From: Cryobacterium roopkundense
Lineage (GTDB): Bacteria > Actinomycetota > Actinomycetes > Actinomycetales > Microbacteriaceae
NCBI RefSeq assembly: GCF_014200405.1
Contig: NZ_JACHBQ010000001.1
Location: 3,472,001 to 3,536,000 of the forward strand
DNA length: 64,000 nt
Direction: 5' to 3'
The notes beneath the pieces were generated by a model that was not told the DNA's origin, made no database searches, and worked only from the letters and a program-made list of their open reading frames with translations. Shown here in pieces: positions 1 through 64,000 of this stretch. Position numbers and translations under genes: made by a program. Numbering within the stretch: position 1 is the stretch's first letter; each line of letters starts with the position of its first letter.

Positions 1-1
1 C

Positions 2-328
2 TTCCTCGTGGCCGCAGTCGTCGTCGGTCCGTTCGTCGGTGTCGCCGCGTCCTGGCTCCATCGGAAGGGGCGTCGAGCAGCGCTCGGCATCGGGCTGCTC
101 TCCGGCATCGGCATCGGGGACGCTGCGAACGGACTCGCCACCCTGGTTCCCTATACGGGCTGGTTCTACTGGGCGCTCATCGGAGTCATCGCCATCGCAC
201 TGCTTGTCGTTGTGCTTGGTCGCCAGGTTCGCGAGCCCCTCGACAGGGTGCTCGGAATTCTCGTCACCCTTCTCGTGGCGGGGGCATTCGTCGGCGCCTT
301 CTTCATACTGAACGGTTCCTCCGTGTAG
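2..328 (+). CDS. Integral membrane protein, 3' part (cut by window edge)
   Basis: The reading frame is open from the first bases of the window; a GTG at 8 could serve as a start, but the frame continues upstream with hydrophobic residues, so the gene is probably truncated by the window. The visible 108 residues contain four hydrophobic segments, and the second is glycine-rich. The layout resembles the DUF6518-type actinobacterial membrane proteins, but I cannot confirm the family. No catalytic motif is visible and no function is proposed. The downstream gene is on the opposite strand (convergent), with a gap of about 125 bases. Confidence 0.6.
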   Translation, partial: FLVAAVVVGPFVGVAASWLHRKGRRAALGIGLLSGIGIGDAANGLATLVPYTGWFYWALIGVIAIALLVVVLGRQVREPLDRVLGILVTLLVAGAFVGAFFILNGSSV

Positions 329-453
329 ATCGCGCCCTCCGAACGACCGAAGCCCGCCGCGGCACTCGTTTGGCGAGCCGGCACCCATTCAGACGAGTGG
401 CCGTCTGGCAGACGAGTGCCACGAGGGTGCGGGGGCACTGCCCCGCCAGCGGG

Positions 454-1410
454 CTACGGACACGCCTCGGCGAGGGGCGCCCGGCGACGACGGAGCACGG
501 CCTTGAACGCGAGCACGGCGGCCGCGACGATGATCGCGGTAAGGATGGGTCTGAGCGTCAGCTCAGAGATCCCCAGCACCTGCTGGAACACCTGAACGCC
601 ATACTCGAGCATCTCCGCGGGGTAGCGGGCCAGAACCCGCGTGCCGGTGGCCGACGAGACAGCGGTCGCGATGGCCGGACCGATCACCGCCGACGCGAGT
701 GCTGTGACGGCTGCGACGACCCGGCCAACGGTGTTCACGCCGCACCAGCCAATCGCGACGCCGCACAGGATCGCGGGCACCCACCGAAGCAGTCCGAGGA
801 GCGCGGTCTGCGTCTCGGTCACGAGCCCCGGGCGGTGAACGACAAGAGCGCCCAGCCACCAGCCCACCGCGACGGCCGCGATACCGAGGCCGATGAGGGC
901 ACCCGCCCTCGGCATCCGGGCTATCAGCACGAGAACGAGCGCGCCGACGACGAAGGACGCCGTGGCGACCGAGACGACCGCAACGAGGTAAATCAGCGAC
1001 TCCCGGCCGGGCCGAAGACCGTTCCCCACAACGACGGCGGCCTGCACGGTCGCGATCACCTGCGTGACGAGTACGCCCGCGGTGAGTGCGGCCAACCCGA
1101 ACCGGCCTTGGCGGGCGCGCGTCGATCGGGCCACCACACCGGCGATCGCGGCCCCCACGACGATGATCCCGGCGATGAGGGTGATGGAGTATTGGCTGAA
1201 CGGCAGCAATGCGATCGGCATCTCAGCCGGCAGCGTGTCGGTGCCCCAGAGGTTCTGCAGCGGAAGGCGCATGCCCGTCAGTATCCAGGGGAGCAGGCCG
1301 ACCACCGCCGAAGCCACCCCGATGCCGAGCCACGCCCAGGTACCAATCTGGCGGGCCGCCGGCGCCGCCGTATCTACCTGCGATTGTCCGTTTTCCCCCG
1401 CCACAGTCAT
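454..1410 (-). CDS. Polytopic membrane protein of unknown function
   Basis: A 318-residue protein with a short polar N-terminus (about 20 residues), then roughly eight or nine hydrophobic segments and a basic C-terminal tail (KAVLRRRRAPLAEACP). Codon use is like the neighbouring core genes. It lies just downstream of murB on the same strand with a gap of about 60 bases, so co-transcription is possible. I do not recognise the family and see no transporter or enzyme signature. The overlapping plus-strand open frame of 409 codons has an arginine- and histidine-rich shadow composition and is rejected. Confidence 0.75.
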   Translation of the reverse strand: MTVAGENGQSQVDTAAPAARQIGTWAWLGIGVASAVVGLLPWILTGMRLPLQNLWGTDTLPAEMPIALLPFSQYSITLIAGIIVVGAAIAGVVARSTRARQGRFGLAALTAGVLVTQVIATVQAAVVVGNGLRPGRESLIYLVAVVSVATASFVVGALVLVLIARMPRAGALIGLGIAAVAVGWWLGALVVHRPGLVTETQTALLGLLRWVPAILCGVAIGWCGVNTVGRVVAAVTALASAVIGPAIATAVSSATGTRVLARYPAEMLEYGVQVFQQVLGISELTLRPILTAIIVAAAVLAFKAVLRRRRAPLAEACP

Positions 1411-1471
1411 CTCCGAACCCTAGCAGTGGCCGCATCCGGCGCCGCAAGCACGTCGCAGCGGAGCGCGGGGG

Positions 1472-2608
1472 CTACAGGTCGAGGCCCACCAAAACGGGCT
1501 CGGGCTGCAGGTTCACGCCGAACTCGGCCTGCACACGGCCCAGCACGAAGCGGGCGAGCTCCGCGATCTCGGCAGCGGATGCCCCGCCCGTGTTCGTGAG
1601 CGCGAGCGTGTGCTTGCTCGACACCGCGGCCCTCGAGCCCGGCAGATGAAACCCCTTGCGCACACCGGAATGCTCGATGAGCCAGGCAGCGCTGAGCTTC
1701 ACCGGGCGCACGTCGTCCACGCCGGGAATCGGGCCAACGCCGGCGTACTCGTCGAGCGGAATGACACGGTCGGGCAGCTCGGGCGCAAGCACCCACCGCG
1801 GCGCGGCATCAGGCAGCGTGCGCGCGAACGCCTCGGTGACTATAGGGTTCGTGAAGAAGGAGCCGGCGCTGTACGTGTCGGGGTCGGTCGGGTCAAGAAC
1901 CATGCCCTTGGCCGCGCGCAGGTCAAGCACCGTGGAACGCACGGTCTCAAGCGCCACCCTGTCGCCGAGCTGCACACCGAGAGCGGATGCCAGCTGGCCG
2001 TAGCCGATCGGCTGGCTGAGGGCCAGGCCAAGAACGTCGGCCTCGTTGCGGGTGTCGCGCAGGTCGAGCTCGATCGCGAGCACGATACCGCGCAGGCCCT
2101 GCTTGAGCGCCGAGGTGCGGTAGTCGAGACGAAGTTCGGCGGCCTCCATGCGGCGCACCTCCCCGGTCTCGTAATCGAGAAAGTCGACGGCGGCGAGGCT
2201 GTCGGAAAGTTCTTGGCCGTAGGCGCCGATGTTCTGCACCGGTGCCGCGCCGCAGGAACCGGGAATGCCGGAGAGCGCCTCGATTCCGGCCCAGCCTTGT
2301 GTCACGGTGTGCGCCACGAGCTCGTCCCACGGCTCGCCGGCCTGAACGCGCAGGCGCACCGCGCCGGCAGCTTCGGAGTCGAGCCGTTCAACGCCCCGCG
2401 TCACCACCCGAATGACGATGCCGTCGAACCCGGCGTCGCTCGCGACAGTGTTCGAGCCGCCGCCGAGCAGCATCCAGTCTTCGTCCATGCCCCACACGAC
2501 GAGCGCCTCCTTCACGAGGTCCTGCTCGGTGACCGGCGCGACCATTGCCGCCGGGGGCCCGCCGACGCGCATGGTGGTGAGTTCGGAGAGCGGTACGGGC
2601 GCGATCAT
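1472..2608 (-). CDS. murB: UDP-N-acetylmuramate dehydrogenase (MurB)
   Basis: FAD-dependent cytoplasmic reductase that turns UDP-GlcNAc-enolpyruvate into UDP-MurNAc in peptidoglycan precursor synthesis. The 378 residues show the FAD-binding segment GGGSN (49-53), the family block SGIPGSCGAAPVQNIGAYG (113-131), and the block YSAGSFFTNP (246-255) that carries the catalytic serine. The C-terminus holds the substrate-binding LIEHSGVRKG and SSKHTLALTN segments. Length fits actinobacterial MurB, which is longer than many Gram-negative forms. Its ATG overlaps the stop of the upstream MaoC gene by four bases, so translation is coupled. This HadA-HadB-MurB order is common in Microbacteriaceae. Confidence 0.96.
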   Translation of the reverse strand: MIAPVPLSELTTMRVGGPPAAMVAPVTEQDLVKEALVVWGMDEDWMLLGGGSNTVASDAGFDGIVIRVVTRGVERLDSEAAGAVRLRVQAGEPWDELVAHTVTQGWAGIEALSGIPGSCGAAPVQNIGAYGQELSDSLAAVDFLDYETGEVRRMEAAELRLDYRTSALKQGLRGIVLAIELDLRDTRNEADVLGLALSQPIGYGQLASALGVQLGDRVALETVRSTVLDLRAAKGMVLDPTDPDTYSAGSFFTNPIVTEAFARTLPDAAPRWVLAPELPDRVIPLDEYAGVGPIPGVDDVRPVKLSAAWLIEHSGVRKGFHLPGSRAAVSSKHTLALTNTGGASAAEIAELARFVLGRVQAEFGVNLQPEPVLVGLDL

Positions 2609-3027
2609 GCGAGGCTGACGCGCGCCTGCGCCTTGCCGAGCACGGTCTGGCTGTTGAACGACACCACGAGGTCGACTCGTGCCACCCGGGCATCCGCTTC
2701 GAGGGCGCCCACCTTCGCGATCACGGTTACGAGGGCACCTTCGACGGGGTCCACGAACACCGGGCGGGTGAAGCGCACCTGATAGTCCACGACCCGGGCG
2801 GGGTCGCCGGCCCAGTCGACGACAGGCTGCACGGCGAAACCCATCGTGAGCATGCCGTGCGCGAGAACGCCGGAGAGGCCCACCGAGACCGCCACGTCGT
2901 CGCGGTAGTGGATGGGATTGAAATCGCCGGATGCCCCGGCGTAGCGCACGAGAGAATCGCGCGTGAGAGCGAAGCTTGCCTCGGCGATCTGCTGTCCGAC
3001 GACGAGGGAATCGAATTCGGGGGTCAT
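2605..3027 (-). CDS. MaoC-family (R)-specific hydratase/dehydratase, HadB-like
   Basis: A 140-residue single hot-dog-fold protein. The hydratase motif is visible as DFNPIHYRDD, which provides the Asp and His catalytic pair, followed by the GVLAHGMLTMGF segment typical of MaoC/HadB proteins. By family knowledge it dehydrates 3-hydroxyacyl thioesters, probably as a heterodimer with the preceding gene product. It overlaps both neighbours by four bases (ATGA), which makes HadA-like, HadB-like and MurB a tight operon. The exact substrate cannot be read from sequence. Confidence 0.9.
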   Translation of the reverse strand: MTPEFDSLVVGQQIAEASFALTRDSLVRYAGASGDFNPIHYRDDVAVSVGLSGVLAHGMLTMGFAVQPVVDWAGDPARVVDYQVRFTRPVFVDPVEGALVTVIAKVGALEADARVARVDLVVSFNSQTVLGKAQARVSLA

Positions 3028-3470
3028 TCGTCTCCCCTGACGACGAGGGTGGAGGTGGCGGTCACGACGTGGCCGCCTGCGGAATCGACGATCGTCGACA
3101 CTGCCGTCACCATGGCGTGGCCGCCGAGGCTCTTGATGCTCGCGACCGACAGGGTGGCGGTGAGTTCGTCGCCGGCCACGATCGGACGCGTATAGGTGAA
3201 GCGCTGGTCCCCGTGCACGACGCGGCTGAAGTCGATGCCGGCGTCGGGCTCGGCGAGCAGCTGAGCGAGCGTTGCCTCCTGCACCACCACGGCGAACGTG
3301 GGTGGTGCCACGACGTCGGCGTGGCCGGCCGCGCGGGCCGCCTCCGGGTCGTGGTTGAAGGGATGGGTGGCGAACACTGCGCGGGAAAACTCGCGCACCT
3401 TTTCGCGGCCCACGAGATACGGAGCGACGGGCGGAAAGACACGCCCCTGCAGGTCTGGGTTAACTGACAC
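3024..3470 (-). CDS. MaoC-like N-terminal domain protein, HadA-like dehydratase subunit
   Basis: First gene of the operon; 148 residues. It starts with MSVNPDLQGRVFPPVAPYLV and has the FAS1-type dehydratase segment HPFNHDPEAARAAGHADVVA followed by APPTFAVVV, typical of HadA/HadC-type partners that lack the full hydratase motif. It probably forms a heterodimer with the downstream HadB-like protein; in actinobacteria such pairs act on 3-hydroxyacyl thioesters. The start is the first ATG, with about 80 bases to the divergent GNAT gene, and the operon promoter must lie in that gap. Confidence 0.9.
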   Translation of the reverse strand: MSVNPDLQGRVFPPVAPYLVGREKVREFSRAVFATHPFNHDPEAARAAGHADVVAPPTFAVVVQEATLAQLLAEPDAGIDFSRVVHGDQRFTYTRPIVAGDELTATLSVASIKSLGGHAMVTAVSTIVDSAGGHVVTATSTLVVRGDE

Positions 3471-3551
3471 GCTACGAGTTTAGGGGCGCGTACCTGCGTC
3501 CCGCCCGGTGCTTGACGCACGACCAGCGGTTTCACGGCCGCATCGTGCACA

Positions 3552-4061
3552 ATGGTCTACGTGCAATTTAGTCTCGTTCGCCTCACCTCCCCCGAAGCCG
3601 CCCCCCTCCTGGCGGGGCTCCGCCTCGAATACGACGCGCGTTACGGCGAGGGCGCTGGCGACTCGGTCGACGAGATCGGCGCCTCCGAATTCGACGCGCC
3701 GCACGGCGGGTTTCTCGTGCTGCGGGACGGCGAGCACACCGTCGCGGGCGGGGGCATCCACCGGTACAGCGCCGACACCGCCGAGATCAAGCGCATGTGG
3801 ACCAACCCGAACTACCGCCGTCAGGGCCACGCCACCATCGTGCTCGCCCAGCTGGAGCGGCTCGCCCGCGACCTCGGCTTCGCCCGGGTGCGCCTCGAAA
3901 CCGGTTACGCACAGCCCGAAGCACTCGCCCTCTATCGCAGCCTGGGCTACACCGACATCGGAAACTACGGTGTCTATGAGGGCGCTTATGGGTTCGAACG
4001 CACGCTCACGGCTCCGGCCGACATGCTGCGAACGGATGCCGTGGCATCCGTTCTTGCCTGA
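3552..4061 (+). CDS. GNAT-family N-acetyltransferase
   Basis: A 169-residue GNAT-fold protein. The acetyl-CoA pyrophosphate-binding loop is visible as RRQGHA at residues 89-94, preceded by the IKRMWTNPNY strand and followed by the ARVRLETGYAQPEALALYRS segment that forms the C-terminal half of the fold. The acceptor substrate is not predictable; many such single-domain proteins acetylate small molecules or protein N-termini. It is divergent from the MaoC/MurB operon. A perfect 10-bp inverted repeat lies inside its last codons. Confidence 0.88.
   Translation: MVYVQFSLVRLTSPEAAPLLAGLRLEYDARYGEGAGDSVDEIGASEFDAPHGGFLVLRDGEHTVAGGGIHRYSADTAEIKRMWTNPNYRRQGHATIVLAQLERLARDLGFARVRLETGYAQPEALALYRSLGYTDIGNYGVYEGAYGFERTLTAPADMLRTDAVASVLA
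4031..4052. terminator. Perfect 10-bp inverted repeat in the 3' end of the GNAT gene
   Basis: AACGGATGCC is followed after two bases by GGCATCCGTT. The stem is perfect and GC-rich and sits nine bases before the stop codon. No T-run follows, so this is at most a weak terminator or an mRNA-stabilising hairpin. It is also built from two copies of the GGATGCC oligomer that recurs across the core part of the window. Confidence 0.35.
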
Positions 4062-4159
4062 CTCGCGCTCCCCCTTCTTCCCCTCCCTCCCCGCAAATTC
4101 GACGGAGTTTAGCGCCGGAAAGTCGTCGCCGGCCCTCGGTGTTGGTACCGTTAATACAA

Positions 4160-4807
4160 ATGCGCAAGAATTCGTCTTCAGAGCCCGTCGTTCCCGTTGA
4201 TCTCCCCATTGCCGACCGCCTCGCAGCGGCCGTCAAGCGATACGGAGAGCCAGCGGTCATCGAACGTTCCATCGCACTCCTGAAGGGCGAGAACGCGGGC
4301 GAAGACTTTCTGCTCTACGTGGGCGGCGACCACGCCAAGGGCATCCTCGACGGCGCACCGTCGCTGTACTGGCCCGAGCTGTGGGGCGCTCGCGCGCTCA
4401 TGCACGTGTGGAGCGAATCCGCCAACGAAGCCGTGATTGCCGGCCTCGACAACCAGTCCTGGCGCGTGCGCGAGATGTGCGCCAAGGTGATTCTGCTGCG
4501 CAAGCTGCACTGCCTCAAGCGCCTCGTACGCCTTTCGACCGACGAGGTTCCGCGCGTGCGGGCCGCCGCGGTGCACGCGCTTGCAGCGCTCGGAACCGTC
4601 GAGCACCTGCCCACCATCGTGCAGCGCCTGAAGGACCCCGACGTGGAGGTTCGCCGCGCTGCGCAGCAGTCCCGCGACGCGCTCACCGCGCGCCTCGGCC
4701 TGCCGACCGCGCCAGACTCACATTCCCCCGCCGCAACGGCGGCAGCAGCAGAGGCCGCCGAGGTCAAGACCGAGGCACCTTCCGCCGAGGCACCCGACGC
4801 CGAGTAG
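4160..4807 (+). CDS. HEAT-repeat protein
   Basis: About 215 residues from the ATG at 4160; an upstream in-frame start at 4139 would add seven residues, and ATG 4160 is preferred because it opens the natural MRKNSSSEP start. The middle has tandem helical pairs in the HEAT/PBS-lyase style, for example WRVREMCAKVILLRKLHCLK, RVRAAAVHALAALGTVEHL and DVEVRRAAQQSRDALTARL. The last 40 residues are an Ala/Glu-rich, acidic, probably disordered tail. The role is presumably protein interaction; no enzyme domain is seen. It is followed almost directly by the SGNH hydrolase gene. Confidence 0.8.
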   Translation: MRKNSSSEPVVPVDLPIADRLAAAVKRYGEPAVIERSIALLKGENAGEDFLLYVGGDHAKGILDGAPSLYWPELWGARALMHVWSESANEAVIAGLDNQSWRVREMCAKVILLRKLHCLKRLVRLSTDEVPRVRAAAVHALAALGTVEHLPTIVQRLKDPDVEVRRAAQQSRDALTARLGLPTAPDSHSPAATAAAAEAAEVKTEAPSAEAPDAE

Positions 4808-4811
4808 CGAC

Positions 4812-5579
4812 GCGCGCGCGCCGTTCGCTCGGTACGTCGCCCTCGGCGACAGTTTCACAGAGGGCGTCGGCGACGAATTGTCCTCCGGTGAACTGCGCGG
4901 CTGGGCCGACCTGGTCGCGCTCGGACTTGCTGGCGCCAGCGCATCCGCGCCACAGTTTTGGTATGCGAACCTGGCCATTCGCGGCAAGTTGCTGCGGCCT
5001 ATCGTCGAGGGGCAGCTCGTTCCCGCGCTGAGACTCGGGCCGGACCTGCTCTCGATCTGCGGCGGCGGCAACGACGTGATGCGGCCCAAGGTAGAGATCT
5101 CCGGCGTCGTGGCACTGCTCGACCGGGTCGTTGAACGAGCTCTGGCAGAAGGCGTGCACGTGCTGATGCTCACCGGCGCGAACCCCACGAAGCACCTGCC
5201 GCTCGGTGCGCTCATCGAGCGCCGGGGCGACCGTCTGGCGAATGCCGCGCGCGCGTCGTTCGCCCGGCGCCCCGGCGTGACCTACGTCGACAACTGGGTC
5301 GACGCTGAACTCGCGCGGTCGCAGTACTGGTCACCGGACCGCCTGCACCTCAACGCTCTCGGCCACGCCAGGGTCGCCACTAATGTTCTGACGGCCCTCG
5401 GCGTGCCCGTGCCTCGGGAACTCTCCGGCACAGAGCCCCCCGCGCCGAACAGCAGGGTACGTACACCGGCTTATTACCGCGAGCACGTGCTGCCGTGGAT
5501 CGGGCGCCGCCTCAGCGGCCGCTCGTCCGGCGACGGGCGCACGGCCAAACGTCCCGAACTCGCGCCCATCGAGCCGTAA
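4812..5579 (+). CDS. SGNH/GDSL hydrolase; start codon unresolved
   Basis: Cytoplasmic SGNH-fold esterase/lipase-like protein. Block I with the catalytic serine (GDSFTEG) is encoded at 4845-4865, block III appears as GGGNDV, and block V as DRLHLN with the catalytic Asp and His. The C-terminus (YYREHVLPWIGRRLSGRSSG) is typical of the actinobacterial SGNH family. The first conventional start in this frame is TTG at 4878, which would delete block I. Between the HEAT-gene stop (4805-4807) and block I there is no ATG, GTG or TTG in frame. The coordinates given begin just after that stop. The real start may be a rare codon, lie inside the HEAT gene, or be masked by an indel in the CG run near 4811. 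Confidence 0.75.
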   Translation, partial: ARAPFARYVALGDSFTEGVGDELSSGELRGWADLVALGLAGASASAPQFWYANLAIRGKLLRPIVEGQLVPALRLGPDLLSICGGGNDVMRPKVEISGVVALLDRVVERALAEGVHVLMLTGANPTKHLPLGALIERRGDRLANAARASFARRPGVTYVDNWVDAELARSQYWSPDRLHLNALGHARVATNVLTALGVPVPRELSGTEPPAPNSRVRTPAYYREHVLPWIGRRLSGRSSGDGRTAKRPELAPIEP

Positions 5580-5602
5580 CGGGAGTACCTGCCGCGGCGC
5601 CC

Positions 5603-6538
5603 CTACGACACGGGCAGCGGATGCCGCGGCTCGGCGGCATCCGCTCTAGCCCGGTGAACGGCCTCCACGCGCTGCCCCCAGTAGGTGCTTGCGATGATGA
5701 GCACCGCGCCGATGACGCCCACGATTCCGAGGGTTTCCGCGCCGATGGTTACTCCGACGAGTACGGCCCAGACCGGCTCGGTCCCCATGAGCAGACTCGC
5801 GCGTGCCGCCGAGGTGCGCCGGATCGCCCACATCTGCGCCAGGAACGCGAAGACGCTGCACGCCAGGCCGAGGTACAGCACTCCGAGCCAGGCAGCCCAG
5901 CCAAACGTCGTGACGGCGTAGAGGAGACCCGGAACATCCGTTGCCGTGAAGATGATGGACCCGACAACGGCCTGGATGAGCGTGAGGGTGATCGTGCTGT
6001 ACCGGCGGCCTCGAGTGAGGTGGCCCACCATCGTGACGTGCACGGACCGCACGAGCGCCGCGGCGAGGATAAGCAGGTCGCCCACGTTGGGAGCGTGGAA
6101 ACCGTTGCCCGACACGAGAAGGGCCACACCGACGACGGCCATCACCGCCGCGACGAAAAACGGGCGCGGCAGCCATTGACGACGTGCGACCGACTCGAGG
6201 ATGGGCGTGAGAATGATGGTGAGGCTGATGATCAACCCGGCATTCGTGGCCGAAGTGAAGGCAACGCCGAGCGTCTCGAGCCAGAGAATGGCCGATTGCG
6301 TGACGCCCAGCAGCACACCCACCGCGAGCTCGCCGCGGGTCGGGCGTCGTTCGCGACGCACGAGCCAGACCACGTAGAGGGCGGCCGCGGCCACGAGAAA
6401 GCGCAGGGCGAGAACCGCGCCCACGCTCGCCTGCTCCGTGAGTACCTTGGCGCTGAGATAGCTGCCGCCCCAGACGATGGCCACGAGCAGCAGAACGGCG
6501 TCGACGCGGTAGCGTGCGAGGAGCCCGGAAGAGATCAT
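5603..6538 (-). CDS. EamA-family (DMT superfamily) transporter
   Basis: A 311-residue inner-membrane protein with ten hydrophobic segments arranged as two five-helix EamA repeats. It begins MISSGLLARYRVDAVLLLVA and contains the IVWGGSYLSAKVL first-helix signature and the TSATNAGLIISLTIILTPIL segment that marks the EamA halves. The frame extends 123 codons further upstream, but the ATG at 6538 is the natural start, because the upstream part overlaps the divergent LysR gene. Such carriers export amino acids or other small metabolites. Sharing a 72-base intergenic region with a LysR gene suggests that this regulator controls it. Confidence 0.88.
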   Translation of the reverse strand: MISSGLLARYRVDAVLLLVAIVWGGSYLSAKVLTEQASVGAVLALRFLVAAAALYVVWLVRRERRPTRGELAVGVLLGVTQSAILWLETLGVAFTSATNAGLIISLTIILTPILESVARRQWLPRPFFVAAVMAVVGVALLVSGNGFHAPNVGDLLILAAALVRSVHVTMVGHLTRGRRYSTITLTLIQAVVGSIIFTATDVPGLLYAVTTFGWAAWLGVLYLGLACSVFAFLAQMWAIRRTSAARASLLMGTEPVWAVLVGVTIGAETLGIVGVIGAVLIIASTYWGQRVEAVHRARADAAEPRHPLPVS

Positions 6539-6610
6539 GGTCTTATGCTTCCGGTCGGCATTAGTTAAGTCTAGACGGCAGTTTATGAACGGATGCTTTA
6601 CCATTCGCTT

Positions 6611-7510
6611 ATGGATCTGCATCAGTTGGTCGTGCTGCGCGAACTCGGCGAGCGCGGCAGCGTGGCCGCAGTGGCCCGTGCGCTGTTCGTGTCGTCCTCG
6701 GCCGTGAGCCAGCAGTTGTCGGCCCTGCAGCGGGGTGTGGGTGTTGCTCTCACGGAGAAGAGCGGGCGCCGGCTTGTGCTGACGCCGGCCGGGCGGGCAC
6801 TCGCCGCCGCGGCCGCGCACGTGTCGACTGCGATGGCCGAGGCCGAGGAGGCCGTGGCGACGTTCTACTCCGACCCGACCACGATCGTGCGCCTCTCGGC
6901 GTTCCACAGCGCCGGGCTGGCCTGGTTCGGGCCACTGATCGCGCGCCTTGGCGCGACGGGCGGGCCACCCCTGAGCTGCGGCGACGAAGACGTGGCCCGC
7001 TCCGATTTTCCCGGGCTGGTGTCACACTACGACCTGGTGATCGCGCACCGGGTGCCTCACGACCCGTACTGGCCCGAGGGTGTGTCGGTGATGCCACTGC
7101 TCTACGAGCCGCTCGATGTGGCGCTGCCGGCGGGGCATCCGCTCGCGTCACGCCCCTCCCTGTCGGTGGCCGACGTGGCCGACCAACCCTGGATCGCCGG
7201 ACACGAGGGGTACCCACTCGGTGAGGCCGTGAACGTGGTGGCGGCGGCCGCGGGACATCCGCTCCGGGTGACGCACCGCATCAACGAGTTCTTTGTGTCG
7301 GCCTCCGTTGTCGCCACCGGTGCGGCTATCGCGCTGCAACCGAGGTACACGATGGCACCCGCCGTGGGCTCCGGAATCGTGCTGCGCCCCATCACGGGGT
7401 TGCGGGTGGGCCGGCAGATCGACGTGCTGTCGCGCCCGGAAGCGCTCGCGCGGGCATCCGTTCGCCGCGTACTCGACGAGTTGCGCGCGGTCGCCGACCC
7501 GCTCTCCTGA
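6611..7510 (+). CDS. LysR-family transcriptional regulator
   Basis: A 299-residue protein starting MDLHQLVVLRELGERGSVAA, with the N-terminal winged helix-turn-helix (ARALFVSSSAVSQQLSALQR) and a type-2 periplasmic-binding-like effector domain (residues about 90-290). ATG 6611 is chosen over an upstream ATG at 6593 because LysR proteins start directly before the LxxLHQ-type helix. It is divergent from the EamA transporter gene; this arrangement usually means local regulation of the transporter. The effector molecule is unknown. Confidence 0.9.
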   Translation: MDLHQLVVLRELGERGSVAAVARALFVSSSAVSQQLSALQRGVGVALTEKSGRRLVLTPAGRALAAAAAHVSTAMAEAEEAVATFYSDPTTIVRLSAFHSAGLAWFGPLIARLGATGGPPLSCGDEDVARSDFPGLVSHYDLVIAHRVPHDPYWPEGVSVMPLLYEPLDVALPAGHPLASRPSLSVADVADQPWIAGHEGYPLGEAVNVVAAAAGHPLRVTHRINEFFVSASVVATGAAIALQPRYTMAPAVGSGIVLRPITGLRVGRQIDVLSRPEALARASVRRVLDELRAVADPLS

Positions 7511-7604
7511 CCCATTTCGCTGCTCGAGGCGCGACGAAGGAGGAGCGATCGAGACCCCGCAAGCCGATCTCACGCCCCTCATCGCGGCCCCTCGCGGCGC
7601 AGCC

Positions 7605-7952
7605 TCACGCGCCGGACTGCCCTGGCCCGGGTGCCCGAGCGTGCCACGTGAGGGTCACCGTGAAGTTCGCTGTGGTCGACGCGGCCGCGATGAAAGCGCC
7701 AGCCTCGGCGTGCAGGTCGAGGCCAAAGGTGACAGAAACATCGTCCGGCCTTTCCGCGAGCGTCAACAGCTGATCGATCACCGCCTCAACGGCCGGTTGA
7801 ATGGTACCGACGGCTTCCTCAAAGCTCTGCCGAGCCCGGGCGAACACCCCCGACCTGTCCATCCCTCTGGTGAGCACACCGCCGGTGCCGTCGGCCGCCT
7901 GCACGAGCACGACTCCGCCATCGGCGAGGGAAAATTCCACAAGTTGAGCCAT
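7605..7952 (-). CDS. CU044_2847 / Trypco1-like small protein
   Basis: A 115-residue protein beginning MAQLVEFSLADGGVVLVQAA and ending with a beta-rich segment (VSVTFGLDLHAEAGAFIAAA followed by TANFTVTLTW). This matches the CU044_2847 family, called Trypco1 in analyses of bacterial effector-associated domains, which usually sits beside trypsin-like peptidases, CHAT peptidases or NTPases in conflict systems. The ATG at 7952 is 10 bases after the CHAT-WD40 stop, so the two are one operon. Likely an adaptor or regulatory partner of the CHAT protease (inference). An upstream in-frame extension of 38 codons overlaps the previous gene and is rejected. Confidence 0.75.
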   Translation of the reverse strand: MAQLVEFSLADGGVVLVQAADGTGGVLTRGMDRSGVFARARQSFEEAVGTIQPAVEAVIDQLLTLAERPDDVSVTFGLDLHAEAGAFIAAASTTANFTVTLTWHARAPGPGQSGA

Positions 7953-7962
7953 GCTGTGCTCC

Positions 7963-10779
<2,817 letters not shown>

Positions 10780-11022
10780 CTGTGTCCACCCGAAAATGGC
10801 CCTCTAGCTCTGAGATAAAGTGTGGCCCACCCGCGGCGAAACTTCAATGGAGCCGTTGGTAAGAGAAAAGCGCAAAAAGCCGATCGGCGCCTGAATCCAC
10901 GGCAATCGCGGTGAGGAACGCCCTTCACGACGCCGACGGCTACGGGCCTTCGGCCCCAATGGGCCACGCCGGCTGCACAGCGTGCCAGTATGTTGGCCGA
11001 CCACGACGTGAGGCGCCGGACA

Positions 11023-11228
11023 ATGACAAGTTGGACGATCGAGTACGAGGGTGAGGCGTTCGCCCGCTTCTTCTTCAGCCTCAGGGACTACGAGCAGGCC
11101 GTCCTGACGGCCGCCATCGAGCATGTCCTGGCGGTGCACGGGATCAATGTCTGTCATGGAGAGTGGGACAAGCCCCTGTCCGGCGGGCTCTATGAGTTCC
11201 GCGTTCGCAAGTCGCTTCACGATGCTGG
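11023..11228 (+). pseudogene. RelE/HigB-type (phage Gp49-like) toxin, 3'-truncated
   Basis: From ATG 11023 the protein reads MTSWTIEYEGEAFARFFFSL and continues to a KPLSGGLYEFRVRKSL segment, which is the conserved core of Gp49-like/HigB mRNA interferases. In intact members this segment is followed by about 40 more residues (the LLHGF.KK strand-turn region); here homology stops about at 11222 and the sequence switches to an unrelated toxin fragment. No HTH antitoxin gene follows. I read it as the broken remains of a type II toxin-antitoxin locus. Confidence 0.6.
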
Positions 11229-11324
11229 TGGCAGACGCAAGACCGCAAGACCCTCAAACGCATCAATACGCTCCTGAGGGATGGACAACGACCGCTCGCA
11301 ATGGTGGAACGGCACCGCTCAAGA
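11229..11324 (+). pseudogene. YoeB toxin internal fragment
   Basis: In a frame different from the HigB-like remnant, 11229-11282 encodes WQTQDRKTLKRINTLLRD, which matches the highly conserved early core of YoeB ribosome-dependent endonucleases (YWQ..D.K...RIN.L..D). The frame continues to a TAG at 11325 without YoeB-like sequence, so neither the start nor the catalytic C-terminus is present. It joins directly to the truncated HigB-like gene, indicating a deletion scar between two toxin genes. Confidence 0.55.
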
Positions 11325-11400
11325 TAGTGCACTAGCTACGCTCAAAATGGTGTCTTGCATACGTTCAAAACGGTGCACCAGATGCGAAGCACGGGAGTTA

Positions 11401-12507
11401 ATCCAAGCAGATCCCAAGTATTTGAGCAGAGCAGACCCCCTGTCCTTATCGATGAATGGCAACATGTTCCCGAGGTGTGGGATCGAGTTCGCCGCCTCGT
11501 CGACAGTGATTCGACCGGCGAACGATTCATCTTGGCCGGCCGCGCTGCACCCGTTGGCACCCACCTCCACTCCGGCGCCGGCCGCACCATCAGATTCCGG
11601 ATGCGACCTCTCTCCATCGCGGAGCGCAGCCTGGCGACGCCCACCGTCCGCCTCCGCGATCGGCTCAGCGCAGACACCCCGGACATCCAAGGCTCCAGCG
11701 ACGTCGACCTGCGTCACTACGTCCGCGAAATAGTCGCCTCGGGATTTCCGCAGCCTCGGCAGATGAGCGATTGTGCCCGCGGAGTTTGGCTGGATGACTA
11801 CATCGAGCGAGTCATCACCCATGACTTCGCCGAACAGGGACACCGCATTCGCCGGCCTGAGCTGCTGCGAGGTTGGTTGCGCGGTTACGCCTCGGCAACG
11901 GCCTCGGCAACCACGTTCGCGAAGATCGGGGCCAGTCTCGACCCAGGTGAACCAACAGGACCGACGCAGAAGACCTCGATCGCCTACCGGGACGTTCTCA
12001 GCAGCCTGTACTTGCTCGACCAAGTCGACGCCTGGTCGCCAAGCCAGAAGCTCCTGTCGCGAACTGCCCTCGCGCCGAAGCATTTTCTCGGCGATCCGGC
12101 ACTCGCCGCGCGCCTGCTCAACCTCACCGAGGTCAAGCTGATGTCCGCCGTCCAACCTGCGATCAACAACGGGGACCGCTCTCGCCTCGGTGACTTCTTC
12201 GAAGCACTCGTCTGTCTCAGCCTCCAGACCTATGCACAGGCGAATGACGCGCACGTGTCACAATTCCGCGACCACGATGGTCGGCACGAAATTGACTTCA
12301 TCGTGCACCGAGGACACGCACAAGCTGTCGGTGTTGAAGTGAAACTCAAGTACGCGATCAATGACCACGACGTGCGGCACCTGATCTGGCTGAAAGAATC
12401 GCTCCCCCAACCAAATAGTCGACCTCGTCGTCATCAACACCGGCGCCCACGCATATCGTCCACGGGATGGCGTCGCGGTCATCCCCCTCGCGTTGCTCAC
12501 CGCCTGA
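11401..12507 (+). pseudogene. AAA_14/DUF4143 ATPase, 5'-truncated and frameshifted
   Basis: The frame enters the family at QSRPPVLIDEWQHVPEVWD (Walker B region) and carries GERFILAGRAAPV (sensor) and then a DUF4143 domain with a nuclease-like end (HEIDFIVHRG, VGVEVKLKYA). The P-loop that should precede is missing, so the 5' end is lost. Near 12404 a CCCCC run shifts the frame: the shifted frame resumes as IVDLVVINTGAHAYRPRDGV and ends at TGA 12505-12507, while the unshifted frame runs on to 12617 as nonsense. These proteins are usually single orphan ATPases. Non-functional here. Confidence 0.75.
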
Positions 12508-12839
12508 GGCACGCCCCCTGGCGGGGGTCGGAACTGGTGCAGTGGCTCCTGGCACGTTACTCACGAGGACCGCCCGCACGAGGAACCTCGACTGCGACAG
12601 ATCTACGGCTGATCTAGGCAGTTGTCTAAGGCGGAGAGGCTGTGTAAATGTGAGCCTCGACCGCGGTGATAGACGTTTCCGGCGGCCAAGAGGCAATCAC
12701 ACGAAGCAGAAATCGCGGGTTGGGTTGATGCTCCCCCCGCGCTCAGAACACAACGCTGCAGGCCCATAACGAGCTGAATTATCCCTAAGGCCCGTCCTTT
12801 TCATAGTCGGACAGCGATGGTTTTCCAGGTGGATATTCG
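12508..12839. other. Non-coding stretch, 332 bases
   Basis: Lies between the broken DUF4143 ATPase and the next small gene. No coding frame with family-like sequence, no strong hairpin and no repeat was found. Confidence 0.4.
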
Positions 12840-13196
12840 GTGGTTGATCGGATAGGGCTTACGTTACTGCGGACCGTCCCGCTAGATTATGAGCGACCGC
12901 AAGTCACCCTCGATTCAGAGGGAGAGCGCGTCGTCACATTTTCGCCGAACCGGAAGGACGGAACGCATATGGCTATCAGTCTCACCGATCTCGAACTCTC
13001 GACCCTGGACAGCCTCATTACCCCTGTCGACCCCAAAGACGATTGGATCGTCACGGACGGCGGTTCGGCTATCCGTTGCGACATAGAGGGTATGAACGAA
13101 GAGCTTGCAGACGTTCCTGTTGAGCACCAATCGGCACAGACGTTGGAGGTCCTTCGGACATACCGGGCGAACGCGCGTGCCGCCCGATCGTCATGA
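12840..13196 (+). CDS. Hypothetical protein, 118 residues
   Basis: GTG start, product starting MVDRIGLTLLRTVPLDYERP; acidic, soluble-looking, no signal peptide or membrane segment. Family not recognised. The segment DWIVTDGGSAIRCDIEGMNE looks like genuine folded-protein sequence, but the frame could also start at a later ATG (12969). It precedes an AT-richer membrane-protein cassette on the same strand by about 140 bases. Coding status is probable rather than certain. Confidence 0.5.
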   Translation: MVDRIGLTLLRTVPLDYERPQVTLDSEGERVVTFSPNRKDGTHMAISLTDLELSTLDSLITPVDPKDDWIVTDGGSAIRCDIEGMNEELADVPVEHQSAQTLEVLRTYRANARAARSS

Positions 13197-13339
13197 CCCG
13201 AATCCTGCTTCGCATTCTCAAATCATCAGCAGCGACCTTCTACTGGAATCGGTAAACGATCCCGTCACGCGTTCGTTCGTCACGTCGCTTCCATCACCAA
13301 CCTATTCGCCGACCGATCCCATTTAAGGACGATTCCATA

Positions 13340-13870
13340 ATGGATGATATTGCCAGCTCCGTATTCGCCGTTATTGGAATCGTAGTTTTCTGTGCCTGGT
13401 TCTTACTGACGATCGCATTTCAGAAGAATAATGGGCTCAGTCGGCTTACTAGGCGGTTTGACCGGTTCACACTCATACCAAAATGGTCGTTTTTTACGCC
13501 AGATCCCGGTGCGAGCAACTATCACTTTGTTTATCGCAGTCGCGACGAGGGAACGAGTTTCAGTCCATGGTTGGAGTTGAATTTATCCCCAAGAGGAATT
13601 CTCTATCCACTTTGGAACCCTCGAAAACGCTACCGAGAGGGAATGATCGAATTGTTTCAGCTGCTGGCACTTTCACGTATCAACTGCTCTGCAGAGCGGC
13701 TTCAGTTCACCTCGCCGTACATAATCTTGCTCGACGTTGCGCGCACGCGACTCGGAGGTTCATTGTCGCCGCAGGCGTTGTACCAGTTTGCTCTGGTTGA
13801 AACTCGCGGTCCAAGCGGAGCGTCTGCGCCCCTCGTTCGTTTTTATTCACTGACTCACCCGGTGTCATAA
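13340..13870 (+). CDS. Single-TM protein with WSFFTPDP motif, partner of the HTTM protein
   Basis: 176 residues: an N-terminal hydrophobic segment (VFAVIGIVVFCAWFLLTIAF) followed by a soluble domain. The domain opens with LIPKWSFFTPDPGASNYHFV, a W-x-F-F-x-x-x-P pattern seen in SdpA-like and DUF5819-like proteins that pair with HTTM/SdpB membrane proteins. The next gene is exactly such a polytopic protein, three bases downstream. Base composition is clearly more AT-rich than the surroundings, which suggests acquisition by transfer. Function unknown; a role in maturation or export of a peptide is conceivable from the SdpAB analogy, but no SdpC-type toxin gene is seen. Confidence 0.7.
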   Translation: MDDIASSVFAVIGIVVFCAWFLLTIAFQKNNGLSRLTRRFDRFTLIPKWSFFTPDPGASNYHFVYRSRDEGTSFSPWLELNLSPRGILYPLWNPRKRYREGMIELFQLLALSRINCSAERLQFTSPYIILLDVARTRLGGSLSPQALYQFALVETRGPSGASAPLVRFYSLTHPVS

Positions 13871-13873
13871 GCC

Positions 13874-14680
13874 ATGCTGACAATCGAAACCGCCGCGCGA
13901 ATCACCGCCGTCATCGTGGGCATAGGCATTCTTCAAGGCTCCCTGCAATTGCTTTTGAGCTTGAAAGAATTCGGCACAATCGGGATGTTTGACTGGAATA
14001 GCAGACAGATCCTTGCCAGGTCACACGGTGCATCACGTGGGTGGATGGTCGGGCAAAGCGGCTCCCTGTGGCTGCGCATTGTTGTGGTTGTTCGAATCGT
14101 CTGTTCTATAGCTCTAATCACTCCGTTTCAAAGCAATCTGCTCTATGCCAGTTACGCAGCGGTCATTTTGCTATCAAGCCTTTTCCTCGCCTATCAAATT
14201 CGCTATGGCAAAGATGGCTCCAATCAAATATCCGTCATCATCCTTGCGGGCTTGGCATTCACCTTCCTGCTCCCAACGTCGAGCCCTTTTCAAGCTGCGG
14301 GTTTGTATTTCATCGCGGCGCAGGCTCTGTTGGCGTATTTCGCTGCGGGAATATCGAAGATATCAAACGCACAATGGCGTCAAGGAACAGCGATGCAAAG
14401 CATTCTCAACACCGCTACTTACGGACACGCCACGGCGGCAGCCGCACTTCGTCGACGACCTTGGCTTGGAGGCTTCGTAGGATGGTCAGTTATCGTCGTG
14501 GAGATCATTTTTCCCGTAGCCCTTGTGGCGCCCCCTGGCGTACTGGTCGCGCTGCTTTTCGCCGGGGCGATGCTCCATCTCGGCACAGCCGTTCTGATTA
14601 GCCTCGACACTTTCTTTTGGGCCTTCACCGCGACATTTCCGGCGATCATCTTCGTGCACGGGGTTCTCCTCGGAGGATAG
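13874..14680 (+). CDS. HTTM-family (SdpB-like) polytopic membrane protein
   Basis: 268 residues with about seven to eight hydrophobic helices. The segment QALLAYFAAGISKISNAQWR followed by GTAMQSILNT matches the HTTM (vitamin-K carboxylase-like transmembrane) family, in which a conserved lysine or tryptophan pair lies in this loop. It immediately follows the WSFFTPDP protein gene (gap of three bases), so both belong to one operon. HTTM proteins include SdpB of Bacillus toxin maturation and gamma-carboxylase relatives; which reaction happens here is not known. Low GC relative to neighbours supports horizontal origin. Confidence 0.75.
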   Translation: MLTIETAARITAVIVGIGILQGSLQLLLSLKEFGTIGMFDWNSRQILARSHGASRGWMVGQSGSLWLRIVVVVRIVCSIALITPFQSNLLYASYAAVILLSSLFLAYQIRYGKDGSNQISVIILAGLAFTFLLPTSSPFQAAGLYFIAAQALLAYFAAGISKISNAQWRQGTAMQSILNTATYGHATAAAALRRRPWLGGFVGWSVIVVEIIFPVALVAPPGVLVALLFAGAMLHLGTAVLISLDTFFWAFTATFPAIIFVHGVLLGG

Positions 14681-14936
14681 AACGGCACTGAAATGTCTCG
14701 ACCTGTCATCGCCTTTTTCGATAAACAGATGCTGGTGAGTGAACGACGTATTGGTTATCGATCCAGGCGTTCCTTGAGCAGCTGATCTGCGCCGCAGATC
14801 GCCGCCGTTCCCGTGTTCTCCATTCCAACATCAGCTGTCCGGCTCCCAGAGGGACGACCAGCTCGACAGATCTGCGGGCCCAGACAGGACAGGCAGGTCA
14901 CTGTACAATTCCACCAGTCGTTCCGCTGAGGAGGCA

Positions 14937-15167
14937 ATGATGAGACCCACCGATATCTTCTTCGCTGATCAGGCCAAGGACAAGAAGCTCTGTGCTCAAT
15001 GGGGAGCAGCGACCACCGTATTCCTGGGGATCTCGTGGTTCTCGCTGGGCCTCTTCGTGGCTTCCACCATCGACGCGCCGTAGCTAAACGTCATCATCCC
15101 GGTTGCGGCGGCGCTCATGGTCATCCTCGGAGTCGTCGACTGGCGCAAAGGGAGCCGCGTTGACTAA
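14937..15167 (+). pseudogene. Small two-TM protein gene broken by an in-frame TAG
   Basis: ATG-ATG at 14937 preceded by the good Shine-Dalgarno TGAGGAGG. The frame encodes MMRPTDIFFADQAKDKKLCA, one TM segment and then a TAG at 15081-15083. The same frame continues for 28 codons as LNVIIPVAAALMVILGVVDW plus RKGSRVD and a TAA at 15165. The two halves read as one about 77-residue protein with two membrane helices, so the TAG is most simply a nonsense mutation of TGG. Family unknown. Confidence 0.6.
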
Positions 15168-15324
15168 TAGCTTGCGACCTACAGCCCTGTGCCTCTCTTT
15201 GATCCGACCAGGCATCGGAGACCCGGCCAACACGGCTGAGCATCCAGAAAGTTCACCTCAATGCCGTGCGTAAGACGCACCTCTACCGGGCAACAAGTGA
15301 GGCGGTCAGGGTACCTTGGGAGAC

Positions 15325-15543
15325 ATGACTAAAGGCATCGGACGGATGACCTTGATCACCGTCGGCGTGATAGCTCTGATCCTGGGTGGAATCTGGACTG
15401 GGCAGGGCCTGAACCTGATCCCGGGAAGTTTCATGACGGGTAGCAGGATGTGGCTTTCAATCGGGCTCATCCTCGCCACCGTTGGCATCATCCTGATTGT
15501 GCTCGGTCTACGACGTCCGGGGCACGGCCACACGAACACGTGA
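15325..15543 (+). CDS. Small two-TM membrane protein
   Basis: 72 residues from ATG 15325 (a TTG at 15316 is possible but less likely): MTKGIGRMTLITVGVIALIL, then a loop and a second hydrophobic segment (MWLSIGLILATVGIILIVLG) followed by a His-rich tail (RRPGHGHTNT). Not recognised. It lies about 190 bases left of the transposon insertion point. Confidence 0.5.
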   Translation: MTKGIGRMTLITVGVIALILGGIWTGQGLNLIPGSFMTGSRMWLSIGLILATVGIILIVLGLRRPGHGHTNT

Positions 15544-15729
15544 GACATGCCTTCCCCGCAGTCACTCAGCGAAGCCGACCGACGCCTCGTCGCGACGCAG
15601 TCCCGCTCCCGTAAAGTCTCGCCATCGCGACCAAGGACAGTCTGGTCGACGGAGCACGTACGCGGATGTTCAACATCGGCCACGGCCGTCCCGTAAGCCG
15701 GACCTCCTGCGGGAATGGCCCTGCTCAGC

Positions 15730-15734
15730 TGAAA
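15730..15734. repeat. Target-site duplication TGAAA, left copy
   Basis: Directly abuts the first base (15735) of the left terminal repeat of the Tn402-type transposon. An identical TGAAA lies directly after the right end at 22890-22894. Five-base duplications are the norm for this family. Confidence 0.9.
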
Positions 15735-15868
15735 TGTCATTTTCCGTTCACGTCTGCACAGGATGCCGCGTGTTTCCGGGGTTGTGCAGGCGAGTGTTGA
15801 GCGATGGATTTTCCATACTCCTCTGCACTAAAGTCGTTTTTGCTTAGTACTCCTCTGCACAACAGGGA
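15735..15868 (+). repeat. Left transposon end with four TniA-binding-like repeats
   Basis: Besides the terminal repeat, the motif (T)ACTCxTCTGCAC recurs: CGTTCACGTCTGCACA at the tip, an inverted copy near 15783 (TTGTGCAGGCGAGTGTTG), CATACTCCTCTGCACTA near 15820 and GTACTCCTCTGCACAA near 15848. Tn5053-like ends carry such 19-bp-type iterons for transposase binding. The last copy lies just before the tniA start, which would also allow transposase to repress its own promoter. Confidence 0.75.
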
Positions 15869-15877
15869 GGTAGCGGG

Positions 15878-17551
15878 GTGGACGCAAGACGTGAGCGCAT
15901 TGGAGCGTTTGGCACGGTGACGATGCCGGATGCTCTGTGGGATCGAACGAAGAAGATTTCCGCCGTGATCGCACCATTGGCGGCACAGAGCACTGTGGGC
16001 ACGGCTGCGGTCGATGCGGCTGCACTGTCGTTGGGGATTTCGCGCCGCCAGGTGTACGTCTTGATCAAGCGATACCGAGACGGCACGGGATTGCTGACAG
16101 ATCTGGCTCCGGCGCGTTCCTCGGGCGGGAAAGGCACCTGGCGGTTATCTGCTGAGGTGGAAGACCTTGTCCGCGAGATGGTGCGGAAGCAGTACCTGAC
16201 TCGGCAGAAGCGCAGCCTGGCGGCGGTATATCGCGACGTCGTCGCCGCGTGCCGGCTGCGGCAGCTTCCTGTCCCAGCCCGCAACACGGTCGAACGGCGG
16301 ATCCGGGAGTTGAGTCCGGTGGAGGTAGGTCGGCGCCGCGGCGGTCCAGATGCGGTTCGGTCCTTGCAGTCCGCTGGCGGCGATGTCCCGGTGATCGGCA
16401 AGATCCTGGAGCAGGTGCAGATCGATCACACCGTTATCGATGTCATCGTCGTCGACGAGCGGGAACGACGCCCCATCGGGCGGCCCTACTTGACCGCGGC
16501 AATCGACGTTTTCAGTCGATCCCTGGTGGGCATGGTCGTCACGTTAGAGGCTCCGTCGGCCGTGTCGGTGGGTCTGTGCCTCGTTCATGCGGCCACCGAT
16601 AAGCGGCCAGGGCTGGAGAGGTTGGGAGTTGACGTGCAGTGGCCGATGAGCGGGAAGCCACGGCAGTTGTATCTGGACAACGCCAGCGAGTTCAAGAGCG
16701 AAGCGTTACGCCGCGGGTGTGAGCAGCACGGAATCGAATTGGCGTACCGCCCGCCGGGCCGACCCCATTACGGCGGGATTGTGGAACGGGTGATCGGCAC
16801 GGCAATGCAGCAGGTTCATGAGCTTCCTGGCACCACGTTCTCCAACCCTGCCGAACGCGGCCGGTACGACTCCGACCGGAGGGCGATGCTGACGCTGCCC
16901 GAGTTGAAAAAATGGTTGACCCTTGCCGTAGCGACCTATCACGGCAGCATTCACAGCACGCTGGGCCAGACACCGGCAGGCCGGTGGGCTGAGGGCGTGG
17001 AGCAGACGGGAACACCGGCGGTGGTGTCGAACGCGAGGGCGTTCCTGGTCGATTTCCTCCCTGTCATTCGACGGACATTGACTCGAACGGGATTCGTCAT
17101 CGACCACGTCCACTATTTTTCCAACTCGCTGAAACCGTGGATCAGCCGGCGCAGCACCCTCGACCCGTTCCTCATCCGACGCGACCCCAGAGACATCAGC
17201 CGGATCTGGGTGTTGGAACCAGAAGGACACGCCTATATAGAGGTGCCGTATCGAACGATGGCCAACCCGGCGGTGAGTCTCTGGGAGCACAAGCGCGCCG
17301 TTGCACGGCTGCATGAACGCGGTGTCACGCAAGTGGATGAGGCCGCCCTGTTTCGGATGATCGAACAGATGAGACAGATCACCGACACCGCCTCAAGGAC
17401 CACCAAACGGATGCGTCGCGATGCCCAGCGGCGCGCGTTGGCTCCCCAGCCCACGACCGCTACCCGGTCGGCGGGTGCTGAGCCGCCACTATCTGGCGAG
17501 GTGTCATCAGAACCGGCGGCGGTTCGATTCGATCAGATTGAACAGTGGTGA
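15878..17551 (+). CDS. tniA: Transposase TniA (DDE, Mu/TnsB-like)
   Basis: 557 residues, GTG start. N-terminal DNA-binding region with an HTH-like segment (SLGISRRQVYVLIKRYRDGT), then an rve-type RNase H fold with the catalytic triad visible as QID (Asp183), YLDN (Asp267) and IVERV (Glu303), and a C-terminal Mu-transposase beta-barrel part. It cuts and joins the 3' ends of the element during replicative transposition together with TniB and TniQ. The stop overlaps the tniB start region. Ends with terminal iterons lie immediately upstream. Confidence 0.95.
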   Translation: MDARRERIGAFGTVTMPDALWDRTKKISAVIAPLAAQSTVGTAAVDAAALSLGISRRQVYVLIKRYRDGTGLLTDLAPARSSGGKGTWRLSAEVEDLVREMVRKQYLTRQKRSLAAVYRDVVAACRLRQLPVPARNTVERRIRELSPVEVGRRRGGPDAVRSLQSAGGDVPVIGKILEQVQIDHTVIDVIVVDERERRPIGRPYLTAAIDVFSRSLVGMVVTLEAPSAVSVGLCLVHAATDKRPGLERLGVDVQWPMSGKPRQLYLDNASEFKSEALRRGCEQHGIELAYRPPGRPHYGGIVERVIGTAMQQVHELPGTTFSNPAERGRYDSDRRAMLTLPELKKWLTLAVATYHGSIHSTLGQTPAGRWAEGVEQTGTPAVVSNARAFLVDFLPVIRRTLTRTGFVIDHVHYFSNSLKPWISRRSTLDPFLIRRDPRDISRIWVLEPEGHAYIEVPYRTMANPAVSLWEHKRAVARLHERGVTQVDEAALFRMIEQMRQITDTASRTTKRMRRDAQRRALAPQPTTATRSAGAEPPLSGEVSSEPAAVRFDQIEQW

Positions 17552-18462
17552 CGATGACCGACGACGCGGCCCCTGACCTGTCCCACCTGCATCCCGCGAT
17601 GCGCCAGGTTGCCCGGCTGCCGGCGGGCGAGCGGATCGAGCATATTCGTGCGGACCGCTGGATCGGCTACCCGCGAGCAGTCGCGACCGTCGCCCGGCTG
17701 GAAGCCCTGCTGGCGTGGCCCGATAAGCAGCGGATGCCGAATCTGTTGATCGTGGGACCGACGAACAACGGGAAGTCGATGATCGTGGAAAAGTTTCGCC
17801 GCGGTCACCGGCCGGTGACCGAAGCGGAGCGGGAACACATCCCCGTCCTGTGCGTGCAAATGCCCTCGGACCCGTCGGTCGTGCGGTTTTACATCGCGCT
17901 CCTCGCCGCGCTCGGCGCGCCCCTGCAACCGCGGCGACGCGTGGCCGAGGTGGAACAATTGTCGCTGAGTTTGCTGCGCTCGACAGGGGTGCGCATGCTC
18001 GTCATTGACGAGTTGCACAATGTTCTCGCCGGACAGAGCAACAGCCGCCGAGAATTCCTGAACCTATTGCGGTTCCTCGGCAACGAGCTGCGCATCCCGA
18101 TCGTGGGCGTTGGAACGCGGGAAGCCTATCTGGCCATCCGCTCCGATGACCAGCTCGAGAACCGATTCGAACCGGTCGTTCTTCCCCTGTGGCACGCCGA
18201 CGCCGACACGTTGTCGTTGCTGGCCAGCTTCGCCGCGGCTCTTCCACTGCAGCGCCCGTCCGTCATCGCCACCGACGACATGGCCCAGTATCTGCTCACT
18301 CGATGCGAGGGCACCATCGGGGAACTCACCCGACTGCTGACCGCTGCGGCGATCGCAGCAGTCGATAGCGGTGAGGAAAGCATCAACCGGCGCACCCTGA
18401 TCCTGGCCGACTACGTCGGTCCCACGGAACGGCGCCGGCTGTTCGAACGGGAACTGTTGTGA
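17545..18462 (+). CDS. tniB: Transposition ATPase TniB
   Basis: AAA+ ATPase of about 305 residues that chooses target DNA and activates TniA. Walker A is GPTNNGKS (residues 71-78), Walker B is MLVIDELHNV, and a sensor-like VGVGTREAYLAI follows. GTG at 17545 overlaps the end of tniA; ATG at 17554 (MTDDAAPDLS) is an equally good start. Its own stop overlaps the tniQ start, so tniABQ are translationally coupled. Confidence 0.94.
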   Translation: MVTMTDDAAPDLSHLHPAMRQVARLPAGERIEHIRADRWIGYPRAVATVARLEALLAWPDKQRMPNLLIVGPTNNGKSMIVEKFRRGHRPVTEAEREHIPVLCVQMPSDPSVVRFYIALLAALGAPLQPRRRVAEVEQLSLSLLRSTGVRMLVIDELHNVLAGQSNSRREFLNLLRFLGNELRIPIVGVGTREAYLAIRSDDQLENRFEPVVLPLWHADADTLSLLASFAAALPLQRPSVIATDDMAQYLLTRCEGTIGELTRLLTAAAIAAVDSGEESINRRTLILADYVGPTERRRLFERELL

Positions 18463-19658
18463 CCGCACCCCGCCGATGGCCGCTGCATCCCGTGCCTCTT
18501 CCTGGTGAGGCGCTTTCCTCCTGGCTTCGGCGTATTGCGGCGTGCTACAGCGCAGAACTTGAGGTGCTCGGTGATGACCTCGGCTTCACCCTCAGACCCG
18601 GGAGCCATGAGGACATCGACCTGGCACCGCCGCCGGGCATGATCGACGTTCTCACCAGTCGCACCGGCGTCGCCCCAGACCGGTTGCGGCAGATGAGTGT
18701 GGCCGGCTGGGTTCCCTGGCTCCTGGACGACATGCAGCCCAGCCCCGAGAGTTTCGCCACCTACACCCGACAGCTGTCGGTGCTGCGACCCGCTAACAGA
18801 TTCAAGCCACGCCTGGTCCCCAGCTGGCGGCCGTGGTTATCCTCGCATCTTCACTCTCGAGCGTGCCCAAAATGCGTCGCTGCCAGTGACTCGCCGAAAC
18901 CATATCTGCTGCTGTGGGCACTCCCTCTCATCTCCACCTGCCCCATTCACGGCTGCTGGCTTGAGGCGACCCGCGCGCCCCGTGGCTACTTTCGTCTCTG
19001 GGATTTCGATCCGCCGGTGCTACGAGCTGCTCCGGAACACCTCCTGAAGATGGACCAACGCACGCAGGACGCCTTCACCATTGGCCAAGTCGAACTGCCG
19101 CGACGCAGTGTGCACGCCGGGATCTGGTTCCGGCTGCTGCGCACCATCATCGACGAGCTCAGCTGCCCCCTGTCGGAGAACCACCCCGCCGACGCCAAGA
19201 TCATCCGGCAGATCTGGACACAGACCGGATATCGCGTCCGCGACGGGCAATCATCTTGGCACCCTTACGAACAGCACGCCGAATCGGTGCAGCAGCACAC
19301 CATGGAGGCCGCTGCGACCGCCGTCCTACTTCTGGAATCTGATGCCATCACCGGCTCGGGCACTGACGCAGCCCTCTTTCATCCGCTGCCCGAAATCACT
19401 CTCAGCGACGGAACGCTGCCGCATCCAACATCCATCCCAAACGGTGCCCTACCCACTCTGATGGATGCCCTCCAGGAGGCCGTCGAAGCAGCACGCCTCG
19501 ATCCCGCCGATGCACGCACCCTCTTCAACCTGGCAACCTACAAGCAAGACGACGCCGAACAGATCCACTACGCGGTGAGCCTGTTCCTCGAACTCGGCAT
19601 CCCCCTCGATTTTCATCACACAACACAAACCGGGGTGGGTTTACAGGACGTAGACTGA
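18459..19658 (+). CDS. tniQ: Target-selection protein TniQ
   Basis: 399 residues, GTG start overlapping the tniB stop by four bases. The N-terminal TniQ domain starts with PLPGEALSSWLRRIAACYSA. A zinc-binding region contains SRACPKCVAASDS and STCPIHGCWLEA, the usual CxxC and C(P)xHG pattern. TniQ is required for transposition of Tn402-type elements and is the family from which the CAST TniQ proteins derive. Length is normal for the family, so it appears intact. Confidence 0.93.
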   Translation: MTAPRRWPLHPVPLPGEALSSWLRRIAACYSAELEVLGDDLGFTLRPGSHEDIDLAPPPGMIDVLTSRTGVAPDRLRQMSVAGWVPWLLDDMQPSPESFATYTRQLSVLRPANRFKPRLVPSWRPWLSSHLHSRACPKCVAASDSPKPYLLLWALPLISTCPIHGCWLEATRAPRGYFRLWDFDPPVLRAAPEHLLKMDQRTQDAFTIGQVELPRRSVHAGIWFRLLRTIIDELSCPLSENHPADAKIIRQIWTQTGYRVRDGQSSWHPYEQHAESVQQHTMEAAATAVLLLESDAITGSGTDAALFHPLPEITLSDGTLPHPTSIPNGALPTLMDALQEAVEAARLDPADARTLFNLATYKQDDAEQIHYAVSLFLELGIPLDFHHTTQTGVGLQDVD

Positions 19659-19670
19659 ATGACGGGTTAA

Positions 19671-19713
19671 GTGACAATTTTTGACGCTGATCAAGTCGAC
19701 TGCACATTGTCAC
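19671..19713. promoter_or_regulatory. Probable res site subsite upstream of tniR
   Basis: GTGACAAT at 19671-19678 and ATTGTCAC at 19706-19713 are perfect 8-bp inverted arms in the only intergenic gap of the tni block, between tniQ and tniR. Tn5053-type elements have their resolution site exactly here, so this is probably a TniR-binding subsite that also overlaps the tniR promoter. A further half-like TGACAG lies at 19731. Confidence 0.6.
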
Positions 19714-19729
19714 GTATTCGACCGTATAA

Positions 19730-20389
19730 ATGACAGGGGTCTCCACCATGCTCGTGGGGTATATGCGCGTATCCAAAACTGACGGATCACAAAGCACCGA
19801 CCTGCAACGTGATGCGCTGCTCCTCGCCGGCGTCGACGCAGACCACCTTTATGAAGACCATGCTTCCGGGAAGAAGGACGACCGCCCGCAGCTGGCGGCG
19901 TGCCTGAAAGCGCTTCGAGACGGTGACACCCTTCTGGTCTGGAAACTCGATCGCCTCGGACGTGACCTCCGCCACCTGGTCAACACCGTGCACGACCTCA
20001 CCGACCGCGGCATTGGCCTGAAAGTCCTCACCGGGGAGGGCGCCGCGATTGACACTACGACCGCGTCCGGCAAGCTGGTCTTCGGGATCTTCGCTGCGCT
20101 GGCCGAGTTCGAACGAGCGCTGATCTCGGAGCGCACCATCGCGGGACTTACCGCGGCGCGCGCCCGCGGACGCAAAGGCGGCCGCCCATACAAAATGACC
20201 GCAGCCAAAGTGCGCACAGCAATGGCCGCGATGGGCCAGAAAGAGACGAAGGTCGGCGACCTGTGCAAGGAGCTCGGCATCACCCGGCAGACCCTGTATC
20301 GCCACGTGTCCCCGTCAGGCAAGCTCCGCCCAGACGGGAGCAAAGTCCTCACCAATCGAGAAAAGCCCACGCCGGATCACAGCAGGTAG
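19730..20389 (+). CDS. tniR: Serine resolvase TniR
   Basis: 219 residues from ATG 19730 (ATG 19748, MLVGYMRVSK, is an alternative). N-terminal serine-recombinase domain with the nucleophile in YMRVSKTDGSQ, followed by VWKLDRLGRDLRHLV and EFERALISERT, then a C-terminal HTH (VGDLCKELGITRQTLYRHVS). It resolves cointegrates formed by TniABQ at the adjacent res site. Orientation and position are canonical for Tn5053-like transposons. Confidence 0.93.
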   Translation: MTGVSTMLVGYMRVSKTDGSQSTDLQRDALLLAGVDADHLYEDHASGKKDDRPQLAACLKALRDGDTLLVWKLDRLGRDLRHLVNTVHDLTDRGIGLKVLTGEGAAIDTTTASGKLVFGIFAALAEFERALISERTIAGLTAARARGRKGGRPYKMTAAKVRTAMAAMGQKETKVGDLCKELGITRQTLYRHVSPSGKLRPDGSKVLTNREKPTPDHSR

Positions 20390-20831
20390 GCGCTACCATG
20401 CCTGCGCCGACAAGCCAAGTTGCGAGACCGGTGCTGCTGACCTCGCCGGTCGCGGTCCCCAACGGCGATTGAGCGTCTTCGAATCAGCGGCGCGTGGTGG
20501 TCCCGGTTTCAGCAGCACGGACCCGTTGCGCACCGTGGGCGTCCCGCACCTAGGTTGAACACGTGGTGAATCGAGCGTTGGTGCCAGGACTTTATCGAGT
20601 CACTCGGCTGGTGTTTGCAAGGACTAGTAGTTGGCCCGTTCTGAGCATTCTGTGTGCACGCGCATGTACGTCAAGTCGGCCCATATGTGGACAGCGCCCT
20701 CCGCTGCAACGGGAGTAAGTTTCGGATCACGGACAGTTGCACTGTATTGCGATTATGTCCGCAGAGGGAACCTAAATTTGGCCACTATGGTGCAGATGGC
20801 CGGTTCTCCACTTGAGGGGGATGGTTCACTG
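20390..20831. other. Intergenic stretch before the cargo, 442 bases
   Basis: Contains no convincing gene. It must hold the promoter of the secreted cargo protein; a purine-rich GAGGGGG lies 10 bases before that ATG. A short 69-codon frame around 20263-20472 overlaps tniR and is judged a shadow. Confidence 0.4.
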
Positions 20832-21386
20832 ATGAGGTTTAACAAAGGCAGCGCCGTGTTGGCGTTGGTTGTTGCGGGTATAACGTTCGCCGTTTCGCCT
20901 GCAATTGCAGATGAGGGCTCAGGCACGGTTGACGACTCCGGCACAGTTATGGTGGGTGGCCGCGAGTTCGGCCCCGAAGATGGCGTCTCTGTCACGACGG
21001 AGTCAATCGAAATCACACCTGGGACGGGAGCGACCGTCGGTGTTGAATACGGCTCAACTGCTACTCCTCCGAAGGGTATGGTCACGCCGCAGGTTTACTG
21101 GGGCACAAGCTATGCCTACTCAACTGAGTACGCATATTTGTTTTATCGCGGCGTAGCGAAGGCAGGGGGAAACGTGTACTCAAGCCAGCGCATCATCCAG
21201 GTCTGCATTCATTACACGCGCAATGGCGTTTCCGTCGCTGACAAGAGGTGCTCGAACGCCTCAAGCAGCGGAGGCTGGCACGCCGGATCTGAAGTCGTGT
21301 CGAATGCCGCTGATTCACCCGCATGGACAGGGCCTCCCACAATTCTCAACATCACGACGACTCGCATCAACCCGGGCATTCTCTGA
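20832..21386 (+). CDS. Secreted cargo protein of unknown function
   Basis: 184 residues from ATG 20832. A clear Sec signal peptide (KGSAVLALVVAGITFAVSP) with a probable cut after AIADE or ADEGS, then a Gly/Ser/Thr-rich mature domain with two cysteines (IQVCIHY, KRCSNAS) likely forming a disulfide. The upstream in-frame extension to 20631 lacks signal features and is rejected. Composition is less GC-rich than the tni genes. It is the first cargo gene of the transposon; I do not recognise the family. A secreted peptide or bacteriocin-like factor is possible, but only by context. Confidence 0.7.
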   Translation: MRFNKGSAVLALVVAGITFAVSPAIADEGSGTVDDSGTVMVGGREFGPEDGVSVTTESIEITPGTGATVGVEYGSTATPPKGMVTPQVYWGTSYAYSTEYAYLFYRGVAKAGGNVYSSQRIIQVCIHYTRNGVSVADKRCSNASSSGGWHAGSEVVSNAADSPAWTGPPTILNITTTRINPGIL

Positions 21387-21576
21387 TAAGCAGCCGCTAT
21401 TTATCGGGCGTTGCAACACGACTGCCCGTCCGTCAGAAACTAACAAGTTCGCAAACGCTCGGCTGGAAATTCCCAGTCGAGCGTTTGCGTGGGCGACCGT
21501 TGACGAAAACATGATCGTTAAGGTCGTAACGATCGCCATAGTACGGCTCAACCTCGGCGACAGTTAACGTCTAGGT

Positions 21577-21804
21577 TCAGAAACCCGAGATTTCGCTCGA
21601 GTCGGTGCGATACTTCAATATGTCCCCGGGCTGACAATCGAGAACTTCACAGACTGCGGCGAGGGTGGTGAATCGAACCGCTTTCGCACGGCCATTTTTG
21701 AGCACAAATACGTTGGCTGGCGTTATGCCAATTGCCCAGGCCAGTTCAGCTACGGTCAGGTTCGATTTTTCAAGTTGCTCATCGAGGTGCACAAAAATTG
21801 GCAC
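21577..21804 (-). CDS. Small Cro/CI (YozG-type) HTH regulator
   Basis: 75 residues, GTG start: MPIFVHLDEQLEKSNLTVAE, then LAWAIGITPANVFVLKNGRA (helix-turn-helix) and LAAVCEVLDCQPGDILKYRT. This is the compact XRE-like regulator that nearly always accompanies DUF2975 membrane proteins. Its start overlaps the DUF2975 stop by one base, behind a perfect GGAGGTGAT ribosome-binding sequence. It probably autoregulates the pair. Confidence 0.85.
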   Translation of the reverse strand: MPIFVHLDEQLEKSNLTVAELAWAIGITPANVFVLKNGRAKAVRFTTLAAVCEVLDCQPGDILKYRTDSSEISGF

Positions 21805-22280
21805 TATATCACCTCCGCAAGCTCATCGTGAAGCGCTGTCGCCCGACGTAGTAGTCCGAGCATGGTTCTCATAATCAGCACGAACGTCAGGCAAAGCAAA
21901 GACAACCCGATTAGTCCGTACATGGCTGCCGGGGGCGTGAAACCGAGGATATTTGCGACGATAAATGCGGAGATGAGAAGTGTTAGTGCTCCTACAGAGA
22001 TTACGATTATCGCTCGAACCCAGGGCAGCGCAGCTGCCGTGAAGATTCGCCTTTCTACGACGAACGAAATTAGCCTCCAAACGACAACCAGAATTGCTTG
22101 CCCACAGCCCATGATGAGTACAACCCAAACAAACGCCGGAATGAAAAAGGGCCTGGCCTCGGGAAAGTCGCTAATGATGCTTTGTCCGATCAATGGCACG
22201 AAAACGACTTCGATCAGAAACGAAAAAACCACTAACAGGGTCAGCAAAAACCGTACGAACCGAGCGGTAACTACCGTCAT
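21804..22280 (-). CDS. DUF2975 membrane protein
   Basis: 158 residues, ATG 22280 behind GGAGGATAAA. Four hydrophobic segments: FVRFLLTLLVVFSFLIEVVF, PAFVWVVLIMGCGQAILVVV, IIVISVGALTLLISAFIVAN and MYGLIGLSLLCLTFVLIMRT. A cytoplasmic loop (RLISFVVERRIFTAAALPWV) matches the DUF2975 signature of a phenylalanine followed by a conserved loop. The frame runs 143 codons further upstream into the transposon end but without protein-like sequence. Role unknown; DUF2975/HTH pairs are widespread in mobile DNA and stress loci. Confidence 0.85.
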   Translation of the reverse strand: MTVVTARFVRFLLTLLVVFSFLIEVVFVPLIGQSIISDFPEARPFFIPAFVWVVLIMGCGQAILVVVWRLISFVVERRIFTAAALPWVRAIIVISVGALTLLISAFIVANILGFTPPAAMYGLIGLSLLCLTFVLIMRTMLGLLRRATALHDELAEVI

Positions 22281-22292
22281 TTTATCCTCCGA

Positions 22293-22324
22293 GTATCGTA
22301 AAGCAGTATATCGATAAACGATAC
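22293..22324 (-). promoter_or_regulatory. Promoter/operator of the DUF2975-HTH pair
   Basis: GTATCGT (22293-22299) and ACGATAC (22318-22324) form perfect inverted arms with a central TATCGATA palindrome. On the minus strand a TATACT -10-like hexamer falls inside (22310-22305). It lies 13 bases upstream of the DUF2975 start and is the natural operator for the encoded HTH protein. Confidence 0.55.
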
Positions 22325-22494
22325 CATTAAATCGTTTGCCGTGGTGCTCGGGTTCATCCTCGATCCCGCTAATATTTCTGAGCAAGCTCACCCGGCGCAT
22401 GGGCCACCGCCTGGTCGAAGAAATCTTCAAGCTCTCTCCGAACAGACCGCCGTCGGCGGCAACCCAGGCGCCTCGAGCATTGGTGCTGTCACTT

Positions 22495-22889
22495 TCCGAA
22501 GTCGACTGCACAAGGACCCGTGTGTTTGCGGAGGTTGTGTAGCCGAGTATTACGGCTGACTTTTCCGTCCTCCTTTGCACGAGTGTCGCTCTTATTCGTA
22601 CTCGTCTGCACAAGCAAGAGGCAAAGAGCGGACGCCGACTAGGCCAGATGGGCGGTCCGGATGCGATCACAGTCGTTGCGCCGCGAAGGGCGACGAATCC
22701 AGAGACCATCTGAACGACAAGGGGCCCGTGGCACGGTCACTGTTTTAGTTCTGCAAGCGAGTACGAACATATGTGCAGACGACTTCGAAAATAACATCCC
22801 CCTGCAGGCATACAGTGACGATCAATGTTGGTGTAATGAGCTGTGCAGACGAGTACGGAAATTCGTGCAGACGGGTACGGAAAATGACA
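22495..22889. repeat. Right transposon end with seven TniA-binding-like repeats
   Basis: Copies of the same (T)ACTCxTCTGCAC-type motif in both orientations are seen near 22500 (AGTCGACTGCACAA), 22533 (inverted, degenerate), 22569, 22600 (CGTACTCGTCTGCACAA), 22771 (inverted), 22840 (TGTGCAGACGAGTACGG) and at the tip (CGTGCAGACGGGTACGG). This is a longer iteron array than at the left end. Confidence 0.7.
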
Positions 22890-22894
22890 TGAAA
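22890..22894. repeat. Target-site duplication TGAAA, right copy
   Basis: Immediately follows the last transposon base. It matches the copy at 15730-15734 exactly. Confidence 0.9.
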
Positions 22895-23404
22895 GGTACC
22901 GCCCACCTCGGCCAACTTGTCGCGTTTACCCCGCCCGCAAGGACGTCCCGCTCACATGCGTCTTACGGGACAACTACTCTCGGGCCTGACGTTCTTACAA
23001 CCCATGGGCGACAAGAAATGCGCGGCGAGGTTGGGGTCACGCGTCCGCGCCCGCTTATCGGGCCTAAAGTTGGGACGCCCCTACGGGCACCCCACTCCAA
23101 GCGCCCAGAGAGTGAACACCCGTCGCCGCCGACGACATCGCATACCCGCTCTCCGGATCGTATTCGCGGTGCCCGTTCAAGGATCCCTCATTCAACGGCA
23201 CGCTCAGTATGGTCGGCGAGTGGAATGCGGCTGACAGCCGTGCGACTCCCCTCCGCTCCTACAAGAGGTGACGCTCGGACGCGACCCCACAAGGCATAAG
23301 CATCCAGAGCTCTGCAGACATCATCGAGTGCTCGATCGTTGTATGTGAATATTGGCTTCCGAGGGAGCCGGGGGTGGTGCCCGTGAAGGCCGTTGTGCCA
23401 ATCC
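22895..23404. other. Non-coding or degraded stretch, 510 bases
   Basis: Right flank of the transposon insertion. Several open frames exist on both strands, but all are Arg/Pro/Ser-rich and without family-like segments. A CTTACGGGAC at about 22961 faces an inverted GTCCCGTAAG at about 15692 on the other side of the insertion. Confidence 0.4.
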
Positions 23405-23461
23405 ATGAATCGTGTCGTTCAGAGCCACAGTTGGCGTTGTTGAGAGCCACCTGAAAAGCTC

Positions 23462-23492
23462 CTTCCATCACGTGAGGGCCACGTGATGGAAG
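23462..23492. repeat. 12-bp perfect inverted repeat overlapping the istA start
   Basis: CTTCCATCACGT, a seven-base loop, then ACGTGATGGAAG. The start codons of istA (GTG 23483, ATG 23486) lie within the right arm, so an mRNA hairpin would bury them, a plausible way to keep transposase translation low when transcription enters from outside. Confidence 0.8.
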
Positions 23493-24558
23493 AAGTACCG
23501 GTAATGGTACGGAAGATCAAGGCGAAACTCGTCTTGCAGTTACGAAACCAAGGTTTGTCGGGCAGGGCGATCGCGTCGGCGCAGGGCATCGCCCGCAATA
23601 GCGTCCAGACCGTGCTCGAGACGGCGGACAGGCTCGGCCTCGGCTGGGATGACGTCGAGGAGATGTCAGAGGCCGAGGTCTATGCGGCGTTGTTTCCCGG
23701 CCGTGGAGTGCACGAGTCCGTGTTCGCGCAGCCGGATTGGGGTCGTGTGCACACCGAACTGGCCCGGGTCGGGGTGACGTTGAAGCTGCTGCACCAGGAA
23801 TATGTCGACGCGTCTCGTCAGGCGCAGGCTGTGATGAGTTACGACCGGTTCTGTCGGCTCTACGGCGAGTTCGCTGCCGTCTCGGGCGCAACGTCGCGTG
23901 TTGGTCACAAGGCCGGCCGCAGTATCGAGGTGGACTGGTCCGGTCCGACGATGCAGTTGCTGGACCCGACGACGGGCGAGATCTCGAAGGTGTATCTGTT
24001 CGTCGCGTGTCTGCCGTTCAGCCGATATGCCTTCGTGGAGGCCACGCTGGACATGCGGCAGGAGTCCTGGCTGCGCGCCCACACGGCGATGTTCTCCTTT
24101 TTTGGCGGTTCCGTCCCACGCCTGGTGCCCGACAACTTGAAGACCGGGGTGATCTCCCACCCGCGCGAGGGTGAAGTCGTTCTCAACGATGCCTACCGGG
24201 AGATGGCGGCGCATTACTCTGCTGCGGTGCTGCCGGGCCGCGTGCGGGCGCCTAAGGACAAGGCGAGCGTGGAGAACACAGTTTCGCATGTCGCGACCTG
24301 GGTCATCGCCGGCCTCCGGCAGGAGTAGTTCACCTCCTTGCCCCAGCTGCGGGTCCGGATCTCGGAGCAGATCGAGACTTACAACCGGCAGCCGTTCCAG
24401 AAACGGGATGGGTCCCGATTGAGTGTCTTCACCACCGAGGAGAAGCCGTTGATGAACCCGCTGCCGGCGGCCACGTTCGAGATCAGCACGTGGTCCTACA
24501 AACGCAAGGTGAACAAGAACGCCCACGTGGTCTGGGCACGGAACTTCTACTCCGTGCC
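23483..24558 (+). pseudogene. istA: istA of IS element A, with in-frame TAG and 3' truncation
   Basis: IS21-type transposase. Residues 1-60 carry the HTH (LVLQLRNQGLSGRAIASAQG), and the rve core shows SIEVDWSG (Asp), RLVPDNLKTG (Asp) and DKASVENTVS (Glu). After LRQE a TAG (24326-24328) interrupts the frame, which continues as FTSLPQLRVRISEQIETYN to WARNFYSVPG, where the second IS begins. A single G to T change from GAG explains the stop. The gene is inactive twice over. Confidence 0.85.
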
Positions 24559-24701
24559 TGGCGAGTAGCGCTTGTAGGTAGCGGTAGTCCAGCGACTCGG
24601 TAGCAGGATTCCGGGAACACGGTAGCGCTGGCGCTAATGAACTGCTGGGCTGTGGAAGGACAACGCGCAAGGCGTTGTCGTTCCATTGTTAAGGGCGGGT
24701 C

Positions 24702-26291
24702 ATGGCGGATTATCGGAAAATATTGGGGTTGTTGCTCGAGGGGCGGAGCTACCGCGAAGTCGTAGAGATCGCTGGGTGCTCGCATCGCGACGTCGCCCGG
24801 GTCCGGCAAGAGGTCCAGGAACGAGGTGTCACCTCGGCGGTCGCGGTCAGCGACGCCGAGCTGACGGAATGGTTCCCCGACGGGCGCCGGAAAGTGTCGG
24901 CGGAGTATGACCAGCCCGACTTGTCTCGGGTTCTGGCATCAATGAAGGCGAACCGGCACTTCACGTTGCTGCTGGCGTGGCGTCGGTACGTCGACGCCAA
25001 GGACGCCGGGAAAAAGTACGGGTACTCGCAGTTCTGCGCCCTGTTCACCGGCTACCTCCGCACCCACGATCTCGTCGCGGTGCTGCGCCATGAGCCGGGT
25101 CGGGCGATGCTGGTCGACTGGGCCGGCGACACGATGGACATCGTTGACACGATCACCGGCGAGGTGGTCCGAGCGATCTTGTTCGTCGCGGTGTTGCCGT
25201 TTTCAGGGCTTCTGTTCTGCCGAGCTTACGCGGATATGAAGTCCCCGGCGTGGCTCGATGCGCACGTTCGAGCGTTCGCATTCTTCGGCGGCGTGACGCA
25301 GATCGTCGTGCCGGACAACCCGACGACCTCCACTCACCAGACACATAAGGGCGATGCGGAGCGGGTCGTCAACGCGAGGTATCAGCAGCTCGCGGATCAC
25401 TACCAGACCGCGATTGTCCCGGCCCGAGTGAAGAAACCCCGCGATAAGGCGGCTGCGGAGAACGCGGTGAACGTGGTCAACAAACGAGTCATCGGCTACC
25501 TCGAGGACGACGTCTTCACGACGCTGAGCGAGTTGAATACGGCGATCGAAGAGCGCGTGCGTGAGATCAACCATGACATCCGCCGCGCCGACGACACGAC
25601 CAGGTGGGAACGCTTCGACATGGAGGAGCGCGAGTTGCTCGGCCCTTTGCCCGATGCCGGGTTCGAGGATGTGCAGTGGAAGGAGCTGAAGGCGGCCCGG
25701 AATTACCACGTCACCGCGGACACGCAACGGTATTCCGTGCCCTTCGGGTTGGCGGGCAAGCTGCTGCGGGTTCGGCTGACGTCGTCCCTGGTGACGGTCT
25801 TCGACGGGCACGAGAGCATCTGCGAACATCCTCGGCTGACGGGGAGGAAAGGCCAGTACTCGACTCTTCCGGACCACGTCCCGCCGCAGCACCGCGATAT
25901 CGACGGGTTGTGGTCAAGGCGGTGGTTCATCGACCGGGCGCGCAGCGTTGGGCCGGCCACCGTCACGGTGATCGAGCACATCCTCGACAGCCAGGTGATC
26001 GAGGCGCAGGGCTACCTGGCCTGCCAGAACATCCTCGACGGGCTCGGTAAGAACAACCGGGAACGGCTGGAGGCGGCCTGCCAGGCACTCGTGAACCGAG
26101 GCACCCATCCGACGTATTCGACGCTGAAACGGTTGATGGCGGCGATCGATAGTGACGCGAAGAAGCCCCGGCCGGTGACCCCGGCAGCCTCGACAGGCAA
26201 ACGCAGCAACACGGTCGTGTTCCGCGACACCATCTCGGACGTTTACGTCCGCGATGCCTCCCACTACGCAGGCGACGAGGAGGGGAAGTGA
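24702..26291 (+). CDS. istA: IS21 transposase IstA
   Basis: 529 residues, ATG start behind AAGGGCGGGTC. HTH in SYREVVEIAGCSHRDVARVR; rve catalytic residues in MLVDWAG (Asp139), IVVPDN (Asp205) and KAAAENAV (Glu253); C-terminal beta-barrel region with YSVPFGLAGKLLRVRLTSSL. Intact, of normal length, and followed by istB with four bases of overlap. Confidence 0.94.
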   Translation: MADYRKILGLLLEGRSYREVVEIAGCSHRDVARVRQEVQERGVTSAVAVSDAELTEWFPDGRRKVSAEYDQPDLSRVLASMKANRHFTLLLAWRRYVDAKDAGKKYGYSQFCALFTGYLRTHDLVAVLRHEPGRAMLVDWAGDTMDIVDTITGEVVRAILFVAVLPFSGLLFCRAYADMKSPAWLDAHVRAFAFFGGVTQIVVPDNPTTSTHQTHKGDAERVVNARYQQLADHYQTAIVPARVKKPRDKAAAENAVNVVNKRVIGYLEDDVFTTLSELNTAIEERVREINHDIRRADDTTRWERFDMEERELLGPLPDAGFEDVQWKELKAARNYHVTADTQRYSVPFGLAGKLLRVRLTSSLVTVFDGHESICEHPRLTGRKGQYSTLPDHVPPQHRDIDGLWSRRWFIDRARSVGPATVTVIEHILDSQVIEAQGYLACQNILDGLGKNNRERLEAACQALVNRGTHPTYSTLKRLMAAIDSDAKKPRPVTPAASTGKRSNTVVFRDTISDVYVRDASHYAGDEEGK

Positions 26292-27058
26292 TGTTCACCA
26301 GCATCGATTACGACAAGTTCCGGGCCCTGCGCGTGACCCACGTCGCGACGCGCCTGGAGGAACTCATCCAAGACGAAGGCAACGACACCCTCACCCCCGA
26401 GCAGCTGTTCCTGACCGCGGTCGACGACGCGTTGGAGTCCCGTCGTATCAACAAGGTCGACAAGCTCATCCGCCAAGCTGCTTTCCCGATCCCGGGGGCC
26501 ACGGTCGCGGAGGTCGACTACCGCGACGGGCGCGGGATCACCCCAGTCAGAATGCGACGCTATGCCGCCCATGACTGGCGCTCCGATGCGACGAACCTCC
26601 TCATCATTTCGCCCACCGGAGGCGGGAAGACCTACCTCGCCTGCGCGCTGGCCATCGGCGCCTGCCAGAGTGAGCACTCCGTTCTCTACTTCCGGATGGA
26701 CGACCTCGCCCGAAGGCTTGTCATCGCCCGCGGCGACGGAATCGCCCATCAGAAGCTGTTGAACGAGCTCTCCAACATCGACCTGCTCATCATCGACGAC
26801 TTCCTCACAGTCGGCATCGACAGCGACGCCGCCAGCGACTTGTTCGCGATCCTCGCGAACAGGGAACACCGACTACCCACGATGATCGCCTCGCAGACCG
26901 GGCCAAAGCACTGGGTCGCCGAGCTGCCCGACCGGGTCGCCGCGGACTCGATCGTGAACCGCCTCGCCAACAACGCCCGGATCATCAACCTCGGCCAGAT
27001 TGACATGCGCCGGCACCGCAACGACCAAGCCCGCGCCCACGAGACCTACTGGGAGTGA
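26288..27058 (+). CDS. istB: IS21 helper ATPase IstB
   Basis: 256 residues. AAA+ ATPase with Walker A SPTGGGKT (residues 108-115), Walker B LLIIDDFLTVG, and the C-terminal ADSIVNRLANNARIINLG segment typical of IstB. It assembles on target DNA and stimulates IstA. GTG 26288 overlaps the istA end; ATG 26291 is the alternative start. Its stop is followed by a strong hairpin. Confidence 0.94.
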   Translation: MMFTSIDYDKFRALRVTHVATRLEELIQDEGNDTLTPEQLFLTAVDDALESRRINKVDKLIRQAAFPIPGATVAEVDYRDGRGITPVRMRRYAAHDWRSDATNLLIISPTGGGKTYLACALAIGACQSEHSVLYFRMDDLARRLVIARGDGIAHQKLLNELSNIDLLIIDDFLTVGIDSDAASDLFAILANREHRLPTMIASQTGPKHWVAELPDRVAADSIVNRLANNARIINLGQIDMRRHRNDQARAHETYWE

Positions 27059-27063
27059 CCGAA

Positions 27064-27090
27064 GCGGCCCGGGCGCAAAACCCGGGCCGC
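27064..27090 (+). terminator. Hairpin after istB
   Basis: GCGGCCCGGG, seven-base loop CGCAAAA, then CCCGGGCCGC: a perfect 10-bp GC stem eight bases after the istB stop. No T-tract, so it may act as a 3' mRNA end protector or a weak terminator inside the IS. Confidence 0.6.
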
Positions 27091-27156
27091 TACCGGCTCT
27101 TCAGAACTGCGCTACCAGGTGCCTGGACTACCGCTACCATCAAGCGCCACTCGCCA

Positions 27157-27706
27157 AAAGACACTGATGAGTGACATTGACTACTGGCAAAGCAAAGTTG
27201 GCATCTGCGTCGAACAACACCAGCACACCGTCGGAAAGCTCGCCGGAATGCGACCCAGCAATTCGTTCACCAAATGGGTCGACCTCCTCATCATCGACGA
27301 AGCCGAACGACTCACCCCAACAGCCCTGGAGTTACTAAGGGACCACCACGATCGCACTCACCTCGCGATAATCCTGATTGGCATGCCCGGAATCGACCTA
27401 CGCTTCCGGCACTACCCCCAGCTCTACAGCCGTCTCGGCTTCTCCCACCACTACCGCGCCCTCGGCCGCGACGAACTCATTTTCGTTCTCGACCGACACT
27501 GGACCCGGCTAGGCAAAACCCTCGACCCGGAAGACTTCACCGACGCGCAAGCCATCGCCGCGATCGAACGCATCACCCGCGGCAACTTCCGACTCCTTGA
27601 GCGACTTTTCCCACAAATAGCCCGAGTGCTCAAAATAAACCAGCTCGAAGCCATCACGGACGACGTCATCGAAGCCGCCGCAAGCATTCTCGTCATCGGC
27701 ACCTGA
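27157..27706 (+). pseudogene. TnsC/MuB-like AAA ATPase, C-terminal part
   Basis: From about ATG 27167 the frame reads MSDIDYWQSKVGICVEQ and then contains LLIIDEAERLTPTALELLRD (Walker B), ILIGMPGIDLRFRHYPQLYS (sensor region) and RITRGNFRLLERLFPQIARV. This is the second half of the AAA ATPase that accompanies Mu/TnsB-type transposases in actinobacteria. The P-loop half was removed at the junction with IS element B. The TnsB-like partner is not in the window. Confidence 0.75.
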
Positions 27707-27777
27707 CGACATATAGCGAGCAAGAACCGCCGCCAAAAAGCGACCAAGTCCACAAGAAGCACGTCAATCAGGGTCAG

Positions 27778-27796
27778 TGTCCGGTATTATTGGACA
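27778..27796. promoter_or_regulatory. Recombinase-site-like palindrome before the serine recombinase
   Basis: TGTCC and GGACA flank an AT-rich nine-base centre (GGTATTATT), 22 bases upstream of the recombinase ATG. Serine resolvases of this group bind such sites and repress their own genes from them. Only one copy is evident. Confidence 0.45.
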
Positions 27797-27818
27797 TAAG
27801 CGACGGGGGATCTTAGAC

Positions 27819-28409
27819 ATGACTGAACACAAAGGGCAAGTGGTTGGCTACGTGCGCGTCAGCACCGCTGACCAGAACGAAGCGCGGCAGGTTGAAGCGC
27901 TCGGCCCGGTGGACAAGATGTTCTCCGAGAAAGTTTCGGGCAAGAACACCCACGACCGAGCCCAGCTCCAAGAGATGCTCACCTACGTGCGCGATGGCGA
28001 CCGGGTTCGGGTGAAGTCACCGGACCGCCTCGCACGTTCAACGACTGACCTCCTCGCGCTTGTCGAACAGCTCAAGGCGAAGGGTGTCGCGCTGGAGTTC
28101 GTCGACAACCCGGCGCTAAATTCAGATACCCCTCAGGGCGAGTTCATGCTCACTGTTCTCGCCGCCATTGCTCAGCTTGAACGCAAGACCATCCGCGAGC
28201 GACAGGCAGAGGGCATCGCCATCGCCAAGCGAGATGGGAAATACGAGAAGGCTCCGAAGCTCACGCTGGAGCATATCGCTGAAGCCCGCGCGAGGGTCGA
28301 TGCCGGCGTGCCGAAGGCTCTGGTGGCTAGGAACCTCGGGGTATCACGACAGACCCTCTACGCCGCCCTGAGCGGCTCAGGGAAGTATGCTGCGTTGGCG
28401 GCAGTCTAG
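27819..28409 (+). CDS. Serine recombinase/resolvase
   Basis: 196 residues from ATG 27819. Catalytic serine in VGYVRVSTADQNEARQ; further family segments VKSPDRLARSTTDLLALVEQ, DTPQGEFMLTVLAAIAQLER and a C-terminal HTH (VPKALVARNLGVSRQTLYAA). A Tn3-type resolvase/invertase without its transposase; it may belong to the same lost element as the TnsC-like remnant upstream. Convergent with the SIR2 gene, three bases apart. Confidence 0.92.
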   Translation: MTEHKGQVVGYVRVSTADQNEARQVEALGPVDKMFSEKVSGKNTHDRAQLQEMLTYVRDGDRVRVKSPDRLARSTTDLLALVEQLKAKGVALEFVDNPALNSDTPQGEFMLTVLAAIAQLERKTIRERQAEGIAIAKRDGKYEKAPKLTLEHIAEARARVDAGVPKALVARNLGVSRQTLYAALSGSGKYAALAAV

Positions 28410-28412
28410 GGA

Positions 28413-31400
28413 CTAGAGCCCGAGCCACTGACTTGCGTGGTGAATTCCAATTCCGAGTGCAGCCTCAACGAGCTCCCGCAGCACCACCGGGTCCGCCCCA
28501 GCGTCCTTCAACCTTCCGACCAGTGCTCCAAGTTCGTGGACAACGTGCCAGCCTGGATCTGAGGTCACAATCGTTCGCCGCTGGACGACGCCTGCAATTA
28601 GGTCTGCATTTGCCCTAATGAACTCCTCGGGCAGATCATCGAAGTTGGTCTTTGATCCGAGCGGGCCAGGAATGGCATCGGTTAAGGTCAAGGCGTCCGC
28701 GGCGGCAGGACCGCATCTGAGAGCCAGATCCCCCCACGCCGTCTTTTCGGAGCTGGACAGAGATCCTGGTACGAGTTGTGTTCGCCCTCGGAGGATCTCA
28801 CGTAACCAGGCGTTCCACACCCGCATGCTTTCGGCCGAATCCAGCTCAGAAAGTGCATAGGCGAGAGCCTCAAAGAAGCTTGCGAGGCCAGCGACTTCTC
28901 CGGCGGCTAGGAAGTCGATGAGCGCAGGTTTGTCGACAGAGGTTGCTGAAGACTGCGTGGCGATCGCTGCGAGAAGTTGCCAATACTGCTCTTCCACGCG
29001 GCTGTCAATCGCGCCGTGAGCGAGGGTGCTGGCATTAAGCAGCAGCTCCCAGAATCCGTCATCGAGCATACGGTCGTCGAGTCGAGGATGATAGAGAAAG
29101 CTCGTCCAAGCTTGATTCGCATGTGCCGCGTTTACGCTGTCGAAACCGGGGAAGACTTCTTGTTTCGTGTACTCCGGATCTGCTGCATAGAGAAAATACA
29201 CCTCTCCGGCGATCATTGCGAGGGGGCCCTCACCTGCCGCAGACGTTGTCCCGAGCATGGTGGACAGTGCTTCGCGCTCATTATCTGAGAGGCAGCTCCA
29301 ATCGTCCCTCGACACGCGCCACCTGAGCCGTATCCGGTTTACCCAATATTGCGCAATTAGGCCTGGCCACGTATTCAGCCCTATGGATGTCCAGTCGTCA
29401 GTATCTGGCTGTTCGAACGCATCAACATTCTGGTCCCAGACAAGTCTGCAAAGTCGGTCCAGCCGATCTAGTTCGTACGGAGGGCGCGAGTCGATTTTCT
29501 GGTCTACAGCCCCCAGCGCGAACTCGGCGATAGCCCGAGCGAGGTCGCTGTTGTCGCTGAGGCGTTCGACGCTACCTGTAGCCGTTGCAAGTTGAGTGTC
29601 ACTGAGCGTGCCGCTCGCCCACCCACGCAGGACTGCGGACGCGATGTCGGTCGCACGGTCGCCGGCCGGCACTCCAAGCAGATCCGCGCCAAGATCCGGA
29701 TGCTTCTCAACTACCAAACGAACCAACGACAAGGCATCGTCCCAGTCTGGCTGGCCGAATTCCCGCTCACTGTAGTCGCGATCAAGCAATGCGCTCATTG
29801 CGGCCGTCGCTCCCGAAGCCCTGATCAGGTTAACGAAGTCGTCCACTTCGAAGGGGAGGGTGCCACCCCAGACACCTGAGGTCATGAAACGATCAAGGTC
29901 TGGGTGTGGCCGGATGCCCATGTCCGGTTCCTCCACCAGGATCGCCTCGAGAGCCACCTGAAGTTCAGGCCAGTCAGTGACGGAACGCGTCAACCATTCA
30001 AGAATGTCGAAAATGCCACGTCGTCGAAATCTCTCAGCATTTGGCAAGTCGACAGGCGGCGCGCCTTCGAGGACGCGATTGAGAATTTGCTCGCGGTGTT
30101 TGCTGTCCAGTCCGGGGCTGGCCTTGGCGAGAAATCTAAAAATTTCGTGTTTGGCTTGGCGGTCGAAAAGCGAGACGGCGGACAACAGTATGTCCGCCTT
30201 GTCGTTGCTCTCCGTTTGCGCGTCTTCTGTCAGCGCATGAACCGCGAGCCGCCGGAAAATCGGGAAGGGATCCCTTAGCCAACGATTCACGATAGAGGTG
30301 TCGGAGGTTCCGAGCAGCACACTCACATCACGGAGGCCATCGATTAGCGCGCTTTCGAAATCGCGCCCATCGTCTTGCGTGTGAGGCTCTATTGCTGATC
30401 GGCGGAAGGACCAGCTGTCCCAAGTGGAATCGGGTTTGAAACATTCCAGAAGGTCATAACCGTCTCGGAGCGCCTGTTCCAACACCTGCAGAACATTCAC
30501 CGCGCCTGCTTCGAAGTCGGTGCGTGCAGCATCCAGCATCACCTTGACATCGCTTTCATTACCGGACCAGGCAATTTTGGCATCAATGATGGGCGGCGCG
30601 TCGGCGTCGGGCGATGCGAGCCATGAACGGGCTTCGGCGAGCACGAGCCGCGGAAGAACCGCTCGGCGCAAGAACGGCATTACTGATGCACTGCCCAACG
30701 GCGCCGCCTGGGCAATCATCCAGCTCTGCTCGGGCTCGATTGCATCCGTCCGCAACGCCGCCGAAAATATCGTCGCAACCCGGACAGAGAGAGCTGGGTT
30801 GGATTGCCGGAGGTCGTACGTGCCATAGGACAGTGCCTGCATGAGGACCTGGTTTGCTACTGGCCCCAAACGAGCAATCGTCCCAAGCGCAAGCTCGACG
30901 GAAGATTCGTTGAGAAGGTAGTTCCCAGCGAACCAGTTTGCGAGCTGCCTCGACGAATCCGAAGTGAGGCTGCCAGCGGCGAACAGGTCAGAGAATGAAC
31001 GCTGTTGCTCAGCCCAGGAAAGCCAGTCCCGACCTGTAGCTTCATCAGCGAACGCTCGCACGCCCACCGGCGTAGTGATCGCACTACGCAGGTAGTCCTC
31101 ATCGACAGGAGTCTTCGGCAGACCACCACCGACGATAGATTTCACCCGCGACCGGTGATCGAGATGTCCCATTGCCAGCCGGTCGGACCATGCGTCCAGG
31201 ACCTGCGGCAGAGCCTCATGGTCGTTATCAGCTGGATACTGAACCGGCGTGATGTGAAGATCTATCCACTTGTGGTGTTCTCCGATGTCGGTCAGTACAA
31301 AGCGCTTTGTGGTCGGGGGCAGGCCGCGAGCGATGTACTTCATCACAGTGTCGTCGTGTGAGTATCCGATGAACAACACCACACGATTCAGGAAAAGTTC

Positions 31401-31955
31401 CTGCACAAACCTCCGCGCCCATCCATCAGTCAGGTAAGCGCGCCCAAAGTCACCATCAGTGAGCACCAGCTCATTTGCGGGTCGTAGAACGGTCCCGTGA
31501 AGGTGCACGATTCCGGAGAATTCACGGGCGAGCGGAACGGCTGGCCCGTTGAAACGATCGCCCAGGTCGATTCCTGCCGCGGTAGCGGCATACGTAAGAT
31601 GCTCGTCGAAATTGGTGGTGACGAGCCGGGTCGACGCTGTATTGCTGACGAGTCGGACGATCGCGGTATGGGTCTTGTTGTGCAAAGACGCGGGTGATCC
31701 AAGAATTCCTTTCGCCTGCTCTCGGGCAATCGGGGCGCGATCGATGAGCCTACCGAGGTAGGCATCAGCCGACATTGTCTCTTCGCTGAATGTCTCCCCG
31801 TGAAGCTCTGCAACTTGGGAAGCGAGCCCGTTGAACAAAGGCAGGTTGGAGGGGGCGTTTCGTGAGACACCGGCGCCCACGAACAGCACGAGAGAACCGT
31901 CTAGAGAAGAGGCCACTAGTTCCTCGGGAACGTCGACGTCCGCAGTAAATCTCAT
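28413..31955 (-). CDS. Large SIR2-domain defence protein (DUF4020-like)
   Basis: 1180 residues. The N-terminal 270 residues form a SIR2-like Rossmann fold: VLFVGAGVSRNAP (27-34), LVTTNFDEHL (111-120), IVHLHGTV with the catalytic His (about 153) and LFIGYSHDD (194-202). The remaining 900 residues are helical repeats (for example WLRDPFPIFRRLAVHALTED) and resemble the DUF4020-type tails of SIR2 anti-phage proteins. By analogy with defence-associated sirtuins, the enzyme would deplete NAD+ after sensing phage through the C-terminal part. It is a stand-alone gene. Codon use is less GC-biased than in the core. Confidence 0.88.
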   Translation of the reverse strand: MRFTADVDVPEELVASSLDGSLVLFVGAGVSRNAPSNLPLFNGLASQVAELHGETFSEETMSADAYLGRLIDRAPIAREQAKGILGSPASLHNKTHTAIVRLVSNTASTRLVTTNFDEHLTYAATAAGIDLGDRFNGPAVPLAREFSGIVHLHGTVLRPANELVLTDGDFGRAYLTDGWARRFVQELFLNRVVLFIGYSHDDTVMKYIARGLPPTTKRFVLTDIGEHHKWIDLHITPVQYPADNDHEALPQVLDAWSDRLAMGHLDHRSRVKSIVGGGLPKTPVDEDYLRSAITTPVGVRAFADEATGRDWLSWAEQQRSFSDLFAAGSLTSDSSRQLANWFAGNYLLNESSVELALGTIARLGPVANQVLMQALSYGTYDLRQSNPALSVRVATIFSAALRTDAIEPEQSWMIAQAAPLGSASVMPFLRRAVLPRLVLAEARSWLASPDADAPPIIDAKIAWSGNESDVKVMLDAARTDFEAGAVNVLQVLEQALRDGYDLLECFKPDSTWDSWSFRRSAIEPHTQDDGRDFESALIDGLRDVSVLLGTSDTSIVNRWLRDPFPIFRRLAVHALTEDAQTESNDKADILLSAVSLFDRQAKHEIFRFLAKASPGLDSKHREQILNRVLEGAPPVDLPNAERFRRRGIFDILEWLTRSVTDWPELQVALEAILVEEPDMGIRPHPDLDRFMTSGVWGGTLPFEVDDFVNLIRASGATAAMSALLDRDYSEREFGQPDWDDALSLVRLVVEKHPDLGADLLGVPAGDRATDIASAVLRGWASGTLSDTQLATATGSVERLSDNSDLARAIAEFALGAVDQKIDSRPPYELDRLDRLCRLVWDQNVDAFEQPDTDDWTSIGLNTWPGLIAQYWVNRIRLRWRVSRDDWSCLSDNEREALSTMLGTTSAAGEGPLAMIAGEVYFLYAADPEYTKQEVFPGFDSVNAAHANQAWTSFLYHPRLDDRMLDDGFWELLLNASTLAHGAIDSRVEEQYWQLLAAIATQSSATSVDKPALIDFLAAGEVAGLASFFEALAYALSELDSAESMRVWNAWLREILRGRTQLVPGSLSSSEKTAWGDLALRCGPAAADALTLTDAIPGPLGSKTNFDDLPEEFIRANADLIAGVVQRRTIVTSDPGWHVVHELGALVGRLKDAGADPVVLRELVEAALGIGIHHASQWLGL

Positions 31956-32075
31956 GTGCTCATAATCACACCATTCCGCTTGGGAAATTTGACAGGGTTA
32001 GCGGAGTGGCCGTACGGATGGGGAATACGGTTGCCGATGGTCGCGACACACTAGCGGCCACCTAGGTGTCGCACA

Positions 32076-32299
32076 ATGGGCCATCGAGGACGCTTCGGCG
32101 GAGGCAAATCACGCGCCCATTCGATCCCCAACGACGTCCAGATCACTGTCTGGGACCCGGCTGGCACCGGACGTGTGCCGAGTACGGACGTGGCTTCGTG
32201 CCTGAGGCGATGGCGACCGTAGAAGGAATGAAGATCGCGTTTGTCTGCGCCAAGCACGGCGTTCACAGCCTCGTGGACCCGTTCGAGGACGCGCGTTAG
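32076..32299 (+). pseudogene. Small protein, probably frameshifted
   Basis: ATG 32076 opens MGHRGRFGGGKSRAHSIPND followed by VQITVWDPA. The later part of the same stretch, in another frame, reads WHRTCAEYGRGFVPEAMATV, then KIAFVCAKHGVHSLVDPFED and stops at 32297-32299. Each half looks protein-like and neither is complete alone, so a one-base indel around 32163 is suspected. The Cys and Cys-Lys-His pattern could bind zinc. Family unknown. Confidence 0.35.
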
Positions 32300-32315
32300 T
32301 GGGAGACTACGAGCC

Positions 32316-32849
32316 ATGACTGACTATTCCCCGGGACAGACGCCCACGTTCTGGGACCCCAACCCCAGTGCGATGACATACAGATTCTTGCTGGGATGCA
32401 CGACTCATGCTTCGCTGACCGATCCCCCGCTCGTCGCCATCGGGATGAACCCCTCCCGTGCCGACGAGCACGCTTCGGACAAGACGGTCAATCGGATCAT
32501 CGAAGCGAGCGTTGATCACGGCTTCCCGGGGTGGATCATGCTCAACCTGTATCCGGAGCGAGAGACGTCACCGGGGGATCTCTCAGACTTCGACCCCGCA
32601 CTTTCGGCAGCGAACTGCGCTGCAATCGAACGGGTCATCGTCGCTTACAGAGTCTCCGAAGTCCTCGGCGCCTGGGGGAATCCCAACTCGACGATACGTC
32701 TCGCTAAGGCCGACGTACTCGCAACGCTGACACGGCTCGGAGTGCGGGTCTTCTACCTCGACGACCTCACTGCCGCAAATGAACCACGGCATCCGACTCC
32801 ACGTACAGGCCGGCTACCCATGGCAGGACCGAAGCGCTATCTGACCTGA
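32316..32849 (+). CDS. DUF1643 protein
   Basis: 177 residues from ATG 32316. Matches DUF1643 by its opening FWDPNPSAMTYRFLLGC, the IGMNPSRADEHASDKTVNRI block and GWIMLNLYPERETSP. The family is common in phages, plasmids and defence regions and has been compared with nucleotide- or DNA-modifying enzymes, but its activity is not settled. It precedes the putative small RNA and the Abi gene on the same strand by about 120 bases. Confidence 0.82.
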   Translation: MTDYSPGQTPTFWDPNPSAMTYRFLLGCTTHASLTDPPLVAIGMNPSRADEHASDKTVNRIIEASVDHGFPGWIMLNLYPERETSPGDLSDFDPALSAANCAAIERVIVAYRVSEVLGAWGNPNSTIRLAKADVLATLTRLGVRVFYLDDLTAANEPRHPTPRTGRLPMAGPKRYLT

Positions 32850-32863
32850 TGGAGGTCGTCATC

Positions 32864-32891
32864 TTGGCGCGTCGTTGATCTGTGTTATGGT
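32864..32891 (+). promoter_or_regulatory. Sigma70-type promoter before the putative small RNA
   Basis: TTGGCG (32864-32869) and TATGGT (32886-32891) separated by 16 bases. Transcription would start near 32898, just before the hairpin described next, and well before the Abi start codon. Confidence 0.45.
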
Positions 32892-32897
32892 CAAATC

Positions 32898-32947
32898 ACT
32901 ACATCCCCCACGCCTCTCCTTGGAAGCGCACTTGGGGGATTTTCTTT
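32898..32947 (+). ncRNA. Candidate small structured RNA upstream of the Abi gene
   Basis: A roughly 50-nt transcript is predicted from the promoter to a terminator formed by ATCCCCCA (32903-32910) and TGGGGGAT (32933-32940), perfect 8-bp arms followed by TTTCTTT. The 22-base loop contains CCTTGG and its neighbourhood could pair further. AbiF/Abi_2 HEPN genes are often preceded by a conserved RNA (abiF RNA motif), proposed as the RNA antitoxin. Position, size and the 21-base distance to the Abi start fit. Alternatively it is just the terminator of the DUF1643 gene or an attenuator. Confidence 0.45.
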
Positions 32948-33367
32948 GCCCGGACATAAGGAGCACTGATGCGTCGACCGCCTCGAGAGCCGCGGCCGCG
33001 CGGCACTCTTCACTACGACAAATCAGCTCTGGGCCTCGACGAATTAGTCGATCGGCTGTCCGAACGCGGCCTGCTGATTCCAGATCCGGACCGGGCCTCA
33101 CGATATCTGCGGCACATTGGCTACTTCCGTCTCTCGCCTTACACGATCCCATTTCAGCAGGGACAGCCAGATCATCTGTTCCGCGACGGAGCGGCATTCG
33201 ATGACGTACTGGATCTTTACATCTTTGACCGCGCACTGCGGCTTCTCGTCATGGACGCATTAGAGCGTGTCGAGGTCGCAGTTCGCGCGGCGCTCACCGA
33301 TCATATGGCGACGACGTACACAGATCCGCACTGGTACGTCGACCCGTCCCACTTCCGTGATCTCAGA

Positions 33368-33475
33368 AGGCATGTCCCCTTTACGATTTCAGTGAGATAG
33401 CGATTGCTCCATTGCAGACGGTCATGCGCCACTTAGATATGGGCATCTCACTGAAATCGTAAGGGGGAGGCATGT
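33368..33475. repeat. 8-bp target duplication AGGCATGT flanking the MITE
   Basis: AGGCATGT occurs at 33368-33375 and again at 33468-33475, directly at the two tips of the 92-base element. An 8-base duplication suggests mobilisation by an ISL3-, IS256- or IS6-type transposase (family knowledge, not proof). Confidence 0.85.
33376..33467. mobile_element. 92-bp MITE inserted in the Abi gene
   Basis: Terminal inverted repeats of 23 bases: left CCCCTTTACGATTTCAGTGA plus GAT, right (read inward) CCCCCTTACGATTTCAGTGA plus GAT, one mismatch. The inside is 46 bases without coding capacity. No transposase with these ends is in the window, so it is non-autonomous. Confidence 0.88.
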
Positions 33476-34162
33476 ACGACTTCTGGACATGGTTCGTGAG
33501 ACTTCCGAGAAGAGGCTTTCTAGCACCGCCGAGCGGGTAGGAGTGTCCCTTGATTTTGAAGATGACGAGCTCCTTCTAGACGATCGCGCGGTGGTCCACC
33601 GCTCCGCGCTTGAACACTATTTACTGACCTACGGCACCCCTGAACTGCCGCCCTCGTGGCTCATGGTTAAGGCGCTTACTATCGGTCAGCTCAACGGCGC
33701 GATCGACAACTTGCGGCTGCGTTCGGACAAGAGCGCGATAGCAGCCCGCATCGGCCTGACCGAGCCGGTGCTCCTGTCATGGATGCGAACGTATGTGCGC
33801 GTCCGAAATATTTGCGCACATCATGGTCGCCTATGGAACGTTGGAATCGGTGTCAACCCTGCGATCCCGAACTCAAGTTCGATCTCCTGGCTGAAGGATG
33901 ACCATGCCCTGCCTGCGCGCTCGGAAAAGCGCCTTTACCTGGTGCTGGTGTCTCTCCAAGCAGTCCTCGACGTAGTATCACCACGCAGCACCTGGGCACA
34001 GCGCCTGCATGACCTCGTGAGCGCGCGTCCAGCTATGAACCTGGCAAGTATGGGCATTCCCAAGACGTGGACGGACGATGAATTTTGGGCTCGACATCTC
34101 GCCAAATAGGAGAGTCGGTCGTAAGCCCACCTGCACTGCGCGAGATCCCCGCAACAGTCAAC

Positions 34163-35191
34163 TCACACCAGACGCCAGGTCTCGCAGTCAAGCAAGTGGA
34201 GCACGGCTTGCGGGTTGCCGACCAGCTGGACGAGTCCGCGCAACTTTGCGGGATACGCGCTGGGTTCCGTGTGAAAATTCGCTTCCTCGAAGGCTGCACT
34301 GATTCTGTCGCGCAGCTCCAACGGCAAATGTGTGGACGCGTCCGTTTCTATTCTCTGTGCTTCCACGGCGAGAGCTGAAGGCATACGTCGCAGACGTTCT
34401 ACGGCTGTCTTTGGAAACGGCGCGGGCCTCGAAGCCGCGTCAAGCAGCCGTTCAGTGCCCTCAACCACCCACGGGTCACTCAGAGGTACTTCTAGGGGTA
34501 TCCGGATCCGCTGGACCACGTGTAACGCATCGATCTCAACTGCAAGGGAGATGCTTGAGGGGTCCTCGTGTGTATTCACGTAGCGGAACGTGTTCACTCC
34601 CACACCGCACACGTCGGCCAAGTGAGCATCGCCCACGAAGTCAGTCGGTTCCTCTTGCACTCCGAACTCGATAACGCAGTCCGGGCTGAGCCGCACTCGG
34701 TAGAGGTAGAACTGTTCAGCTGATCCGTCTTGGTTTCGCATTCGCCTGAACATATTCTCTACCGCGGCCTCATATGTACCGATGTGGAGCGCCTTCGCCC
34801 TCTGCCGTTCTGCCCATCGTCCGAGACCCCCGCCCCCACTACCCAGCTGCTCCATGCGCTTCTTGGTTACGTCTGACAGCAATGCAGTTGGGTCGAAGTC
34901 CCTGTTCGGCCAATCGGCGTGGGTCGTCGAGTGATACCAGTATTGTTTGCGCACCAGCGAATCATCATGCGCTGCATCCTCTTGTGCGACCCAGAAGTTG
35001 GGGTGATCCTCGCTCTGGCAGTCGGTGCCGCAGCACGGGCAGCCGACGAGCGCCCGATCGAAGCGTTCCAGCCACTCGGCGTTGACGCTCCACTCAAGGC
35101 GACAGGACCCACACCGCATTCTGCGGGGTCTTGCAAAGTCGATTTCTCTCTCGATCACAGTTCGAGCATGACATGCGCCGCCTACGACCAA
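34163..35191 (-). CDS. Zinc-ribbon protein with possible ADP-ribosyltransferase-like fold
   Basis: 342 residues (ATG 35119, MRCGSCRLEW, is an alternative start). The N-terminus carries a zinc ribbon (MRCGSC ... GCPCCGTDC). A second domain follows with YWYHSTTHADW, ALHIGTYEAAVENMFRRM, FYLYRVRLS and TFRYVNTHEDPSSISLAV. The order H-S-T, then an H-x-G-T/Y block, then an acidic residue in the third block resembles ART/RES-type ADP-ribosyltransferases, but the match is weak. It is in the same direction as the large nuclease-LRV gene, 138 bases after it. Possible accessory or effector of that system. I do not recognise the family. Confidence 0.65.
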   Translation of the reverse strand: MVVGGACHARTVIEREIDFARPRRMRCGSCRLEWSVNAEWLERFDRALVGCPCCGTDCQSEDHPNFWVAQEDAAHDDSLVRKQYWYHSTTHADWPNRDFDPTALLSDVTKKRMEQLGSGGGGLGRWAERQRAKALHIGTYEAAVENMFRRMRNQDGSAEQFYLYRVRLSPDCVIEFGVQEEPTDFVGDAHLADVCGVGVNTFRYVNTHEDPSSISLAVEIDALHVVQRIRIPLEVPLSDPWVVEGTERLLDAASRPAPFPKTAVERLRRMPSALAVEAQRIETDASTHLPLELRDRISAAFEEANFHTEPSAYPAKLRGLVQLVGNPQAVLHLLDCETWRLV

Positions 35192-35329
35192 GATCCTGGG
35201 CCCAAGCTCTCGTCATCGATATTTCGTACACCCACGTGCGTTCAGCAGTCGTCGTCAGTTGCGCAACCCGCCGCTAACCGTGAGGGGCACGTTCGACGAT
35301 CGGGAGGCCTAAGGCGGAAGTGATCGCCT

Positions 35330-38300
35330 TTAAGTAGGAACGTCGGGGTCCGTGTCATACGCGACCGCGCGGAGTGCGGCCGGCACGCCGCCTGTTTCAC
35401 TAGCCAAGGCCGAACGAGTTGCCCGAGCTGCGGTCGCGATGTATCCCACGAGCGGGTCCTCGTCCTCGACGAGGGCGTCCATGACGCCAACCGGCGCGTC
35501 GGGGTTCATCGCGACCAGAAGGGCAAGGTCGATGCTCCTTCCCGCGAGTGCGGCCAGAACCTCGGGTGGCGTCACACCGTTGAATGCGACTGCTTGTCGC
35601 ACTTCCGCGTCCGTATCGTCGGCGAGAAGAGCGAGGGTCAACGCAGGCGTATTCGGGTTGGCAGCGACGGCGCGTCTCACCCGCGCGCTACCCCGCTCGC
35701 CACCGAGAAGGCAAAGGATGTCCGGGGGCGTGCGGCGGTCGAGGGCGACGTGCACCCTCACTTCGGCGCGCGTGCTTGCGGCCATTTCCTCGAGCTTTGC
35801 TCTGCTCGTGGGTGACACCGGGTGTGCTTGGTCCCAGGCGGCCGTGGCCTTCTCGCGGTACTCCGCGGTCGTCGCGGGATTTCTGAACGCAGCTGTCCGC
35901 ACGGCCCGGTCGTCATCGACGAGCAGGTCACCCAGCACAGAAGCATCAAGCCGCGGGCATTCCGCGGCTCGTGCCCGCACTGTGGGTTCGTCGTCGAACG
36001 CCAAGACAACTACCAGGGCTAGGTCTAGGCTCTCGTTGCCCGCCGCGGCCGCCCGCACCTGATGAACCGAATCGGCAGCCAGTGTTGAAAGCATCTCAGA
36101 TGGCGTCCGGGAATTCCCCGCGACGACGCTGCGCACGTACTCGTCGGCACTCCTGGCGAGACGCACCAGGGTCCGAGTGCCCGTGCGTTCGTGTTCGGCT
36201 GCGATTCGGCGGAGGTCTGGGTCACGAACGCGGCTCTTGGAGAGTCGCTCAAGTGAGTCTTCAAACAGTTCGTCCGTCAGCTCGAGGTCAGCACGTGTTG
36301 CGACGGTTCTGAGCACATCGAGCAACTCCTCGTCGGTGATGGTCTTGAGGAGGGTCTCGGCAGTGGGGGCCGCGAGTGCGACAGGCGCTCTCGGGTTTGC
36401 GACAACCGCTAGGCGGACAGACAGGTCCTGATCTTCAGCCAGGCCAACGAGCGTCTCGAAGGGCGTTGCCGCGTTTCCCGCCACTGCTACGCGCACTCGA
36501 GCATCTCGGTCGCGGGCGAGGAGCCTCGCGGCTGCAGAGGGGACTTTACTCGAGGCTGCGAGCCGTTCGCGAGGCTCGAAGGACTTCGTTGAACGCATCC
36601 GTGGCAAAAGAAGAGCGAGATCTTCTGCAGGCAGAGCGGAGTTCTCGATAAGACCCACGAGCACGTCGCCAGATTTCGTTCCCGCAAGGTCGCGGAGATG
36701 GGCAAGAGGCGTCGAGGGGTGAGATGCGACAAGCTCCAGGGTCTGCTTGTCGAACTCGCCAGGGGTGCGGCTGCGAACCCAGGACGGCGGGTTGTCCCCC
36801 TCCGTCCGGAACCGGATGCGCTCCTTCCGAGAGGCCGCAAGCTCACCGAGCAGACCACCGAAGAGATCGTCTGGAACGTCGACACTGCGCTGAAGCGCCG
36901 ACCAGCGAATCTCGGGATCGGCATCAGCGAGAAGCGCGGCCAGCGCTGAGGACTCCATGACGGGCAGGTCCACAGCGACTATCTGTCTCACCCAGTCCGG
37001 GCGGTCCCTACGGATGAGGTCCATCTTCACGATGTCGGGGATTCCCACCATTAGCGCGTCGGGAATAGCGGTCGACCGCTTCATTTGCCCTGCCCAGTAA
37101 TCACTGGCCATCGGGAGAGGAATGCGAGATCTAATGCCCGACGTGGCACCCCTCGTGAGAGCCAGGAACTGCCAAAGCCATCGCCTGTCGATCGCCCCGT
37201 CATCGCGGTCCTGCAAGATCCGTACGACGGCGCGCCCTGAACCGCGGGGCTGGACAAGGTCATCGCCGGTCACCGATTCGATGGGCAGGTGCTCCGGTGA
37301 GAAACTCATGATGACAGGTGCCGCCCCCAACGACTTGGGTTGAGCTTTGGGCGTCCGGGGATTGGCCGTCGCCACACGTCGGACGACGCTGCTTCGATCT
37401 TGGGCCAGCGCTGTCAGCACGTCCGTTGGCGCGCTTTCATTACCCGCTACGCCCTCGCGGACTGATGCGTATCTGTCCCGCGCTAGCTCCCGCATCGTCG
37501 CCTCGGGGAGCGTCGCGTTCCGCCCGATACGAAAGCGGATGCCCGAATCAACGTGCCTTGCCAATTCAATGAGCATGTATTGCGGTGTGTTCTTGTTATC
37601 CGCGAGGATCTGGATTCTGCGATGCTGCGTGACTGGGGCGTGGATACCCATCTGCTGACCGTCAGCTGCCTTGAGAAATCCCTGTCGCAGCGTGGGCAGC
37701 AGCTCATCAGGGTCTCCGCCGAGGAGTATCTCTAGCCCCCACGTCTTCGTCAGGCCCTGTCTGGGTAGCCAGACTCCGACAGTCCGGATGCGCAGGGAGT
37801 CGTCACAGTCGAGCATGACGTAGCCGAGGAGTTGACGGAGGAAGTCGCGCAGCTTCGGAACTGTGAGGTCCGCGTACGCCTTGCTGTCGATGAGTACGTC
37901 CCCGATGATCCAATCGGCATCCGCGCCACCGACGAGCATCGAACCCGTGAACACTGGGTTCGGCTCGAAACGCTCACCACTGGCTATCTGCATACGCCAT
38001 TGGTCTACCTGAGCGCCGTTTGACTCCATCATCGAGCGGAGATCTTCCAAGGAGGGCGTATCGAGGTTGTCCGCGAACTCCCGGCCGTCGGCGGCCAGAT
38101 CGCACGCTTTCCCGACCGACCCGTTGAGCACTTTTTTCATGTCGCGATGCATCTGTTCGCAGTGGGCGAGCAAAAGCGCCGCACGGTCCAGGTCGGCGTT
38201 GCTGGAGGGACTCTCGAGGATCTGCACGGCCACGTCGAACACCTCCGAGATGATCTTCGCCCGGTGGGAGCCGTTCTCGACTTCATCTTGGTGCATGTAC

Positions 38301-38581
38301 AGCTCTGCAACGCCCGTAGCTGCAGCCGAGTTATGAGCATCGAATCCCCCCAACGCGATGCGCACACGGAAGTCGATGGCCGTTCCCGCCCGTGCAACAT
38401 CCACCCCAGAGAGGGGTAAAAGGATCGCCCTTTTCGCCGCGAGCTCGACAAGGCCCAGCGTTTCGGCCGCCGCTTGCCTCCCGTCTTTTCCGCCCCTATC
38501 CGTTGACAAGACCGGTGAGATCCCGTCGATGTACGCGCGTATAGGCGAACCAGAATCCCCTAATTCATCCGTGAGGCTCAC
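35330..38581 (-). CDS. PD-(D/E)XK nuclease fused to LRV/HEAT-like repeats
   Basis: 1083 residues. Residues about 1-200 are helical. A PD-(D/E)XK-type core follows: GGADADWIIGDVLIDSKAYA, with Asp223 and Asp232-Ser-Lys234, then the typical LRDFLRQLLGYVMLD helix. From about 320 to the end, some twenty short repeats of the pattern (V)AGNxxTPxxxLxxLAxDxxxxVR are seen, e.g. VAGNSRTPSEMLSTLAADSV, VAANPNTPALTLALLADDTD. This is the signature of LRV/HEAT-like solenoids. Likely an NA-cleaving effector with a large sensor scaffold in the defence island (inference). No transmembrane segment. No other domain is seen. Confidence 0.82.
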   Translation of the reverse strand: MSLTDELGDSGSPIRAYIDGISPVLSTDRGGKDGRQAAAETLGLVELAAKRAILLPLSGVDVARAGTAIDFRVRIALGGFDAHNSAAATGVAELYMHQDEVENGSHRAKIISEVFDVAVQILESPSSNADLDRAALLLAHCEQMHRDMKKVLNGSVGKACDLAADGREFADNLDTPSLEDLRSMMESNGAQVDQWRMQIASGERFEPNPVFTGSMLVGGADADWIIGDVLIDSKAYADLTVPKLRDFLRQLLGYVMLDCDDSLRIRTVGVWLPRQGLTKTWGLEILLGGDPDELLPTLRQGFLKAADGQQMGIHAPVTQHRRIQILADNKNTPQYMLIELARHVDSGIRFRIGRNATLPEATMRELARDRYASVREGVAGNESAPTDVLTALAQDRSSVVRRVATANPRTPKAQPKSLGAAPVIMSFSPEHLPIESVTGDDLVQPRGSGRAVVRILQDRDDGAIDRRWLWQFLALTRGATSGIRSRIPLPMASDYWAGQMKRSTAIPDALMVGIPDIVKMDLIRRDRPDWVRQIVAVDLPVMESSALAALLADADPEIRWSALQRSVDVPDDLFGGLLGELAASRKERIRFRTEGDNPPSWVRSRTPGEFDKQTLELVASHPSTPLAHLRDLAGTKSGDVLVGLIENSALPAEDLALLLPRMRSTKSFEPRERLAASSKVPSAAARLLARDRDARVRVAVAGNAATPFETLVGLAEDQDLSVRLAVVANPRAPVALAAPTAETLLKTITDEELLDVLRTVATRADLELTDELFEDSLERLSKSRVRDPDLRRIAAEHERTGTRTLVRLARSADEYVRSVVAGNSRTPSEMLSTLAADSVHQVRAAAAGNESLDLALVVVLAFDDEPTVRARAAECPRLDASVLGDLLVDDDRAVRTAAFRNPATTAEYREKATAAWDQAHPVSPTSRAKLEEMAASTRAEVRVHVALDRRTPPDILCLLGGERGSARVRRAVAANPNTPALTLALLADDTDAEVRQAVAFNGVTPPEVLAALAGRSIDLALLVAMNPDAPVGVMDALVEDEDPLVGYIATAARATRSALASETGGVPAALRAVAYDTDPDVPT

Positions 38582-39048
38582 GAGTCACGACCGGGGGACT
38601 GCAGTCGCTCAAGAATGCCTAGCGAGCGTGCCATTCCAGGGGCGCCCTGGGCCATCGATGTAGACATAGACCAACGCTAACGTGCTCCTTCTAGCGAGGA
38701 GGGTGACCTGCTCGGATGAGAATCGGGTGCCGCGGCCGTTATCGTCACCACGTTCAACCGGCGGCACTGCGAAGTGGCGGGGACGCGTGTCCAATGACTA
38801 GCTCAACCCCGATGCTCGAAGGACGCAACCGCATGCGCTGCCGGGGCCTCTCAGCGAACTTCCGCCCCCCTCCTCGCGACGAAAAGTGTTGCGCCAGACC
38901 GACTGCGCGCCCCAAGACTTTCACCGAACCCCGCATCTATTCCGCAGATTCAGTGATAGGCAACGAAAGCAGATGACATAAGAAAGTACCCTTGATCTGG
39001 GTAAATCAAAGAAGCTGATAGCCCGCAGAAACCCCTGATAGAGCGATA
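38582..39048. other. Intergenic stretch at the right edge of the island, 467 bases
   Basis: No gene is supported. It contains the upstream region of the nuclease-LRV gene (left side) and leads into the tRNA remnant (right side). The last part (38960-39040) is AT-richer and could be attP-derived sequence of the element that used the tRNA. No integrase gene is found here. Confidence 0.4.
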
Positions 39049-39093
39049 CTCTTACTCGAAAGGTCACCGGATCGACGCCGGTCGGGGCCACCA
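39049..39093 (+). tRNA. 3' half of tRNA-Lys(CTT): probable attachment-site remnant
   Basis: From 39049 the sequence folds as the 3' part of a tRNA: anticodon loop CTCTTAC (anticodon CTT), 3' anticodon stem TCGAA, variable loop AGGTC, T-arm ACCGG-ATCGACG-CCGGT, acceptor strand CGGGGCC, discriminator A and CCA. The 5' half is absent: upstream bases do not pair with TCGAA (TTCGA would be needed) nor with the acceptor strand (GGCCCCG). The break at the anticodon loop is a typical tyrosine-integrase crossover position. This is therefore an att scar, not a functional tRNA. Confidence 0.75.
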
Positions 39094-39095
39094 CA

Positions 39096-39130
39096 GCCAC
39101 TCCCTAGTTTCCCAGGGCGTGGCCTTTTTT
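39096..39130 (+). terminator. Rho-independent terminator after the tRNA remnant
   Basis: GCCACTCCCT pairs with AGGGCGTGGC (one mismatch, eight-base loop) and is followed by C and TTTTTT. Placed two bases after the CCA of the tRNA part, it is the natural terminator of the original tRNA gene, so the sequence to its right is the original chromosome. Confidence 0.8.
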
Positions 39131-39275
39131 ATGCCCCGCGTCCCCGACCCCGCACCCCGCACCCCCGTGGCGAATTCAGGAAATCCTGCTCGCTCGGCTC
39201 GCGCCCCGGCGCTGTGTCGGGGAAGACCGCCACGTGCACACGTCGATTTCGTGAAGGCGCCACTGGGCGCGCGGG

Positions 39276-40211
39276 TCAGACGGGGCGGAGCTCGGCGAGA
39301 ACGGGCGGATTCGCTCCCGTGCGGGAGACCGTGATCGCGGCGCAGGCGGCGGCGAAGGCCCCGAGGCGCTCCAGTTCGGCTCGGTCCAGGGCGCTGCCGT
39401 CGCGGATGGCGGATGGCGCGACACCGTCCGCCAGCAGTTCCGCCAGGCGGTGAATGACGGCGCTCATGAACGAGTCGCCGGCGCCGATGGTGTCGGCGAC
39501 GGTCACCCGCACGCCAGGTTCGCTGACGCGGTCGGTCGCGGTGGCCAGGATGGCCCCGTCGCCGCCGCGAGTGATGATGACGAGGGCCGGGCCGAGATCG
39601 AGCAGGCGATCCAGAACCTGGTCAAGGGTCAGCTCACCGTAGAGCCACTCGGCGTCTTCGTCACTGAGCTTCACTATGGTCGCGAGCCCGGCCAGGTCCT
39701 CGACGACCCGTCGTGCGGCCTCGACGGAGCCCAACAGCGATGGCCGAATGTTGGGGTCGAAGGTCACGATGGCGTCCTCCCCCGCTTCCGATAGCAGTCG
39801 GCGCACATCGGCTGCGCCGGGCGCCAGGAATGCGGCTATGGAACCGGTGTGTAGCACCCCCACCTCGGGGAGCGTGCCTATGGAGTCCAGCGACCAGCGA
39901 ATATCGAACTGGTAGGTCGCGGCCCCCGTGGCATCGAGAACTGCTTTCGCCGTCGACTGGGGCTCGTCGACCATCGAGCCGGCAAATATTCGCGCCCCGG
40001 ATTCCTCCACGTGGCATGCAATCTCGGCACCCCGCGCATCCGACCCGATGCGTGTGACGAGTGCTACCGCATGGCCGAGCCGGGCGAGGCCGATGGCGAC
40101 ATTCATAGGCGAACCGCCCGCATACTCGGCGGCGCCGTCGTCCGTTTCGACGATGTCTGTCAGGGCTTCACCGATGACGATGATTTCGGGCGTGGTCTTC
40201 ACGAGGCTCAA
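39276..40211 (-). CDS. PfkB-family sugar kinase (fructokinase-like)
   Basis: 311 residues. Ribokinase/PfkB fold: N-terminal EIIVIGEALTDIVE and YAGGSPMNVAIGLARLG (sugar-binding GG motif) and the C-terminal ATP-binding/catalytic VADTIGAGDSFMSAVIHRL with the base Asp in GAGD. It phosphorylates a sugar, most likely fructose, in the cytoplasm. It lies in one direction with an ABM monooxygenase gene and the LacI regulator, divergent from a sugar ABC transporter, which fits import followed by phosphorylation. Confidence 0.9.
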   Translation of the reverse strand: MSLVKTTPEIIVIGEALTDIVETDDGAAEYAGGSPMNVAIGLARLGHAVALVTRIGSDARGAEIACHVEESGARIFAGSMVDEPQSTAKAVLDATGAATYQFDIRWSLDSIGTLPEVGVLHTGSIAAFLAPGAADVRRLLSEAGEDAIVTFDPNIRPSLLGSVEAARRVVEDLAGLATIVKLSDEDAEWLYGELTLDQVLDRLLDLGPALVIITRGGDGAILATATDRVSEPGVRVTVADTIGAGDSFMSAVIHRLAELLADGVAPSAIRDGSALDRAELERLGAFAAACAAITVSRTGANPPVLAELRPV

Positions 40212-40262
40212 TTCAGTGTGTGTGTTGTCAACGGATGGTCTGACTGTCGGGCCGGCACGGGG

Positions 40263-40565
40263 CTACAGAGAGATGCTGACCGGGGCAAGCATTGTGAGAG
40301 TCGAGCCACCTCCTTCAACGAGGTCGGTCAGCGCCCGGTTGAAGACTGCCCCGGCCGGCGCTGCCAGGTGAGCCTCGAAGGCGGCTGGGTCTCGATAGAG
40401 CTCATAGACGAAAATGCTGGCGGGATGCGCCTCCACGGAGTGCGCGTCGAAGCGGATGTTGCCGGGCTCGGCACGAACGACGCCAGCGAATTCGTCAATG
40501 AGGGTGCGCACCCGCTCGAGGTTTCCGGGGGTGGCGGTAAATTCTGCATACAGGGCAACGGTCAT
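40263..40565 (-). CDS. ABM-domain putative quinol monooxygenase
   Basis: 100 residues, one antibiotic-biosynthesis-monooxygenase fold: MTVALYAEFTATPGNLERVR, then FVYELYRDPAAFEAHLAAPA, both typical ABM blocks. Such YgiN-like proteins act on quinols or serve as small oxidative or sugar-operon accessories; they commonly sit in sugar catabolic operons with no known reaction. Located between the kinase and the LacI gene, in the same direction. Confidence 0.85.
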   Translation of the reverse strand: MTVALYAEFTATPGNLERVRTLIDEFAGVVRAEPGNIRFDAHSVEAHPASIFVYELYRDPAAFEAHLAAPAGAVFNRALTDLVEGGGSTLTMLAPVSISL

Positions 40566-40587
40566 TGGCGCGGCTCATTCTCGGGGT

Positions 40588-41676
40588 CTAGGCGGTTCGG
40601 AGGTCGGCTACGGATTCCCGCAGGACCAGGTTCATGGGCAGCTCAGCTGAGCCGGCGTCGGTGGCGGCCGAGATCTGGCCGATCAGGTTCTCCACGGCAA
40701 CCCGGGCCATTTCCTCGATGGGAACGTTCACGACGGTGATGCTTGGCGTGATGATGGACGCCCACGGCGCATCATCGAACCCGACGAGCGAGAGGGCTCG
40801 TCCGATCAGGAGGCCGCGGGCCTTCGCAACCTTCAGCACCGCGAGGGACATGTTCCCGTTCGAGGCCAGCAGAGCCGTGGGGGCGTCTTCGGCGTCCAGA
40901 ATGGATCCGACAGCTGAGTACGCCGAGACGTCGGCGTCGCCGGTGAAACGCACCCAGTCCGGATTCACGGGAAGGCCCGCAGCGGCCATGGCGCTGTAGT
41001 ACCCCTCGATTCGGTCATGGATGGACGAGATGAGGCCCAGCGGCTGGTGAGCGGTCTCGCCCTCGACGTTGGCTGTGAAGACAACGAGGCCGATCTTCGT
41101 GTGGCCGTTCGCGATGAAGTGAGCAACGGCATCCACGGCGCCCTGTCGATTGGCGCCAGTGACGCTCGACAGTCCGAGCGGCGCGAGAGTCCTGTCGAGA
41201 AGGACAATCGGTCGCCCCTGCAGATTTCTCGGGTTCAGGAAGTCCAAATCGGTGACGGAGCTCGACACGACGATGAGCCCGTCGACCTGCTTCTCCAGCA
41301 TGACTCGGATGGCGGTGCGCTCCGCCTGGAGCTCTTCGTTGGTGTTCGACACGAGCACCTGATAGCCATAGGCGCGGGCGGAGTCGATGACGACCCGCAT
41401 CGCAGTATCGAAGACGCTCAGTCCGATTTCTGCGATGACCAGGCCAAGAGTCAAGGTCTTTCCAGCCCGCATGGACCGAGCGATGACATTCGGAACGTAG
41501 CCCAATCGAGCCGCCGCGGCCAAGACGATCGTTCGGGTTTCAGCCTTGACCGTCCCGTAATCCCCCAGCACCCGCGAAGCCGTGGCTCGCGAGACGGCCG
41601 CCAACTGCGCCACATCATTGATCGTCGCAGGGGCTTCGAGAGTAGGCAGCAGGGCGTCGTTACCCGATTGTTTCAT
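40588..41676 (-). CDS. LacI-family repressor of the sugar locus
   Basis: 362 residues from ATG 41676; the frame extends 34 codons into the operator region but the ATG at 41676 is right before the HTH. N-terminal HTH (TINDVAQLAAVSRATASRVL) and hinge (ARLGYVPNVIARSMRAGKT), followed by a periplasmic-binding-like sugar domain (LGLVIAEIGLSVFDTAM ... LVGFDDAPWASIITPSITVV). It should bind the twin operators in the 200-base divergent region and repress the ABC genes and itself. Confidence 0.93.
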   Translation of the reverse strand: MKQSGNDALLPTLEAPATINDVAQLAAVSRATASRVLGDYGTVKAETRTIVLAAAARLGYVPNVIARSMRAGKTLTLGLVIAEIGLSVFDTAMRVVIDSARAYGYQVLVSNTNEELQAERTAIRVMLEKQVDGLIVVSSSVTDLDFLNPRNLQGRPIVLLDRTLAPLGLSSVTGANRQGAVDAVAHFIANGHTKIGLVVFTANVEGETAHQPLGLISSIHDRIEGYYSAMAAAGLPVNPDWVRFTGDADVSAYSAVGSILDAEDAPTALLASNGNMSLAVLKVAKARGLLIGRALSLVGFDDAPWASIITPSITVVNVPIEEMARVAVENLIGQISAATDAGSAELPMNLVLRESVADLRTA

Positions 41677-41738
41677 TTGAGAGGTCCTCGTTGTTTGACA
41701 GCGTCGTTCAATAATGTAATCATCATATCCATCATCAG

Positions 41739-41774
41739 TGAGATCGTTCTCAACAATTTCTGAGATCGTTCTCA
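41739..41774. promoter_or_regulatory. Twin LacI-type operators, 22 bp apart
   Basis: TGAGATCGTTCTCA occurs at 41739-41752 and again at 41761-41774. Each has perfect TGAGA/TCTCA arms; the 22-base spacing is two helical turns, so two dimers would bind the same DNA face. A TTGACA at 41695-41700 with TAATCA at 41717 may be the transporter promoter, placing both operators just downstream of its start point. Confidence 0.8.
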
Positions 41775-41879
41775 ACACCCGGTGTGATCTACAACATCCC
41801 CTTCAATCACAAGGAAGCGATGAAGAGGCCGGTCCGCAGGGATCTGCCCCCATGTGCGCTCAAAGGAGAGTAAACCCGA

Positions 41880-42896
41880 ATGAACAGCTTCACCAGGACC
41901 GCCGGCGCTGTCGCCGTTGCCGCCACACTCGTGCTCGGCGCCTCCGCCTGCAGCACAGAAACCACCCCGGCCTCCACGACGACCGCCGACGGAGCCGCGG
42001 GACTCACCATCGCCTTCGTCATGGGCGCCGAAGCCGACCCGTTCTTCAAAGCGATGAAGGTCGGCGCCGACGCCGAAATCGCTGCCAAGGGCGACACGCT
42101 CATCTGGCAGGGTGACCCTTCCGTCTACTCCCCCGCCACACAGATTCCGATCGTTGACCAGGTGCTGGCACAGAAGCCCGACTGCCTCGTTCTGATCCCG
42201 ACCGACCCCGATGCCCTCCAGGCCTCCGTCACGAAGGCGACCGCGGCCGGCATTCCCGTGGTGAACGTCGACACCCACGTGACCGACCTCTCCGACGTGG
42301 TCTCCTTCATCACCGGTGACAACACGCAGGGTGGCGCCGCCGCCGCAGACGCGATGGCCACGGCCATCGGTTACACGGATGGCGGCTCGTACGAGGTCGT
42401 CGTCGGACTGACCTCCGAAACGGCCACCACGAACGTCTCCCGTCTCGAGGGCTTCCAGGAACAGGTTGCCGCGAAGTACCCGGGCATCGAAATCGTCGAC
42501 ACCGCCTACAGCCAGTCACAGGCTGCGACCGCGAACAGTAACGTGAGCAACTGGCTGACCAAGTACCCCGACCTCGCGGGCATCTTCGCCATCGACGGCA
42601 CCAACGCCACCGGTGCATCCTCGGCACTTCAGGCCAAGGGCCTCACCGGCAAAGTCGCGCTCGTCGGCTACGACGCCTACAAGGACAACGTGGACCTGCT
42701 GACCGAGGGCGTCTTCACCGCCCTCGTTGCACAGGACCCGGCCACCGAGGCCAAGCAGGCCATCGACACGTGCCACCAGTACATCGAGAGCGGCAACAGC
42801 AAGGACGGCATCACTGCCGAAGTCACCCTGCCGAACATCGTTCTTGACAAGTCCACCTCTACAGCGGACCTGGCCAAGTACACCTACGTTCAGTAG
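41880..42896 (+). CDS. Sugar ABC transporter substrate-binding lipoprotein
   Basis: 338 residues. Signal peptide with lipobox (AGAVAVAATLVLGASACSTE; lipid-modified Cys after LGASA), then an RbsB/FrcB-type periplasmic-binding fold: LTIAFVMGAEADPFFKAMKV, VLIPTDPDALQASVTKATAA, IPVVNVDTHV and KVALVGYDAYKDNVDLL. RBS AAAGGAGA. It captures a sugar outside the membrane and hands it to the permease encoded next. Neighbouring fructokinase suggests fructose, but the sugar is not proven. Confidence 0.92.
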   Translation: MNSFTRTAGAVAVAATLVLGASACSTETTPASTTTADGAAGLTIAFVMGAEADPFFKAMKVGADAEIAAKGDTLIWQGDPSVYSPATQIPIVDQVLAQKPDCLVLIPTDPDALQASVTKATAAGIPVVNVDTHVTDLSDVVSFITGDNTQGGAAAADAMATAIGYTDGGSYEVVVGLTSETATTNVSRLEGFQEQVAAKYPGIEIVDTAYSQSQAATANSNVSNWLTKYPDLAGIFAIDGTNATGASSALQAKGLTGKVALVGYDAYKDNVDLLTEGVFTALVAQDPATEAKQAIDTCHQYIESGNSKDGITAEVTLPNIVLDKSTSTADLAKYTYVQ

Positions 42897-42957
42897 CTGG
42901 GACCGACCGGCGTCGTCCGCAGCTCGACGACGGTAAGCCCGCAATCCCGCACAGTTC

Positions 42958-42988
42958 CGCCGGCGCCTCGTTCTGTGAGGCGCCGGCG
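42958..42988 (+). terminator. Intercistronic 12-bp hairpin
   Basis: CGCCGGCGCCTC and GAGGCGCCGGCG form a perfect 12-bp stem with a seven-base loop between the binding-protein gene and the permease gene. No T-tract follows, so it probably protects the upstream mRNA or causes partial termination, giving more binding protein than permease, as in other binding-protein operons. Confidence 0.75.
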
Positions 42989-43075
42989 GGAGCACTATTC
43001 CTTGGAGCGAGTGCGACGCCGGGGATACTATTTTCTTCAGTAAAAACAAGCGTCCCCGGACGCGAAGGGCGAATC

Positions 43076-44116
43076 GTGGCACAACTAGGAATGTTACCGA
43101 CGGGGCTGACACAAGTAATCACTCCCGTGCAGCCGCGCACCACGCGCATCAAGGATCTCCTGATCAACCAGCAGACGATTCTCTTTCTGGTCCTCGTCGC
43201 GATGGTCATCGTCTTCACGGTCCTGGACCCGATCTTCTTCTCAGTGGGGGTATTCGGCAATATCTTCCTCGACTGGGGGCCCATCATCCTGATCGCCATT
43301 GCTGAGACCTTCGTCGTGATCTCCGGTGGAATCGACCTCTCGGTGGGTGCCAACCTCGGCTTCTCCGGTGTCATCGCGGCCTACGCCATGCAGGCGCTCA
43401 CCGGTGCCGGCGTCGGCGATACCCTTGCGATCACGCTCGGCATCCTCGTCGCTGCCGGCACGGGATCAGTCGTCGGCTATGTCAATGCGCTGCTGATCAA
43501 CCGCGCGAAACTTGTTCCATTTATCGCGACCCTGGCGACTCTCGGCGCCGCCGGCGGCATGTCCATCGTCCTCACGGGCGGCGCCCCCATCGGAAGCGGC
43601 CCGTCGAGTGCCATCGCGCTCAGCGTGCCGTGGCTCGGCCCGCTGTCCTGGCCGGGGATCGTCGTCGTCCTGATCGTGATCATCGCGGGCCTCTACCTGC
43701 ACAAGTCGCGCTTCGGCCGTTACACGTACGCGATCGGCTCGAATTCGTTCGCCGCCCTCGCCGCAGGCATCAACGTCAAATTGCACCTCACTCGCATTTA
43801 TGTTCTCTCCGGGTTGCTCTCGGGCCTCGCCGGAATGTTCCTCTACATCCGCCTCGGCTCCGGCGCCCCGACCTCGGGAACCGGCAACGAGCTCGTGGCC
43901 ATCGCCGCGGTCGTCATTGGCGGCGTAGCTCTCGCGGGCGGTGTCGGTCGCATGTCGGGCGTCGTCATCGGCAGCCTGATCCTCGCCGTGGTGCCCAGTG
44001 GCCTGATCATCGTCGGCGTAGAGCCGAACTGGAAGCAGGTCGTCATCGCCTTCCTCATCGCCGCGGCAGTTTCGCTGCAGGCGCTGCGCACCTCATCACC
44101 CCGGAGAAACAAATGA
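43076..44116 (+). CDS. Sugar ABC transporter permease (RbsC/FrcC type)
   Basis: 346 residues, GTG start. About ten hydrophobic helices of the BPD_transp_2 family, including ILIAIAETFVVISGGIDLSV, the signature segment of this permease family. It forms the membrane channel with the ATPase encoded downstream, whose ATG overlaps the permease stop by four bases. Confidence 0.93.
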   Translation: MAQLGMLPTGLTQVITPVQPRTTRIKDLLINQQTILFLVLVAMVIVFTVLDPIFFSVGVFGNIFLDWGPIILIAIAETFVVISGGIDLSVGANLGFSGVIAAYAMQALTGAGVGDTLAITLGILVAAGTGSVVGYVNALLINRAKLVPFIATLATLGAAGGMSIVLTGGAPIGSGPSSAIALSVPWLGPLSWPGIVVVLIVIIAGLYLHKSRFGRYTYAIGSNSFAALAAGINVKLHLTRIYVLSGLLSGLAGMFLYIRLGSGAPTSGTGNELVAIAAVVIGGVALAGGVGRMSGVVIGSLILAVVPSGLIIVGVEPNWKQVVIAFLIAAAVSLQALRTSSPRRNK

Positions 44117-44889
44117 CCACGAACGACACCGCGCCCCTCTACGAAGTCCGCAACATCTCCAAGAGCTACGGCAGCGTCGTCGCCCTCGACGGCGTCAGCC
44201 TGTCGGTGCGGGCGGGCGAGGTCATCGGCCTCGTCGGGGACAACGGCGCCGGCAAATCCACGCTCGTCAAGGCGCTCTCGGGAGCCCACCTGCCAGACAC
44301 CGGAGACATCCTGCTCGACGGTGAGGAACGCCGTTGGAAGAGCCCCCACGACGCCCTTGAGGCCGGAATCGAGACACTCTACCAAGACTCGAGTCTTGCC
44401 CCGGATCTGTCCGTTTCCTCCAATGTGTTCCTGGGCCGCGAGATCGTCAAGCCGGGCATTCTTGGCAAGCTGGGTTTCCTCGCGCAAGCGAAAATGGATT
44501 CGGAGGCACACGCGGACCTTGAGCGCGTCGGAATCGCGGTTCCGGCCTCCAACCGTCCGGTTGCGCAGCTTTCAGGCGGTCAACGTCAGGCAGTCGCCAT
44601 CGGCCGCGCCGTGTCGTGGGCCCGCAAGGTCATCATCCTCGACGAGCCAACCAACCACCTCGGGGCCCGTCAGGCCAAGGAGGTACTGGAGGTCATCCGT
44701 GCGGCGAAGGCGAAGGGGCTCGGTGTTATTTTCATCTCACATACCCTGCCCCATATCCTCGAGGTGACCGACCGCATAGTCGTGCTGCGCCTCGGCAAGG
44801 TCGTTTGCGACGCCCCCACGAGCGACTTCGACGTCGACACTCTGCTTGGAACGATCACCGGCCTGATCATCAGGCCGCCAGGCGAATAA
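44113..44889 (+). CDS. Sugar ABC transporter ATPase (FrcA type, single domain)
   Basis: 258 residues from ATG 44113. Walker A GDNGAGKST, signature LSGGQRQAVAIGRA, Walker B VIILDEPTNHLG and switch His in IFISHTLPHI. A single ABC domain rather than the double one of RbsA, as in fructose FrcA. An upstream open extension of the same frame overlaps the permease and is not coding. Confidence 0.93.
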   Translation: MTTNDTAPLYEVRNISKSYGSVVALDGVSLSVRAGEVIGLVGDNGAGKSTLVKALSGAHLPDTGDILLDGEERRWKSPHDALEAGIETLYQDSSLAPDLSVSSNVFLGREIVKPGILGKLGFLAQAKMDSEAHADLERVGIAVPASNRPVAQLSGGQRQAVAIGRAVSWARKVIILDEPTNHLGARQAKEVLEVIRAAKAKGLGVIFISHTLPHILEVTDRIVVLRLGKVVCDAPTSDFDVDTLLGTITGLIIRPPGE

Positions 44890-44900
44890 TTCGTCTCCGA

Positions 44901-44934
44901 CGATGGCACATGCCCGTGCGGGCGTGTGCCATCG
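44901..44934. terminator. Bidirectional hairpin between converging genes
   Basis: CGATGGCACA ... TGTGCCATCG (perfect 10 bp) with an inner GCCC/GGGC stem, lying in the 64-base gap between the converging ABC ATPase and TolB-like genes. No T-run on either side. Confidence 0.65.
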
Positions 44935-44953
44935 GTGTGACCAGCGGATGCCG

Positions 44954-45967
44954 CTACTCGCGCACTACTGACGGCGACCATCCATGCTCAATCTCCAGCC
45001 GGGCGTCCGCTGAGCCATCGACGGGCGCCGACCAGATGTCACTGTCCCCTATCGAATCCGCTCGCACGATTCCGTAGAGAATCGTGGAGTTGTCGAGCCA
45101 CTCCACCTGATCGTCGATGTTGCGAGCGTCGGGCAGCAGGGTCTCCTCATTCGTGGCCAGGTCGAGCACCGCAATATTCCACAGCGGCGCGGTCGTCCCG
45201 GACATGTTCTTCTTGTACGCGATTCGGGTGCCGTCCGGCGACACGGATGGGCACTCGGCCCCCTCGCTGATGGCGGTGAGCGTTGCGGCGGCCCGATTGC
45301 CCCGCACGAGCCAGGTCTGGCCTTCCGACGCCGCCGTGGCGTAGAACACGTTGGGGTCGCTCGTGAAGGTGACACCCCACAGGTTGCGGTCGGCGGCGGT
45401 TACCGCAACCCCACCCACCGACAGCGCGAAGGTCTCGAGATTGACCGACTCCGGCCCGCCGATCTCGGCGATGACCGTGGCAATCGAGAATCCCACGGTG
45501 GCATACGCCTCCGCAGTGATGAACGCGCTGAAGGCCACGAGGGTGCCGTCCGCGTTGATCCGCGCGCGGCTCGGAACCCCGGGCAACGGCCAGGACCGCA
45601 CGAGCTGTCCAGCCTGATCAAGCAAATCGGCGGTAAATGTCGTGTGGTCGTTACGGTTCAGACGCAGGCAGATCTCAGAAGCATCCGCTGCGTACACGCG
45701 CTCGCACGATACGTCGCTGAGCTTGCGCGGTCCGCCGCTGTCCGCCCACGGCACGGCGGCGATCAGGCCATAGTCCGAGCCGAGCTCCGTATGGCGAAAG
45801 ACAATCCGTGACCCTTCGATCGGAATTGTCCGGGTGCCGACAGGCGCCTCCGCGAGCGCTGCCGGACCGGTGCGGACTGCCGTCGACGACCAACCGGCAT
45901 AGGCAAATGCGCTGCCTAACGCCGTCAGGGCAACCACACCGATCAGAACTGTGCTCACTCGGCGCAC
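44954..45967 (-). CDS. Secreted TolB-like beta-propeller protein
   Basis: 337 residues with an N-terminal signal/anchor (VLIGVVALTALGSAFAYAGW). The rest shows repeated TolB/PD40-like strands, for example CPSVSPDGTRIAYKKNMSGT, WNIAVLDLATNEETLLPDAR and QVEWLDNSTILYGIVRADSI. Probably extracytoplasmic and a binding or scaffold protein. It is alone between the sugar locus and the exopolysaccharide locus. No enzymatic signature. Confidence 0.75.
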   Translation of the reverse strand: MRRVSTVLIGVVALTALGSAFAYAGWSSTAVRTGPAALAEAPVGTRTIPIEGSRIVFRHTELGSDYGLIAAVPWADSGGPRKLSDVSCERVYAADASEICLRLNRNDHTTFTADLLDQAGQLVRSWPLPGVPSRARINADGTLVAFSAFITAEAYATVGFSIATVIAEIGGPESVNLETFALSVGGVAVTAADRNLWGVTFTSDPNVFYATAASEGQTWLVRGNRAAATLTAISEGAECPSVSPDGTRIAYKKNMSGTTAPLWNIAVLDLATNEETLLPDARNIDDQVEWLDNSTILYGIVRADSIGDSDIWSAPVDGSADARLEIEHGWSPSVVRE

Positions 45968-46319
45968 GGGCCAGCTCTTCCCTTCGTGTCGATGAAGCGC
46001 CGGTTAGGGAGCGCTGCGACCCGGCTGGGGCCGAGCCTAGCGTGACAAGAATGCTGGTGGGGCGCCATTCTGCCCCCCTAACTGGCTGCAGCGATGCGCG
46101 TTTGAACCGATGTATTGTCTCGATGTGCCTAGATGAGGATGAATCACATACCCGAATGTGGTCCCCTCAAGCGATCGTTGCCAAGGCATATCCGCCATGT
46201 GACCTGTAACCCCTAGATGCAGGGAATGAAACCGTGAATGTGTCCGCATTGGGTCGACTGCGCCGTCGCACCCGCCTTGCCCATCCGCCCCGATCGGGCT
46301 CCTATTCAGTGGCCGCACG
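45968..46319. other. Upstream region of the exopolysaccharide locus, 352 bases
   Basis: Between the divergent TolB-like gene and the first polysaccharide gene. No gene supported. A GTG at 46234 opens a 29-codon frame reaching the next start region but without protein-like signal. The locus promoter should be here; no clear -35/-10 pair was fixed. Confidence 0.4.
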
Positions 46320-47888
46320 ATGAGCGAACCCACGTCAGACATGCGGCCCTCCTCCTCCATGGGATCGGCCACCACCTCCGGCCCGCGCGGCCGTTTGAGC
46401 CTGGTGGGGCTCCCCAGCACCGGTTCGCCGATGGCAGTGGACTCCCCCGCCTCCGGCGCAGTGTGGGCTCGCCGCTACCGCGCGAGGCTCCTCGCGAGTG
46501 ATGCGCTCGTCGTGACGGCGGCGCTCACCATCGCCCTGTTCGCCCGCTTCGGCATAGATGGTGCCTCGACGCCGATCGGGCCGCTGCACACCGAGTACTG
46601 GGTCATTTCCGCTGTGATCGGTGCGACCTGGCTCACCAGCCTCGGCGCGCTTCGCACACGGGATAGTCGCGTCATTGGTATGGGCGTCACCGAATACAAG
46701 CGCGTCTTCAACGCGAGTGCCATCACGTTCGGCCTGCTGGCCATCACCTTTCTGATATTTCAGGTCGATATCGCCCGCAGCTACTTCATCCTGGCCTTCC
46801 CGCTCGGTGCGGTAGTCCTGACCCTGGAACGGTGGCTGTGGCGCAAGTGGCTGAGCAAGCAACGGAGGTTCGGCCACTACCTGTCGCGTGTGCTCGTCGT
46901 GGGACAGCGCGACGACGTGGAATACGTCATCACTCAAATCAGTGGAGAATCAGCGGTTGCCTACTATGTCGTCGGTGCCGTACTGGACGACGCCGACAGC
47001 ACCGTTCGCGTGTCCGGGATGGACGCCGGCGACCATGTCGTTCCCGTCCTGGCCGACTTCGACAACGTGGCCGATACTGTGGGAGCCCTCGGTGTCAATA
47101 TCGTCATCGTCGCCGGCCAGCCGAGCGGCGGGGCGCCATTTATCCGGAGTCTCGGCTGGGAGCTGGAGAACACTGCGGCCGAACTCGTACTGTCGAGCCG
47201 ACTGACCGACGTGGCCGGTCCTCGCATCCACTTTCGCCCCGTTGAGGGCCTACCTCTCATTCATGTGGAGATCCCGCGCTTTGATGGATTCAAGCACGCA
47301 TTGAAGCGTGGCCTCGATCTGACGACGGCCGCCTGCGCCCTCGTGGTGTTGTCTCCGTGCCTTCTGTTGGTCGCGGCCCTGATCCGCCTCGACAGCCCTG
47401 GGCCGGTGCTGTTCCGCCAGGAACGATGTGGACGCGGCGGAGAAACCTTCCGCATGGTCAAATTTCGCTCGATGGTGCCCAACGCCGAAGACAACTTGAC
47501 GGGCCTCCTCGACCAGAACGAAGCCTCCGGAACGCTCTTCAAGATTCGCAATGATCCGCGCATCACCCGCATCGGCGGCTTCCTGCGCAAGCACTCCATC
47601 GACGAGTTGCCACAGCTGTGGAACATCCTCGTGGGTGACATGAGCCTCGTCGGGCCGCGGCCTTCTCTGCCGCAGGAAGTGCAGAAATACGAGACCCACG
47701 TACATCGTCGGCTTTATATCAAACCCGGCCTCACCGGCATGTGGCAGATCAACGGTCGCTCGGATCTCAGTTGGGAAGAAAGCGTTCGCCTCGACCTCTA
47801 TTACGTCGAGAACTGGTCCCTGGCCGGCGATCTCATGATCATCTGGCGCACCATCAAAGTCGTCATTCACCCCGTAGGAGCGTACTGA
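46320..47888 (+). CDS. Initiating polyprenyl-phosphate sugar transferase (WcaJ/CpsE type)
   Basis: 522 residues. About 60 polar residues, four N-terminal membrane helices, a CoA-binding-like (Rossmann) middle (LSRVLVVGQRDDVEYVITQI), a fifth helix (ALKRGLDLTTAACALVVLSP) and the C-terminal bacterial sugar transferase domain (FRMVKFRSMVPNAED, SIDELPQLWNILVGDMSLVG, GLTGMWQINGRSDLSW). It moves a sugar-1-phosphate onto undecaprenyl phosphate, the first step of a repeat unit. First gene of the locus. Confidence 0.93.
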   Translation: MSEPTSDMRPSSSMGSATTSGPRGRLSLVGLPSTGSPMAVDSPASGAVWARRYRARLLASDALVVTAALTIALFARFGIDGASTPIGPLHTEYWVISAVIGATWLTSLGALRTRDSRVIGMGVTEYKRVFNASAITFGLLAITFLIFQVDIARSYFILAFPLGAVVLTLERWLWRKWLSKQRRFGHYLSRVLVVGQRDDVEYVITQISGESAVAYYVVGAVLDDADSTVRVSGMDAGDHVVPVLADFDNVADTVGALGVNIVIVAGQPSGGAPFIRSLGWELENTAAELVLSSRLTDVAGPRIHFRPVEGLPLIHVEIPRFDGFKHALKRGLDLTTAACALVVLSPCLLLVAALIRLDSPGPVLFRQERCGRGGETFRMVKFRSMVPNAEDNLTGLLDQNEASGTLFKIRNDPRITRIGGFLRKHSIDELPQLWNILVGDMSLVGPRPSLPQEVQKYETHVHRRLYIKPGLTGMWQINGRSDLSWEESVRLDLYYVENWSLAGDLMIIWRTIKVVIHPVGAY

Positions 47889-48538
47889 TGAACACCACCC
47901 CGGTTTCCGTCCCAGCCGCCCCGTCCGATTCCACGCCGACGATCGATGCCCCCGCGCGGATCGCCGTCACCGCAGACATCGACGCGCGCGCCGTCATCGG
48001 CGTGAACAGCCAGATCTGGCACCTCGCCCAGGTCAGGGAACATGCGCGAGTAGGCCCGGGCTGCATCGTGGGGCGAGGCGCCTATATCGGCCCGGGCGTC
48101 ATCCTCGGGCGCAACTGCAAGGTGCAGAACTATGCGCTCGTCTACGAACCGGCCGTGCTCGAGGACGGGGTCTTCGTGGGCCCCGCGGTGGTCTTCACGA
48201 ACGACGTCTTTCCCCGTGCCATCAATGTGGATGGCACACGCAAGACCGCCGATGACTGGCCCATGGTGGGTGTGATCGTTCGCACGGGCGCCTCAATCGG
48301 TGCCCGCGCCGTCTGCATTGCTCCCGTCACGATCGGCCGCTGGTCCATGGTGGCCGCCGGCTCTGTGGTCACCAAGGACGTTGCGGAATTCGCCCTCGTG
48401 GCCGGAGTGCCTGCCCGGCGCATCGGCTGGGTGGGGCGCAGCGGCGTTGCCCTGCAAGAAGCCGGAGACGGGCAGTTCGTGTGCCCGGCTACCGGTGAAA
48501 AGTACACCGAGACGGAAGGGAATCTGACGCTCTCATGA
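47888..48538 (+). CDS. Left-handed beta-helix acyltransferase (WbpD/WlbB-like)
   Basis: 216 residues from ATG 47888, which overlaps the previous stop by one base. Hexapeptide repeats (ARVGPGCIVGRGAYIGPGVI, RNCKVQNYALVYEPAVLEDG) and the IWHLAQV / VVFTNDVFPRA segments match the WbpD/WlbB N-acetyltransferases of dideoxy-amino-sugar synthesis. The C-terminus has an extra tail (WVGRSGVALQEAGDGQFVCP). Likely acetylates an amino sugar destined for the polymer. Confidence 0.85.
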   Translation: MNTTPVSVPAAPSDSTPTIDAPARIAVTADIDARAVIGVNSQIWHLAQVREHARVGPGCIVGRGAYIGPGVILGRNCKVQNYALVYEPAVLEDGVFVGPAVVFTNDVFPRAINVDGTRKTADDWPMVGVIVRTGASIGARAVCIAPVTIGRWSMVAAGSVVTKDVAEFALVAGVPARRIGWVGRSGVALQEAGDGQFVCPATGEKYTETEGNLTLS

Positions 48539-49950
48539 CACGCCAGACGCGCCTGAAATCAACCGACAAGCCCCCCACCCCCGGCACACGCGTTCTCATC
48601 ATCGTGCAGAACCTGCCCGTTCCGCTGGATCGTCGGGTCTGGCTCGAATGCCAGGCCCTGCGCGCCCAGGGGTACTCGGTGTCCGTGATCTGCCCGAAAG
48701 GTCCTGGTGACCCCGCCAGACAGATCATCGACGACATCGCCATCTACAAGTACCGGCCAGCGCCTGAGGCCAAGGGCGCCCTCGGTTTCGCGATCGAATT
48801 CGCTCTCTGCTGGATCCGCACCGCCGCGCTCTCCCTCACGGTTCGTCGTGAGCGCGGCTTCGACGTGATCCAGGCGTGCAACCCACCCGACACGTACTGG
48901 CTTCTGGGACTCCTGTGGCGACACTTCGGGGTACGCTTCATTTTCGACCACCACGACCTCAACCCAGAGCTCTTTCTATCTCGCTTCGGACGGCCGCGCG
49001 GTCTTGCCGCGCGATTTCAGTACAAGACTCTGCTGTGGCTTGAGCGCATGACCTTTCGGGTGGCCGACCATGTCATCTCAACAAACAATTCGTATCGGGC
49101 CATCGCCATCCGTCGTGGTCGACTGAGCCCCGACCAGGTCACGGTCGTTCGCAGCGGCCCGGACACCCGGGTGATGCGGCCGATCCAGCCGTTCGGCGAC
49201 GTCGCCCAGATGCAAGAATCACTCCTGGTCTACCTCGGCATCATGGGCCCGCAGGATAACGTCAACCAGGTTCTGGAGGTCGTGAGCGAGCTCGTGCACA
49301 AGCGGGGGCGAACGGATGTCCGTGCCGTGCTGATGGGGTTCGGTGATTGCCTCGAGGCGCTGAAAGCGCAATCCATCGCCATGGGCCTCCAGCGCCACGT
49401 GCACTTCACGGGCCGGGTTGGCCCCGAGACGATCGCCAATTTCCTGAGCGCGGCGGACGTCGGCCTGGGCCCGGACGAGAAAACTCCCCTGAACGACCTG
49501 TCCACGATGAACAAGACGATGGAGTACATGGCGTACGCCCTGCCCTCGGTGTCGTTCGACCTCACCGAGACGCGCGTGTCGGGTGGGGACAGTGCCGTCT
49601 ATGTTCCCTCCGGCGACATCCCAGCCTTCGCGGATGCCGTGGAACTGCTGCTCGACAACCCCACGGCTCGTGCCGACCTCGGCCGGGCCGCCCGCAGCAG
49701 GGTGGTCAGCGAGCTTGACTGGCAGCATCAGGCGCAGGCGTACGTGGGCGTTTTCGACACCGTTCTCGGCCGCAGGCAGACCGCCGCTCGTACCGCGGCC
49801 TGGCCGTTCGCCATGATCGAAGTTCCCGCCAACGATGCACGCATCGATCTCCAGAACGCCAGTGCGTACGAGCACTTCCTGCTGACCCGAGGTCGTCGAA
49901 TCCAGGTGCCCGACACCGCCGAATTCATCACACTGACCACGAAAGCCTAA
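48535..49950 (+). CDS. GT4-type glycosyltransferase
   Basis: 471 residues; ATG overlaps the previous stop by four bases. GT-B fold: N-terminal NLPVPLDRRVWLECQALRAQ, middle DHVISTNNSYRAIAI, and C-terminal domain with GRVGPETIANFLSAADVGLG and MNKTMEYMAYALPSVSFDLT (donor-binding Glu region). A cytoplasmic transferase that extends the lipid-linked repeat unit; sugar unknown. Confidence 0.9.
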   Translation: MTRQTRLKSTDKPPTPGTRVLIIVQNLPVPLDRRVWLECQALRAQGYSVSVICPKGPGDPARQIIDDIAIYKYRPAPEAKGALGFAIEFALCWIRTAALSLTVRRERGFDVIQACNPPDTYWLLGLLWRHFGVRFIFDHHDLNPELFLSRFGRPRGLAARFQYKTLLWLERMTFRVADHVISTNNSYRAIAIRRGRLSPDQVTVVRSGPDTRVMRPIQPFGDVAQMQESLLVYLGIMGPQDNVNQVLEVVSELVHKRGRTDVRAVLMGFGDCLEALKAQSIAMGLQRHVHFTGRVGPETIANFLSAADVGLGPDEKTPLNDLSTMNKTMEYMAYALPSVSFDLTETRVSGGDSAVYVPSGDIPAFADAVELLLDNPTARADLGRAARSRVVSELDWQHQAQAYVGVFDTVLGRRQTAARTAAWPFAMIEVPANDARIDLQNASAYEHFLLTRGRRIQVPDTAEFITLTTKA

Positions 49951-49956
49951 CGATAT

Positions 49957-51843
49957 ATGTGCGGAATTGCCGGCATTCAACGCTTCGACGGTGCTCCCGT
50001 CGACAGCGGCGTTCTCGGTGCGATGGCGCGAACCCTCGCGCATCGGGGCCCCGACGGCCACGGATTCTGGCAGGTAGGGCCCACCGGCTTCGCGCACACT
50101 CGCCTGTCGATCATCGACCTGAGCGGCTCGAGCCAGCCCATGCGGAGTGTCGACGCGCGCTGGGTACTCACCTTCAACGGAGAGATTTTCAATTACCGAC
50201 AGCTGCGGGCGGGCCTCAGCTATCCGTTCCGCACCGACGGAGACACCGAGGTTATCCTCGCCGGGGTCAGCCAGCATGGAATCGGCTGGATCGACAAACT
50301 CGTGGGGCAGTTCGCGTTCGCCCTGCACGACACCGTGACAGGAACGACGCACCTCGTTCGTGACCGGCTCGGCGTTCTGCCCCTGTACTACACGCGAACC
50401 GCCGAACAGCTGCTTTTCGCCTCGGAGATCAAGGCCCTGCTCGCGGCCCTCCCCACCGCACCGGGGGTCGACCTGCTCAGCCTCGATGCCTACCTGGCCG
50501 CACGCTCCGTGCCTTCCCCCAGCACCCTGTTCGAGGGAGTGTCTAAGCTACCTCCGGCTCACCGAGCCGAGCTCACCAGCACGGGCACGCTCACCATCAT
50601 CCGCTACTGGCAGCCGCCGGAAGCAGACCCGCGGGGGATGTGGACCGATGCCGCGGCGATCGATGCCGTCGACGCGGCGGTCACCGAGGCCGTCGACTCG
50701 GCCTTGGTCGCCGATGTGCCCGTGGGCGCCTACCTGAGTGGTGGAGTCGACAGCAGCCTCATCGTGGCGAAAATCGCCGCGCTGCGACCGGAACACCGGG
50801 TGCAGACCTTCGCCGCAGGCTTCGGCGACGCGCGCACCGACGAACTGCCGTGGGCCCGCCGGGTGAGCGAGCACGTGGGTACAGACCACCACGAGGTGCA
50901 GGTCGACTCGAGCGACTTCGAATCGCTCTGGCCGAGACTCACCTGGCACCGGGACGCCCCCATCTCCGAGCCGGCCGACATCGCGGTCTACCGCCTCGCG
51001 CAGGCGGCCGGGGAATCAGTGCGTGTCATCCTGTCCGGCGAGGGCGGGGACGAACTCTTCGCCGGGTACCCGAAGTACCGCGCCGCGCGAGCGGTGGCCG
51101 CTTCGGCTCTGCTCCCTGCCGGGCTCCGGTCCAAGGTAGTCGACTCTCTCGAAAGACGGATGCCCGCCCGCCTGTCGCGGGCACGCATAGCCCTGCGCGC
51201 GGCTGGCGCCGCCACCCGCGAGGAACAGTACCGCACGTGGTTCGCCCCCTTTACCCAACCCGAACGCACCGGCATGTTGGGAACGCTTCCCGCGAGACCG
51301 GCTCGTGCGACGGGCGGAACCGGGACTGACGTGATCCGCAACATGCTGCTCGGCGACCTGGACGGCTGGCTGCCCGACAACCTGCTTGAGCGGGGTGACC
51401 GCATGTCGATGGCGGCATCCCTGGAACTCCGCCCGCCCCTGCTCGACCACCGGCTCGTCGAACTCGCTTTTCGGCTGCCATCGTCACTCAAGGTGCGAAA
51501 CGGCACCACCAAATGGGTGCTCAAGGAGGTGGCCCGCCGCTACCTACCCGCAGAGGTCGTGGACCGGCGTAAGGTCGGCTTCCGCGTGCCCCTGGACCAG
51601 TGGTTTCGAAGCGGGCTGCGCGACTCGATGTGGGACCGACTAACCGGCACGGATTCCTTCGTGGCCAACACCTTCGACCGCAAGGCCGTGCGCGACCTCC
51701 TCGAACGCCACGAAAGCGGAAGGTTCAGCGAGGAGAACCGCATCTGGACCCTGATGTGCCTCGAGGTCTGGCACGAAACATTCTTTGGCGCTCGGACATC
51801 ACCGACGCCCGAACTGGAAACACACGTGGGGATTGATCAGTGA
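49957..51843 (+). CDS. asnB: Glutamine-dependent asparagine synthase-like amidotransferase
   Basis: 628 residues. Class II glutaminase domain with Cys2 nucleophile (MCGIAGIQRF), FNGEIFNYRQL and TDGDTEVILAG, then the ATP-pyrophosphatase synthase domain (VGAYLSGGVDSSLIVAKIAA, LSGEGGDELFAGYPKYRA). In capsule loci such enzymes amidate sugar acids or amino-acid substituents. It starts seven bases after the GT4 gene and overlaps the Wzz-like start, so it is part of the same operon. Confidence 0.9.
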   Translation: MCGIAGIQRFDGAPVDSGVLGAMARTLAHRGPDGHGFWQVGPTGFAHTRLSIIDLSGSSQPMRSVDARWVLTFNGEIFNYRQLRAGLSYPFRTDGDTEVILAGVSQHGIGWIDKLVGQFAFALHDTVTGTTHLVRDRLGVLPLYYTRTAEQLLFASEIKALLAALPTAPGVDLLSLDAYLAARSVPSPSTLFEGVSKLPPAHRAELTSTGTLTIIRYWQPPEADPRGMWTDAAAIDAVDAAVTEAVDSALVADVPVGAYLSGGVDSSLIVAKIAALRPEHRVQTFAAGFGDARTDELPWARRVSEHVGTDHHEVQVDSSDFESLWPRLTWHRDAPISEPADIAVYRLAQAAGESVRVILSGEGGDELFAGYPKYRAARAVAASALLPAGLRSKVVDSLERRMPARLSRARIALRAAGAATREEQYRTWFAPFTQPERTGMLGTLPARPARATGGTGTDVIRNMLLGDLDGWLPDNLLERGDRMSMAASLELRPPLLDHRLVELAFRLPSSLKVRNGTTKWVLKEVARRYLPAEVVDRRKVGFRVPLDQWFRSGLRDSMWDRLTGTDSFVANTFDRKAVRDLLERHESGRFSEENRIWTLMCLEVWHETFFGARTSPTPELETHVGIDQ

Positions 51844-52529
51844 ATTTCATGGAACTTCCGAAAATCATCGCGCGACGCTGGGCAGTGACCCTGATGGGGG
51901 TTCTCATCACCACCGGCCTGTGTCTCATTCTGGTGTGGAGCGTGCCCATCTCCTACAGCGCGAGAACAAGCATCGTGCTCTTGCCGCCCGTCACTGTGGT
52001 CGCGGATGGCGGGAATCCCTACCTGTACCTCGGAGGATTGGGGCAGGCCCTCGATGTGCTGACCCGCAAACTCAATGCAGATGAGTTCCGGGCTCCGATC
52101 GAGGAAACAAAATCTGGGATGACGTACTCGGCCTACGCTGACACGACGACAAGCGGCCCGATTCTCATCATTGAAGGCACCGGACCGACCGCTGCCGCGG
52201 CCCTCGACGAGATGAACGCTGCCGTGAGCGCAGTTCCTTCTGCTCTCGAAGATCTTCAAGGCAGCCTGTCTATCCCTGACAAGGCTCGAATAACGCTCGC
52301 GGCAGTTGCAGTGGACACGAAGCCGAAGGCAGATCTCAAGAACCGCATTCAGGCGGTCGGCGCGGTCGGGGCGCTCGGGATCGTACTCACGCTGATGGCA
52401 GCGGCCTATCGGGACGGCGTGCTGGCGACACGTCGAGCGCGAGCGCTCGAGGCGGATGCCAACCCCCCTGCTTCCGGGGCGGAACCGCACCGGGAACCGG
52501 AGAGCCAACCGGCTGTTCTCGGCCGCTGA
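51840..52529 (+). CDS. Wzz/YveK-like chain-length protein A
   Basis: 229 residues, GTG start overlapping the asnB stop by four bases. Two membrane helices (residues about 15-37, WAVTLMGVLITTGLCLILVW, and about 170-190, AVGAVGALGIVLTLMAAAY) enclose an extracytoplasmic domain. This is the polysaccharide co-polymerase architecture that controls chain length. No tyrosine kinase domain is fused. A second protein of this kind is encoded at 59141. Confidence 0.8.
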   Translation: MNFMELPKIIARRWAVTLMGVLITTGLCLILVWSVPISYSARTSIVLLPPVTVVADGGNPYLYLGGLGQALDVLTRKLNADEFRAPIEETKSGMTYSAYADTTTSGPILIIEGTGPTAAAALDEMNAAVSAVPSALEDLQGSLSIPDKARITLAAVAVDTKPKADLKNRIQAVGAVGALGIVLTLMAAAYRDGVLATRRARALEADANPPASGAEPHREPESQPAVLGR

Positions 52530-52530
52530 C

Positions 52531-53886
52531 ATGGTGGCCACCATGCAGAAACGTGCGAGGTTCGCGCCCTCTCCGAGGACGACAAGTTTTCCGGACGCCA
52601 CGACCTTTCTTACGGTCTACGTCGTGCTCCTGCTCGCGATTCCCTCCAACCGCTCGCTTGCGGACCTCGGAAACGCCGGGGCGCTGTCGGTGATCTGGGG
52701 GCTGGGCGCCGGCGTGCTCTGGGTCATTGCGTGGGTTCAGCGTTCACGCCCCGAGCCCCCGCAGTTGCGTCCGGTTCGCGTCGCCGTGCTGGTCTTCTCT
52801 GTCGCCGCGATGGCAAGCTACATCGCCGCGATGACTCGAGCGCTCCCTCCTGACGAGGTGAGTGTTGCCGACACCGGCCTGATCCGGCTCCTCGCCTGGT
52901 TCGGAATCCTGTTCATCGCCCATGACGGCATCACAACACTCGACCGGCTCCTCACCCTGCTGCGACGGTTGGTCGTCGCAGCAGGGTGCCTGGGCGCCCT
53001 GGGCATCGCCCAATTTGCGACAAAGCTGTCCTTTGTGGACTTGCTCCCGTTGCCCGGCCTGTCGATCACCGAAGGTTACGCCTCGGTGGAGACTCGCGGC
53101 GGCCTCGTGCGCGCAGCGGGAACGGCCACGCATCCCCTCGAATATTCACTGGTCCTGGCGGCAATTCTTCCCATTGCCCTGACGCTCGCGCTTCGAGAGC
53201 GACACCGATCCTTCCTCGCCCGTTGGCTTCCGGTCGCTCTCATCCTGATCGGGCTCCTCCTCTCTGGCTCTCGCTCCGCCGTTGTCGGAATCCTGGCCGG
53301 AGCCCTGGTGCTCCTTCCCACCTGGTCCCGCCTCATTCGCGTGTCATTGGCTCTGGCCGGGGCCGCGCTCCTCGGCGTAATATACCTGGCCTCCCCCCTT
53401 GCCATCACCAACCTGCGCTACATGTTTCTGGCGGTATTCGACGACCCGAGCGCAGCCTCCCGCACGAGCAGTCTCGACCTGTTCAGCCAGCTGTTCCTGC
53501 TTAATCCGGTGTTCGGCCGAGGATTTGGCACCTTCCTCCCGCAGTACCGAATCCTCGACAACCAGTACCTTCTGCTGCTGCTGGAGATCGGGGTCGTGGG
53601 GCTCGCGGCATTCGTATTCCTCGCCGTCACGGCGGCCGTGTGCGCGGTGCGAAGCGGGCTTCGTCAGTCGAACCCGGCTCTGCACGACATGGGCTTCGCA
53701 CTTGCCGGGTCGGTGGCTTCCGCCGGCGTTCTTCTCGCGCTGTTCGACGCTCTGTCGTTCCCGCAGTCGGCCGGCCTGCTGTTTCTGCTCTTCGGACTGT
53801 GCGGTGCGTTCTGGCGCCTCAGCCACCCGCTTGAGTCAGCTCTCGACGACCCGACGAGCGTCGGTCGTTCCGTGGTGCTCCGGTGA
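52531..53886 (+). CDS. O-antigen ligase/polymerase-like membrane protein
   Basis: 451 residues from ATG 52531, one base after the Wzz-like stop (a longer frame overlapping that gene is rejected). About twelve hydrophobic segments and the large periplasmic loop with AAGTATHPLEYSLVLAAILP and LLLSGSRSAVVGILAGALV, the pattern of Wzy_C/WaaL-type proteins. It polymerises or ligates the exopolysaccharide repeat units at the outer face of the membrane. Confidence 0.85.
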   Translation: MVATMQKRARFAPSPRTTSFPDATTFLTVYVVLLLAIPSNRSLADLGNAGALSVIWGLGAGVLWVIAWVQRSRPEPPQLRPVRVAVLVFSVAAMASYIAAMTRALPPDEVSVADTGLIRLLAWFGILFIAHDGITTLDRLLTLLRRLVVAAGCLGALGIAQFATKLSFVDLLPLPGLSITEGYASVETRGGLVRAAGTATHPLEYSLVLAAILPIALTLALRERHRSFLARWLPVALILIGLLLSGSRSAVVGILAGALVLLPTWSRLIRVSLALAGAALLGVIYLASPLAITNLRYMFLAVFDDPSAASRTSSLDLFSQLFLLNPVFGRGFGTFLPQYRILDNQYLLLLLEIGVVGLAAFVFLAVTAAVCAVRSGLRQSNPALHDMGFALAGSVASAGVLLALFDALSFPQSAGLLFLLFGLCGAFWRLSHPLESALDDPTSVGRSVVLR

Positions 53887-54782
53887 TCGATGTCGTGTTG
53901 GTGATCGTCGCGTTCAAGAGCGCCGTCGACCTCCCCCGCCTCCTCGACTCGGTGCCCGATGCGCTGGGATCGTTGAGCTGGCACGCGCTCGTGGTCGACA
54001 ATTACGGACAGGACAACGTCGCCGATTCCCTGGCCTCCCGCCCCCACGTCACTGTGGTCTCGTCGGGCAGCAACCTCGGCTATTCCGGCGGACTCAACAT
54101 CGGACTGAGCAGCTCTCCGAGTTCTCGTTTCACGGTCTTCCTGAATCCCGACGTGGTGCTGCTCCCCGGGTCGCTGTCCCAGCTCGTGCGAGCCTGCTCT
54201 GTCGACGGCGTGGCCGCGGCAGTTCCGGTGGTCATCGATGAAGAGGGGGTCACGCAGCCGTCCCTCCGTCGCGAACCGTCGGCGTTGGGGGCCCTGGGTG
54301 AGGCGCTGTTCGGCGACCACTGGCCGGGTCGGCCGACCTGGCTCGCGGAGATGATTCGCGATCCCCGTGCCTATCGCCTCACTCATGACGCTGAGTGGGC
54401 GACCGGAGCCGCGCTGGCGGTTCGATCCGATGTTCTGAGGGCCATCGGCCCCTGGGACTCTCATCGCTTCTTTCTCTACTCCGAGGAGACCGACTACTGT
54501 CGGCGCATCCGCGCGCTCGGGCATCGGATCTCGTTCAGCCCTGAGGCCGTCGTCCGCCACCGGGGCGCCGGTTCCGGCTCATCGCCCGAGTTGAATGCCC
54601 TCATGGCCATAAACAAGGTCCGGTATTTCCGAAAGTGGCACGGTTCCGCCGCCAGCGCTCTGTTCGCGTGCATCACCGTTGTGCACAGTGCGCTGCGGCT
54701 CGGTCGGCCCGAATCGCGCCTGACGATCCAGGCGCTGTTCTCTGCCCCGGCACGAGCAGCCTTGCCCGGGGGAAGCGCATGA
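53883..54782 (+). CDS. GT2-type glycosyltransferase (rhamnosyltransferase-like)
   Basis: 299 residues, GTG start overlapping the ligase-like stop by four bases. GT-A fold: VLVIVAFKSAVDLPRLLDSV, VVSSGSNLGYSGGLNIGLSS, the DxD-like FLNPDVVLLPGSL and FLYSEETDYCRRIRALGHRI, which is the conserved end block of GT2 rhamnosyltransferase-like enzymes. Cytoplasmic; sugar unknown. Confidence 0.9.
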   Translation: MIDVVLVIVAFKSAVDLPRLLDSVPDALGSLSWHALVVDNYGQDNVADSLASRPHVTVVSSGSNLGYSGGLNIGLSSSPSSRFTVFLNPDVVLLPGSLSQLVRACSVDGVAAAVPVVIDEEGVTQPSLRREPSALGALGEALFGDHWPGRPTWLAEMIRDPRAYRLTHDAEWATGAALAVRSDVLRAIGPWDSHRFFLYSEETDYCRRIRALGHRISFSPEAVVRHRGAGSGSSPELNALMAINKVRYFRKWHGSAASALFACITVVHSALRLGRPESRLTIQALFSAPARAALPGGSA

Positions 54783-55636
54783 CTGGAGAACCGTTGGGCT
54801 CCGTGATCATTGCCGCCCACAACGAATCGCTCGTGATCAAGAGATGTCTGGATGCCCTGGCGCCGGGCATTGAGACGGGTCAGCTCGATGTGATCGTCGT
54901 GTGCAACGGATGTGTCGACAACACCGCCGAAATTTCACGTGCCGCGACGAGGATACGAGTCGTCGAGCTCTCGCAAGCATCAAAGATCGCTGCCCTGCGA
55001 GCCGGGGATGAAATTGCCTCCGCTGGACCACGCATCTACCTCGATGCCGATGTCGTCATGACGGCGCGGGCAGCGCTCGACATCATGGCAGCGCTCGCGG
55101 GCGACAGTCCCCTCGCCGGACGCCCCCCGGTGAGCTTTGAATCCACGGGATCGCAGTGGCCGGTCAGGCGATGGTATCGCGTGAGGGCACAGTTGCCCTC
55201 GATCCAGAACGTGCTCTGGGGAGCCGGAACCTACGCCCTGTCCGCGAGCGGTCGGGCGCGCTTTGCCGAGTTCCCTGACATCGTCTCTGATGACCTCTTT
55301 ATCGATAACCTCATGGCGGAGCGGGAGCGGGTCATCGTGAAAACGGACCCGGTCATTGTTCGGGCACCTCGCCGATCGGCTGATCTGCTGAAGATCCTCA
55401 AACGCACCTACCGCACACAGAGCGATGTGCCGCTCCGTGCGCCCACCCGCCGAGCGGTGTCAAGTGGACAGCGCGGCCAACTCACCGATGCCCTCAACCT
55501 CATTCGGCGTGATCCCAGTCAGTCGTTCGATGTGCTCCTGTATGTCTCCCTCATCGCTGTCGCACGCGTCCAGGCGAGGCTGAACACCGGGGGCGCCTCG
55601 TGGGAACGCGACGAAAGCTCGCGAACCGGCACGTAG
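54779..55636 (+). CDS. GT2-type glycosyltransferase
   Basis: 285 residues from ATG 54779, overlapping the previous stop by four bases. N-terminal GT-A segment SVIIAAHNESLVIKRCLDAL, VVCNGCVDNTAEISR, and metal-binding RIYLDADVVMT. Shorter C-terminal helical region. Last gene of the rightward part of the locus; the next gene is convergent with only about ten bases between stops. Confidence 0.88.
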   Translation: MTGEPLGSVIIAAHNESLVIKRCLDALAPGIETGQLDVIVVCNGCVDNTAEISRAATRIRVVELSQASKIAALRAGDEIASAGPRIYLDADVVMTARAALDIMAALAGDSPLAGRPPVSFESTGSQWPVRRWYRVRAQLPSIQNVLWGAGTYALSASGRARFAEFPDIVSDDLFIDNLMAERERVIVKTDPVIVRAPRRSADLLKILKRTYRTQSDVPLRAPTRRAVSSGQRGQLTDALNLIRRDPSQSFDVLLYVSLIAVARVQARLNTGGASWERDESSRTGT

Positions 55637-55646
55637 GAACGTTCCT

Positions 55647-59099
<3,453 letters not shown>

Positions 59100-59140
59100 G
59101 TCGCCCAGAGTGCCAGAACGCCGTCAACGCGCGCGCGCCC

Positions 59141-59842
59141 CTAAAATGGGCTCGACTCCCTGTTCCGTGCGCGGCGGGTGAGAAAGCGATCGGCGCCGGC
59201 CGTCACAGCACCGGCCAGGGCGAGTCCCAGCACCAGCACGGCCAGTCCCGCACGAGTTCCCTTGCCTTCCGCGCGAGAAATGACCGCCTGCTGGGGCGAC
59301 GCGAGCGTCGTGATCTGGCTCGACTGAGGCACGCCGGCGTCCGCTTGCTGCTCCGCGGATATGCGGTCGATGTGCGCCAGCACAAGACCCAGGGTGGACC
59401 GAACTGCAGTCTCGCTCGAATCGACGACCTCGACGGACAACACGGGACGAGTGAAAGCGTCAGCCCACTGGCCGCCGGTGTTGGCCAGGGACACCCGGCT
59501 CCCCTGTCGAACACCGGCTCCATAGAGCGTGGACTCGACATTGGAGAACCGTGGCGTGTCGAGATTGCCGTTGACCTGCCGTTCGACCAGCGCAGCGAAC
59601 GCCACGAGGTTGCCGCCGGTACCCGCTCGCAACGCATTGGGGTTCGCGGACGATGACGGCTCAAGGAATATGACATCCACTCTGGTCCAATAAACCCCGC
59701 CCGCTCCGGCGGCCAGAACGGCGCCGAATCCGGTCAGGATAGCCAAACCGAGCAAGATGTACCAACGCCTAGCACACGCGCGAAATATCTGATTGAGTGT
59801 CACGCTGAGGAGGTTACCGCGTCCCATCGACTTTTGAATCAT
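59141..59842 (-). CDS. Wzz-like chain-length protein B
   Basis: 233 residues; start at ATG 59842 or ATG 59827 (MGRGNLLSVT). Two membrane helices (about 30-55, ILLGLAILTGFGAVLAAGAG; about 195-215, AGLAVLVLGLALAGAVTAGA) flank an extracytoplasmic part. Same overall architecture as the protein at 51840, though sequence is different. The short distance to the DUF4082 gene downstream on the same strand suggests co-transcription. Confidence 0.7.
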   Translation of the reverse strand: MIQKSMGRGNLLSVTLNQIFRACARRWYILLGLAILTGFGAVLAAGAGGVYWTRVDVIFLEPSSSANPNALRAGTGGNLVAFAALVERQVNGNLDTPRFSNVESTLYGAGVRQGSRVSLANTGGQWADAFTRPVLSVEVVDSSETAVRSTLGLVLAHIDRISAEQQADAGVPQSSQITTLASPQQAVISRAEGKGTRAGLAVLVLGLALAGAVTAGADRFLTRRARNRESSPF

Positions 59843-59846
59843 TTTG

Positions 59847-59874
59847 TTGACTTATTCTCATGGACGGGTAATAT
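59847..59874 (+). promoter_or_regulatory. Sigma70-like promoter of the beta-helix gene
   Basis: TTGACT (59847-59852) and TAATAT (59869-59874), spacing 16, in an AT-rich island between divergent genes. It points to the gene that starts at 59953. Confidence 0.6.
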
Positions 59875-59952
59875 TATCAGAATTGGTCGGTGGCCCCCTA
59901 CGGTTGCAAAGCTTCGCATGCGCCGAACACGTGCGCCACACGAAATCAGCTA

Positions 59953-61482
59953 ATGTTCCCTCATAACTCACGTTCAATACACCCACAATCGGTCGCGAAA
60001 GACACCACGCGAATTGGTCGTTTCACTCCATTGGTCGCCCTCGTGGCAATCACCGGCTTACTCTTCGCGGGCGCCTCCTCCGCCCAAGGGCTGGGCGCGA
60101 ATCAGGGCGGCCAGACGGCCTCCGCCGTTCGAACCGCAGTCACGGCCTCCTCCACGCTTTTCGGCACAGAGACGCCCGTCGTGACGGCTGCGACGGACGA
60201 TACAGCGGCCGTCGAGCTGGGAGTGTCTTTCACCCCCTCGCAAGCCGGATCCGTCACAGCTCTGCGGTTCTACAAAGGCACCGGCAACACAGGCACCCAC
60301 ACAGGTCGACTGTGGTCCAGTGGCGGATCCGTGTTGGCAGCAGTGACGTTCACGAATGAGACCTTGACCGGATGGCAACAGGCTCAGCTCTCCAAGCCCG
60401 TGGCTCTGACCGCCGGAAAGACCTACGTGGTCTCGTACCTCGCCCCGAAAGGCCGGTACGCCTTCACGACAAACTACTTCGGCAGCGCGAAGACAAGCGG
60501 CCCGTTGACCGCCCCGAGCGCGGGGAACGGTCGCTACAAGTACGGTTCCACCGGTGGGTTCCCCACGTTGAGCTGGCAGAAGTCGAACTACTTCGTGGAT
60601 GTCGTCTTCGCGCCCACGCCGGCACCGACGCCCACGCCGGCACCCACTCCCACTCCGGCGCCCACACCCACGCCGGCACCCACACCCACCCCCGCGCCCA
60701 CACCCACTCCCACGCCCACAACGGGATGGCCGAGCGCTCTGAACACGGGAGTACCGAGCGGAACGGTGCTGACGCCGTCCGGCGCATTGAACATCACGAC
60801 GAACGGAACAATGATCGACGGACGCGACATTTCCGGTGGTATCCAGATTCGCGCAACGAACGTGACGGTCAAGAACTCACGGGTCGACGGCCGGATCGAA
60901 GTATTCCAGGGATCCACGAATACGCTGATCCAGCGCGTGGAGATCAAGGGCCCTGGGCTGTCGTCGCCGGAAAGCGACCGACCGGGAATAGCCTCCTATG
61001 ACTTCACCTGCGATGCGTGCAACATCCACGGCTGGGGCAAGGGCGTTTACGCCGACTCGAACGTGGTCATCAAGAATTCCTGGATCCATGACATTCCGGT
61101 CTACGGCGATCCCGGAAATGGGGGAAGCCACAACGAAGCCATCCTGAGCATCGGTGGCAGAAACCTGACCATCGTCGGCAACCGTCTCGATGCCGGCAGC
61201 CAGGGTAACTTCTCGGCAGCACTTGCCCTGTACAGCCAGGGCTCGCAGACGCAGAACGCGCTCGTGCAGGGAAACCTGTTCAATGGCGGCGGCTACTGCC
61301 TCTATGCGGGTTCCGACGCAAACATCAACGCGAGTGATGTTCGGATCATCGGCAACACGTTCGGCACGTCAGTGTCGCCGAAGTGCGGCGGATATGGGCC
61401 CGTAACGGCGTACTACCCCGGCAACGGCAACCAGTGGAGCGGAAACGTCTGGCAGAACGGCACGGTTCTGCCCGCGCCCTAG
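59953..61482 (+). CDS. Secreted DUF4082 - beta-helix protein
   Basis: 509 residues from ATG 59953 (an upstream 21-codon extension is not signal-like). Signal peptide (FTPLVALVAITGLLFAGASS). DUF4082 at about 70-225 (VELGVSFTPSQAGSVTALRF, TSGPLTAPSAGNGRYKYGST), a Thr-Pro/Ala-Pro linker (about 230-265), then a right-handed parallel beta-helix (about 285-500; NVTVKNSRVDGRIEVFQGST, IVGNRLDAGSQGNFSAALAL). Such beta-helices often bind or cut polysaccharides. It faces the DMFase-like protein across the locus and shares its DUF4082 and linker type. Confidence 0.85.
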   Translation: MFPHNSRSIHPQSVAKDTTRIGRFTPLVALVAITGLLFAGASSAQGLGANQGGQTASAVRTAVTASSTLFGTETPVVTAATDDTAAVELGVSFTPSQAGSVTALRFYKGTGNTGTHTGRLWSSGGSVLAAVTFTNETLTGWQQAQLSKPVALTAGKTYVVSYLAPKGRYAFTTNYFGSAKTSGPLTAPSAGNGRYKYGSTGGFPTLSWQKSNYFVDVVFAPTPAPTPTPAPTPTPAPTPTPAPTPTPAPTPTPTPTTGWPSALNTGVPSGTVLTPSGALNITTNGTMIDGRDISGGIQIRATNVTVKNSRVDGRIEVFQGSTNTLIQRVEIKGPGLSSPESDRPGIASYDFTCDACNIHGWGKGVYADSNVVIKNSWIHDIPVYGDPGNGGSHNEAILSIGGRNLTIVGNRLDAGSQGNFSAALALYSQGSQTQNALVQGNLFNGGGYCLYAGSDANINASDVRIIGNTFGTSVSPKCGGYGPVTAYYPGNGNQWSGNVWQNGTVLPAP

Positions 61483-61550
61483 GCACGACCGCAGCTGAAC
61501 ATGCACCGGCTAGCCCTGGGCCTCACAGAGGCCGGGGCCGGCCGGTGCAT

Positions 61551-62765
61551 TCATCGTCGGCGGGCCTGCTCGACCGCCTCGACAATCGCCGAGGAGACCG
61601 CTTCCTGGGTCGGCCCCCACCCGTCCCGAACCGATCGGGCCATGAGGCCTCGTTGCTCAGTGGTGACCGGAACTTCCACTGCCTGGCAGAGCGCATCGGC
61701 AAGAGCGCCCGGTGTCGCTCGAGACCACAGCACGTGTGGGTTAGGCAGCACGTCTCGAGCAAAGGGAACTTCCGTCACGACAGGGATGGCACCGGCAGCC
61801 AACAACTCTTCTGCAACGAGCGTGATGTTCGTGAACGAGATTGCCAGGCCCGCTCGAGTCTGATTGTAGAGGTCGTTGAGCGCCTCCGGTGAGAGGCGGT
61901 GGTGTTGCACCGTGGGGATGTTCCACTCATCACCGGCGTCCCCATACAGGTGCACGCTCTCTTCAGGGTGGCGCCGGTGGAATTCCTCCAGGGCGAGTCG
62001 ACCCAGGCGATATCCGCGCCGGTCAGATCCCGGCTTGGTGTAATACACAACTCCCGACCGTGGGCCGGCGGGATTTGTGAGGTGATACACCGCAGTGTCG
62101 CATCCGAAGGGCGCGAGAACGTGGTCCGCGCCGATCACCGTGAGGTGCTGCGCCACCAGCTCCCCGAGAGCAATATTGACAAAGCCGAACCGATAGCTGT
62201 CTTCCGCAAGCGCATAGAGGGTTCCGCGCGCGTGGAAGAAGGGTTCGAAGTCCTGGATGAAGTAGAGCCGAGCGGCCGGGCCCTGCACTCTCGACGCGAG
62301 CACGTGCGCACTTTCCCAGGAACTGGCAACGTAGGCATCCGCACCCGTCATCCCGTTCGCCGCATCCCTGATCTCGGCCGTGATCTCGGGCCAGAACTCT
62401 CGAATCACGGCGCGGTGGCGGTCAATATCGCCGCCGTGGCGGTCATAGAGGTAGATCACGCACCGATCCCCTCGCGCTTCCATGCCGGCGACCATCCGGA
62501 ACAGGGTTGTGTGCCCGCCGGAACCTGGGCTAGGAGGCGTGCATATCCAGGCGACCGTGAGTTGCGATCTGTGCCCGCGACTCCACTGGCCGGCAGTGGC
62601 GGGTAGCCGGCTGGAATCCGCCACGTCTTCGTCGAGGAGAGGGAATTCCAACTGTGCCGAGTCGAGCGTGTTGTACAGGCGCCTGGCGACCCGACGACCG
62701 GCATCACCGATACCGTCGCGCTGCGCGCGTTTCATCATCTCGATAATTCCGGGTGTGGTTCTCAT
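61551..62765 (-). CDS. GT4/WsaF-type glycosyltransferase
   Basis: 404 residues, ATG 62765, which overlaps the preceding gene's stop by four bases. GT-B fold: LTVAWICTPPSPGSGGHTTL (N-terminal), ARLYFIQDFEPFFHARGTLY (typical of WsaF-like rhamnan/rhamnosyltransferases), and C-terminal VVYYTKPGSDRRGYRLGRLA and ISFTNITLVAEELLAAGAIP. Cytoplasmic transferase of the polysaccharide locus. Confidence 0.88.
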   Translation of the reverse strand: MRTTPGIIEMMKRAQRDGIGDAGRRVARRLYNTLDSAQLEFPLLDEDVADSSRLPATAGQWSRGHRSQLTVAWICTPPSPGSGGHTTLFRMVAGMEARGDRCVIYLYDRHGGDIDRHRAVIREFWPEITAEIRDAANGMTGADAYVASSWESAHVLASRVQGPAARLYFIQDFEPFFHARGTLYALAEDSYRFGFVNIALGELVAQHLTVIGADHVLAPFGCDTAVYHLTNPAGPRSGVVYYTKPGSDRRGYRLGRLALEEFHRRHPEESVHLYGDAGDEWNIPTVQHHRLSPEALNDLYNQTRAGLAISFTNITLVAEELLAAGAIPVVTEVPFARDVLPNPHVLWSRATPGALADALCQAVEVPVTTEQRGLMARSVRDGWGPTQEAVSSAIVEAVEQARRR

Positions 62766-63934
62766 TGCCCTGGTCCTTTCATCGCGATGGGTTCCTGTGC
62801 GCCGTCTGGGCGCTCTGCCTGTGCCGAGATATCAATGACCTGGAGAATTCGCCCAGCCACGTCGTCCCAGCGTGACGATGCCGCCACCTCTGACGCTCTG
62901 GCGCCCATCGACCGAGCCGTCTCGGGAACGCTCAGCCTGGCGAGCGCATCCGCCAGGCCACGATGATCATGAGGGTGCACCGTGATCGCTGCACGACCGA
63001 GCATTTCAGCCGCGCCCCCCTCGGACGTCGCGACGACGGGCAGCCCCGCTGATGCCGCTTCAAGATACGCGATGCCGGCAGGCTCGAATCGACTCGGCAG
63101 CACAAAGGCGGTCGCGGTGGCAAACAGTCGGTCGAGAACGGCCTGCTCCGCCGGAATCTCTCGCGAAAGAAACCCGTGACCGGCGACACCCGCCTGATCC
63201 ACTCTCGGATGGTTCCCCACCAGGTCGAGGGTGGCGCGCGGGTCACGTCGGCGAATCTCCTCGAAGGCTCGAAGAACAGCGTCGCCATTCTTCCGACGCC
63301 AGTCGACGCCCACAAAGAGAAAGCGGGGAACACTCCAATCCCGCTCTGTTGCGAGGTCGATCCCGCGAGGACGGTGCCCCATCCCCACGACATGCACGCG
63401 CTCAGGAGGAACTCCGTAATCCTTGACATAGGAGCGACCAGCCCAGTCGGTACTCACGCAGCATGCCGTCGCCGCCAGGCTGGAGGCTTTTTGGCGTGAG
63501 AACCAGCGGAGCACTTCGTCGTCGGGGAAGCCCGAGCTGCGGATATCGGATTCCGGATGCTGCCACATTTGTTGAAGCGTCGAGTCGTCGTAGGTCACAA
63601 TCGGAATGCCACAGGCAGCGAGTCGGCGCAGGTCGAACGTCTCGTTACCCATGGACACGATCGCATCCAGCGGTCGGGCGTCCCGGATGCTTCGAGCCAG
63701 TGCCCAGGTGCGCGAACTCTGACGCACCAGAGTGCGGTCGGCAATGGCCCCGCGCTTGCCGCCAATGCGCGAGAGAACGGCAACCGCCTGATGCAGGCCT
63801 TGAGGCAGCCTGGTACCGAGGGGCACAACCTCAACGTCGTGCGCCAGCAGCCCGTCAGCAATCCCGCGGGGTGTCCCTGACCAGTTCCTGGACGTCAGGG
63901 GATCCGGCTGGGGATTGAGAACGCCGATTCTCAT
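62762..63934 (-). CDS. GT4-type glycosyltransferase
   Basis: 390 residues from ATG 63934 (ten extra in-frame codons upstream are possible). GT-B: MRIGVLNPQPDPLTSRNWSG, PRFLFVGVDWRRKNGDAVLR (UDP/GDP-sugar fold), and LFATATAFVLPSRFEPAGIA plus YLEAASAGLPVVATSEGGAA (donor-binding EPxGxxxxE). Followed, with overlap, by the WsaF-like gene. The locus continues beyond the window. Confidence 0.9.
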   Translation of the reverse strand: MRIGVLNPQPDPLTSRNWSGTPRGIADGLLAHDVEVVPLGTRLPQGLHQAVAVLSRIGGKRGAIADRTLVRQSSRTWALARSIRDARPLDAIVSMGNETFDLRRLAACGIPIVTYDDSTLQQMWQHPESDIRSSGFPDDEVLRWFSRQKASSLAATACCVSTDWAGRSYVKDYGVPPERVHVVGMGHRPRGIDLATERDWSVPRFLFVGVDWRRKNGDAVLRAFEEIRRRDPRATLDLVGNHPRVDQAGVAGHGFLSREIPAEQAVLDRLFATATAFVLPSRFEPAGIAYLEAASAGLPVVATSEGGAAEMLGRAAITVHPHDHRGLADALARLSVPETARSMGARASEVAASSRWDDVAGRILQVIDISAQAERPDGAQEPIAMKGPGQ

Positions 63935-64000
63935 AGTGTTCCTAACTCGGTCGGGGTCGACCAAAACTGGGAAGGTGCTTGGCTTCGGTCAGCCGCACCC

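Follow-up and report, generated by a model that had tools for sequence, protein, structure and literature searches.

Repeat-sensor immune proteins such as Avs and bNACHT carry an effector domain at one end and a repeat solenoid at the other. The protein described here, which joins a predicted nuclease domain to an array of LRV repeats, is alike in outline but has no NTPase domain that Pfam detects. Its repeats are of the type found in LRV proteins (PF01816; 1LRV, a chain of 244 residues), to our knowledge a fold with little known function. For its nuclease domain, the RecB/AddB-type and Cas4 nucleases provide a reference, as both sides have in common the motif order G...(H/D), GxxD, (D/E)xK, QxxxY, in which the QxxxY that follows (D/E)xK is the motif of the RecB/Cas4-like branch (PF12705); a four-cysteine Fe-S set is a further reference feature of this comparison.

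Two entries in PADLOC are related to the nuclease domain. RTasPDDEXK (PDLC03797), a PD-(D/E)XK protein listed with the DRT reverse transcriptase systems, has a homologous nuclease core, and PDC-S61 (PDLC05052), a phage defense candidate, is a distant homolog; the models of both (226 positions, too short for an LRV array, and about 250 aa without one, respectively) differ from our protein, which carries an array. Table 3 of PMC11514479 places PDC-S61 three ORF numbers from PDC-S06 in S. thermophilus ST55. PDC-S06 also lies near the LRV form of the nuclease at two of the loci studied here (L024 and L026). Literature searches on LRV or solenoid together with nuclease or defense turned up no paper with a nuclease-LRV layout, a search on RTasPDDEXK returned no paper, and passages of PMC11719660 and a search for terms in PMC9252829 (no match) yielded nothing further.

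Results

The nuclease-LRV gene occupies 35330..38581 on the minus strand of the window, a 64,000-nucleotide stretch of Cryobacterium roopkundense (contig NZ_JACHBQ010000001.1, positions 3,472,001 to 3,536,000), where the earlier note had drawn it, and has 132 homologs. It encodes 1083 aa from a GTG at 38581, which is the likely start because the N termini of the homologs read MSLTxxLxDxxSP; a scan for sigma-70 promoters found none. The N-terminal PD-(D/E)XK-type nuclease domain is followed by LRV repeats, and the proposal that nuclease and solenoid share one chain is supported.

The nuclease domain is a module of about residues 1 to 303 (37673..38581, minus strand), as judged from shorter homologs (L034 to L040) that align to residues 1 to 299 up to 1 to 303. 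Its predicted catalytic core, residues 206 to 300 (37682..37966, minus strand), is the most conserved part (mean pairwise identity of 0.70 for residues 206 to 303) and reads NPxFxGS..GGAD221xD223W..LID232xK234..Q250LLGY254..LD..R274. The earlier note had placed a nuclease core at residues 219 to 260; the residues D223 and D232-x-K234 are there as it described, as is the helix after them, which carries Q250-LLGY254, but the domain is larger than this core. Across 121 close members, D221, D223, K234, Q250, Y254, and D258 are invariant, position 232 is D in 109 and E in 12, and position 142 is E in 117 and D in 4. All 25 diverse members, which reach down to 23% identity, retain the same six residues and R274 and have D (23) or E (2) at position 232 and E (23) or D (2) at position 142. 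Every member of both sets thus has the D...(D/E)-x-K of the PD-(D/E)XK superfamily, and Q250 and Y254, likewise kept throughout, form the QxxxY that follows it. Identity and motif together strongly indicate a nuclease of the PD-(D/E)XK type.

Two features set the domain apart from the RecB and Cas4 reference. There are three cysteines in residues 1 to 310 and hence no four-cysteine Fe-S set, and where RecB/AddB-type and Cas4 nucleases have the motif-I histidine, at what we take to be the equivalent position, the domain has the Asp of GTAxDxRxR. This substitution could be read as the mark of a degenerate, catalytically dead nuclease that is used as a scaffold. Loss of D223, D/E232, or K234 in at least some member would be expected of a dead enzyme, however, and their retention in all 25 diverse and all 121 close members makes this reading extremely improbable.

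Profile searches connect the domain to the PADLOC entries. RTasPDDEXK matched 25 of 25 diverse domain members (E ≤ 0.1; best, 9.6e-11) and is the curated PD-(D/E)XK superfamily model that was matched significantly; the Cryobacterium protein matched it weakly (0.0011 with the domain alone, 0.0066 with the whole protein), and full-length L031 gave no match at E ≤ 0.1. PDC-S61 matched 10 of the 25 (E ≤ 0.1; best, 3.8e-9) over positions 42 to 236 of the 253 in its model. No Pfam model matched the nuclease domain in any of 11 proteins scanned (at E ≤ 1 for the Cryobacterium protein), and no PDB chain was related to it by sequence. In hhalign, a comparison of the domain with RecB/AddB-type PDDEXK_1 domains taken from 30 loci scored 22.1, which none of 60 controls reached (59 with permuted columns and 1 reversed; best, 19.3), with LID232SK in register with VIDFKT and QLLGY with QLGTY, at a probability of only 1.3%. 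The PD-(D/E)XK signal that had been suspected in this region is carried by the PADLOC models and is weaker in hhalign. No full-length model for a nuclease-LRV protein exists in PADLOC, Pfam, or NCBIfam, in keeping with the earlier note, which knew of no named defense system with this layout; the N-terminal domain, by its sequence, is nevertheless not wholly unknown but a distant relative of the DRT-listed nuclease and of PDC-S61.

The domain appears in several settings: fused to LRV repeats in the Micrococcales, stand-alone in other phyla, and, on Streptomyces plasmids, at the C-terminal side of a UvrD helicase, a fusion that makes DNA the likely substrate. Beside the stand-alone copies, the LRV model found no separate LRV gene that would indicate a split pair.

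The repeats of the C-terminal part are of the LRV type, as the earlier note had recognized. Pfam matched LRV (2.7e-14) and LRV_2 (3.4e-12) in the 1083-aa protein, the tandem LRV match (52.9 bits) exceeded the curated cutoff of PF01816 (21.6), and a family profile matched the solved LRV structure 1lrv at 4.3e-13, whereas the single sequence did not at E ≤ 1. Fourteen repeats score above 3 bits in the Cryobacterium protein, with 9 weaker partial matches, and the median across 121 members is also 14 (range, 10 to 17), so the estimate of about twenty was too high. Nor do repeats fill nearly all of the remaining residues; they form three blocks on the minus strand, namely, block A at residues 327 to 411 (37349..37603), the partly degenerate block B at residues 545 to 735 (36377..36949), and block C at residues 775 to 1045 (35447..36259), which is conserved towards the C terminus. 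Between blocks A and B, residues 413 to 545 (36947..37345) contain no recognizable LRV and include the most variable stretch (residues 413 to 485; mean pairwise identity, 0.22). Identity within the blocks is 0.41 to 0.58, and the array as a whole is not hypervariable, but in 13 repeats some positions vary strongly while others are nearly fixed. Among 30 LRV_2 loci of the order (about 3 kb each), there was no such nuclease and, by the repeat model, no ORF with more than two repeats; LRV arrays joined to other effectors were thus sought in this sample and not encountered.

The charge and variability of the array bear on whether it might bind or wrap DNA, in which case the protein would be a self-contained, structure-specific nuclease that recognizes foreign DNA directly, much like a restriction enzyme that has no methylase. 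The repeats that adjoin the nuclease are basic (pI of 11.0 for residues 311 to 415 and 9.5 for residues 600 to 740), the helicase-fused relatives presumably act on DNA, and there is no recurrent partner gene able to modify self DNA. The whole array is acidic, however (pI of 5.65 for residues 311 to 1083 and 4.47 for residues 930 to 1083), constitutive cutting in a cell whose own DNA bears no mark would be expected to be toxic, and the strong variability of a subset of repeat positions would fit binding to a protein partner that changes more readily than binding to a DNA backbone. We consider direct recognition of DNA by the array unlikely.

The Cryobacterium locus lies in a defense cluster, as the earlier note had proposed from an Abi and a SIR2 gene. 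A Dsr1-like SIR2-domain protein is encoded at 28413..31955 on the minus strand (Pfam SIR2_2, 3.1e-18; PADLOC Dsr1, 6.1e-54; best PADLOC stretch, residues 1 to 321 of 1180), and an Abi_2 gene of the AbiD/AbiF type, disrupted into two pieces, is found at 32970..34109 on the plus strand. The neighboring gene downstream on the same strand (34163..35191, minus) encodes 342 aa in which Pfam recognized no family at E ≤ 0.01; it clustered with no gene of the other loci and so is not a constant partner. Some 475 bp past the start of the nuclease-LRV gene lies the 3' end of a tRNA-Phe gene (39056..39092, plus strand), likely what is left of an attachment site at the right-hand edge of an island that also carries TniB/TniQ-type transposition, IS21, and resolvase genes.

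This setting raises the question of whether the gene serves the mobile element itself, in transfer, replication, or the exclusion of rival elements, as the UvrD-fused copies on Streptomyces plasmids might. Besides the island edge, the 16 plasmid records that match the nuclease domain are in keeping with such a role, with the domain within 4 kb of the record end in 4 and within 10 kb in 7. Against it, no place in 72,556 plasmid records covered 80% of the nuclease-LRV protein, 50,697 phage records gave no match, and none of 80 pattern matches in IMG/VR was confirmed, results on which carriage by phages was also rejected. In addition, 650 crude gene calls from 34 loci (two of which, L002 and L004, duplicate L017 and L026) were sorted into clusters, and beside the nuclease the most widespread family, that of the resolvases, reached only 6 loci. 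A role for the mobile element itself thus seems quite improbable. The idea of a constant partner gene was dropped on the same result; no constant methyltransferase partner of the kind expected for restriction-modification was found, and the lack of any recurrent partner gene sets the members apart from RTasPDDEXK. Among the families listed for the neighbors (25 of 242 from PADLOC and 25 of 95 from Pfam), reverse transcriptase is absent and methyltransferase families occur in 2 of 108 neighbors each.

A check of the neighborhood across genomes placed other members near defense genes as well. The 108 neighbors at 17 homologous loci matched 242 PADLOC families at E ≤ 1e-8, compared with 52 for 108 random chromosomal proteins (42,018 and 42,337 residues, respectively, the control stretches coming from genomes other than those of the neighbors); these counts overlap, as one gene can match many models, and among the 25 families listed of the 52 in the control, PD-T4-6 kinase models with a single member apiece make up 19. 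Defense genes could be placed near the gene in 6 of 18 loci, the Cryobacterium locus included. UzuA is no more than 3.7 kb from the gene in L025 and L026, with a broken fragment in L023; PDC-S06, found once each in only 2 of 16 genomes, lies at a distance of 0.5 kb in L026 and of 3.4 kb in L024; and a methyltransferase is 0.4 kb away in L033. Because the models for AriA (16 of 16 genomes), mad3 (4 of 108 in both sets), and MTase_III (15 of 16) respond generically, their matches were not counted, with one exception, the methyltransferase of L033, whose match is strong and which lies next to the gene. Since many unrelated systems contribute to the enrichment, it may show only that the gene lives in islands.

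Matches were found in 4 of 398 genomes of the family, some to the domain only, and in 4 of 396 genomes of the order; among 36 congeners, 4 had a match, and 3 of those 4 copies are broken. The gene tree mixes three families, against taxonomy. By these sequence comparisons, the gene is rare and has spread horizontally between families. An ordinary host nuclease of DNA repair or recombination with a protein-interaction tail would agree with the UvrD fusion and with the RecB/AddB-like motif order, but it is hard to reconcile with the absence of a match in 394 and 392 of these genomes, with the patchiness in the genus and the discordant tree, or with the PDDEXK_1 genes that all 25 genomes searched already have. 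This reading was rejected because of its distribution, and we regard it as very improbable.

Discussion

Our results lead us to propose, with somewhat better than even confidence, that the nuclease-LRV protein is a single-gene immune effector-sensor, an LRV-gated DNase of the RecB/Cas4-like branch of PD-(D/E)XK nucleases. The N-terminal domain would be a metal-dependent DNase of that branch, and the C-terminal LRV solenoid would keep it inactive or off target until a sign of invasion is met, possibly a protein of a phage or plasmid or DNA of an unusual structure. Once triggered, the nuclease would degrade DNA, either that of the invader or all DNA in the cell. The identity and motif of the domain, its fusion to the array, its rarity, its horizontal spread, and its defense neighborhood can be read from the sequences themselves; catalysis, DNA as the substrate, sensing by the array, and the defensive outcome are inferred, and a role in defense is likely.

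A more specific and more tentative proposal, to which we give slightly less than an even chance, is that this is a one-protein immune receptor that works without an NTPase switch, in which the LRV solenoid directly gates a RecB-like nuclease. A search for a STAND NTPase domain found none: at E ≤ 1, Pfam matched LRV, LRV_2, and, below threshold, HEAT, and nothing else. In this view, the nuclease domain would be an unnamed module that bacteria have put to use in several ways, and the protein would represent the branch with an array; other copies stand alone or, on plasmids, are joined to a UvrD helicase, and the module for recognition or processivity would differ from case to case.

If this proposal is correct, immune sensing would become a role of LRV repeats, and the immune repertoire of bacteria would include a one-chain receptor-effector that needs no NTPase, kinase, or second messenger. 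Moreover, since no Pfam model matched the nuclease domain in the 11 proteins scanned, naming this domain would annotate genes in the Actinomycetota and in metagenome-assembled genomes labeled Chloroflexi and Bacillota.

Nuclease domain and its active site

The window corresponds to positions 3472001-3536000 of contig C1. Its nuclease-LRV gene (35330-38581, minus strand) encodes a protein of 1083 aa, and its GTG at 38581 agrees with the family start MSLTxxLxDxxSP seen in the N termini of homologues. A protein search with the window protein returned 132 homologues at E ≤ 1e-3; among the 120 matches listed of these 132, identity ranges from 41 to 100% and query coverage from 82 to 100%. Pfam recognizes LRV (2.7e-14), LRV_2 (3.4e-12), and, below threshold, HEAT; an NCBIfam scan of the protein gave no match, and a PADLOC scan of its whole length gave a single weak one (residues 196-278, 0.0066) to RTasPDDEXK, a nuclease listed with DRT systems.

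In 121 close members, D221, D223, K234, Q250, Y254, and D258 are invariant, whereas position 232 holds D in 109 and E in 12, and position 142 holds E in 117 and D in 4. An alignment of 25 module sequences (12 LRV-fused, 10 free, and 3 from plasmids, 2 of these helicase-fused) keeps all six residues invariant along with R274, R146, and R299, and has D (23) or E (2) at position 232, E (23) or D (2) at 142, and D at 70 in 24 sequences. RTasPDDEXK is matched by 25/25 of these sequences at E ≤ 0.1 (best, 9.6e-11; window domain, 0.0011), and the phage defence candidate PDC-S61 by 10/25 (best, 3.8e-9); one LRV-fused protein (L031), scanned at full length in a second PADLOC run of ten constructs, gave no RTasPDDEXK match. 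Compared by hhalign with PDDEXK_1 domains from 30 loci, excised around the GxxD...(D/E)xK pattern, the module scored 22.1 with (D/E)xK and QxxxY in register, against 17.6 for the reversed profile and 19.3 for the best of 60 controls, at a probability of only 1.3%. A PDB sequence search with the module found no matching chain (best E, 0.22, unrelated). The motif order is that of RecB/Cas4-type nucleases. Motif and profile together place the module in the PD-(D/E)XK family, and because the active site is fixed, the alignments argue against a dead nuclease domain.

A module found alone and in fusions

A contig profile search with an 85-sequence family alignment yielded 30 loci. In 17 of them (L017-L033) the match continues into the LRV array, spanning residues 1-873 in L026 and falling on a split gene in L021; in seven (L034-L040) it ends at residue 299-303; and the other six (L041-L046) are distant relatives, some in MAGs with Chloroflexi, Anaerolineae, and Bacillota labels, that are matched only inside residues 1-325. 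Since matches stop at these limits, residues 1-303 form a module, to which the LRV array is fused.

On plasmids, tblastn matched 22 records, 14 of them from Streptomyces, and in 0/22 was 80% of the nuclease-LRV protein present. Seven of 16 plasmid matches to the nuclease domain lay less than 10 kb from a record end. In 8 of the 14 Streptomyces records the match falls on a gene with a UvrD helicase annotation, and in two Streptomyces plasmids (L047, 934-3351; L049, 5925-8324) a single ORF of about 800 aa carries UvrD domains in residues 1-461 and the nuclease module at its C terminus. The L049 protein as query matched 1702 records, including 8 plasmid records with at least 80% coverage; among the 40 matches listed of these 1702, 13 extend to the nuclease end and 27 cover the helicase part only, and therefore the module joins and leaves the helicase. 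The helicase-fused form is perhaps a linear-plasmid end-processing enzyme.

The LRV array

Scored with a repeat model built from family sequences, the window protein has 14 repeats above the 3-bit cutoff, besides 9 partial matches that score lower; across 121 members the count is 10 to 17 (median, 14). The repeats fall into three blocks, the sequence at about 413-545 being non-LRV, and the family profile matches 1lrv at 4.3e-13. Mean pairwise identity in 119 long members is 0.70 for residues 206-303, 0.57 for 304-412, 0.22 for 413-485, 0.46 for 486-600, 0.41 and 0.43 for middle segments, and 0.58 for 931-1050. A basic stretch adjoins the nuclease core; taken as a whole, the array is acidic. 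Across 13 repeats compared, positions 9, 10, 13, 14, and 17 vary most (mean entropy, 2.5 to 2.9 bits), and positions 2, 4, 12, and 15 are near-constant (0.2 to 0.6 bits), a pattern that fits a recognition surface but is to be expected in part from any solenoid.

Distribution and island habitat

Four of 36 congeners, the window's genome not counted, have a nuclease-bearing match: intact in G035, split with a stop in G030, truncated with a stop in G019, and a 150-residue remnant in G025; the protein search added further Cryobacterium strains with an intact protein. At E ≤ 1e-30, 4/398 genomes of the family and 4/396 of the order match, the own genome being counted in both and some matches being the free module. 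In a tree of 16 full-length proteins, Cellulomonas and Cryobacterium form a fork (support, 83/82) that is set with Agromyces (99/99), one Microbacterium lies within the Arthrobacter group, Leucobacter lies within Microbacterium, and Paeniglutamicibacter groups with Microbacteriaceae. The gene has spread horizontally and is a mobile accessory gene; its distribution argues strongly against a core role in repair.

To its left in the same island are a Tn5053-like transposon set (transposase with a Mu-type C terminus, TniB, TniQ, and resolvase; 15878-20389, plus strand) and IS21-type genes (24.7-27.1 kb). Beyond the gene lies a 3' fragment of tRNA-Phe (39056-39092), followed by pfkB; the intact tRNA-Phe is at C1:4375440, about 860 kb away. 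In G030, tRNA-Phe and the same pfkB region are 3 kb apart. The positions in the two genomes suggest rearrangement following insertion.

Nearer the gene are a 1180-aa SIR2 protein with a Dsr1-like N terminus (28413-31955, minus strand; PADLOC Dsr1, 6.1e-54), a DUF1643 gene (32241-32849), and an Abi_2 gene in two pieces (within 32904-34109, plus strand; PF07751 1-85 and 110-184). The best Dsr1 stretch covers residues 1-321 of 1180, and two more stretches also matched. By eye, the Abi_2 pieces flank a short inverted-repeat stretch (about 33376-33467), and just upstream is a sub-threshold abiF RNA match (32904-32940; 26.7 bits versus a cutoff of 37; E, 0.3). Between Abi_2 and the nuclease, a 342-aa protein (34163-35191, minus strand) with no Pfam family at E ≤ 0.01 shows a Cys pattern resembling a zinc ribbon, together with an HIGT...YLYRV stretch reminiscent of ADP-ribosyltransferase-like families.

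Neighbours in other loci

We pooled 108 neighbours, namely 107 of 169 candidates within 6 kb in 17 loci, after removal by hand of small, very long, or distant genes, and the L028 resolvase, which overlaps the start of the nuclease gene. They matched 242 PADLOC families at E ≤ 1e-8 (25 listed). As a control, we drew 108 of 176 genes at random from 17 chromosomal stretches in genomes of the same order that had supplied no neighbours; 16 stretches are represented, and the set matched 52 families. Families overlap in both counts, which are therefore not gene numbers; 19 of the 25 control families listed are PD-T4-6 kinase models. Total length was nearly equal (42,018 and 42,337 residues). The pooled tallies, which are not per locus, also include the defence-type families NaeI, GmrSD, HEPN, NsnA, PD-T4-2, and Lmu, and the Pfam tally has housekeeping-type families as well (dehydrogenase, transporter, TPP enzyme).

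With four models placed, the window counted, and DUF1643 excluded, 6/18 loci have a placed defence-type neighbour. UzuA lies within 3.7 kb of the nuclease in L025 and L026, and broken at 0.7 kb in L023; it also occurs elsewhere in other genomes (7/16 with a match). A methyltransferase lies at 0.4 kb in L033, and a DUF1643 relative directly adjoins the nuclease in L028, the window DUF1643 gene being at 2.5 kb. PDC-S06, a weakly ABC-ATPase-like defence candidate, occurs as a single copy in each of only 2/16 genomes, 0.5 kb (L026, 7341-9683) and 3.4 kb (L024, 16431-18605) from the nuclease. In S. thermophilus ST55, PDC-S06 and PDC-S61 also lie close together, three ORF numbers apart (PMC11514479). 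PDC-S06 is possibly paired functionally with the nuclease; the comparison across loci found no single partner gene that recurs.

Proposed mechanism and role

To be harmless at rest, such a nuclease would have to be gated, and the LRV array is the sole other part of the protein. In the simplest reading, the LRV array would act as a sensor that, on meeting an invader, unleashes or directs a RecB-like DNase. The sequences themselves show the nuclease family, the fusion, the habitat in islands, and the horizontal spread, and from there DNA cleavage, gating, trigger, and outcome are inferred. Our literature search turned up no paper describing this layout; because it took in few subscription papers and no supplementary tables, the protein may already figure in a prediction list.

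The architecture and habitat of the gene are well supported, and a candidate defence role for its product is likely. A solenoid sensor joined to a nuclease effector is a layout of a known kind, here built with a nuclease module that matches no Pfam model.
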